Source: an uncultured Erysipelotrichaceae bacterium (lineage in GTDB: Bacteria > Bacillota_I > Bacilli_A > RF39 > UBA660). Taken from it: a DNA stretch of 35,553 bases. Positions 1 to 35,553 of this stretch are shown one piece after another. Below the pieces are notes generated by a model. The model worked only from the letters and a program-made list of their open reading frames with translations, did no database searches and was not told where the DNA came from. A program made the translations under genes and the position numbers. The DNA lies in the NCBI GenBank assembly GCA_902798815.1, contig CADBYH010000015.1, positions 30,898-66,450 on the forward strand. Direction: 5' to 3'. The stretch's first letter is position 1, and every line of letters begins with the position of its first letter.

Positions 1-154
1 AGGAATAGCTGCTTCCTGTGGTGCAGTTTCTGCTTTAGTTTCTGTTGGTACTGGTACTTCAGTTTTTTCTGGTTGTGCTGGTACCTCTACTGCAGGAATT
101 GCTGCTTCTTGTGGTACAGTTTCTGCTTTAGTTTCTGCTGGTGCAGGTACCTCA
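1..154 (-). repeat. 93-bp in-frame tandem repeat
   Basis: The sequence starting at 1 recurs at 94 with a period of 93 bp (31 codons). About 60 bp of each unit match closely and differ at scattered positions. The repeat encodes the PxPTETKAETxPQEAAIP unit and may continue beyond the left edge. Confidence 0.85.
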
Positions 155-699
155 ACATTTGTTTGTTCTACTACTTTTTCTTCTGCTTTTTCAACAGGTT
201 GTTCTTTTTCTTCAGCAATGTTTATAGGAACAATGGCATCATCATTGTCTTCAGTTTTTGGATCCTTACTGATTTTTTCTTTAGGTTTTACTTCTTCAGC
301 AACTTCTTCATTAGCTTTTATTTGTTCTTCTTTAGAAATATCCTCTTTAACTGGTTCTTTTGTTTCTTCGTATTTAACTTTCTCTGTTATTTCCATGCTA
401 TCAGTTAATTCTTCTTGTTTATCGGTTACTAATTCATTTGAAGTAATATCAATGTTTTTTACTAGTTCAGACATATCATTTGTGATATGCATTATATTTC
501 TAATATTTTCTTCTTGCTTATCACAATATGATAAAAGACTCTTTCTTTTTGTTGCATCTTTTATTTCAGGTATCGCTTCACGAATCTGTCTTACCTTTTT
601 TTCTTCTTCTAAAACAACATCAAACAAAAGAGCTTTTACATTCTTCTCTGTATGTTCATATTTTTTATTACTATATATATATTCTGTATATAATGTCAT
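1..699 (-). CDS. Pro/Glu/Ala/Val-rich repeat protein, 3' end beyond the window
   Basis: An open minus-strand frame of 233 codons runs off the left edge. The ATG at 699 follows an AGGTGA ribosome binding site, 15 bp after the stop of the DUF1292 gene, so the two are probably co-transcribed. The first ~100 residues are charged and look helical (start MTLYTEYIYSNKKYEH). The rest is low-complexity, rich in Glu, Lys, Pro, Val and Ala, with a 31-residue tandem repeat containing PVPTETKAET and APQEAAIP-like segments. No signal peptide, membrane segment or catalytic motif is visible. The Pro/Glu-rich tail looks like a spacer or linker, perhaps leading to a C-terminal domain outside the window. The plus-strand frames over this stretch are Phe/Ser/Cys-rich shadows. 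I do not recognise the family. Confidence 0.82.
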   Translation of the reverse strand, partial: MTLYTEYIYSNKKYEHTEKNVKALLFDVVLEEEKKVRQIREAIPEIKDATKRKSLLSYCDKQEENIRNIMHITNDMSELVKNIDITSNELVTDKQEELTDSMEITEKVKYEETKEPVKEDISKEEQIKANEEVAEEVKPKEKISKDPKTEDNDDAIVPINIAEEKEQPVEKAEEKVVEQTNVEVPAPAETKAETVPQEAAIPAVEVPAQPEKTEVPVPTETKAETAPQEAAIP

Positions 700-713
700 T
701 TTTGTCACCTGCC

Positions 714-974
714 TTAAGCATTAGCAATCTTTTTTAATAGAGTTTGGACATTTGCCCATTCTTCATCATTAGTTATTTCTTCTATTTCAAGGGTTCCACT
801 ATTATTGACTATTCTGGAGATATAGATTACTTCATCGCCTTCGCCACCGCTTTTTTCACCTTTTGAATATACAATATAATTTGTTTGTTGATCTTCACTC
901 ATTAAATATGTAACAAGTTCAACTTCTACTGTACTTCCATCACTATTTTTTATCCTAACCATTTTTTTGTCCAT
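714..974 (-). CDS. DUF1292 family protein (YrzB-like)
   Basis: This 86-residue acidic protein shows the DUF1292 pattern: a short beta-rich core with VELVTYL, NYIVYSKGE, VIYISRI and a closing NDEEWANV segment. The family is common in Bacillota, often as YrzB, and has no established biochemical function. The start at 974 has an AGAAGGAG ribosome binding site about 7 bp upstream. A consensus-like promoter lies at 1002-1030 and the repeat-protein gene follows 15 bp after the stop, so this is probably the first gene of a two-gene operon. Confidence 0.85.
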   Translation of the reverse strand: MDKKMVRIKNSDGSTVEVELVTYLMSEDQQTNYIVYSKGEKSGGEGDEVIYISRIVNNSGTLEIEEITNDEEWANVQTLLKKIANA

Positions 975-1001
975 AGTAAAACTCCTTCTATCCTAAAATA
1001 T

Positions 1002-1030
1002 ATTATATAAGATATTTCATAATAAGTAAA
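1002..1030 (-). promoter_or_regulatory. Promoter of the DUF1292 operon
   Basis: On the minus strand, TTTACT (1025-1030), a 17-bp spacer and TATAAT (1002-1007) stand ~30 bp before the start codon. The -10 is perfect and the -35 matches TTGACA at 4 of 6 positions. Confidence 0.6.
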
Positions 1031-1067
1031 CATATATATGGGTATTATTACAAAAATATACATAAAA

Positions 1068-1093
1068 AAAGTAAATAATCTTTTATTTACTTT
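1068..1093 (-). terminator. Terminator after the DsbD-like gene
   Basis: An 11-bp stem (1068-1078 with 1083-1093) and a 4-nt loop are followed on the minus strand by a U-run. It directly follows the stop codon at 1094. Confidence 0.8.
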
Positions 1094-2317
1094 TTACTTG
1101 AAATTAAACATTAGCCATTCTGGTTTAAATATTAATAATAATCCAACAAGAAGCATTATTATTCCACCTATCAAATGAGAATATTTATTGTATTTTGTTG
1201 ATATTCCAGCAACTTTCATGGTGAACATAGCGATGAAAAATACTATTAAATCATCTATTAAGAAAAAGAATATATATACCAATGTATAAACAAATCTCAT
1301 TCCCTTACCAACACCATTTAATATAATTAATTCTGTAAAGACAATTGGAAGTCCTGCAGAACATGCTAATTCTACTAAATTAACAGATATAGCTAAACCA
1401 ATTACTCCCAAAAGTGCAAGTATAAATGATTTTTCACTTGTGAATTTCTTTATTTTTGTTATTATTTTCTTTCTTTTTTTGTCATCAACAACGTCACATC
1501 CGGTTTCTTTTCTTGTTTTTATATAACTATTTAGATTTATAAGTCCACCAATTAAAGCAATTATGGCAATTATATCTCTTATCCAAACTATTGTTGTCAT
1601 TTTTACTGCAACTGTTATCCATGATAGCATTATAAACATATATACCAATGCAGAGGTTATTAAAAATGTTAGTCCTAATACCCACATTCTTTTTCTATTT
1701 TTCATACCAATCAAGATACTTATTAAAAACAATAATATCCACATAGCACAAGGATTAAATCCATCTACTAATCCAATGATTACAGCCGCGGTCATAAGTG
1801 ATACTTTTTTCAAATTAACTTTTCCAAATAAAGGAACATCTATTGTGACTGCTTTTTCAACTATTTTTTCTTCTTCTTCAAAACCATCATCTACAGGTTT
1901 TGTTTCTTCTTTGTATGTACCATCTTTTATTTGGGCTACAACATCTGTATATTCATTTTTTCTATAATATTCTATTGCTCTTTCTATTTTACTTCCTGTT
2001 GATGTTCCATATCCTGATATTACAGTATTACCAATTACATTAGTTGGAACTCCACTTCTTGTGATTTTAAATGCTGATTCTACTTGTTTTAATAAATTAG
2101 CATTATTTTTGTCATACCACACTTCATATTTTACTATCTTAAAGTTTTCATATTTTCCTTCAATCGTTTCTAAATACTTCAATTCTTCGGCACAGTGGGG
2201 GCATCCATCACCATGGAATAAATATAATGTTATTTCATCTGACTCATAAGCAGATACATGATATGGAATTATTATAGCAATTGCCAATAAAAGTAAATAT
2301 TTAATTATTCTTTTCAT
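1094..2317 (-). CDS. Membrane thioredoxin/DsbD-like (CcdA-like) redox protein
   Basis: This 407-residue protein starts with a hydrophobic signal or anchor (about 1-23). An extracytoplasmic thioredoxin-like domain follows, with a CPHC redox motif at residues 39-42 and a SGVPTNVIG segment like the thioredoxin cis-Pro loop. After an acidic linker (~145-160) comes a polytopic membrane domain from ~170, with a GLVDGFNPCAMW motif like the conserved Asn-Pro-Cys of DsbD/CcdA proteins, and about six helices. It probably passes reducing equivalents across the membrane to extracytoplasmic thiols. The start overlaps the end of the upstream thioredoxin gene by 17 bp, so the two are likely translated together. 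The substrate is unknown. Confidence 0.83.
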   Translation of the reverse strand: MKRIIKYLLLLAIAIIIPYHVSAYESDEITLYLFHGDGCPHCAEELKYLETIEGKYENFKIVKYEVWYDKNNANLLKQVESAFKITRSGVPTNVIGNTVISGYGTSTGSKIERAIEYYRKNEYTDVVAQIKDGTYKEETKPVDDGFEEEEKIVEKAVTIDVPLFGKVNLKKVSLMTAAVIIGLVDGFNPCAMWILLFLISILIGMKNRKRMWVLGLTFLITSALVYMFIMLSWITVAVKMTTIVWIRDIIAIIALIGGLINLNSYIKTRKETGCDVVDDKKRKKIITKIKKFTSEKSFILALLGVIGLAISVNLVELACSAGLPIVFTELIILNGVGKGMRFVYTLVYIFFFLIDDLIVFFIAMFTMKVAGISTKYNKYSHLIGGIIMLLVGLLLIFKPEWLMFNFK

Positions 2318-2579
2318 TTAATACACCAACATCCTTTAACTTCTTTTCTATTTCTTCATATTTGTATTCTCCAACAAATCTATCTATTTCTTTGTTTTCC
2401 TTCTCGATGATAAATACTGGTAGTTTATTACCTGGATTATATTCTTTTACTTGTTCTTCATCCATATCCAAATCTAATTCTTCATATTCAAATTTATATT
2501 CTTTTTTTAGTTTATTCCAAACTTTATTCATTACTAGGCATCCTCCGCACCAGATTGCTCCTATTTTTATAACTTTCAC
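2301..2579 (-). CDS. Small thioredoxin-like protein (WCGGC)
   Basis: The 92-residue protein has a thioredoxin-fold N-terminus with the active-site motif WCGGC near residues 10-14, and a KLPVFII segment supplying the cis-proline. It has no signal peptide, so it should act in the cytoplasm. The start is GTG at 2579 and overlaps the TAG stop of the cysteine desulfurase gene (TAGTG). It also overlaps the next gene, which encodes the membrane CPHC protein. The three-gene coupling suggests it may carry electrons either to the membrane redox protein or to the desulfurase. That role is inferred from context. Confidence 0.83.
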   Translation of the reverse strand: MKVIKIGAIWCGGCLVMNKVWNKLKKEYKFEYEELDLDMDEEQVKEYNPGNKLPVFIIEKENKEIDRFVGEYKYEEIEKKLKDVGVLNEKNN

Positions 2580-3706
2580 TACTTGTCACCTCTTATATTT
2601 AGTTTTGTTAATAATTTTTTAAACACTTCAATAAACTTATCTATTTCTTCATATGTAGTTTTATAAGATATACTAATTCTAATACTATGAGATGCTTTAT
2701 CTTTACTATTAGTTACTGCATAAACTGCCTTTGAATAATTATTTGTTGAACATGCTGTTTGAGTTGAAATATATATTTCATATTCTTCTAAAGCATGTTG
2801 CATAGTTTCTGGTTTAATATTATTAATACTTAAATTAACTATTTGTGGTACACAGTATTCATTACTGTTAATTGAAACTTCTAAGTTACTTAGTTTATCC
2901 TTTAGATACTTATTTAACTCATGAACATATTTATCTTTTTTTGAAAAATCTTCATATACTAATCTTAATGCTTTGGCAAAAGATGCTATCAATGGAGTTG
3001 CAGGTGTTCCACTTCTATATATTGTTGTTGATTTTCCTCCATGAATAAGTGGATCTATAACAAGATTCTCTTTCTTATATAATGCTCCTACTCCCTTCAT
3101 CCCAAAGAATTTTTGACATGACATTGAAGCAAGATCTAGACATGTTAAATCTATTTTTTCTTTTCCAATACTTTGTGTAACATCACTATGGAATATTGTC
3201 TTTGGATTAGTTTTTACGATTTCACTTATCTTTTTGATATCTTGTTTTATTCCTACTTCACTATTTACTGATGCAATTGTAACTAAAATAGTATCTTTTC
3301 TGATTAGTCTTTTCAAATCTTCTAAATCAACTTGACCAAATTCATCTAGTTTTACAAAGTCTATTTCATATCCTTTTGTAGATAAATAATTAAGAGGAGC
3401 AACAATTGATGAGTGTTCAAGTTCTGTTGTGATTATGTGTTTTCCTCTATTACTATATTTTGATACTACTCCTTTGATTGCTAAATTGTTTGCTTCGCTT
3501 GCTCCACTAGTATAGATTATTTCTTGTGGTTTAACCTTTAAAATACTTGCTATTTGATTTGTTGATGCATCAATTAGTTTTTTTGCATCACATCCTAATT
3601 TATGTAGAGAATTAGGATTACCAATAAAATCTTTACATACTTTGCTATAAGTATCTATCACTTCATAATCTACTGGAGTTGTTGCGCTATAATCTAAATA
3701 AATCAT
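2579..3706 (-). CDS. Cysteine desulfurase (NifS/IscS family)
   Basis: This 375-residue type I-fold PLP enzyme should convert cysteine to alanine and enzyme-bound persulfide for Fe-S cluster or tRNA thiolation. Visible features are the N-terminal YLDYSATTP, SGASEANNLAIKG, TTELEHSS, the PLP lysine about residue 199 in SCQKFFGMKG, and the catalytic-loop cysteine about residue 319 in STQTACSTN. The residue before the PLP lysine is usually His (AHK) but is Gln here, and the usual GPKG is GMKG, so it is a divergent member. It is the first gene of the thiol set ending at 1094. No IscU/SufU scaffold is in the window. Confidence 0.87.
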   Translation of the reverse strand: MIYLDYSATTPVDYEVIDTYSKVCKDFIGNPNSLHKLGCDAKKLIDASTNQIASILKVKPQEIIYTSGASEANNLAIKGVVSKYSNRGKHIITTELEHSSIVAPLNYLSTKGYEIDFVKLDEFGQVDLEDLKRLIRKDTILVTIASVNSEVGIKQDIKKISEIVKTNPKTIFHSDVTQSIGKEKIDLTCLDLASMSCQKFFGMKGVGALYKKENLVIDPLIHGGKSTTIYRSGTPATPLIASFAKALRLVYEDFSKKDKYVHELNKYLKDKLSNLEVSINSNEYCVPQIVNLSINNIKPETMQHALEEYEIYISTQTACSTNNYSKAVYAVTNSKDKASHSIRISISYKTTYEEIDKFIEVFKKLLTKLNIRGDK

Positions 3707-3757
3707 TTTATCACCAAATCAATTATATATAATTATGTATATAAATTCAAATAAAAT

Positions 3758-3780
3758 AGAAGTTGAATTACTCAACTTCT
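3758..3780 (-). terminator. Terminator after the inositol-phosphatase-family gene
   Basis: A 9-bp stem (3758-3766 with 3772-3780), a 5-nt loop and an AU-rich tail on the minus strand lie 8 bp after the stop codon at 3788. Confidence 0.72.
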
Positions 3781-3787
3781 GGTTTAG

Positions 3788-4570
3788 TTATTTTTTTATA
3801 TATTTTTTAACAACTTCTGTTATTTCATTATGAGAAATTCCATTTGTTATAATTGCTCCATCTATATCTTTATCATATAGTTGTTTTTCTCCATGAAAAT
3901 TTGTTACTCTTCCTCCTGCTTCTTCAACAATTAAACTGGATGCTGCTATATCACAATTACCATGACTTGTTCCTGGAAATAAGTCACAACTAAAGTTTCC
4001 TGTTGCGATTGACATACAACTTCTTGCAACACTTCCAATATTTGAAATTCTTACTTTTGGTAATAATTCTTTTACTATATCAATTGTTGGATATTTAGCA
4101 TTATTCCACATTTCATAATTTAATCTGTAACCTAAATCTCCTAAATGTTTATCATTAACATGTATTTCTTCTCCATTGCAATATGCACCTTGTCCTTTAA
4201 TTGCTGTATACATATTATCAAGATATGGATCATATACTACTCCTACTTCAACTATTCCATCTACTACTAAAGCTAGAGAAAAAACAGATACAGGTATTTT
4301 ATCAGTAAACATACCTGTTCCATCTATAGGATCACAAACCCATATATAGTTTGATTTATTGTCATTTACTTCCTCTTCTCCTATAACTGAGTGAGTTGGA
4401 TACATTTTAGATACTTCTTCAATTAAATAATGATTTATTTTTTTATCTATTTCAGTGACTATAGTCCTATCACTTTTAAAATTATTCTTATATTGTTTAT
4501 TGAAATTATCTAATATTTCTTTTCCTGCATACTTTGCAATTTTAATAGCAAATTCCAAATATTCATTCAT
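3788..4570 (-). CDS. Inositol monophosphatase family phosphatase
   Basis: The 260-residue protein carries the family metal-binding signatures: GEEEV, CDPIDGTGMF and, near the C-terminus, GNCDIAASSLIVEEAGG. Known members hydrolyse inositol phosphates, fructose-1,6-bisphosphate or 3'-phosphoadenosine nucleotides using Mg2+; the substrate cannot be read from sequence. I start it at 4570 (MNEYLEF) because AGGAGG lies 6 bp upstream. The longer frame from 4591 would translate through that ribosome binding site. A strong hairpin with a U-run (4585-4611) lies just before the ribosome binding site. Confidence 0.87.
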   Translation of the reverse strand: MNEYLEFAIKIAKYAGKEILDNFNKQYKNNFKSDRTIVTEIDKKINHYLIEEVSKMYPTHSVIGEEEVNDNKSNYIWVCDPIDGTGMFTDKIPVSVFSLALVVDGIVEVGVVYDPYLDNMYTAIKGQGAYCNGEEIHVNDKHLGDLGYRLNYEMWNNAKYPTIDIVKELLPKVRISNIGSVARSCMSIATGNFSCDLFPGTSHGNCDIAASSLIVEEAGGRVTNFHGEKQLYDKDIDGAIITNGISHNEITEVVKKYIKK

Positions 4571-4584
4571 ATTTTTCCTCCTAA

Positions 4585-4611
4585 AAAACACTAATTATTT
4601 ATTAGTGTTTT
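4585..4611 (-). terminator. Terminator-like hairpin abutting the next gene's RBS
   Basis: A perfect 11-bp stem (4585-4595 with 4601-4611) and a 5-nt loop overlap the stop codon of the 88-aa gene. On the minus strand it runs into a short U-run and then directly into the AGGAGG of the gene at 4570. No separate promoter fits between the hairpin and that gene, so it may act as a partial terminator or a processing site. Confidence 0.68.
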
Positions 4612-4861
4612 GATAATAATCTCTTTCTGAAATACTTTCAGATATTAATTCTAATTCTTCATCTACTATATCCATATCATTTAATATTTCTTCTATTTCA
4701 AAAATAATTTGTTTTAGATTAGTACATTTTTGATAATCAATTTTATATCTATTAAGAAGTTCTATTTCATGGTTGGTAAGCATTATATTATTATTTACTT
4801 TATTTAATTTATTAGATTCAAAGTCCATTTGATCTACTATTTCATCAATATTATATTCCAT
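4595..4861 (-). CDS. Small acidic helical protein of unknown function
   Basis: An 88-residue, Glu/Asp/Asn-rich protein predicted by eye to be almost entirely helical, with possible coiled-coil heptads (for example EIEEILNDMDIVDEELELI). No membrane segment or known motif is seen. Its start lies 2 bp after the stop of the upstream 174-aa gene, so they are co-translated. Its 3' end forms part of a terminator-like hairpin. I do not recognise a family. Confidence 0.7.
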   Translation of the reverse strand: MEYNIDEIVDQMDFESNKLNKVNNNIMLTNHEIELLNRYKIDYQKCTNLKQIIFEIEEILNDMDIVDEELELISESISERDYYQNTNK

Positions 4862-4863
4862 AA

Positions 4864-5388
4864 TTATTTACATGAATATCCTTTGTTTTTAAGGCTTTTC
4901 ATTAACTCACCATCTGTATAACTATCTCCTACTGCTAAAGTAACAACTCCACTACTTTTAGTATTTGTATTGATTACTACATCTACTTTTCCTCCATTAT
5001 CGACAAAGTTGATATTATCTAACAATACTAATTCATTTTTTGATATTTCTATTTCAATGATGATTCTATCATCTAACACACTGTATTTAACATTATTACC
5101 TAGATAATCTAGTGTATTTTGAATAATATTTTTTATTTCTTCTATAGAATCTGCATTATTTACATATCTATCGGCAACATAAATTGTTTTAGTTACCTTA
5201 ATACTATTTATTTTTTTACCATCTGTCGTTGATTCTACTACTTCTTTTATTGAAAATCCTCCATCATAGTTTGTTTTCTTTTCACAGACTATTTTAGATT
5301 GCTTTATATTCATAAATAAATATACTATTATTCCAATAAATATTATTGTAATAATAATTGGTAATGTCATACTTTTTCTAGTATTCAT
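4864..5388 (-). CDS. Single-pass membrane protein of unknown function
   Basis: The 174-residue protein has one N-terminal transmembrane helix (about residues 8-27, LPIIITIIFIGIIVYLF) and a probably extracytoplasmic tail. The tail has a beta-rich look, Cys at ~35 and a terminal YSCK Cys. The two cysteines could form a disulfide, which would fit the thiol-redox gene set about 2.5 kb downstream, but this is speculation. The start has an AGAGGTGA ribosome binding site and a promoter at 5407-5435. It heads a short operon with the 88-aa gene and possibly the phosphatase gene. Confidence 0.7.
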   Translation of the reverse strand: MNTRKSMTLPIIITIIFIGIIVYLFMNIKQSKIVCEKKTNYDGGFSIKEVVESTTDGKKINSIKVTKTIYVADRYVNNADSIEEIKNIIQNTLDYLGNNVKYSVLDDRIIIEIEISKNELVLLDNINFVDNGGKVDVVINTNTKSSGVVTLAVGDSYTDGELMKSLKNKGYSCK

Positions 5389-5406
5389 ATAATCACCTCT
5401 ACATTT

Positions 5407-5435
5407 ATAATATCATAAAATACGTTTATTAACAA
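5407..5435 (-). promoter_or_regulatory. Promoter of the 174-aa membrane protein gene
   Basis: Minus-strand TTGTTA (5430-5435), a 17-bp spacer and TATTAT (5407-5412). It sits immediately after the U-run of the phosphoketolase terminator. Confidence 0.55.
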
Positions 5436-5438
5436 ATT

Positions 5439-5467
5439 AAAAAAAGAAGGTTTTATTTAAAACCTTC
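5439..5467 (-). terminator. Terminator of phosphoketolase, overlapping its stop
   Basis: A 9-bp stem (5446-5454 with 5459-5467), a 4-nt loop and a run of seven U on the minus strand. The TAA stop of the phosphoketolase gene lies inside the hairpin. Confidence 0.85.
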
Positions 5468-7792
5468 CCATTTCCAATCTTTTACATATGGCATATCTTC
5501 ACCATATTCAGAAATATATTGTTTATGTTTTTTTAGCATATCTTCACACCATTTTATTAATACTTCACTTGTTTTACTATATCTTGGTATTTCTCTTAAT
5601 GTTGCAATTACAAGATGGAATCTATCTATTTCATTCTGGACTCTTATATCAAATGTTGTAGTAATTGTTCCTTCTTCTTTGTATCCATGAACATGAAGAT
5701 TTCTATTATGTCTTTTATATGTTAATTGATGGATTAATGATGGATAACCATGGAAGTTAAAGATTATAGGTGTATTTTTTGTAAATATTTCATCGTATTC
5801 ATCATCAGCCATTCCATGTGGATGAGTATCTGCTGACTGTAATTTCATTAAGTCAACAACATTTACAACTCTTATTTTTATACCTTTTACACTTTTTCTT
5901 AATATATCAACTGCTGCAAGTACTTCTAAGGTTGGAGTTTCTCCAGAACATGCTAGAATAACATCTGGTTTTCCTTCATCATTTGATGCGAAATTCCAAA
6001 CTCCTAATCCTTTTCTGCAATGAACTCTTGCTTGTGTTTTAGTTAACCATTGTGGTCTTGGATGTTTTGATGCAACTATAACATTGATATAGTTTTTACT
6101 TTTAATACAGTGATCAAAACATGATAATAAACAATTTGTATCAGGTGGTAAGTACATTCTTACAACATCTGCTTTTTTAGTTACTAAATGGTTTAAGAAT
6201 CCTGGATCTTGATGAGTATATCCATTATGATCTTGTTGGAAAACATGTGATACAAGTAATATATTTAAAGATGCAATAGGTGCTCTCCATGAAAGTTCTT
6301 TACTTACTTTTAACCATTTTGCATGTTGACTTGCCATTGAATCAATTATTCTTATAAATGCTTCATAACTATGAATAAATCCATGTCTTCCTGTTAATAG
6401 ATATCCTTCTAACATACCTTCACATAAGTGTTCAGATAAATATGAATCCATAATTCTACCGGTATTAGATAAGAACTCATCTTTTTCTAATATTTTATAA
6501 TTCCATGTTCTGTTTTCTGTTTCAAAAACATGATGGAATCTATTAGATAATGCTTCATCTGGTCCAAACATTCTAAAATTAGAATTATGCTTATTTAGTT
6601 TGAACACATCTCTTATGTATCTTCCAAGTTCTAATGTATCTTGATCAATTATTGCTCCTGGTCTTTTAATATCTATACAATAATCTTCCCAATTAGGAGT
6701 TTCTATTTCTCTTAATATTAATCCACCATTAGCATAACTTGATGATCCCATACATTTTGATACATCTGGTAACCAACTTTTTAATTCTTTAATTAGTTTT
6801 CCATTTTTATCAAACAAATTATCAATGTTATAACTTTTTAACCATTTTTCTAATAATTTTAAATTTTCAGGTTTATTTTTTGTTATTGGGATTGGAACCT
6901 GATGTGCTCTAAAACTTCCTTCTATTTTACTAGACATGTATTCTTTTGGTCCTGTCCATCCTTTTGGAGTTGTTAGAACAATCATTGGATAGTTACCTTT
7001 TCCTGATGCTTTAATATTTTTTATATCTTTTATAACTTTATCCATAACTTTTGCCATATCTTCATGCATTTTTGTTGGATTCTTACCACTGACAAAATAT
7101 GGTTTCCATCCATAACCATAGAAGAAGTCTTCTAATTCATCTTGACTCATTCTTCCAAATATAGTTGGATTCGAGATCTTAAATCCATTACGATGAAGTA
7201 TTGGTAATACTACTCCATCATATTTTCTATTTAAAAATTTATTAATATGCCAACTTGTTGCGAGTGGACCTGTTTCTGCTTCTCCATCACCTACTACACA
7301 GGCAGCAATTAAATCACTATTATCTAGTACTGCTCCGGCAGCATGTGCAAGACTGTATCCAAGTTCTCCACCTTCATGGATTGAACCTGGTGTTTCAGGT
7401 GCAACATGTGATGAAACTCCTCCAGGGAAACTAAATCTTTTGCATAGTTTTTTTAACCCCGCTTCATCTTCTGTTATTTCTGGATAAAATTTTGAATATA
7501 CACCTTCTAAATAATTATTCGCAATCATTGCTTGACCACCATGACCTGGTCCAGAAATATATATCATCTTTAAATTATTCTTCTTTATTACTCTATTTAA
7601 ATGCATATAAATAAAGTTTTGTCCTGGAGCTGTTCCCCAGTGCCCTACCACATTAGGTTTAATATCCTTCATTTCTAAAGGTCTTCTAAGTAATGGATTA
7701 TCTAGTAAATATAATTGGGCTACACTCAAATAATTCAACACTCTAAAATAATCATCCATTATTTTTATTTCTTTTTTGCTTAATGCAACCAT
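5453..7792 (-). CDS. xfp: Xylulose-5-phosphate/fructose-6-phosphate phosphoketolase
   Basis: This 779-residue thiamine-diphosphate enzyme splits xylulose-5-P (and often fructose-6-P) with phosphate into acetyl phosphate plus a sugar phosphate, the key step of heterofermentative sugar use. Diagnostic motifs are VGHWGTAPGQNF (~49-60), GPGHGG (81-86), HEGGELGYS (139-147) and the ThDP/Mg-binding GDGEAETGP (168-176). Length matches the family (~790-820). It has its own extended -10 promoter and terminators on both sides, so it is monocistronic. Acetyl phosphate would feed acetate kinase for ATP; no kinase gene is in this window. Confidence 0.96.
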   Translation of the reverse strand: MVALSKKEIKIMDDYFRVLNYLSVAQLYLLDNPLLRRPLEMKDIKPNVVGHWGTAPGQNFIYMHLNRVIKKNNLKMIYISGPGHGGQAMIANNYLEGVYSKFYPEITEDEAGLKKLCKRFSFPGGVSSHVAPETPGSIHEGGELGYSLAHAAGAVLDNSDLIAACVVGDGEAETGPLATSWHINKFLNRKYDGVVLPILHRNGFKISNPTIFGRMSQDELEDFFYGYGWKPYFVSGKNPTKMHEDMAKVMDKVIKDIKNIKASGKGNYPMIVLTTPKGWTGPKEYMSSKIEGSFRAHQVPIPITKNKPENLKLLEKWLKSYNIDNLFDKNGKLIKELKSWLPDVSKCMGSSSYANGGLILREIETPNWEDYCIDIKRPGAIIDQDTLELGRYIRDVFKLNKHNSNFRMFGPDEALSNRFHHVFETENRTWNYKILEKDEFLSNTGRIMDSYLSEHLCEGMLEGYLLTGRHGFIHSYEAFIRIIDSMASQHAKWLKVSKELSWRAPIASLNILLVSHVFQQDHNGYTHQDPGFLNHLVTKKADVVRMYLPPDTNCLLSCFDHCIKSKNYINVIVASKHPRPQWLTKTQARVHCRKGLGVWNFASNDEGKPDVILACSGETPTLEVLAAVDILRKSVKGIKIRVVNVVDLMKLQSADTHPHGMADDEYDEIFTKNTPIIFNFHGYPSLIHQLTYKRHNRNLHVHGYKEEGTITTTFDIRVQNEIDRFHLVIATLREIPRYSKTSEVLIKWCEDMLKKHKQYISEYGEDMPYVKDWKWEGFK

Positions 7793-7816
7793 ACAACAAT
7801 CTCCTATCTTAGATAA

Positions 7817-7825
7817 AGTATATCA
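7817..7825 (-). promoter_or_regulatory. Extended -10 promoter of phosphoketolase
   Basis: TGATATACT on the minus strand (TGn plus hexamer) ends ~25 bp before the start codon. No good -35 is present, as is common for extended -10 promoters. Confidence 0.5.
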
Positions 7826-7859
7826 TACGTATTTTAAAAATTCCATAACAAACATAAGA

Positions 7860-7888
7860 AAAACTTTACTATTTTTTAGTAAAGTTTT
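7860..7888 (-). terminator. Terminator of the VWA/AAA operon
   Basis: An 11-bp stem (7860-7870 with 7878-7888), a 7-nt loop and a U-run on the minus strand, 4 bp after the stop of the 720-aa ATPase gene. Confidence 0.82.
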
Positions 7889-7891
7889 AAT

Positions 7892-10054
7892 CTATATTTT
7901 TTGGTTTTTTTCTAATTGTCTAAGTCTTAATGAATAAACTTTTGGATCTGGATCTAGGCAGTCATATATATTTCTTGGTCTTACATAATTTGTATTTGGA
8001 TTTAGAATATCATTTTCTAGTGCATAATCAACACAATTTCCTATTGCTTCATTCACATTAAATGCATCAACTTCACCATCAACAAAATTACTCAAAAATT
8101 TCTTTTGAGAATCATCAAGACTCGCATAAATATTATGTTTCTTATTTCCTTTATATCTTTTAAGAAGTGATTCATTTAATTCATCAGCGGCAATACGATT
8201 GGTTTTATGTAATTCACTCGCAATAAAGTCAGGTTCAAAACAAGAAACAACTGCTCCACCCTTCTTTTTAGACTTTACTTTAATTGTAGAAATCATTGTG
8301 TCAGGATCATAACCAAGTCTTTCTTTTTTTCCCATAGAAACAATAATAGGACTTTTTAAATTAATAGAAAAGAAAGAATTGACCTCATTAATTGGAGTAT
8401 TATCTTTTATTAAATCAAGTTGAATATTATTACCATTCCCTTTAATAATTGCCTTCTCACCTTTACCAAAGTTTTGAATAGGAACATCTTTACCTTCAAT
8501 TATTTTACCATTACCAAGTCTTACAGATTCAAGTTTTATTTCTTTAATATCCTCAAACACCTTATCAATTGATGTAGATCTATAATCAGTAGAATACTCA
8601 TAGAATCCATTTTGCTTTTTTTGATAGTCTCTAACACTATAACTAGATACTAAAGGAAATGAAAATTCAAATTCTGAAATTGACATATATTGAATTAACT
8701 CTTTTAGTTTAGAAATAACTCCAGTTGGAACAGCAGGTTTATTACACAATAATTTTAATTTTACTTTATCTTTATCAACAACTTCTCTAACAACAGTAAT
8801 GTAATAATCATCATCTATAATGAATACTGGTCCATCATATTTAACATCATCTGCTTTTCTAACTAAAATCTCTGAATCATTATCACAAGTACTTACTTCT
8901 CCAAGTAAAAACCAATTATCACTCACGTCAAATTTACTTTCTTGTCCTGAACCAACTTCTATTGGTTTTAATCTAAAATCAGTTTTTGATTTAAACTCAT
9001 CTGATTCATCACAAATATCATCTAATGATTTTCTTAATTCAGCTTCATATTCTTCTGCGATAGGTTTAAAATACATATCATATAAATCTAATAATAATGA
9101 CTTTTTATCAAAAGAAGAATTTGACTCATTATCAAATACAGTCTTTAAGTCTTCTAACTCTGAATCAAGTCTTCCATTCTTTTGATTACCAGTTAAAAAT
9201 GTCTGAATGTCTACTTTAGTTTTTAATAAATTTTTAATTATACTCTTATAAATATATTGTTTAGGGGCTCCACCTTTAGTAAGAATGTCAGCCTCATCTA
9301 TTGCAATCATAACTTCTGATGCTGAAGGAATTCTAGTATAATCATCTTTATTCTTATATAGATTAGAATACATCATAACGATTAATACTTTAATAGCAGG
9401 GTCTTGTTCCTTCATCTTCATTCCAATAATTTCAGCCATATCTGAAGGAGTAGTATATTCAAGTTCAATAAAGTTTAGTCTTCTGGTTAGCGGATAAGAA
9501 AGTTGTGCCCTATTATCATTCTTACATAAAATAACCTGTAACTTACTTGGATCATCTAATTTCAACTCACCAAATTGAGAGGTATAAATACTCCCTTCTT
9601 GTAAAAACTCTAATAAAAAACTATCTTCAACTGGTTTAGCCTTATCATACTCATCAACTCTAAGTATTACTCTTTTTCCTTTATTACATTCAGTAATAGC
9701 CTTAGCAACAAATCCAGGTATTATTAACTTTTCAGGATCATGAGTAATTGCCGCTACTAAATTAACATCTTCAAATGTTTCTTCCTTACCAGTCTTATCG
9801 TTACAAGTGTACTTAATAAAATCTATTTTTTCTCCAGTTAACTCTTCTAATACTTTAGTATAAACAATTGCAAAAGAACTTTTACCAGTTCCTGCTGGCC
9901 CATCTAAACAGAAAGCATAAACATCTTGTCCTTCATTTCTTTTTCCCATTGTCTGCATAATACCAATATATGTTCTCCATATTAAATCATCATTTGGTAA
10001 ATACCCATGTTTTATAAATAATTCTTTTATTCTGTCATAAGTAATATTTTCCAT
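7892..10054 (-). CDS. AAA+ ATPase partnered with the VWA protein
   Basis: This 720-residue protein has an N-terminal AAA+ core: Walker A DGPAGTGKSS (~51-60), Walker B VILRVDEYDKA (~129-139) and a sensor/arginine-finger-like region around LCKNDNRAQLSYPLTRRL (~176-193). The C-terminal ~450 residues are Asp/Lys-rich and I cannot assign them. The start overlaps the stop of the VWA gene (TAATG), so the two are translationally coupled. AAA+ plus VWA coupling is the hallmark of MoxR/RavA-ViaA-type chaperone pairs that remodel a target or insert a metal or cofactor. Here it lies downstream of a TelA-like protein and a second AAA+ ATPase. The substrate is unknown. Confidence 0.75.
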   Translation of the reverse strand: MENITYDRIKELFIKHGYLPNDDLIWRTYIGIMQTMGKRNEGQDVYAFCLDGPAGTGKSSFAIVYTKVLEELTGEKIDFIKYTCNDKTGKEETFEDVNLVAAITHDPEKLIIPGFVAKAITECNKGKRVILRVDEYDKAKPVEDSFLLEFLQEGSIYTSQFGELKLDDPSKLQVILCKNDNRAQLSYPLTRRLNFIELEYTTPSDMAEIIGMKMKEQDPAIKVLIVMMYSNLYKNKDDYTRIPSASEVMIAIDEADILTKGGAPKQYIYKSIIKNLLKTKVDIQTFLTGNQKNGRLDSELEDLKTVFDNESNSSFDKKSLLLDLYDMYFKPIAEEYEAELRKSLDDICDESDEFKSKTDFRLKPIEVGSGQESKFDVSDNWFLLGEVSTCDNDSEILVRKADDVKYDGPVFIIDDDYYITVVREVVDKDKVKLKLLCNKPAVPTGVISKLKELIQYMSISEFEFSFPLVSSYSVRDYQKKQNGFYEYSTDYRSTSIDKVFEDIKEIKLESVRLGNGKIIEGKDVPIQNFGKGEKAIIKGNGNNIQLDLIKDNTPINEVNSFFSINLKSPIIVSMGKKERLGYDPDTMISTIKVKSKKKGGAVVSCFEPDFIASELHKTNRIAADELNESLLKRYKGNKKHNIYASLDDSQKKFLSNFVDGEVDAFNVNEAIGNCVDYALENDILNPNTNYVRPRNIYDCLDPDPKVYSLRLRQLEKNQKI

Positions 10055-10938
10055 TATCTTCTTCTCCCATCCGTCTTCTTTAAAATTAACTTTTTCTGTC
10101 CATCTACATAATCATAACTATCCATATGTAAGAAATGACTTCTTAAATCATTAAAATTTTGTGTGTAATATGCATTACCTTTAAAATTCTTAAAATCATA
10201 TTTTGTGTAATTATATCTACTCTCAAAACAAAACCAATATACTTTACAAAATTCAGATAACTTACAAACAGCATCGTAAGGATCAAAATCTGCAAAAACA
10301 ACACATTTTTGGGCATTCCTTTTTTCTAATAAATCATTAAGTCTGTGAGATTCTCTTTTTGTTATAAAATTACCATAATTATCAGAACATAAAACTTTTT
10401 TTAATTCTTCAATAGATTTAATCCCATCATCAGCATGGATTATTCCATTTACAAAGTCATCAAATCCATAAATGATAGATACACCATTCTTAAGTAAAAT
10501 AAATGATATCTTAGCTAAAAGATCAGTGTAATGATACATAGAACCAGAAACATCAAAATAGAAACTTAGAGGAATTGATTTTTCGCTTCCTAAAGAAGGT
10601 TCTTCTATATATCTCTGATTAGGTATATCCATATAATTATTAGTTTCCATTCTAGTAATAATTCCTGGAAAATTATACCCTTCATCTCCTCCTATAGATC
10701 CAGCTCTTTCAAAACCCATCTTATTAATATCACTATCTTTTTTAAAAGATGTATCAATAAAATGTTTAATCGCAAGAATAAGTAATTCTTCATCTACATC
10801 CTTATTATCTCCCTTATCCTCTTCAATATCAGGTTTAATAAAAGATTTAACTGGTTCTGTATTAATCATAGTAGAATCAGTATTATTAACATATTCATTA
10901 CCATTATTACTACCAAAATTAAATTTATAGAAAGGCAT
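10054..10938 (-). CDS. VWA (von Willebrand A) domain protein
   Basis: The 294-residue protein has a MIDAS signature DVSGSM at about residues 129-134, preceded by the beta-strand SIPLSFYF, and a later acidic strand VVFADFDPYD. The N-terminal ~110 residues are acidic and unassigned. The start at 10938 (MPFYKF) is chosen because GGAGGTG lies 6-7 bp upstream; the longer frame from 10956 would include that site. It has its own promoter (10967-10995) after a terminator, and overlaps the AAA+ gene by one base. By analogy with ViaA/CoxE-type proteins it probably couples the ATPase to a client. Confidence 0.8.
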   Translation of the reverse strand: MPFYKFNFGSNNGNEYVNNTDSTMINTEPVKSFIKPDIEEDKGDNKDVDEELLILAIKHFIDTSFKKDSDINKMGFERAGSIGGDEGYNFPGIITRMETNNYMDIPNQRYIEEPSLGSEKSIPLSFYFDVSGSMYHYTDLLAKISFILLKNGVSIIYGFDDFVNGIIHADDGIKSIEELKKVLCSDNYGNFITKRESHRLNDLLEKRNAQKCVVFADFDPYDAVCKLSEFCKVYWFCFESRYNYTKYDFKNFKGNAYYTQNFNDLRSHFLHMDSYDYVDGQKKLILKKTDGRRR

Positions 10939-10966
10939 AAAACACCTCCAAAACATTTTACTTTCT

Positions 10967-10995
10967 ATAATAATATATAATCATTTTTATATCAA
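10967..10995 (-). promoter_or_regulatory. Promoter of the VWA-AAA pair
   Basis: TTGATA (10990-10995), a 17-bp spacer and TATTAT (10967-10972) on the minus strand, just after the upstream terminator. It makes the VWA-AAA pair a separate transcription unit within the island. Confidence 0.6.
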
Positions 10996-10997
10996 TA

Positions 10998-11025
10998 AAA
11001 AACCACTAGTTAACTAGTAATTTTT
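10998..11025 (-). terminator. Terminator after the 293-aa gene
   Basis: A 12-bp stem with two G-U pairs (10998-11009 with 11014-11025) and a UUAA loop, followed by U on the minus strand. It touches the stop codon at 11025. Confidence 0.7.
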
Positions 11026-11906
11026 TATCTTATTAATTTCTTTATCTTTGGAATATCAAATTCTTCTTCAAGATTAAGATTTTTAATTAATTTAATAGTA
11101 TCTTTATAAATATTTTCTCCAGAGATACCTATTTCATCAGGAGTAGATACAACTAAATCAGTATCTTTCAGATTAAAGAATCTTCTTACTTTTTTTTCTT
11201 CTAATGTTCTTCCATACCCATCAGACCATTCTTCTTCAAAAGGTAGACTTTCTTTTACTCTAAATAGTAATCTTCTTAAAAATTCTCTTCCAACTAATGG
11301 AAAATAACATTTCTTAATATCAAGCATCATATCTGATGGTTTTTTTAAAACAACTTCTATATTTACTATTTCATATCCGCATTCTGCAACCTCTTTAGCA
11401 ACAAAATTTATAATATCTCCCTTCTTTTCAAGAGCATCCATTATATAAAGAGTTGCTAGTCCTCTATTAAATATTTCTTCTCTTTCTGTATAATGGGGAT
11501 AAGATAGAGAAAAATACATATTCCTAACAACTCCTGTTCTACTCCTGTCATATCTTAGCATACAGTCTGGTACTTCTGCTGCTACTAAAGGAGCAAGAGG
11601 TATTCCTCCGTATAATCCTCTTCTTAAATCCCTATTATCAGATGTATCAATAGTTGCATGTTGCATTCTTTCACTAGCAATTAAAAAATTATCAAATCCA
11701 TATTCATATCCATCAATAATATATTCAATTGCCTTTTCTAATGAATCTCCAGCAAAATTACTATTTTTTTTTAGAGATGCTTGTTCTTCAAAGATTCTAT
11801 CATTTACACGAGGATTTGATTTCAAATAATAATATAAATCAGTTAAATCATCAAACAATACATTATATAATGTAATATAATCTCTTTTTTCTATATTCAA
11901 TTTCAT
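11025..11906 (-). CDS. Conserved-looking protein of the TelA/AAA island, possibly VWA-like
   Basis: This 293-residue soluble protein is unrecognised with certainty. Visible pieces are a segment with EVPDCMLRYDR, a strand and helix around NMYFSLSYPHYTERE, then NRGLATLYIMDALEKKGD, KKCYFPLVGREFLRRLLFRVKE and VSTPDEIGISGENIY. The layout (xPxCM, a hydrophobic strand, RG...DALEKKG) recalls by memory the VWA-like phage-type family DUF7192; this is unverified. It has no visible MIDAS DxSxS. It lies 20 bp after the MoxR-type ATPase gene and ends in a terminator, so it closes the first transcription unit of the island. Confidence 0.65.
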   Translation of the reverse strand: MKLNIEKRDYITLYNVLFDDLTDLYYYLKSNPRVNDRIFEEQASLKKNSNFAGDSLEKAIEYIIDGYEYGFDNFLIASERMQHATIDTSDNRDLRRGLYGGIPLAPLVAAEVPDCMLRYDRSRTGVVRNMYFSLSYPHYTEREEIFNRGLATLYIMDALEKKGDIINFVAKEVAECGYEIVNIEVVLKKPSDMMLDIKKCYFPLVGREFLRRLLFRVKESLPFEEEWSDGYGRTLEEKKVRRFFNLKDTDLVVSTPDEIGISGENIYKDTIKLIKNLNLEEEFDIPKIKKLIR

Positions 11907-11926
11907 AATATCAAATCCTTTCTTTT

Positions 11927-14080
11927 TTATCTTCCTTTTATTATAGGTTCTACCATATTATTAAATTTTTTTAATATTTTTTGTGAACCTTCCTTATATG
12001 AATCAGAACCCATATTATTCATAGTTTTATATATACTATTTAATGTATCTTTATCTTTTGTTTGAATGAATTCAAATTCTAATAACTTATCTATATCAAA
12101 TGCATCATTTTCTAGATACTCTCTTAATGTTTCAGCATCTCTTGTTGTGAAAGTACCTGTTGTATTTATCTCTCCTGTAATGGTAGACATTTTTTCTATT
12201 GCCTTTCTAAAATTAATAGCAAAATAGAACCAATCTTTATGATCCTTTAAAATTCTTTCTTCTACTCTATTATCATAATTTACATGTACCGGAGTTAATC
12301 TCTGCATTACAGACTCATCCATTTTTTGTCTTGTATTGTGTGCAGATGTTCTACCGGAACCATTAGTATTACCTGCTGCTATTATTCTAAAATTAGGATG
12401 TCTTTTTGTAATAAGTCCATCAGGGAATGTATATGATGTATTATTCTTTCCTAAGAATCTATTTAATACTACAGTTGCATTAGCAATACCATTATCTAAT
12501 TCATCTAAAAATATAGTATCTCCATATTTATAACACCTATAAAAGTTTCCCGGAACAAATTGTCCTGTTGCTGAATTTGTATAACCAATTATATCTTGTT
12601 CATACAAAACATATCCATTAGTAACTATGTTTGTACTAAGTAATTTAGATAATTGTTTTTCTATCATAAAAGTTTTTCCACATCCACTAGGTCCATACAT
12701 ATAAGGAACTTGTCCTTGCATAATTAATTTAGTAATATCATCAAACTTTTCATGATATATTCCACCATTTTCAATATCTTTTTCTTTTGCTCTTAATAAT
12801 GTTTCAAATCTTTCACCAAATGGAATTCTTTCATCAAAGTAATAATTAATCTTTTCATCAACTATTCTTTCTCTTGGAATAATTATAGCTGGGGAAGTTA
12901 TTATTCTAGAAGTTGGAGTATCTCCATCTTTTGGTATAGTTGATATGTGTTCGCTTATTACTTTTAACCCACTTAGGTATGCATCACTTTCTTTTGTGCT
13001 TTCTACTAATTCTTTAATTTTCTCATTACTATTAATAAACTCTTCTAATTTCTCAACAGATACATCGCTTGCTGCATTTATTCTTCCAAGTTGTACTTCA
13101 ACAGCAGCACTAATTTGTTTAACAATTAATTTTAATTCTTCTTTTTTCTTTGATAATTCTCTTTGTAATTCTGCAAACAACTCTACTTTTTGATTATTTA
13201 TTGAATCTTTTTCTTGAGATAATAATTCTAAATATTTAGCATTAAAGTCTTCTAATATTTTATTTGCTTTTACTTGTAATTCTTCTAAAGAACTAATCTT
13301 AATATCAGTTAATTCATCTCTACTCAATTTTACTTGAACCTTTATTTCTGCAATTATTGATGTAGCAGTATTAATTAATAATTTTAATTTAGAAGATTCA
13401 TCATTAATCATATCTAATTTACGATTTATTTCAGCAAGAGTACCTCTATCAATATCATAGATACCATTTTGTTTTTTATCTTCTCTTATTTTTTTATTAA
13501 TTACTCTATTAATATCAATATCTGAATATAGATAATCAACTAAATTATCAGTTCTTAATAATTCTCCAAGAGATGATAATAGACTTCTGTCATCTAAATA
13601 ATACATTCTTGCTTTAAAAGGATAAGAAATAAGTTTATATAAATTTTCTTTATTATCTACAGAAAAATTATCTAAATTTAATTGTTGTTTAATTAGATTT
13701 AAAGATTCTAAAACCAACTCTTTATCACTAAAGGCAGAAGATAGTTGCATGTAATATGAAATATTCCAATCACTACTATTATCTACTACATTTTCATTTA
13801 AAAAATCATAGATATTTTTAAATAAATTTTTCTCCTCAGTTGTTCCTTTTTTTACTACATCTTTATATACAGTTAAAATATTATTTAATGACTTTTCAAC
13901 ATCCCATCCATAATCAGAAATATCATATAAAATATTTCCTAAGAATTTATCATCATTAAATTTTTGTCTATATGATTCAAGATTTAATCTACTTAGTGCA
14001 TCAGCAAAATAACTATTATTTATTTTTGCTCTTGCGACAAGGTTATTAAAACTTCCATCAACCCTATCAAATAATCCCAT
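11927..14080 (-). CDS. MoxR/CobS-type AAA+ ATPase with long N-terminal helical region
   Basis: The 717-residue protein has ~200 residues of helical sequence, a coiled coil (~210-380, rich in Glu/Lys/Leu), then an AAA+ core. The core has Walker A YGPSGCGKTF (~462-471), Walker B TIFLDELDNG (~522-531), sensor 1 RIIAAGNTNG (~565-574) and a MQRL arginine-finger region (~592). The motif spacing fits the MoxR/CobS/dynein-like clade, which pairs with VWA proteins as metal-insertion or chaperone machines. The start overlaps the stop of the upstream gene (TAATG). The long coiled coil is unusual for MoxR and could contact the TelA-like protein, itself helical. Confidence 0.8.
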   Translation of the reverse strand: MGLFDRVDGSFNNLVARAKINNSYFADALSRLNLESYRQKFNDDKFLGNILYDISDYGWDVEKSLNNILTVYKDVVKKGTTEEKNLFKNIYDFLNENVVDNSSDWNISYYMQLSSAFSDKELVLESLNLIKQQLNLDNFSVDNKENLYKLISYPFKARMYYLDDRSLLSSLGELLRTDNLVDYLYSDIDINRVINKKIREDKKQNGIYDIDRGTLAEINRKLDMINDESSKLKLLINTATSIIAEIKVQVKLSRDELTDIKISSLEELQVKANKILEDFNAKYLELLSQEKDSINNQKVELFAELQRELSKKKEELKLIVKQISAAVEVQLGRINAASDVSVEKLEEFINSNEKIKELVESTKESDAYLSGLKVISEHISTIPKDGDTPTSRIITSPAIIIPRERIVDEKINYYFDERIPFGERFETLLRAKEKDIENGGIYHEKFDDITKLIMQGQVPYMYGPSGCGKTFMIEKQLSKLLSTNIVTNGYVLYEQDIIGYTNSATGQFVPGNFYRCYKYGDTIFLDELDNGIANATVVLNRFLGKNNTSYTFPDGLITKRHPNFRIIAAGNTNGSGRTSAHNTRQKMDESVMQRLTPVHVNYDNRVEERILKDHKDWFYFAINFRKAIEKMSTITGEINTTGTFTTRDAETLREYLENDAFDIDKLLEFEFIQTKDKDTLNSIYKTMNNMGSDSYKEGSQKILKKFNNMVEPIIKGR

Positions 14081-15264
14081 TATTTCTTTGCTCCTTTCTT
14101 ATATTGCTTAATGGAATCTATTGTATCGACATCTATATGTTCAAAACCGTCTAAACTATAATTTGAAGATAAATCCCTATCTTCATTAAGACAAGTAACT
14201 TCATATATATAATCATTATTTTTACTTATCTCTTTAATTAAGAATTCATTATTTAAATCATAAAGTTTTCTTAAAGTAGTTGTTTCTTCTTTCTCATCTA
14301 ATAAGACTGAAACTATACCATCATACTTTGAAAATCCCTCTTTCATTGTTTTTATAATATCTACTCTATCTTCTGAGAAATTTAATAATATTAAATTATC
14401 TCTATATAGAAGTTCTCCATCTTTTTTTAGATTTTGACTATAAAAGCATAGATAGGTATTATCATTTACCTTTAATATATTAACTATGTCTATAATACCC
14501 ATCTTTTCTAAGTAATATTTTATTTTTTTATAATCCTCATCTAAAATAGTTTCATTAGTATCATTAACATAATACAAATAATTATCTGCATATATTTTTT
14601 TTAATGATTCATTATTTAATGGATCATATTCCAATTTTCCTTCATAATTTCCATAATTAAATTCTGATATAACTTTGTTATTAGTTTGTTTGATTGTTCC
14701 TGATATATAGTTATCAGAACTACCAATATTTCCAATTCTAAAATATAAGCAATCATCTTTGTTGTATATCAACATATTTGTACTATGAGAGATACCAGAA
14801 ATACTATAATCTAATTTGAATTTTCTATTATATCCTTCTATGTTATTTATTTCAAAAGATGTATTTTTTAATATCTCATTAGATATTAATTTTAAAGTCT
14901 CAATTAAATAAGGTTGATATTTATTTAATAACTTATTTTCATAACTATAGTAATCTATCTGAGTATTTTTCTCCTCTTTTTGATCTAATACATAAAAAGA
15001 AGCGTTCTTAATTAATTTTTCTGTAAATTTTCCTAGTAATATAATATTTCTCTTATCTTTTTCTTTATTATATCTCTCAAGTACTCTTTTTATTAATGAT
15101 CCAAATAATGGATCTTTATAATCTACTTCTATTATTGAAGCATTGTTATATACTAGTTTTATTCCAACGTATTTGTTATTTTCTTTATCAAAAATACTAT
15201 TTGTGGAAAAAACATATATTAAATTTAAGTTTCTTACTTCATTAACTTTTGAAACGTTTAGCAT
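14080..15264 (-). CDS. Unknown protein of the TelA/AAA island
   Basis: A 394-residue soluble protein, Asn/Lys/Ile-rich, with alternating strands and helices and no motif I can name. I place the start at 15264 (MLNVSKV), where GAGGAA lies 8 bp upstream. This overlaps the end of the TelA-like gene by 23 bp; the longer frame from 15288 lacks a better ribosome binding site. It overlaps the following ATPase gene by one base, so it is translationally tied on both sides. A specificity or adaptor protein for this system is possible, but only from position. Confidence 0.7.
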   Translation of the reverse strand: MLNVSKVNEVRNLNLIYVFSTNSIFDKENNKYVGIKLVYNNASIIEVDYKDPLFGSLIKRVLERYNKEKDKRNIILLGKFTEKLIKNASFYVLDQKEEKNTQIDYYSYENKLLNKYQPYLIETLKLISNEILKNTSFEINNIEGYNRKFKLDYSISGISHSTNMLIYNKDDCLYFRIGNIGSSDNYISGTIKQTNNKVISEFNYGNYEGKLEYDPLNNESLKKIYADNYLYYVNDTNETILDEDYKKIKYYLEKMGIIDIVNILKVNDNTYLCFYSQNLKKDGELLYRDNLILLNFSEDRVDIIKTMKEGFSKYDGIVSVLLDEKEETTTLRKLYDLNNEFLIKEISKNNDYIYEVTCLNEDRDLSSNYSLDGFEHIDVDTIDSIKQYKKGAKK

Positions 15265-16432
15265 AAACTTTTCCTCTGCGATAACCATGAGTTCCTTTTA
15301 ATCCATCTAATACTTCATTAATACCAGATAATTCTTCTTCATACTCATCAGATGCATTATTAACTTCTAATAATACAGCTTCATCGCTTGCAATTCTTTC
15401 TGTTAATCTTTGTTGAGTGTCTTTAATTACTTGAATACCATGTTCAATAGCACTTTGTAATGTTTGAATTGATTCTGTTGTTAATCCTCCATTTACTGCT
15501 AATTCTGAAATAGCCTCTGTATTTTGAATAATAGCAGTTGCATTTTCTTGATATGCTCTGTTAGTAGCATCATTTAATTTTTCTAAATCACTTGCTCTTT
15601 TAGTTTGTTGTCTATTAAAAATCATACAACTACCTTGATTCATTAAAACTGGTTTTTGATCCTCAATATATGATTGTTGTTGTCCAACTAAAATCATTTC
15701 ATTATGTTGTTGTTCAGCATAAACTAGTAATTGTTGTTTATAAGCTGTAAATACCTTTCTTAATTTATCTAACTTATCATTAAATACATGAGCAATTAAT
15801 TCTTTCTTTCTAATTTCATCTGCTAGTTCTTCAGCATCAGGTGATTTTTTCATTTGTTCTATTTCTTCTAAATATAGAAAATAATCTGCTTCTCCTGCTT
15901 GAATAGTCATTTGCAAATGCTCTAAGTATGGTTTCATTGAATAAGCAATTTGTTGTCTTAAATTAATATCATTTAAAGATTCTTGCATTTGTTCTTCAAT
16001 ATAACTACATACATTTTCTATGTTGTCACAATATGCTTGATATCTTGCTCCATAACTATTTTGTTCTTTTTCTCTTTCAAATTTCTTAACTCCAAGTTTA
16101 GTTAATAAACTTTTACCTCTAGCTACGATTGCTAATTCCTTTTTACTAGATTTTCTATCGCTTTCTTCAAGTTCATCTTCAAATGAATATAATCTTTCAA
16201 TCATACTATCTGATAATGATTGTTTTCCTTGTTTAATAGATAGACCTGCTGTATTAACTAATATATCTGAAATAGCTTGTTTATCATCATGACCATAATA
16301 TAAAATACTTTGTGGATCATCAAAATCTACTCTTTCAAAACCTGTAGGTAAGTTATCAAGTACTGCTAAATGAGCATCTCTTACACTTAATTCCTTTGCA
16401 CTTTCAACATTAACATTAATAAAATCTTTCAT
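15242..16432 (-). CDS. TelA-like (toxic anion resistance family) protein
   Basis: The 396-residue, almost all-helical protein resembles the TelA/YceH family. A long helical bundle ends in a region like TelA's closing repeat (MIFNRQQTKRASDLEKLNDATNR, ENATAIIQNTEAISELA, LQSAIEHGIQVIKDTQQRL). TelA proteins occur with TerC/TerD genes in tellurite, phage and metal-stress loci; their biochemical role is not settled. The start at 16432 (MKDFIN) has AAGGAGG 7 bp upstream; the longer frame from 16477 would read through that site. It is the first gene after a long structured leader. The identification is by pattern and moderate. Confidence 0.62.
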   Translation of the reverse strand: MKDFINVNVESAKELSVRDAHLAVLDNLPTGFERVDFDDPQSILYYGHDDKQAISDILVNTAGLSIKQGKQSLSDSMIERLYSFEDELEESDRKSSKKELAIVARGKSLLTKLGVKKFEREKEQNSYGARYQAYCDNIENVCSYIEEQMQESLNDINLRQQIAYSMKPYLEHLQMTIQAGEADYFLYLEEIEQMKKSPDAEELADEIRKKELIAHVFNDKLDKLRKVFTAYKQQLLVYAEQQHNEMILVGQQQSYIEDQKPVLMNQGSCMIFNRQQTKRASDLEKLNDATNRAYQENATAIIQNTEAISELAVNGGLTTESIQTLQSAIEHGIQVIKDTQQRLTERIASDEAVLLEVNNASDEYEEELSGINEVLDGLKGTHGYRRGKVYAKRFKS

Positions 16433-16439
16433 ACAAATT

Positions 16440-16446
16440 CCTCCTT
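16440..16446 (-). promoter_or_regulatory. Shine-Dalgarno of the TelA-like gene
   Basis: AAGGAGG on the minus strand, 7 bp before ATG 16432. It lies only 4 bp downstream of the last leader hairpin (16451-16484), so folding there could affect access. Confidence 0.85.
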
Positions 16447-16450
16447 CTTT

Positions 16451-16545
16451 AAGAGTCTTGTTGTATGAAAAAAACAAGACTCTTTTTATAGTCTTGTTTC
16501 AAAAAAAAGAACAAGACTATTTTTTTATTAAAAGTCTTGTTCTTT
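16451..16545 (-). terminator. Competing hairpins (expression platform) in the TelA leader
   Basis: The leader holds alternating copies of AACAAGACT and AGTCTTGTT, which allow three hairpins. C pairs 16533-16545 with 16506-16518 (13 bp) and ends in eight U (16508-16501): an intrinsic terminator. A pairs 16510-16520 with 16488-16498 (11 bp), uses the 3' arm of C and has no U-run, so it looks like an antiterminator. B pairs 16473-16484 with 16451-16462 (12 bp) just before the Shine-Dalgarno. C and A cannot form together. The 5' arm of C is also the 3' end of the aptamer-like element. Confidence 0.75.
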
Positions 16546-16638
16546 ATAAATAACCCAGATAAATATTTATCGACATTGTTGAGTTACTGCATCCTAAATC
16601 AGAATACTTTTTTTATGATGGAACTACTCCCTTTCAAT
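16527..16638 (-). ncRNA. Candidate yybP-ykoY-type (Mn2+) riboswitch aptamer
   Basis: The transcript should start about 16638. Its first bases AUUGAAAG can pair (one G-U) with CUUUUAAU at 16534-16527. Directly inside this helix are GGGAGUAG on the 5' side and ACAAGA on the 3' side, which fits the junction of the yybP-ykoY family (GGGGAGUAG ... CAAGAC). An inner helix AGUU-CAUC with GAUG-AACU is possible. The usual CAUAC-type second loop is not clear to me. The 3' strand of the closing helix also forms the terminator stem, so ligand binding would favour read-through. Known members sense Mn2+ and often control TerC-type and other metal-handling genes. Confidence 0.55.
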
Positions 16639-16644
16639 GAATTA

Positions 16645-16673
16645 ATATTACCATGTTTTTTTTACTTTGTCAA
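16645..16673 (-). promoter_or_regulatory. Strong promoter of the TelA/AAA operon
   Basis: TTGACA (16668-16673), exactly 17 bp, then TAATAT (16645-16650) preceded by TGG (extended -10). It is the best consensus promoter in the window and places the start at the 5' end of the riboswitch-like leader. Confidence 0.85.
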
Positions 16674-16755
16674 TACATATTCGTTCGCATATGTAGCAAT
16701 AGCACCATATGAGAAACTTAAAGTTATTAATAATAACTCCATAATTTGTATTAAA

Positions 16756-16779
16756 AAAGCAAGTTTTTACACTTGCTTT
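16756..16779 (-). terminator. Terminator of htpG
   Basis: A 9-bp stem (16756-16764 with 16771-16779), a 6-nt loop and a U-run on the minus strand, 8 bp after the htpG stop. Confidence 0.82.
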
Positions 16780-16787
16780 GCATTTTA

Positions 16788-18668
16788 TTATTTAGAAATA
16801 ACTTCACAAATAAGTTTAGATATTTCTGTTGGATTATCTATAGGAAGTCCTGCGATCATACGTGCTTCACTATACAAAATCTTAGTGTATTTATCAAACT
16901 CATCTTTATCTTTTTTATAAAGATTTTTTAATTTTTTACTAATAGGATGTTTTTCATTAATTTCAAGAATTGTTTCTGCTTTAATGCCCATATCATTTGG
17001 CATGGCATCAAATACTTTTTGCATTTCAATTGAAACATCACCTTTTGTTGTTAGACATACAGGATGAGTTTTTAATTTATTACTAAATCTTACTTCACTT
17101 ACTTCATCAAGTTTTTCACACATATCTTTTAATAAATCACTATTATCTTCATTTGCTTTCTTTGTTGCTTCTTTTTCTTCTTCTGTTTCTAAATCAAGAT
17201 TCTCATCACTTACATTTTTAAATTTCTTTGAATCATATTCTTGAATTGCTGTTACACAGAATTCATCAACATATTCTGTTAAGTATAAAATATCATAGTC
17301 TTTTTCTCTTACTTGTTCTACTTGTGGTAAAGAATTAATCTTTTCAATTGATGCTCCTGATGCATAATAAATTGATTCTTGATCTTCTTTCATCTCTTGA
17401 ACATATTCAGAAATAGTAATTAATTTTTTATGTTTAGCTGAATAGAACATTATTAAGTCTCTTAACTTATCTTTATCAGCAGCATAATTGTTATATACAC
17501 CATATTTTAATTGAACACCAAATGTTTTAAAGAATGAAATATATTGTTCTCTATCTTCTTTTAACATTGATTCTAATTCTTTACGGATTTTGCTTTCTAT
17601 ATTTTTAGCAATTAATTTTAAACTTTGAGATTCTTGTAGTAATTCACGAGAGATATTTAATGATAAATCTTCTGAATCAACAATACCTTTTACAAAACTA
17701 AAATAATCAGGTAATAAATCTGCACATTTTTCCATTATCATTACACCATTTGAATAAAGTGCTAAACCTTTTTCATATTCTTGAGTGTAATAATCATATG
17801 GTGCATGTGATGGAATAAATAATAATGCTTTATATGAAGTTATTCCTTCTACTGATGATGATATTACTTTTAGTGGATTATCATAATCACTGAATTTATC
17901 CATATAAAAATTATTATAATCTTCTTCTGTTACATCTTTCTTTGGTTTTTTCCATATTGGAACCATACTATTTAATGTTTCTATTTCTTTAGTATCTTTA
18001 TATTCTTTCTTCTCTTCATCTACCATTTCATGATGAGTACATTCCATCTTTATTGGGAATGCAATGTAATCAGAATATTTCTTTACTAATTTTTTTAATT
18101 CATATTCTTCAAGATATTTACTATACTCATATTCTTCAGTATCTTCTTTAATTTTAAGAGTTATTTCTGTACCAACATCTTTTTTCTTTCCTTCTTTGAT
18201 AGTGTATCCATCTACTCCTTCAGATTCCCAAATAAATGCCTCATCACTATCTACACTTTTTGAAATAACTGTAATTTTATCACTTACCATGAATGCTGAA
18301 TAGAAACCAACACCAAATTGACCGATGATATCTATTTTTTCATCTTTAGTCATATTTTCTTTAAAGTTTAATGATCCACTTTTTGCGATAGTTCCTAGGT
18401 TAGATTCTAATTCTTCTTTTGTCATACCGCAACCATTATCAGTAATTGTTAAAGTACGGTTATCTTTATCAAATGATAAATTTATTTCTAACTTATCTTT
18501 TTTTACCTTTATTTTCTTATCAGTTAAACTTCTATAATATAATTTATCTAAGGCATCACTAGAATTACTAATTAACTCTCTTAAGAAAATATCTTTGTTT
18601 GTATAAATTGAATTAATCATTAAATCTAATAATCTTTTAGATTCTGATTTAAATGCTTTTTTTGCCAT
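16788..18668 (-). CDS. htpG: Molecular chaperone HtpG (Hsp90)
   Basis: This 626-residue cytoplasmic ATP-dependent chaperone has the N-terminal GHKL ATPase: LRELISNSSDALDKLYY with the catalytic Glu, TITDNGCGMTKEEL, GTIAKSG and IGQFGVGFYSAFMV. The middle and C-terminal dimerisation domains follow (PDYFSFVKGIVDSEDLSLNISRE, MPNDM). Length is normal for the family. The start ATG at 18668 has TAGGAGATGA upstream. It has a TTGACA/TATAAG promoter overlapped by a CIRCE-like inverted repeat, which suggests HrcA heat-shock control. It is monocistronic, with a terminator after the stop. Confidence 0.97.
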   Translation of the reverse strand: MAKKAFKSESKRLLDLMINSIYTNKDIFLRELISNSSDALDKLYYRSLTDKKIKVKKDKLEINLSFDKDNRTLTITDNGCGMTKEELESNLGTIAKSGSLNFKENMTKDEKIDIIGQFGVGFYSAFMVSDKITVISKSVDSDEAFIWESEGVDGYTIKEGKKKDVGTEITLKIKEDTEEYEYSKYLEEYELKKLVKKYSDYIAFPIKMECTHHEMVDEEKKEYKDTKEIETLNSMVPIWKKPKKDVTEEDYNNFYMDKFSDYDNPLKVISSSVEGITSYKALLFIPSHAPYDYYTQEYEKGLALYSNGVMIMEKCADLLPDYFSFVKGIVDSEDLSLNISRELLQESQSLKLIAKNIESKIRKELESMLKEDREQYISFFKTFGVQLKYGVYNNYAADKDKLRDLIMFYSAKHKKLITISEYVQEMKEDQESIYYASGASIEKINSLPQVEQVREKDYDILYLTEYVDEFCVTAIQEYDSKKFKNVSDENLDLETEEEKEATKKANEDNSDLLKDMCEKLDEVSEVRFSNKLKTHPVCLTTKGDVSIEMQKVFDAMPNDMGIKAETILEINEKHPISKKLKNLYKKDKDEFDKYTKILYSEARMIAGLPIDNPTEISKLICEVISK

Positions 18669-18700
18669 TTTATCATCTCCTATTTTTTTCGTACAATTAA

Positions 18701-18742
18701 CTTATATCACTTCTTTTAGCAGTTGTCAAGAACGAGTGCCAA
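18701..18742 (-). promoter_or_regulatory. htpG promoter with CIRCE-like operator
   Basis: On the minus strand, TTGACA (18724-18729), 17 bp and TATAAG (18701-18706). An inverted repeat at 18716-18724 and 18734-18742, TTAGCAGTT-N9-GAGTGCCAA, matches the HrcA operator CIRCE (TTAGCACTC-N9-GAGTGCTAA) at 15 of 18 positions with the exact 9-bp spacer. It covers the -35 box. Confidence 0.65.
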
Positions 18743-18762
18743 AATATAACAATTATTTATAA

Positions 18763-18791
18763 TTACATAATAAATTACATTATGATATAAT
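18763..18791 (+). promoter_or_regulatory. Promoter of the STAS-kinase gene
   Basis: TTACAT (18763-18768), 17 bp and TATAAT (18786-18791) preceded by TGA (extended -10), 35 bp before the start codon and divergent from htpG. Confidence 0.62.
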
Positions 18792-18826
18792 TCATTTAGA
18801 GGAATACTTTGTGAGGAGAATTAATT

Positions 18827-19972
18827 ATGGATAAAGTTATTACTTTAACGGGGAAAATTGATTCAAATAATGTTAGTAAAATAGAAGAAAATATATCTAG
18901 AGATTTAGATAATTATAATGGAAATATAATAATAGATACTAAAGATCTAGATTATATATCTAGTGCTGGATTAAGACTTATATTAAAAATTAAAAAGCAA
19001 TATCCAAATACTAGTATTGTCAATTGTAATAGTGATGTGTTTAATATATTTGAGATGACTGGGTTTACTCAAATGATGAATATAAAAAAAGGATATAAAA
19101 ATTTATCTATTGATGGATGTCAAATTATTGCGGAAGGTGCTTATGGAATAATATATCGTGTTGATTCTGAAACCATTGTTAAAGTATATAAAAATCCTAA
19201 TTCTTTAGACGATATTATTAAAGAAAAGGATAATGCAAAAAAAGCATTTATATTAGGAATTCCTACTGCTATTTCATATGATATTGTTAAAGTAGGAAAT
19301 TTATATGGCGCAGTTTTTGAAATGTTAGATGCGAAGAGTTATGCAGAATTGTTACGTGAGGGTAATGATATTAATAAACTTGTTAAAGAAAGTGTTGATA
19401 TTTTAAAACAAATACATAATACTGAGAATGATAATTATGAATTACCTAGCAAAAAGAAAGAAGTTATTAACTGGGCAGAATTTTGTAAAAATTATTTACC
19501 AAAAGATATTAGTATGAAGTTAATTAAAATGATTAAGGAAATACCTGATAGAAATACAATTATTCATGGTGATTTTCATATTAAAAATTTAATGCATTTA
19601 AAAAATGAAACGCTTTTAATTGATATGGAAACTATATCTACTGGTCATCCTATTTTAGAATTTGCATGTTCATATGCAATATATGAAGGATTTGAATGTT
19701 TAGATCCTAAAAACCCAGAAGAATTTCTTGGTATTCCTAGAAAACAATGTAGAGATTTTTTTGATTTAACATTAAAATATTATTTTGAAAATGAAAATAA
19801 TAATAAAATAATAGACATAAAAAATATGATTAAAGTAATATGTTATACAAGATTATTAAGAAGACAAATTAAACATTTTGGATTAGATAATAAAAAATAT
19901 AAGCACTCAATTGATTTTTGTAGAAACTATTTAATTGAGAATGTTCCTAAAGTTGATAAACTTTATTTTTAA
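18827..19972 (+). CDS. STAS domain fused to an APH/choline-kinase-like phosphotransferase
   Basis: This 381-residue protein is the only plus-strand gene. Residues ~1-90 form a STAS (anti-sigma antagonist) domain with DLDYISSAGLRLIL (Ser45/46 at the usual phosphorylation site). Residues ~97-380 form a kinase-like fold: a glycine loop EGAYGIIYR, a Lys strand (VKVYK), catalytic HGDFHIKN (~247-254) and a metal Asp in LIDMET (~266). The kinase resembles aminoglycoside/choline phosphotransferases; its substrate is unknown. The STAS part is very like the lone STAS protein at 24361-24657 (both have DLDYISSAGLR), so the two may share partners. It starts after GAGGAG and ends in a bidirectional terminator. 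Confidence 0.85.
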   Translation: MDKVITLTGKIDSNNVSKIEENISRDLDNYNGNIIIDTKDLDYISSAGLRLILKIKKQYPNTSIVNCNSDVFNIFEMTGFTQMMNIKKGYKNLSIDGCQIIAEGAYGIIYRVDSETIVKVYKNPNSLDDIIKEKDNAKKAFILGIPTAISYDIVKVGNLYGAVFEMLDAKSYAELLREGNDINKLVKESVDILKQIHNTENDNYELPSKKKEVINWAEFCKNYLPKDISMKLIKMIKEIPDRNTIIHGDFHIKNLMHLKNETLLIDMETISTGHPILEFACSYAIYEGFECLDPKNPEEFLGIPRKQCRDFFDLTLKYYFENENNNKIIDIKNMIKVICYTRLLRRQIKHFGLDNKKYKHSIDFCRNYLIENVPKVDKLYF

Positions 19973-19976
19973 TAAA

Positions 19977-20004
19977 AAAACACAAATCTAACGATTTGTG
20001 TTTT
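19977..20004. terminator. Bidirectional terminator between convergent genes
   Basis: An 11-bp stem (19977-19987 with 19994-20004) and a 6-nt loop, with T-rich flanks on both sides. It serves the plus-strand STAS-kinase gene and the minus-strand ABC gene. Confidence 0.85.
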
Positions 20005-20007
20005 ATA

Positions 20008-22122
20008 TTATTCAGTTCTTAATGATTCAACTGGATCTTTTTTAGCAGCTAATCCTGCAGGTCCAAGTCCAGCAATTACAGTTAAACCTACACTTAATAA
20101 TATTAATGAAATTGCATGTACAATTGATAAACTCATAATATTATCAATCTTAGCAAGTAAACTAACAATAATATTAATTCCTGCACTTAAAATGTAACTT
20201 ACTACTATACCAATTACTCCTGCTAGTAAACCTTCAATAATTGTTTCAGCTCTAAATACTCTCTTAACATCTTTTTTACTTGCACCTATTGCTCTTAAAA
20301 TACCAATTTCTTTTGTTCTTTCAAGTACAGAAATATAAGTAATTATTCCAATCATTAATGCAGCAACAATTAATGAAATTGAAACAAATGCAATCATAAC
20401 ATAAGATATCATTTTAACTATATCAGAAAGAGTACTTGTTAATACTTCAATGTCATCAACATATTCTACTTTATCTTCATCACTAGCCTTATTATTATAA
20501 TCATCTAGGAATTTCTTGATTCCATCTTTTGAATCAGAATTTTTTGTATAAATACTTATTTCATAAGGATCATCTAAAGAAGCTGCTCCTAATGCTTTCA
20601 TATTATCTTCGTATTTACTAGAAATATTATCAAATGGTAGTCCTGTAAATACATTAACATCCTTGTTGGTTGTTTGTTCTTGAACTATTTCACTTTCATT
20701 TGCTTTATTAACATAATCAACAAATAAATCATGATTATAACCTAAGAAACCGTTTGTAGAACTATTATCCTTTACTTTTGCAATACCAACAATTTCAACA
20801 TTATCTGCTTTGTCATATAATTCATTTAAATAATTCTTATCGTTTTCTTTACTAATCCATACACTACCATATTTTTCATAGTAATCAGTAGCATTAATTA
20901 ATTTATATTTCTTACCTATAATTTTATTATAATCATATTTAACACTACTTAATTCTGGTTTTTCTCCATCATTCATAAATTTAGCTATATCATTTTTGTT
21001 TTCAAAATTTAGAGAATACATAGTAGATAGATTAATTTCTCCATTTTTATCAACTACTAATACTAATTCATTTTTATTCTCTGGCATATGTCCACTAACC
21101 ATTTCATATTGTTCACTATTTTTTAATTCAACAAAAGCATTCTTTATAATTGATGTTGAAAGCATTGATAGTATACCAGATGCATCAACATCATCAGCAT
21201 TTTCATTTGGATTTATTTTAACTAATTCACCATTTTCATTTTTATCATATAATTGAATGTCAACATTATATGTATATTTAATATTTGAAGAATATTTTTC
21301 TAATTCTTTTTTATTACTATCAATATATTCTTTTAACTTTTTTAAATTTTGTTCTTTAGTAAGTTGTTGTGTTGTTAATGTAAGATTACTAGATATATCA
21401 TCATTTGCAAGTATTTGATTATCATGTTTTTCTTTCTTTTCTGTATTTATTTTTACATCTTTAGAATCCATCGTCTCAGTTCTAGTATTTTTAATACTTA
21501 TAGCTTGATTACCAGATGAACTATTTTGCATATCATCAATATAACCTCTAACTCCATTGGATAGTGCAAGTACAAGGGCAATACCTATTATTCCAACAGA
21601 CCCTGCAAAAGCAGTTAAAAAAGTTCTTCCTTTTTTAGTTAATAAATTATTAAAAGAAAGTGATAAGGCAGAAAATAGTGACATAGATGTTTTCTTTATT
21701 ACTTTCTCGCTAACTTTTTCATCTTTTTTCTTACATGGATTAGAATCATCAATTATTTTTCCATCTTTTAATTCTATTATTCTAGTAGAATAATCCTTTG
21801 CAAGTTCAGGGTTGTGAGTAACCATAATAACTAATTTATCACTTGCAATTTCCTTTAATAAATCCATTATTTGAACACTAGTTTTTGAGTCAAGTGCTCC
21901 AGTTGGTTCATCTGCCAAAATAATCTCTGGATCATTAACAAGAGCTCTTGCGATTGCAACTCTTTGCATCTGTCCACCAGATAATTGATTTGGTTTTTTA
22001 TTAATATGCTCTTTTAATCCAACTTTAGTTAATGCATCTACTGCTCTTCTTTTTCTTTCTTGTTTAGATACACCAGTTAAAGTAAGTGCAATTTCAACAT
22101 TAGATAAAATAGTTTGATGCAT
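20008..22122 (-). pseudogene. ABC exporter (MacB/LolD-type ATPase fused to FtsX-like permease), 5'-truncated by a stop codon
   Basis: This is the larger part of one gene that should run from 22407 to 20008 (799 aa). It begins inside the ATPase, with the signature LSGGQMQRVAIARAL and Walker B IILADEPTGALDS. A permease follows: one helix after GRTFLTAFAGSVGIIGIALVL, a large extracytoplasmic region, and three C-terminal helices with the FtsX-family ERTKEIGILRAIGAS loop. An in-frame TAA separates it from the Walker A part. Read through, the frame continues FIF-stop-SYNLIMHQT; relatives have FxFQ, so CAA (the Q-loop Gln) became TAA. Without read-through, neither half is a full ATPase. The rest of the frame is intact, which suggests a recent mutation or a sequencing error. 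Confidence 0.8.
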
Positions 22123-22137
22123 TATTAAATTATAACT

Positions 22138-22407
22138 TTAAAATATAAACCCTACACGATAATTTCTATAAGAATCCCAATCTCTATCGTTATAATTCTT
22201 AGTGGAAACTCCATCAATTATTAATTCTCCACTATCATACTTATCAAGACCACCTATAATATTAAGTAAAGTTGTTTTACCAGATCCACTAGATCCCAGA
22301 ATAGATGTAAACTCATTATCTCTAAATTTAATATCTATTCCCTTTAAAACTTCTTGTCTGATTTCACCTATTTTATAACTCTTCTTGATATTTTTTAATT
22401 CTAACAT
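22138..22407 (-). pseudogene. N-terminal ATPase fragment of the broken ABC exporter
   Basis: 89 residues with Walker A LGSSGSGKTTLLNIIGGLD, the MLELKNIKKSY start of MacB/LolD ATPases and KGIDIKF. It ends at NYRVGFIF just before the Q-loop Gln, where a TAA stands in the same frame as the following 704-codon frame. The ribosome binding site GGAGGTGA is excellent and an extended -10 promoter lies upstream, so the gene is probably still expressed up to the stop. Confidence 0.82.
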
Positions 22408-22435
22408 TTGGTCACCTCCATAAAAATATATTTAT

Positions 22436-22444
22436 ATTATATCA
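22436..22444 (-). promoter_or_regulatory. Extended -10 promoter of the ABC exporter gene
   Basis: TGATATAAT on the minus strand, about 28 bp before the start codon. The surrounding TTTTTTGATATAATATAAAT is the same 20-bp string as in front of the SpoIIE-like gene at 31065. Confidence 0.55.
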
Positions 22445-22448
22445 AAAA

Positions 22449-22470
22449 AATACGGTACCACTATAGTATT
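22449..22470 (-). terminator. Weak terminator at the end of the NRPS operon
   Basis: A short 5-bp stem (22449-22453 with 22466-22470) followed by seven U on the minus strand overlaps the TAG stop of the phosphopantetheinyl transferase gene. The stem is weak, so some read-through into the ABC gene is possible. Confidence 0.35.
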
Positions 22471-22994
22471 ATATTAATTATTTTTGTTTTTCCTGAATAA
22501 AATAAAACTAAATCATAATCACTATTATTTATTTCATATTTATTCTTGGAAATACTATTTATATCTAGTTTTTTAAAGAACTCATCATCAAATTTTCCAA
22601 GTAATTTGCAATATGCTTCTTTTGTTACAAAATTTCTTCTTATATCATCATTAATTCCAGAAAGATACATTATTCTAGCTTCATCACTCATATTAAATTC
22701 ATCTTCTACATCAATTCCCATATCAACATATGAAACACAACAAGCTATATAATTTTTAGAATGAGAATAATTAAATTTAATATTAGAATTCTTAATATAT
22801 GGTTTTCCATTATTGCTATAATAAATATCATTTATATTAATATCTAATCCTAAATAATTAAACATCTCAAAAAGCAATGAAAAAGCTTTTTTACTTTCAT
22901 CTCTTTTTATAAAATCAGGAAACTTCAAATCATTAATTTTAACTTCACTTTTTTTCTTAATACTTAAATAAATACTATTACCCATAAAAATCAC
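22461..22994 (-). CDS. 4'-phosphopantetheinyl transferase (Sfp type)
   Basis: The 177-residue enzyme should move phosphopantetheine from CoA to the Ser of the NRPS carrier domain encoded ~3 kb upstream. It shows the family signatures FNYSHSKNYIACCV, GIDVEDE (metal-binding Asp/Glu) and NFVTKEAYCKLLGK (the KEA motif). The GTG start at 22994 overlaps the TGA stop of the 440-aa gene; an internal ATG at 22985 (MGNSIYLS) is an alternative. It is short for Sfp-type enzymes (~220 aa), mostly at the C-terminus. It is the last gene of the operon, which is good evidence that the operon makes its own active NRPS. Confidence 0.82.
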   Translation of the reverse strand: MIFMGNSIYLSIKKKSEVKINDLKFPDFIKRDESKKAFSLLFEMFNYLGLDININDIYYSNNGKPYIKNSNIKFNYSHSKNYIACCVSYVDMGIDVEDEFNMSDEARIMYLSGINDDIRRNFVTKEAYCKLLGKFDDEFFKKLDINSISKNKYEINNSDYDLVLFYSGKTKIINIIL

Positions 22995-24313
22995 AATACA
23001 CTTTTCTTTAAATGCTCATCTTCCTTACTATCATCATCATTAAAAATACTAGAAACTTGATGTTTTCTTGCTTGCTTATCTAGTAAATCTTTTTCATAAG
23101 AATTAAACTCTTTTGTAACCATAAGAAATATATCAAGTGATACTTTATCAATAAAATCACATGCATCATCACGATTAATTAATGATAATCTGTGCGTTCC
23201 TCTTCCACCATAAGCACCTTTTGAAAAATTCAATTCAACATATCTACAATAACGTTTATAAATATATTCAAACATTTCATCTGATAAACCCAATTTATCG
23301 TGTAATACTTGCAAATATTTTTTTATAGTACTTAGTCTATTATTATAATTAATACTAATTTCTTTATCAAAATAATCAGTATCACTATGAAAAACCCCAT
23401 AATTATCTTTATCAGTTTCTCTTTTACTTTTTATTTCTTCATTCAACTTATAATAACTAATACCAAACATATTCATACTAACTTTATCAATTAAATCTGT
23501 AAACATTTTTAAATACTCTTTATCAGAATAATGTTCACCCTCATAACTACAAGACTCGCTTCGTAAATACGACTGAGAAATAGAATGTTGAGGTAAGTTA
23601 CCATTATGACAAATAACCATATCAGTAATCATCTCTAATGGTGAATTAAACATATATTCATCACTATTATCATTAATACTATATTTTTTTGAATCAAACA
23701 GATAAAGCTTATTTTCTCTAATTTTTTTCTTAACTTCCTGCGATAAATTATTATATACATTTTTATCCATAATAAATACCGCATTATCTTTTATAGGTTC
23801 ATCACTTTCACCGACATCAATAAAAGAATCTACAGGATTCACATTAATTAACTTATCAGAATGATTTTTTAAAGGTTCTATAACAACAACACCCCTGTCA
23901 GTAAAATTATCTGTATACCATAAATTACTAACAATTCCATTAATAGAAAAATGAACTGTATCCCTAAATATTGGACAAACCAACTTGTTATCTTCAATTT
24001 CTTGTTCTGATAAATTATAATCTTCCATTATCCTTTCAAAAGGATTCTTCATCATAGTAAACTTACCACTATTTGCAAAAGATCTATAAACTAAATCATC
24101 AGGTAATTCATCCATTGTTCTAACTAAAAACAAATCATCTTCACTTAATTTATAGCCAGAATCTATAAAATCCTGTTTTTCTTTAACAATCATTTTTCTC
24201 AACGAATTATTAATCTTAGACAATGTGAAAAAATCATTACAATTTATTTCATAAACATTTCGATCAATCTCATCTATATAATTGCCAACATAGTCCTTTA
24301 ACATCTTACTCAT
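22991..24313 (-). CDS. Unknown 440-aa protein of the NRPS operon
   Basis: A soluble, charged 440-residue protein with no signal peptide or membrane helix. Visible but unassigned segments are CPIFRDTVHFSINGIVSNLWY, DRGVVVIEPLKNH, a His/Cys-containing DMVICHNGNLPQHSISQSYLRS and the Arg-rich GAYGGRGTHRLSLINRDD. It lies between the STAS gene and the phosphopantetheinyl transferase gene and overlaps the latter (GTGA), so it belongs to the operon. It could be a tailoring enzyme or a regulator; I do not recognise it. The ribosome binding site is GGGAGTG. Confidence 0.72.
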   Translation of the reverse strand: MSKMLKDYVGNYIDEIDRNVYEINCNDFFTLSKINNSLRKMIVKEKQDFIDSGYKLSEDDLFLVRTMDELPDDLVYRSFANSGKFTMMKNPFERIMEDYNLSEQEIEDNKLVCPIFRDTVHFSINGIVSNLWYTDNFTDRGVVVIEPLKNHSDKLINVNPVDSFIDVGESDEPIKDNAVFIMDKNVYNNLSQEVKKKIRENKLYLFDSKKYSINDNSDEYMFNSPLEMITDMVICHNGNLPQHSISQSYLRSESCSYEGEHYSDKEYLKMFTDLIDKVSMNMFGISYYKLNEEIKSKRETDKDNYGVFHSDTDYFDKEISINYNNRLSTIKKYLQVLHDKLGLSDEMFEYIYKRYCRYVELNFSKGAYGGRGTHRLSLINRDDACDFIDKVSLDIFLMVTKEFNSYEKDLLDKQARKHQVSSIFNDDDSKEDEHLKKSVL

Positions 24314-24360
24314 TAATTACACTCCCAAGTTATAATAACAAATTTTATCTATATAAATAC

Positions 24361-24657
24361 TTATTCCTCAATATCTAAAATATCTGAAAAACCAGTTACC
24401 TCAAAAATATCCATAACATTATCACATACATTTATAATAGTCATTTTTCCTTGTTTGTTCATAACTTTTTGCATAGATAACAATACTCTAAGTCCTGCTG
24501 AAGAAATGTAATCTAAATCTTTCATATCAATTATAACTTCTTCTACTCCTTCTAATTCACTCATCTTAGAGTCTAATTCTGGGGAAGTATTAGTATCTAA
24601 TTTTCCATCTAATTTAATAGTTAATTTTTTTTCTTCTTTTTTTAAATCAATCTTCAT
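24361..24657 (-). CDS. STAS-domain anti-sigma factor antagonist (SpoIIAA/RsbV-like)
   Basis: This 98-residue single STAS domain has LTIKLDGKLDTNTSPELD and IIDMKDLDYISSAGLRVLLS, with the Ser pair at the usual phosphorylation position, then VTGFSDILDI. In SpoIIAA/RsbV systems the unphosphorylated form binds the anti-sigma kinase, and a SpoIIE/RsbU phosphatase restores it. The same operon encodes a SpoIIE-like phosphatase with a fused RsbW-like kinase domain, so this is its likely substrate. The start at 24657 (MKIDLK) is chosen because AAGGGA lies 8 bp upstream; the frame from 24666 has no spacing to that site. Confidence 0.9.
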   Translation of the reverse strand: MKIDLKKEEKKLTIKLDGKLDTNTSPELDSKMSELEGVEEVIIDMKDLDYISSAGLRVLLSMQKVMNKQGKMTIINVCDNVMDIFEVTGFSDILDIEE

Positions 24658-24671
24658 AAAAATCATCCCTT

Positions 24672-26027
24672 CTAAATATAATTATATCTATTTTTATATT
24701 TAATAACAAATATTAAACTAAATATAAGTGCAACAACTTCGGCAACAGGCCATGCTGACCATAAACCAATTCCTTTAAATAAATAAGACATTAAATATAA
24801 ACTAATTACAAGTATAACAAATGTTCTTGCAACTGATAATATTCCAGATATCAAGCCATTTGAAAATGCAGTAAATAATCCTGAGAAGAATGTATTATAT
24901 CCACAAAATATTGTTGCAAGTATTGAAATTGTAAATCCTAATTGAGTTATCTTATATATTTCTGTTCCTCTATCAAAGAAAATATCCACAATATTATTAC
25001 GTAGTAAATATGAGACTACCATTATCACAATAGATATCACAAATATCCAAATATTAGATAATTTAAATACTTTTTTACGAGTAGATTCATCTCCACTACC
25101 ATAATGATAACTAAATACAGGTTCAACAGCTGATGTAAATCCCATAAATATAGATTCCATTATAAATTGAAAATAGAATACTACAGATAAAGAACTAACT
25201 CCTATCTCGCCATAATATTTAAATGCTAAATGATTCATTATTATAGATGTAACTGCTCCTGCAAGGTTTGAAATCATATCAGATGAACCATTAAATGATA
25301 TTATTCCAATTTGTTTCAAGTTAAGTCCTGAGAATTTAATCTTATATTTACTCTTCTTTGCAATCATATAATAATAAAATGCATATATAATTGTACTCAT
25401 ATATCCTGTTGCAGTAGCTATTGCTGCTCCTTTAATACCCATATGAAGATGTTTCATAAAGATATAGTCAAGCACACAGTTAGTAACTCCACCTACTATA
25501 ATAACAACTGCAGCAGTAACAGATTTACCTTCACCTATTATTAATATTCCAAGTAATGACTGTAACATTATTGCTATAGAAAATGTTGTCATTATCATAT
25601 AGTAAGGTCTAAGATAACCAATATTTCCACTTGTAGCTCCACAGAGTTTCATAATAGGTTCTGCAAAAAGCAAACATATAATTGTGAGTACAATAGCTAT
25701 TATTAAGGTAAATAGTAAGGTATTTGAAAATGCTTTACCTGCTTCTTTTAATTTACCTTCTCCCACAAATTTAACAATAACTGCATTAGCACCTGTCCCA
25801 AGCATTACACCTAATGCAATAAATAAATAAAGGATTGGTAAATATAAATTTACTGTAGCAATTGCTAAATCACCAACAAATTCTTGAATAAAGAATCCAT
25901 CTACCATTTGATATAAGGCAATAAATACAAATGCAAATATACTAGGAAAGACAAATTTCATTAAAGAGAAAAAGTTAAAATCTTGAGCTAATTCACTATC
26001 TTCATCTTTTATTTTTTCCTTAGTCAT
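24672..26027 (-). CDS. MATE family multidrug/metabolite exporter
   Basis: A 451-residue, 12-helix membrane protein of the MATE type. Visible are FPSIFAFVFIALYQMVDGFF (helix 1 with the VDGFF start), GTGANAVIVKFVGEGK after helix 2, and the second-half repeat GLFTAFSNGLISG. MATE proteins expel organic cations or natural products using Na+ or H+ gradients. It starts 4 bp after the NRPS stop and the STAS gene follows 15 bp on, so it is likely to export the NRPS product. Confidence 0.93.
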   Translation of the reverse strand: MTKEKIKDEDSELAQDFNFFSLMKFVFPSIFAFVFIALYQMVDGFFIQEFVGDLAIATVNLYLPILYLFIALGVMLGTGANAVIVKFVGEGKLKEAGKAFSNTLLFTLIIAIVLTIICLLFAEPIMKLCGATSGNIGYLRPYYMIMTTFSIAIMLQSLLGILIIGEGKSVTAAVVIIVGGVTNCVLDYIFMKHLHMGIKGAAIATATGYMSTIIYAFYYYMIAKKSKYKIKFSGLNLKQIGIISFNGSSDMISNLAGAVTSIIMNHLAFKYYGEIGVSSLSVVFYFQFIMESIFMGFTSAVEPVFSYHYGSGDESTRKKVFKLSNIWIFVISIVIMVVSYLLRNNIVDIFFDRGTEIYKITQLGFTISILATIFCGYNTFFSGLFTAFSNGLISGILSVARTFVILVISLYLMSYLFKGIGLWSAWPVAEVVALIFSLIFVIKYKNRYNYI

Positions 26028-26030
26028 AAT

Positions 26031-29000
26031 CTAACCCTTTCTACTAAATATTCCTGTTACAAGTTTAAATATACTATTGTTACTATTAACTTGCTTCTTA
26101 ATGTCTTGAACAGTAATATCATCTTGAGTAGTATGATGTAATAAAAGTTGTGTGATTTTCATAAATATATCTTTAAATTTAACAACACTTTCTTCATCAT
26201 ATCTACTAGCTGTATAATCAATCATTGTTTCTAAACCATCTTCTCCATCAAGAATTTGAATATCCATTAATGCTTGAGATGCTGCTTGATTTTGTCTAAC
26301 ACTAATCATTTCAATATTCATATCTTCAAGATCTCCACCATCTCTAATATCTTGTTGATATAAAAGACATGCTCCATCTTCTGATACAACTTCCGCATCT
26401 AAATCTTCATATGGATAGCAACTATACTTAATTGCATTTTGAACTTGTTTGTGAACATCTTGATATAAATCTCTTATTGTTCTCTTACCATTAAGTTTTA
26501 ATGCAACAGGTAAATCTCTAAATAATAGACCTACACTTCCCATTGAGTAAGCATCATCTCTACCATTATAAATCCATGTTATTTTAACATTATCTTTTTT
26601 GTTATATATAGATAAAGTAAGAAGTGCCACTGTAATAAAGAATTCATTTCTACTAATTTTGAAACTCTTTTCAATTATAGACATTTCTTCATCTTTAATA
26701 TCTAATTTAGAGAATAACTCTCCCATTTCATTTTCTCTTGAATCATGATCAACATTAGGTTTAACTGACCAATCAACATCATCATACATTTTTTCATAAT
26801 ATTTTTTTGCTTCTTCGTAAAAATCAGATTGTTGTTCTTTTTCTCTTTTATCAAGTATATAGTAATAATAATCTTTATCAATTTCCATTCCCATATATTC
26901 CTTAACCATATTAGCCATTAATACTTTAAATGAAGTACCATCAAATAATGAATGATGAATATCAATAAAGGCATAACCACATTTTTCAGTTTGGAACACT
27001 CTACATCTATATAGTTTAGAATTTATAAGTTTAAATGGCATTACTAAATTATCTTTTATTTGATTGAAGTCAAATTCTGAGATATGTTCAACTTTTATTT
27101 CTTCAAGTAAATCAGGATTATATTTTTGAACTAAATCTCCATCTTCATTAAAATGGAATGTTGTAAGTAAAGCTGGATGATTTTTTAAAACATTATACAT
27201 TGCCTTAGCAAGATCTTCCATATCATAAAGACTAGTATCAACTTTCAACATTGTAAATAAGTTGTACATTGTAGACTTAGGTGTATATAATTGATAATCA
27301 ACCATATATAATTGTTCAGTAGTAAGAGGATGTTCAATCTTCATTGCTTCATCGTTTTTCTCATCTGCTGATATACCATCATCACTTGTAACGGATTCTT
27401 GATATATCTTAGCAATTTCTTCTGCACATCTTCCTCTAAATATATGAGAAACATTTATTCCTGGAAGTTTAGTCTCCACTACTGCTTCTATTGCTTTTAA
27501 TGAGTCTCCTCCCATTTCATAAAAATCATCTTTAATACCGACTCTATCAAGTCCAAGTACTTTAGCAAATGCCTTACAAATTGCTTTTTCTGTAGCATTT
27601 GTAGGTTCTACATAAGTACCTTGAAAATCTTTTGTATCAGGAGCAGGTAATGCTTTTCTATCTAATTTTCCAGTAGCTTTTAAAGGTATTTCATCAATTT
27701 TAACAAAATATGCTGGTAACATATAGTAAGGAAGTCTCTTTAATAATTCTTCTCTAACTTCTTCAATATTAAAATCAACTTCATCTTTATAATAAGCACA
27801 GATATAAGATTGATTTGCTTCATTAAATCCTTTTGCAGCTACCCAACTAACTCCAAGTACTTGTTTAACTGCTGCTTCAATTTCAGCCGGTTCAATTCTA
27901 TTACCATTAATCTTGATCATATCATTATTACGACCAAGTAATACTAAATTGCCTTTTGGATCTTTCAATGCAAGGTCCCCAGAATGATATATTCCATCCT
28001 TTAATGTTTTTTCAGTCTCTTCAGGAAGATTCATATAACCTCTAAAGTATGGATTATCATAACAAAGTTCTCCTGTTTCTCCATCTTTTACTTCTTTGCC
28101 ATCTTCATCAAGTAATTTAATCTTTAAATCTTTTAACGTATTCTTACCTATAGGACAAGTCTCATATGATTTATCTATTTTAAACATACTAACAATAAAA
28201 GCACTCTCACTCATCATATAAGTATTACACAATTTAACACCTTTAATATAAATATTATTAGCTGGTTCACTTCCAACAATAAGTGTCTTTAAGAAAGGTC
28301 CAGTTGATCCTTTTAACATTCTTACATAAGATGGAGTTAAGAATGTTAATGAAATAGTTTTTTCTAACATAAATTTTTTTAATGCAACAGGATTCTTCAA
28401 AGTAGCATAAGAAACTATATAAAGTTTTATATTTCCTAAATCACTTCCTGAATATAATACATACATCAAGAAGATTGTTGAAGCTATAAAGTTTAAAGGT
28501 GCAACTAAAGCCCCATGTTCATTTCCTTTAACTAAAACTTCATCTTCACTTATTTTAACAGAATCAACTGCTCTTAAAATATTTCCATATTCATGTAAAA
28601 CACCTTTAGGATTTCCAGTAGTTCCTGATGTATAAATAGCAAAAGCAGCATCATGTAAATCGGCAACAACAAATCCTTCTTTAGGATCAAGTTTCATAAT
28701 TTCATCCCAAGTATCTTTATTTATTTCTGCTTTACAATTACAATCTTTTCTAATAAATTTGATTCTATCAGGTGCATAATTATCTTCAACTATAGTAAAT
28801 GCTGCTCCTGCTTTCCAAACACCAACCATAGCCATTACAGGTTGCACACCTCTAGGTAGATTAATTAAAACAAAGTCTTCTCGTCCCACGCCTTCACTAG
28901 ATAAATAAGCATAAATTTTAGCAGATACCTCATCAATTTTTGAATAACTAATCCCCTTAGTATTATACTCGTCGTAAATGAAAGTCATATTTGGACTCTT

Positions 29001-29039
29001 ATTTACATTTTCTTGAAATTTTTCAACAAAAGACAACAT
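26031..29039 (-). CDS. Single-module NRPS (adenylation-carrier-condensation)
   Basis: This 1002-residue protein has three domains. Adenylation is ~1-465: A3 AIYTSGTTGNPKGV (~134-147), A5-like CNTYMMSESA, A7 YHSGDLA (351-357), A8 NNDMIKINGNRIEPAEIE (~371-388) and A10 PLKATGKLDRKAL (452-464). The carrier domain is ~480-550, with phosphopantetheine Ser513 in EMGGDSLKA. A condensation domain is ~570-960, with HHSLFDG (695-701). The A-PCP-C order suggests that the bound amino acid is condensed onto an acceptor supplied in trans. No thioesterase is present. The ribosome binding site is AGGAGG. The substrate code cannot be read reliably by eye. Confidence 0.92.
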   Translation of the reverse strand: MLSFVEKFQENVNKSPNMTFIYDEYNTKGISYSKIDEVSAKIYAYLSSEGVGREDFVLINLPRGVQPVMAMVGVWKAGAAFTIVEDNYAPDRIKFIRKDCNCKAEINKDTWDEIMKLDPKEGFVVADLHDAAFAIYTSGTTGNPKGVLHEYGNILRAVDSVKISEDEVLVKGNEHGALVAPLNFIASTIFLMYVLYSGSDLGNIKLYIVSYATLKNPVALKKFMLEKTISLTFLTPSYVRMLKGSTGPFLKTLIVGSEPANNIYIKGVKLCNTYMMSESAFIVSMFKIDKSYETCPIGKNTLKDLKIKLLDEDGKEVKDGETGELCYDNPYFRGYMNLPEETEKTLKDGIYHSGDLALKDPKGNLVLLGRNNDMIKINGNRIEPAEIEAAVKQVLGVSWVAAKGFNEANQSYICAYYKDEVDFNIEEVREELLKRLPYYMLPAYFVKIDEIPLKATGKLDRKALPAPDTKDFQGTYVEPTNATEKAICKAFAKVLGLDRVGIKDDFYEMGGDSLKAIEAVVETKLPGINVSHIFRGRCAEEIAKIYQESVTSDDGISADEKNDEAMKIEHPLTTEQLYMVDYQLYTPKSTMYNLFTMLKVDTSLYDMEDLAKAMYNVLKNHPALLTTFHFNEDGDLVQKYNPDLLEEIKVEHISEFDFNQIKDNLVMPFKLINSKLYRCRVFQTEKCGYAFIDIHHSLFDGTSFKVLMANMVKEYMGMEIDKDYYYYILDKREKEQQSDFYEEAKKYYEKMYDDVDWSVKPNVDHDSRENEMGELFSKLDIKDEEMSIIEKSFKISRNEFFITVALLTLSIYNKKDNVKITWIYNGRDDAYSMGSVGLLFRDLPVALKLNGKRTIRDLYQDVHKQVQNAIKYSCYPYEDLDAEVVSEDGACLLYQQDIRDGGDLEDMNIEMISVRQNQAASQALMDIQILDGEDGLETMIDYTASRYDEESVVKFKDIFMKITQLLLHHTTQDDITVQDIKKQVNSNNSIFKLVTGIFSRKG

Positions 29040-29040
29040 A

Positions 29041-31065
29041 TTATTTACCTCCTAGATTTTTTTCTATTGTTAAAATATTTTTATTATTATCATGTTTATA
29101 ACTAACTTTATCCATCATCTTCTTAACCATAAATATTCCAAGTCCACCTATTTCTCTATCTTCACTTGATAAATTTATATTAGGTTCATCTTTTTCTAAT
29201 GGATTAAAAGGAATACCTTCATCAATAAAAGTAATAGCAAATTTACTATCATCTAAGGATATTTCTATATCTACATAACCTGTTTTTTTGTATGCATAAT
29301 TACAAATATTAACAAATATTTCTTCTATACATACGTCTAGTTTCATTATTATTTTTTTATTTACTTTATCGCCTAAGGATTTATGGACAAATGCTGTTAC
29401 TTCTTCTAATTCTGAAGTATCGGTTTTAAATCTATTTTTCATATTATTAACCTTTTGTTTATATTCAAGACATAGCATTGTTATATCATCAAATTGATCT
29501 GCTCCATCTGCAAACAAATCAACATCTTCTTTTACTTTTTCAAGTATTGTTTTTGGATCTTTAGAAGAGACACTATTAAGTGATTTTATCATTCTATCTA
29601 ATCCAAACATTTCTCTTTCCTTGTTTTCTGATTCATTTACTCCATCTGTATATATAAATATTTTATCTCCGCTATTAAGTTTTATATCATAATTATTATA
29701 CTTATAACCTTCCATTACTCCTAAAGGAATATCATGTTTTCTTTTATCTATTGTAAATTCTTCTCCGTTTCTATATATACATGCATCTTCATGTCCCGCT
29801 ATTGAAATAGTCATCTTTCCAGTTGATGTATCAAGTATTCCTAATAATACAGTTATAAACATATTATCTTTATTATTACTACAGATTCTATCATTAACAG
29901 TTGTTAAAACTTCTCCTGGATTATTTATTGATAATGAATACTCATTAATCAAAATCTTTGTTACCATCATAAATAGTGCTGCTGGAACGCCTTTACCAGA
30001 AACATCGGCAATTACAACACCTAAATGATTATCATCTATTAAAAAGAAATCATAGAAATCTCCACCTACTTCTTTAGCTGGTGTCATTGTTGCATATAAA
30101 TCAAATTCGTGTTTTTCTGGAAATGCAGGAAATGTTGTTGGTAGTGAATTTTCTTGAATTGATTTAGCAAGTTTTAATTCTGTTCCTATTCTTTCTTTTT
30201 CTTTAGTAATACTTGTTATATTATCTATGTATTTAACTGTATCATTTTCCATTTTATTAATAGAAATTGCTAAAGAAGCTACTTCACTTATCTTACTTAT
30301 TTCCTTTATTTCTTTTTTCATTTTATTATCATCATTAGCAAATCTCTTTGCCTCATCATTAATTTTAATAATTGGTTGTACTATTTGTTTACGTATAAAT
30401 ATTTTTACTAAAATTATGGAAATAATCATTATAATTAATGTTAATGAAGAAACTTCTAAAATGTATTTTTGTCTTGCTCTACTTAGATTTTTCATAAATC
30501 TTTGAACACAAAGAATTCCTGCAACTTTTCCATTACTATCTTTTAATGGTAATAATGATGTAACGTGGTCATTATATCCTTTTCTTTTTTCTCTAACTAC
30601 AACAACTGCTCTATCAATTTCTCCATTCATTAGTTGTTTATAATATTCTTCATATTTCTTATTGGAAGTATCATGAATAGAACCAACTTCCCAAGGTGTA
30701 TATCCACTATTTTTATTAACCGAATTAAAAATACTATAATAATGCTTATAATCATCTGTTGGTTTAATAGCATATATAACTGATGTTCCCATTTTATTTG
30801 TTAATATATTTAGTCTTTTGTAAGTAGTTTTATATTCTTCTGAATCTGAGTTTCCCTGTAAATAAGAAGGAATATTATCCTTATTAATTATTGCTGCTGC
30901 TGTTAATCCTACTTTATATGCAGAATCATTATACTCCTTTGTATACGTAACGGTAAATCTGTTGTATCCTACGATTTCAATTATAATTGAAAAAATAGAT
31001 AATAATGCAATAATAGAAATAATTATATAATCTTCAAGTTTATTAGTTCCTTTAATATTAAACAT
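29041..31065 (-). CDS. Membrane sensor SpoIIE/RsbU-type PP2C phosphatase fused to an RsbW-like kinase domain
   Basis: The 674-residue protein has a transmembrane helix at ~13-34, an extracytoplasmic sensor region (~35-200, perhaps Cache-like) and a second helix at ~204-226. A HAMP-like and coiled-coil linker follows (~227-305). The PP2C/SpoIIE domain (~320-535) has GGDFYD, ADVSGKG, TDGVNES and DDITML metal ligands. A C-terminal HATPase_c anti-sigma-kinase-like domain (~545-672) has EEIFVNICNYAY, IDEGIPFNP and GGLGIFMV. Kinase and phosphatase on one chain could both set the phosphorylation of the STAS protein. It is the first gene of the NRPS operon; the next start is 2 bp after its stop. Confidence 0.92.
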   Translation of the reverse strand: MFNIKGTNKLEDYIIISIIALLSIFSIIIEIVGYNRFTVTYTKEYNDSAYKVGLTAAAIINKDNIPSYLQGNSDSEEYKTTYKRLNILTNKMGTSVIYAIKPTDDYKHYYSIFNSVNKNSGYTPWEVGSIHDTSNKKYEEYYKQLMNGEIDRAVVVVREKRKGYNDHVTSLLPLKDSNGKVAGILCVQRFMKNLSRARQKYILEVSSLTLIIMIISIILVKIFIRKQIVQPIIKINDEAKRFANDDNKMKKEIKEISKISEVASLAISINKMENDTVKYIDNITSITKEKERIGTELKLAKSIQENSLPTTFPAFPEKHEFDLYATMTPAKEVGGDFYDFFLIDDNHLGVVIADVSGKGVPAALFMMVTKILINEYSLSINNPGEVLTTVNDRICSNNKDNMFITVLLGILDTSTGKMTISIAGHEDACIYRNGEEFTIDKRKHDIPLGVMEGYKYNNYDIKLNSGDKIFIYTDGVNESENKEREMFGLDRMIKSLNSVSSKDPKTILEKVKEDVDLFADGADQFDDITMLCLEYKQKVNNMKNRFKTDTSELEEVTAFVHKSLGDKVNKKIIMKLDVCIEEIFVNICNYAYKKTGYVDIEISLDDSKFAITFIDEGIPFNPLEKDEPNINLSSEDREIGGLGIFMVKKMMDKVSYKHDNNKNILTIEKNLGGK

Positions 31066-31090
31066 AATTATTCACCCCAAATTCATTTAT

Positions 31091-31099
31091 ATTATATCA
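31091..31099 (-). promoter_or_regulatory. Extended -10 promoter of the NRPS operon
   Basis: TGATATAAT on the minus strand, ~25 bp before the start codon. The local 20-bp string matches that before the ABC gene (22436-22444). The -35 is weak. Confidence 0.55.
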
Positions 31100-31127
31100 A
31101 AAAATATAGTACTTAAATATAAATAAA

Positions 31128-31901
31128 CTATCTTTTTATGTAAACATAACCTAAATTATCATTATCACATAATTCAAAATTATCGCTTAATGCACTTTTT
31201 ATATTAACACCGTTAATATTATTATTATATGTAACTTTACTACATAGGACTATTCCATTTTCTTTTAGTAAATCAGTTAAATTAGAGGAAATTATTTTAA
31301 GGAATCTAGAATCTCCAATGCTCCATTCTAAAATATTTGATATTACAGCAATATCATATAATTTTTCAAATTTTTGTTTTTTAAATAGATTAAGTTTTGA
31401 ATAATTAATTGTAGACGGAAGATTATTCATTTCAATATCTCTACTAAAATCTAAACCTTTTTCAGGATCTACAATAAACATTCTAGAGAAATTTGCTTTT
31501 TTATTTAATAATGATTGCCAAAAAAACAAAGCATCTTTTTCTTCTATTGTTTCAGGTTTAACACTTAATAATAGTAATTGAATCCAATCATAATCATTAT
31601 AAATTAATGCTGTTGGATATAATTCTTTCATATATTTGATTGTCCACATTCTAATATAAAAATAATAATAGGTAAATTTATTTTTATCAAAAGTATCTAT
31701 ATTTTTTATATTATGAGATTTTAATTTAAATAATTGATCAGAACTAGAAAGAACAGATAAAACACTTTTATCTGTAAAATCTACTTTTTCAAATAATTTG
31801 TCTAATTCTTCATTAGTCTCAAAATATATTTTTGAATAACCTTCTATTGATCTTTTTCTACATAACCATTTTGCATAATATAAATCTCTTTTTACTCCCA
31901 T
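31128..31901 (-). CDS. Putative SAM-dependent methyltransferase-like protein
   Basis: This 257-residue protein has a Rossmann-like layout. KSVLSVLSSSDQLFKLKSHN could be the nucleotide-binding strand-loop-helix, then NIDTFDKNKFTYYYFYIRMW with an acidic strand end. FEKLYDIAVISNILEW and LLKENGIVLCSKVTYNN follow, as in class I methyltransferases. The order recalls the DUF3419/BtaA-like group, but I cannot confirm it. The ATG at 31901 is favoured over the GTG at 31907, with GAGGTG just upstream. A 6-bp hairpin abuts the start codon. Confidence 0.6.
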   Translation of the reverse strand: MGVKRDLYYAKWLCRKRSIEGYSKIYFETNEELDKLFEKVDFTDKSVLSVLSSSDQLFKLKSHNIKNIDTFDKNKFTYYYFYIRMWTIKYMKELYPTALIYNDYDWIQLLLLSVKPETIEEKDALFFWQSLLNKKANFSRMFIVDPEKGLDFSRDIEMNNLPSTINYSKLNLFKKQKFEKLYDIAVISNILEWSIGDSRFLKIISSNLTDLLKENGIVLCSKVTYNNNINGVNIKSALSDNFELCDNDNLGYVYIKR

Positions 31902-31920
31902 AGGCACCTCATTAGTGCCT
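31902..31920 (-). promoter_or_regulatory. Hairpin holding the RBS of the methyltransferase-like gene
   Basis: On the minus strand, AGGCAC (31915-31920) pairs with GTGCCT (31902-31907) around a loop TAATGAG. The Shine-Dalgarno GAGGTG spans loop and stem, and the start codon is the next base. It may lower translation or protect the 5' end of the transcript. Confidence 0.45.
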
Positions 31921-31925
31921 TTTAT

Positions 31926-31955
31926 TTTATAACAATTTTAAGATTTATTCAACAA
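31926..31955 (-). promoter_or_regulatory. Promoter of the methyltransferase-like gene
   Basis: TTGTTG (31950-31955), 18 bp and TATAAA (31926-31931) on the minus strand, so the transcript would begin almost at the hairpin 31902-31920. Confidence 0.45.
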
Positions 31956-31957
31956 AA

Positions 31958-31976
31958 AAAGATTCTAAGAATCTTT
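31958..31976 (-). terminator. Terminator of the PrsW-like gene
   Basis: An 8-bp stem (31958-31965 with 31969-31976), a 3-nt loop and a U-run on the minus strand overlap the stop codon. Confidence 0.75.
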
Positions 31977-32763
31977 ATATTTGCGGTTTTCCACAATTTG
32001 GACATATTTTTGCGTGATTAATTGATTGTCCACAATATTTACAAAATCTATGTCTTACTTCTAGTATTTTTTCTTTTGATAATGATAATTCGTTTAATCT
32101 TTTAATAGATATAAAATACATGAATACAACAAATATGAAGAATACTGCTAAAAATATGCTATTATTCATCATTAAACAGAAATCATATATACCATGTAAT
32201 AAGATTGGAACTATTAAACTTAAGAACAAGTTTTTTCTTACTTCTTTTTTATTTTCTTTAATTGAATATGCTTTTGCAATACTCATGTAATATCCCATAA
32301 ATATAGCATCACATGCATGTGATGGAACAGCACTAAATGCTCTTACTACTGCTGTTGTTATATCTACTTTTGTTAAAATGTACATTATATTTTCAATAAA
32401 AGCAAAACCTAATGATACAAATACTGCATAAATTAAACCATCATATTTTTCATCAAAATGTTTGCTTCTATAACCAAATATGTATAACATAATCCATTTA
32501 GAAGTTTCTTCTATTAAGGCTACTCCTAAAAACGTATATAATAAAACATCAATAAATGATTCACTTTTCAATTTCATAAATGGGAATATTCTACCAAGTA
32601 AATCAAATGATAATAGTGTTAATCCACAAGATATTATTCCTAATACAAATAATTCTAGTAATAGAATCATTGGTTCTTTATTTCTATCTTTATAATATAC
32701 GAATAACAATATTAACATTACTGGTATTATTGCCATAAATAATAAAATCGACATATTAGACAT
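31975..32763 (-). CDS. PrsW-type intramembrane metalloprotease with C-terminal zinc ribbon
   Basis: The 262-residue polytopic membrane protein has the PrsW/CPBP-like signatures: ALIEETSKW (EExxK), GFAFIENIMY (ExxxY-like), SHACDAIFMGYY and LLHGIYDF, on about seven or eight helices. PrsW in Bacillus cuts the anti-sigma factor RsiW. The C-terminus carries a CKYCG...CPNCGK zinc ribbon, which is probably cytosolic. The start at 32763 (MSNMSIL) has CGAGGTGA 6 bp upstream; the frame from 32817 has no good site. The client is unknown; no anti-sigma factor of the RsiW type is in the window. Confidence 0.85.
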   Translation of the reverse strand: MSNMSILLFMAIIPVMLILLFVYYKDRNKEPMILLLELFVLGIISCGLTLLSFDLLGRIFPFMKLKSESFIDVLLYTFLGVALIEETSKWIMLYIFGYRSKHFDEKYDGLIYAVFVSLGFAFIENIMYILTKVDITTAVVRAFSAVPSHACDAIFMGYYMSIAKAYSIKENKKEVRKNLFLSLIVPILLHGIYDFCLMMNNSIFLAVFFIFVVFMYFISIKRLNELSLSKEKILEVRHRFCKYCGQSINHAKICPNCGKPQI

Positions 32764-32787
32764 TTTATCACCTCGTATCCTATTATA

Positions 32788-32793
32788 AGTATA
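32788..32793 (-). promoter_or_regulatory. -10 element before the PrsW-like gene
   Basis: TATACT preceded by TGT (extended -10) on the minus strand, with a weak TTGTTT 18 bp upstream, located between the tRNA terminator and the gene. Confidence 0.4.
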
Positions 32794-32817
32794 ACATAAC
32801 TTATTTATATAAAACAA

Positions 32818-32841
32818 AAAATCGTTGTTTTCAACGATTTT
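32818..32841 (-). terminator. Terminator of tRNA-Arg
   Basis: A 10-bp stem (32818-32827 with 32832-32841), a 4-nt loop and a U-run on the minus strand, 12 bp after the tRNA 3' end. Confidence 0.82.
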
Positions 32842-32852
32842 CTTTACATAAA

Positions 32853-32929
32853 TGGTGTCCGCGAGGCGACTCGAACGCCTGACCGATCGCTTAGAAGGCG
32901 ATTGCTCTATCCAGCTGAGCTACGCAGAC
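32853..32929 (-). tRNA. tRNA-Arg (anticodon UCU)
   Basis: A complete 77-nt cloverleaf. The acceptor stem pairs GTCTGCG with CGCGGAC, with discriminator A and an encoded CCA. The D arm is GCTCAGCTGGATAGAGC. The anticodon stem ATCGC/GCGAT carries the loop CTTCTAA, giving anticodon TCT (reads AGA/AGG). The T arm is GGCGTTCGAGTCGCC. AGA is the main Arg codon in such AT-rich genomes. Confidence 0.97.
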
Positions 32930-32949
32930 ATAACTTGCTGACAAATAGA

Positions 32950-32978
32950 ATTATAATATAAAAGCACTTATATTTCAA
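32950..32978 (-). promoter_or_regulatory. tRNA-Arg promoter inside the GerM terminator
   Basis: TTGAAA (32973-32978), 17 bp and TATAAT (32950-32955) on the minus strand, about 20 bp before the tRNA. The -35 lies in the loop and 3' arm of the preceding terminator. Confidence 0.7.
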
Positions 32979-32986
32979 GTGCTTTT
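32960..32986 (-). terminator. Terminator of the GerM-like gene
   Basis: A 10-bp stem (32960-32969 with 32977-32986) and a 7-nt loop, directly after the stop codon, with a U-rich tail on the minus strand. Confidence 0.75.
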
Positions 32987-33862
32987 TTACTTTTTATTAA
33001 TAATATCAAGGTTTTTACCATTTACTTTGAACATTACGGATAATACATCATAATTAGCAAAAACCGAATTTGCTATCTCTTCAAGATTATAATTAACTAT
33101 ATTTTTATCATCAATCAAGTATTTATTAAAATTTAATATCATAACATTGTTATCTTCTTTATATTCTGTTAATTCTGTATTGCTATTTAAAAAACTTATT
33201 AAATTTTCTGTATTTGTATTTTTTAATTCATCAATAATTATTTCTATTTTTTCTCTTTTATCTGATGTATATTTTGTTACAGGAATATAATTCTTATCAT
33301 TTGAAAAATAATAAATTACTACTTTATTTATATTACTTCTATCTTCAATATTATATTCTTTATTAATGGAAATATTTTTATCTAATAATTTATTATAACC
33401 ATCTATTTCTTCATTATTTACTTTTATAGATATATAATCTATTTCTTTTAATTCTAATAAAGATTTTATAAGACCAGGTATTGTTATTTCATAATTATTT
33501 TTTTTAAATGCTTCTGATAGATTTAAATACAATACTTTATCTTTTAATTCTATATCTAATATTTTAGTATCATTTGGAATATATCCTTTATAATTACTTA
33601 TTATTTTTTTATTTGATTCTTTTAAATAATTAATTATATTTTCAACTTGCTTTAAAGGTTTATCTTTATCTAAAAAAATATTTACTTTTACTAAATAATT
33701 ATCTTTATTTAATAAATAAACTGTATTAGTTTTTATGTTAGTTATATCTTCAATTTCATAGTTTGTTCTTAAAACATTACTATTTATGTTAGATATAGTA
33801 TAAATTGTTAAAATTATAAATGTAGTTAATGTTGTATAAAATAGTTTTCTTATTATTCTCAT
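32987..33862 (-). CDS. GerM-like protein (two GerMN domains)
   Basis: The 291-residue protein has an N-terminal membrane anchor (~7-25), so it should face the outside or the intermembrane space of a forespore. Two repeats of a GerMN-like beta/alpha unit follow: NTVYLLNKDNYLVKVNI...NYLKES...VLYLNLSEAF, then NKVVIYYFSNDKNYIPV...NVMILNFNKYL. In Bacillus, GerM is needed for the SpoIIQ-SpoIIIAH-linked channel complex in sporulation and for germination. The genes just upstream are GerE-like and SpoIIIAH-like, which supports a sporulation role. The start has TAGGTGATA upstream. Confidence 0.8.
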   Translation of the reverse strand: MRIIRKLFYTTLTTFIILTIYTISNINSNVLRTNYEIEDITNIKTNTVYLLNKDNYLVKVNIFLDKDKPLKQVENIINYLKESNKKIISNYKGYIPNDTKILDIELKDKVLYLNLSEAFKKNNYEITIPGLIKSLLELKEIDYISIKVNNEEIDGYNKLLDKNISINKEYNIEDRSNINKVVIYYFSNDKNYIPVTKYTSDKREKIEIIIDELKNTNTENLISFLNSNTELTEYKEDNNVMILNFNKYLIDDKNIVNYNLEEIANSVFANYDVLSVMFKVNGKNLDIINKK

Positions 33863-33887
33863 ATTATCACCTAAATAATAATATGAA

Positions 33888-33912
33888 AAAACGTACGTTT
33901 TTAGTACGTTTT
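33888..33912 (-). terminator. Terminator of the GerE-like gene
   Basis: A 9-bp stem (33888-33896 with 33904-33912), a 7-nt loop and a U-run on the minus strand overlap the stop codon of the GerE-like gene. Confidence 0.78.
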
Positions 33913-34114
33913 ATAGAGATAATTCTTTTAGTTTTATTAATTCAATTACTGTAGCCGCTCTTCCTTTTGTTCCGAGTTTTTGCATTACATTAGATATATG
34001 ATTTCTAACAGTCTTTTCACTTATATCTAATTTTTTAGATATATCTTTGGTATTATTATTTTCAATTAATAGAGTGAATATTTCTTTTTCTCTTGGAGTT
34101 AAAATATAATTCAT
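33911..34114 (-). CDS. GerE-like LuxR-family HTH regulator
   Basis: This 67-residue protein is nothing but a LuxR/GerE helix-turn-helix: LTPREKEIFTLL, then TKDISKKLDISEKTVRNHIS and NVMQKLGTKGRAATV. Bacillus GerE (74 aa) has this architecture without a receiver domain and is the last mother-cell regulator of sporulation. Size and neighbours favour GerE over a response-regulator fragment. The ribosome binding site TAGGTGATA is present. In B. subtilis gerE and gerM are also close together, as I recall. Confidence 0.82.
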   Translation of the reverse strand: MNYILTPREKEIFTLLIENNNTKDISKKLDISEKTVRNHISNVMQKLGTKGRAATVIELIKLKELSL

Positions 34115-34174
34115 ATAATATCACCTATAATATTATATATATAAATTACATATATGTTTAAGTTAAATACCTAT

Positions 34175-34672
34175 TTATTTTTTTTGGAATTTTACTATTA
34201 TATTCATTTTATCTTTATATTCTTCTTGAATACTTCGCATTATTTTATTAGCAAGAGTTTTATCATGTTCATTTGATATACATACTACATCAATACTACT
34301 ATTATCAATTTTTGTAAAACAATCTAAATTAAATTCTTTTTTTAATTTTTTTTCATAGTTTTCTTCTTTTCCTTGAAGAGAATTATAATATTTTAATAAT
34401 TCATAGGTATTGTTTTTTTCTTCTGTTGACAGTTTTTCATTAGTTAGAGCATTTTCTAATGATTCTATTTTTTCTTTTCTTGAGTTTTCTTTACTTACTC
34501 TTAGTGCTGTTAAGGGAGATGATTCTTCAACTTTTGCGACTACTTGTTCTTCTTTAATTACTTTCTTTTGTACTTTTTCTAATACATCATTAGGTATTGT
34601 AACATAGTATATTCCTAAGATTAGTATTAGACTAAATAAAGTTATAAACCATAGGTTTTGTTTATTTAACAT
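34175..34672 (-). CDS. SpoIIIAH-like sporulation protein
   Basis: The 165-residue protein starts MLNKQNLWFITLFSLILILG, the same start-and-transmembrane pattern as SpoIIIAH (MLKKQTVW...), then a helical ALRVSKENSRKEKIESLENALT...LSTEEKNNTYELL region and a C-terminal ring-building motif-like fold with a Cys-containing LDCFTKIDN...DVVCISN. In Bacillus, SpoIIIAH in the mother cell binds SpoIIQ in the forespore. The start at 34672 has GGAGG 8 bp upstream; the frame from 34687 would include it. None of the other spoIIIA genes is next to it; the upstream neighbour is the retroelement-like repeat. Confidence 0.78.
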   Translation of the reverse strand: MLNKQNLWFITLFSLILILGIYYVTIPNDVLEKVQKKVIKEEQVVAKVEESSPLTALRVSKENSRKEKIESLENALTNEKLSTEEKNNTYELLKYYNSLQGKEENYEKKLKKEFNLDCFTKIDNSSIDVVCISNEHDKTLANKIMRSIQEEYKDKMNIIVKFQKK

Positions 34673-34706
34673 ATTATTAGCCTCCATTCACTAATATATA
34701 TGAAAA

Positions 34707-34734
34707 AAAATATAGAATATTCATTCTATATTTT
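34707..34734 (-). terminator. Terminator just after the template-like repeat
   Basis: A perfect 12-bp stem (34707-34718 with 34723-34734), a 4-nt loop and a run of eight U on the minus strand. It begins 6 bp after the repeat 34740-34862, so an RNA carrying the template would end here. Confidence 0.85.
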
Positions 34735-34739
34735 ATTAT

Positions 34740-34862
34740 CCGATTCGGAAAGCTGGAGCCAAACCGTAGCTAGAATTATTGGCATTATTGTTATTCCAAT
34801 TACCATTATTATTGACATTGGCAAAATTATTACTATTATTAGAATTGGCCGGGCGCAACCAC
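34740..34862 (-). repeat. Candidate DGR template repeat (TR)
   Basis: This 123-bp non-coding sequence is homologous to the end of the gene at 35211-35553. Both share GTGGTTGCGCCCGGCC at one end and CCAGCTTTCCGAATCGG at the other. In the gene's frame it is packed with AAT/AAC codons (~20), which is typical of templates for adenine mutagenesis. The frame is closed upstream by a TAG and the sequence before it does not resemble the gene, so this is not a second gene copy. By codon alignment, about 22 differences fall on template adenines and only about 3 elsewhere, apart from small whole-codon indels. Confidence 0.82.
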
Positions 34863-34999
34863 TGAACCCAAACCGAAGCCTAACCAACGGGTAACACATA
34901 ATTTTCATCAGTTTTCCTTATTTCAAATATATTATCCAAATATCTTTTGAAAATATTTTGAAATCATTTTTACTATTTATCTATCATATTTGATAATTA

Positions 35000-35033
35000 A
35001 CTCCATGAACTTTTACATAAAAGTTCATGGAGT
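35000..35033. terminator. Long perfect hairpin between the two repeats
   Basis: A perfect 15-bp stem (35000-35014 with 35019-35033) and a 4-nt loop. The plus-strand side has the more T-rich tail, but no plus-strand gene ends here. It could terminate the variable-repeat gene on the minus strand or be part of a structured RNA. Confidence 0.55.
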
Positions 35034-35055
35034 ATTATTCTTATTATTTTATTTT

Positions 35056-35181
35056 CACAAAGGCCTTATTCTAAGTCCTTTGTGGGAAAGGGTGGTTTCT
35101 GCTTGTCCTCACTTCCGTTCGGAGCGCGCTTTAGAAACCTTTCTTTATCGGTATTGGGCTAGTCCTCATCCTTAGTATGAG
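35056..35181. ncRNA. Candidate structured RNA between the variable and template repeats
   Basis: The gap 34863-35210 has no convincing gene. Part of it is clearly richer in GC than its flanks and forms nested hairpins. 35056-35084 pairs CACAAAGG with CCTTTGTG, with a second 4-bp step CTTA/TAAG. 35086-35100 pairs with 35133-35143 (GAAAG and GTTTCT with AGAAAC and CTTTC, one bulge), enclosing TCCG/CGGA at 35114-35123. 35165-35181 pairs CTCAT with ATGAG. The strand is uncertain; minus would place it between the gene and the template. I cannot match it to a named RNA. Confidence 0.45.
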
Positions 35182-35210
35182 ATTTGCTTTTATTAGATAA
35201 CTTGTTCTAA

Positions 35211-35553
35211 TTACCCGATTCGGAAAGCTGGGGCGACACCGTAAGTATCACCGGCACTAGCGTCACCCCAACCACAACGACCACCACTAGTGACAGCGGC
35301 AAAACCATAACTAATATTAGAATAGGCCGGGCGCAACCACCACCATGTGTTTGAGGAATTATATTGTTTGATTGCTTTATCTAGATTTGTTCCATTCCTA
35401 CTACTTGTTGAATAAGTTACTCCATTATTACTATAATACTCTAATTGATGTGACGTTCCATATGCTGTGTCAAAGAAATGATATTGTCCATCATCAGTTC
35501 CATATACTTCTTCTGATGATAGTAAATATAATTTATCTGTTGTTGTAAAGTTT
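35211..35553 (-). CDS. C-terminal part of a hypervariable (DGR target-like, DUF6273-like) protein
   Basis: 113 codons enter from the right edge and end at TAA 35211. The sequence reads DKLYLLSSEEVYG, then FDTAYGTSHQLEYYSNNGVTY, then WWWLRPAY and a Gly/Ser/aromatic-rich stretch, ending YGVAPAFRIG. The WWLR...GVxPAFRIG pattern is that of the C-type-lectin-like DUF6273 type of domain found in repeated, diversified surface proteins of gut Bacillota. The last ~42 codons are the variable repeat. The start and any signal peptide lie beyond the window. Base composition in the repeat is GC-richer than in neighbouring genes. Confidence 0.82.
   Translation of the reverse strand, partial: NFTTTDKLYLLSSEEVYGTDDGQYHFFDTAYGTSHQLEYYSNNGVTYSTSSRNGTNLDKAIKQYNSSNTWWWLRPAYSNISYGFAAVTSGGRCGWGDASAGDTYGVAPAFRIG
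35215..35340 (-). repeat. Candidate DGR variable repeat (VR)
   Basis: A 126-bp copy of the template-like repeat at the 3' end of the hypervariable gene. Where the template has AAT/AAC, this copy has TAT, ATT, GGT, GCT, ACT, AGT, CGT, GAC or GAT, while GCC, TTT, GTC, TGG and TAC positions are kept. Net length is one codon more than the template. A few non-adenine changes near the end (TTG/GTC, GCT/GCC) suggest that the direct donor may be a sister template. Confidence 0.82.

Follow-up and report, generated by a model that had tools for sequence, protein, structure and literature searches.

Organization of the locus

The window, meaning the whole stretch of 35,553 nucleotides analysed here, ends on its right side where contig C15 ends, and the frame of a gene termed V1 is open up to that edge. 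Two related repeats are present on the minus strand with 349 nt between them, which agrees with the initial annotation, where they were placed about 350 bp apart. The right copy had been described as the coding 3′ end of a gene, and it does close a 113-aa open frame that carries a DUF6273 domain. Going inward from the contig end along the minus strand, one finds the V1 end followed by a GC-richer stretch with a hairpin, an inverted repeat, a stub of the accessory gene avd and the AAT-rich repeat. Beyond this repeat are spoIIIAH, a gene with a Germane domain and a gene for a PrsW-type protease. The features are collected in Table 1.

Table 1. Features at the contig end, in window positions; TR, template repeat; VR, variable repeat; G006, a genome of a sister species.
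Feature	Position	Strand	Remarks
V1 target gene, 3′ part, 113 codons, DUF6273 domain	35211..35552	-	Pfam PF19789, E = 5.5e-9; runs off the contig
Right copy of the repeat, end of the 113-aa open frame	35339-35211	-	
Variable repeat V1 with VR-type 3′ end (IMH) CCAGCTTTCCGAATCGG	35216..35339	-	
Hairpin, about 70 nt past the V1 stop, with a 7-bp outer stem, G-A mismatches in tandem and a GGAA loop	35094..35139	-	
Terminator-like inverted repeat	35000..35033	-	At the site of the avd leader start in the sister species; block 80% identical to G006
Stub of avd: 11 3′-terminal codons with the stop (MISKYFQKIFG*)	34932..34967	-	Two alignment blocks against G006
Non-coding 5′ flank of TR	34862..34931	-	Within a 243-column block, 81% identical to G006, from the avd end through TR
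Template repeat TR-A, AAT/AAC-rich part	34775..34861	-	
VR-type 3′ end fused to TR-A	34736..34774	-	Last 30 nt and more equal the end of V3 (C40)
Left copy as a whole (TR-like), AAT-rich	34861-34736	-	
spoIIIAH-like gene, neighbouring chromosomal gene beyond the putative scar	34175..34687	-	PF12685, E = 9e-11; synteny

Adenine-specific differences between repeats

The two copies had been proposed to be the TR/VR pair of a diversity-generating retroelement (DGR), on the basis of about 22 substitutions at left-copy adenines against about 3 at other bases. Exact alignment with a count per template base confirms that the differences are concentrated at adenines. Over the first 86 nt without gaps, V1 differs from the left copy at 23 of 33 adenines and at 5 of 53 other bases. 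With one 6-nt gap, which equals two codons and was placed by hand, the comparison up to position 34775 gives 22/33 adenines and 0/53 others (Fisher p = 1e-12). Over the whole repeat with two codon gaps the values are 23/41 and 5/81 (p = 2e-9), and all five non-adenine changes fall 3′ of 34775, within the last 39 nt.

Two other variable repeats of the same genome, V2 on contig C9 and V3 on contig C40, are cleaner tests than V1 because no gap is required. V2 differs from the window TR at 16 of 33 adenines and 0 of 53 other bases, and V3 differs from the G006 TR at 23 of 37 and 0 of 68, where the better-fitting template was chosen for each and that of V3 comes from another species. Substitutions are thus limited to template adenines in V2, V3 and, with one gap, V1. 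When a VR is taken as the template, adenine changes are 0/17 and 0/14. The 61 changes over the three TR/VR pairs consist of 42 A>G, 10 A>T and 9 A>C. The V1 and V2 genes have three differences in 215 nt ahead of the VR, and dozens inside it.

A truncated avd gene and a probable chimeric template repeat

Alignment of the window with G006 shows that the avd leader and the avd end are kept and that about 518 nt between them are missing; the TR is kept as well, and nothing of the G006 DGR is found behind it. The G006 avd product ends in LVSKYFQIIFE, compared with MISKYFQKIFG in the stub, and tblastn gives a weak avd trace in the window (34938-34985, E = 4.2). At the end of the window TR, GGTTTGGCTCCAG is followed by CTTTCCGAATCGGATAATAA, which is identical to V3. 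At this place the RT-linked TR records (RT, reverse transcriptase) read ATT(T/C)C(T/C) in 11 of 11 cases; these are the G006 TR and ten others, amount to about nine distinct TRs since L176, L177 and L180 are near-copies, and were collected with the same TR-end pattern, loosened once for L174. In DGRs the IMH at the VR end differs from the IMH* at the TR end; in the window it is the TR that bears the VR-type end.

The VR-type end on the window TR is read as a probable scar of recombination. Three codons before the TR end resemble adenine-mutated G006 template codons (ACT AAC AAC to TCT AGC TAC), an A-only match over three positions, and we infer a crossover between the TR and a VR. V1 and V2 end in GTC GCC, whereas the window TR ends in TTG GCT, and V1 and V2 are therefore assigned to template TR-A. 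An intact form of TR-A was not found, and for this reason the TR::VR chimera was judged against the G006 TR and the ten other records.

The region 35040-35205 was considered as a DGR spacer and rejected, as BLAST traces of spacer RNA and RT in the window are at chance level (tblastn for RT, E at least 0.6). The locus itself has no RT and is therefore classed as a target plus remnant, not as an intact DGR. The proposal of a DGR TR/VR pair is supported by adenine-only changes in three VRs, by the RT and Avd-fold protein beside a homologous TR in relatives, and by homologs that vary mainly at Asn (AAY) codons. The right copy, however, does not have the left one as its working template: the two differ by two codons and over the whole 3′ end, and the window has no spacer RNA, no RT and only the 11-codon avd stub.

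The DGR machinery in related genomes

RVT_1, counted over all kinds of RT, is found in 60 of 147 relatives. Among 386 family genomes, 28 contain a relative of the G006 RT (E ≤ 1e-20), and in eight of these the identity is 57–73%. The order in G006 is accessory gene-TR-RT, and the accessory ORF also precedes the TR in relatives. The RT starts 276 nt behind the TR in G006 and 266–339 nt behind it in 10 further records, which were picked by their RT. The stretch between is conserved, and one more RT record (L179) starts within it. A DGR-type RT is thus linked to a homologous TR in relatives. When the PDB is searched by sequence with the RT, retron-type and group II RTs rank first.

The accessory protein is not named by Pfam or PADLOC, has only a weak CheZ match in NCBIfam (E = 0.039) and one weak match by sequence in the PDB (E = 0.15), and Foldseek alone returns no E under 0.001. 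A model made from an alignment of 62 accessory members has S23-family proteins and the Avd of BPP-1 as best matches, with 2gsc and 2rld scoring above the Avd entries. An Avd fold is predicted for the family, and with it the Avd accessory protein of DGRs is represented.

Ungapped comparison of VRs with their own TRs gives 0/59 non-adenine and 20/38 adenine changes in L115, 0/56 and 19/41 in L120, 0/65 and 14/34 in L121, 3/63 and 16/36 in L174, and 4/68 and 24/37 for the G006 VR on contig C37; in the same scan the VRs of L178 and of G006 contig C39 were below the cut-off against their own TRs. Broken or shortened machinery is found in G000 (the genome that holds the window), G031, G159, G040, G471 and G375, any of which may be due to assembly errors in these metagenome-assembled genomes. 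The RT genes of L120 and L121 match the family over about the first two thirds only, even though their TR–VR differences are confined to adenines; activity may have ended recently, or an assembly error may be the cause. On the 7.7-kb contig of L178, the target gene and the avd start are directly duplicated around TR and RT (109-1485 and 5734-7110).

In IMG/VR no relative of the RT was found by the patterns used, and the three exact IMH matches have no DUF6273 tail. The TR is unmatched among plasmid sequences, and Rfam gave sub-threshold matches only.

Search of the genome and chromosomal location

The assembly to which the window belongs is 75.7% complete, and in it neither RVT_1, nor a match to the sister-species RT, nor the spacer motif with up to two mismatches was found. 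The initial annotation had named the lack of an RT anywhere in the genome as evidence against a DGR; this lack is what is seen, as far as a 76%-complete assembly allows. Elsewhere, the spacer motif is found with two mismatches twice in G027 and once in G028, in each case with neither RT nor avd within 1.5 kb; these matches look like chance and were rejected as DGR traces. All three target genes (V1 on C15, V2 on C9 and V3 on C40) lie at contig breaks that fall inside DUF6273 genes. Because of these breaks and the incomplete assembly, an intact DGR may be missing from the bin, and V3 points to one.

Relatives give a view of what would lie beyond the contig end. Nine of the 27 relatives with a spoIIIAH match were read, and a methionine gamma-lyase gene (PF06838) is directly upstream in seven; the remaining two have an extra gene between and a different gene, respectively. 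In the genome under study the lyase gene is at C8:186-1439, followed by the first 32 codons of a target gene before contig C8 ends. This start is common to homologs P0002, P0003 and P0050. Since P0003 has a V1-type tail and P0050 a V3-type tail, the start alone cannot tell which target it belongs to. Gene order favours V1, with the C8–C15 link resting on synteny, so that the start may be that of another target. The island thus seems to be covered on both flanks, and the RT is therefore unlikely to lie simply past the window edge. Extension of the contig to the right had been suggested as a way to locate the RT; this does not clearly lead to one, and the lyase that usually precedes spoIIIAH lies at the C8 end, followed by a V1-type gene start.

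A sequence of about 115 nt occurs at C40:4638-4752 and at the ends of C3, C10 and C38 of this assembly, as well as at contig ends of other genomes of the genus. Perhaps it is a mobile repeat that breaks assemblies.

The hairpin behind target genes

The hairpin behind V1 has the apex TCC-GA-AC-GGAA-GT-GA-GGA. The same apex with changes (in L178, TAC-GA-GT-GGAA-GC-GA-GTA) is found behind the VR in nine other loci, and L121 has a variant with another loop. Minimum-energy folds contain the apex in eight of nine loci folded, the exception being L176. An outer stem of 7–14 pairs surrounds the apex in 11/11 loci. It was reached by 0 of 200 shuffles in seven loci and by 6 (L120), 20 (window), 25 (L201) and 41 (L176) of 200 in the others, and thus the window stem alone is not significant. 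The hairpin core with at most one mismatch occurs in 6 of 386 family genomes, at one place each and three times on the RT contig, and it is unmatched in IMG/VR. Phage Pioen has GCCCAC-GGAA-GTGGGC behind its VR.

A hairpin downstream of a cis VR is thus found for V1, and it fits the GRNA-loop hairpin of DGR targets, as far as the accessible part of that report describes it (PMC3240598). No such hairpin occurs in the 200 nt downstream of V2, V3 or the C39 VR of G006, and one option is that these arose by gene conversion from a cis target. The G006 VR on C37 has about 85 nt of downstream sequence only.

The target protein and its variation

Full-length homologs of V1 have 423–427 aa, and the product is predicted to be a surface protein. 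The tail is DUF6273 by Pfam. On the question of a CLec fold, most of the DUF6273 domain has pLDDT below 50 in the target model, and no PDB match was obtained by sequence. Among 110 of 121 homologs (the rest dropped by a last-letter filter; taken from 5263 found, with species mixed), the 15 columns that correspond to TR Asn codons have an entropy of 2.5–3.7 bits and most other VR columns are under 0.8, with exceptions at 239, 245, 249 and 257. In homolog P0050 the gene body is nearly that of V3, and the VR is different at TR Asn/Thr codons only; V3-type genes therefore vary. P0003, a single case, carries a VR identical to that of V1 even though it differs at two residues just upstream of the VR, which is what a frozen target would show.

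Some DGR targets of the family start with a type IV pilin methylation motif (L174 3719-4891, PF07963; L178 109-1485; and P0116, annotated PilA by its source). The V2 gene (C9:53894-54719) lacks 34 residues of homolog P0002 just before NFTTTDKLYLL, through either an in-frame deletion or misassembly.

A template match between species

Outside the VR gene, contig C40 and G006 share 74% identity over 3.9 kb; for this reason C40 was rejected as a stray G006 contig. V3 matches the G006 TR at all 68 non-adenine sites, and the VR of G006 itself on C37 fits that TR less well. The simplest reading is that the two species shared or exchanged a DGR; strong conservation of the template is the alternative. 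As judged from this A-only copy, a DGR with a G006-type TR would have acted in the lineage of the window genome.

Possible origin of the locus

The evidence argues, with good probability, that this is a decayed DGR, in which a DUF6273 target with its homing signals still in place stands next to an orphan TR::VR chimera. The latter is probably part of what is left of the retroelement. By analogy with BPP-1, an RT with its Avd partner would have copied the TR RNA and misread adenines, and the cDNA would have replaced the VR. A full VR-avd-TR-RT cassette may once have been located between the methionine gamma-lyase gene and spoIIIAH, and recombination of the TR with the end of another VR, together with an internal avd deletion, could have removed the machinery. 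Because the IMH and the downstream hairpin are kept, a trans-acting RT could still use V1 as its target. Without a spacer, the orphan TR would not be able to prime cDNA.

The latter point bears on whether the DGR is intact, with an RT outside the 76%-complete assembly that uses the window TR in trans. This is unlikely, despite the incomplete assembly, the A-only relation of V3 to a G006-type TR with no other changes at 68 sites, and RT-less loci with targets diversified in trans in the available part of a published report (PMC10907252). According to the accessible text on BPP-1, the spacer recruits RT-Avd and primes cDNA (PMC12875486), and the window TR has neither a spacer nor a TR-type end; V1 and V2, moreover, do not share its TTG GCT. 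More doubtful still is an assembly artefact in which a TR became attached to the end of a VR gene and the RT was lost at the join. The source is a metagenome assembly in which three contigs break inside DUF6273 genes, but TR and VR end share only about 6 nt (AATAAT, by eye) before they diverge, the avd deletion is a second and separate break, and the far side runs straight into a spoIIIAH leader like that of relatives. The least probable explanation, already disfavoured, dispenses with a retroelement and invokes shuffling by gene conversion between a DUF6273 gene family and a silent 3′ cassette; 14 tblastn matches to the V1 tail in the genome (E ≤ 10), most to other DUF6273-like genes, are in its favour. 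Against it are changes limited to adenines and to one direction, and a left copy that has an avd stub at its flank and corresponds to a TR located beside an RT.

The reading as a decayed DGR illustrates, at the level of sequence, one way in which a mutation machine may disappear and its product remain. A broader proposal is tentative and somewhat doubtful: that chromosomal DGRs of this family die by recombination between their own template and own VR, with solo-TR scars and a frozen surface protein that was formerly hypervariable as the result, and that intact cassettes carrying this template are passed from species to species. If so, targets of one species would record the template of another. 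The absence of non-adenine changes at 68 sites, set against 26% divergence of the flanks, shows that a gene can be assigned by adenine-blind matching to the DGR that wrote it, even with this DGR absent from the assembly.

Relationship to known DGRs

The nearest described DGRs are those of Faecalibacterium phages, in so far as the available portions of the reports cover them (PMC11792537, PMC5883640). The RTs of phages Pioen, Roos and Taranis are 41–42% identical over 84% to the sister-species RT, the Pioen accessory ORF is 31% identical, and the 17-nt spacer motif GGACGCTTCTTGCATGG of Pioen is identical. Targets of Roos and Pioen carry DUF6273 with the VR at the C-terminus, as here. These DGRs are phage-borne, whereas the window locus lies among chromosomal genes (spoIIIAH and the lyase) and its cassette is decayed. 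The N-terminus of the target is a further difference: it has a membrane-like segment here, and some relatives begin as a type IV pilin instead.

The prototype, the DGR of Bordetella phage BPP-1, as described in the accessible parts of two reports (PMC3240598, PMC12875486), resembles the sister-species element in its avd-TR-spacer-RT order, and there is likeness in the Avd fold, the IMH and the downstream GRNA-loop hairpin. The window differs in that it lacks an RT and a spacer, has only an avd stub, bears a VR-type end on its TR, and has its hairpin about 70 nt behind the stop instead of 4–34. The degenerate DGR loci of Thiohalocapsa PB-PSB1 are similar in being RT-less, with targets that are or were diversified in trans, according to the part of that report available (PMC10907252). 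There, transposons and MITE-like arrays replaced parts, whereas deletion and recombination between TR and VR are the apparent causes in the window. No description of a TR joined to the end of a VR was found in the accessible portion of the open-access literature. DGRs with DUF6273 targets are already known; what is newer is the scar, together with the match of a target to the template of another species. The DGR sequence itself is real and its kind is known, and it appears to be decaying.

In Pioen (L197 3029-3414) the spacer motif lies between TR and RT, and it is a possible marker of this DGR clade.
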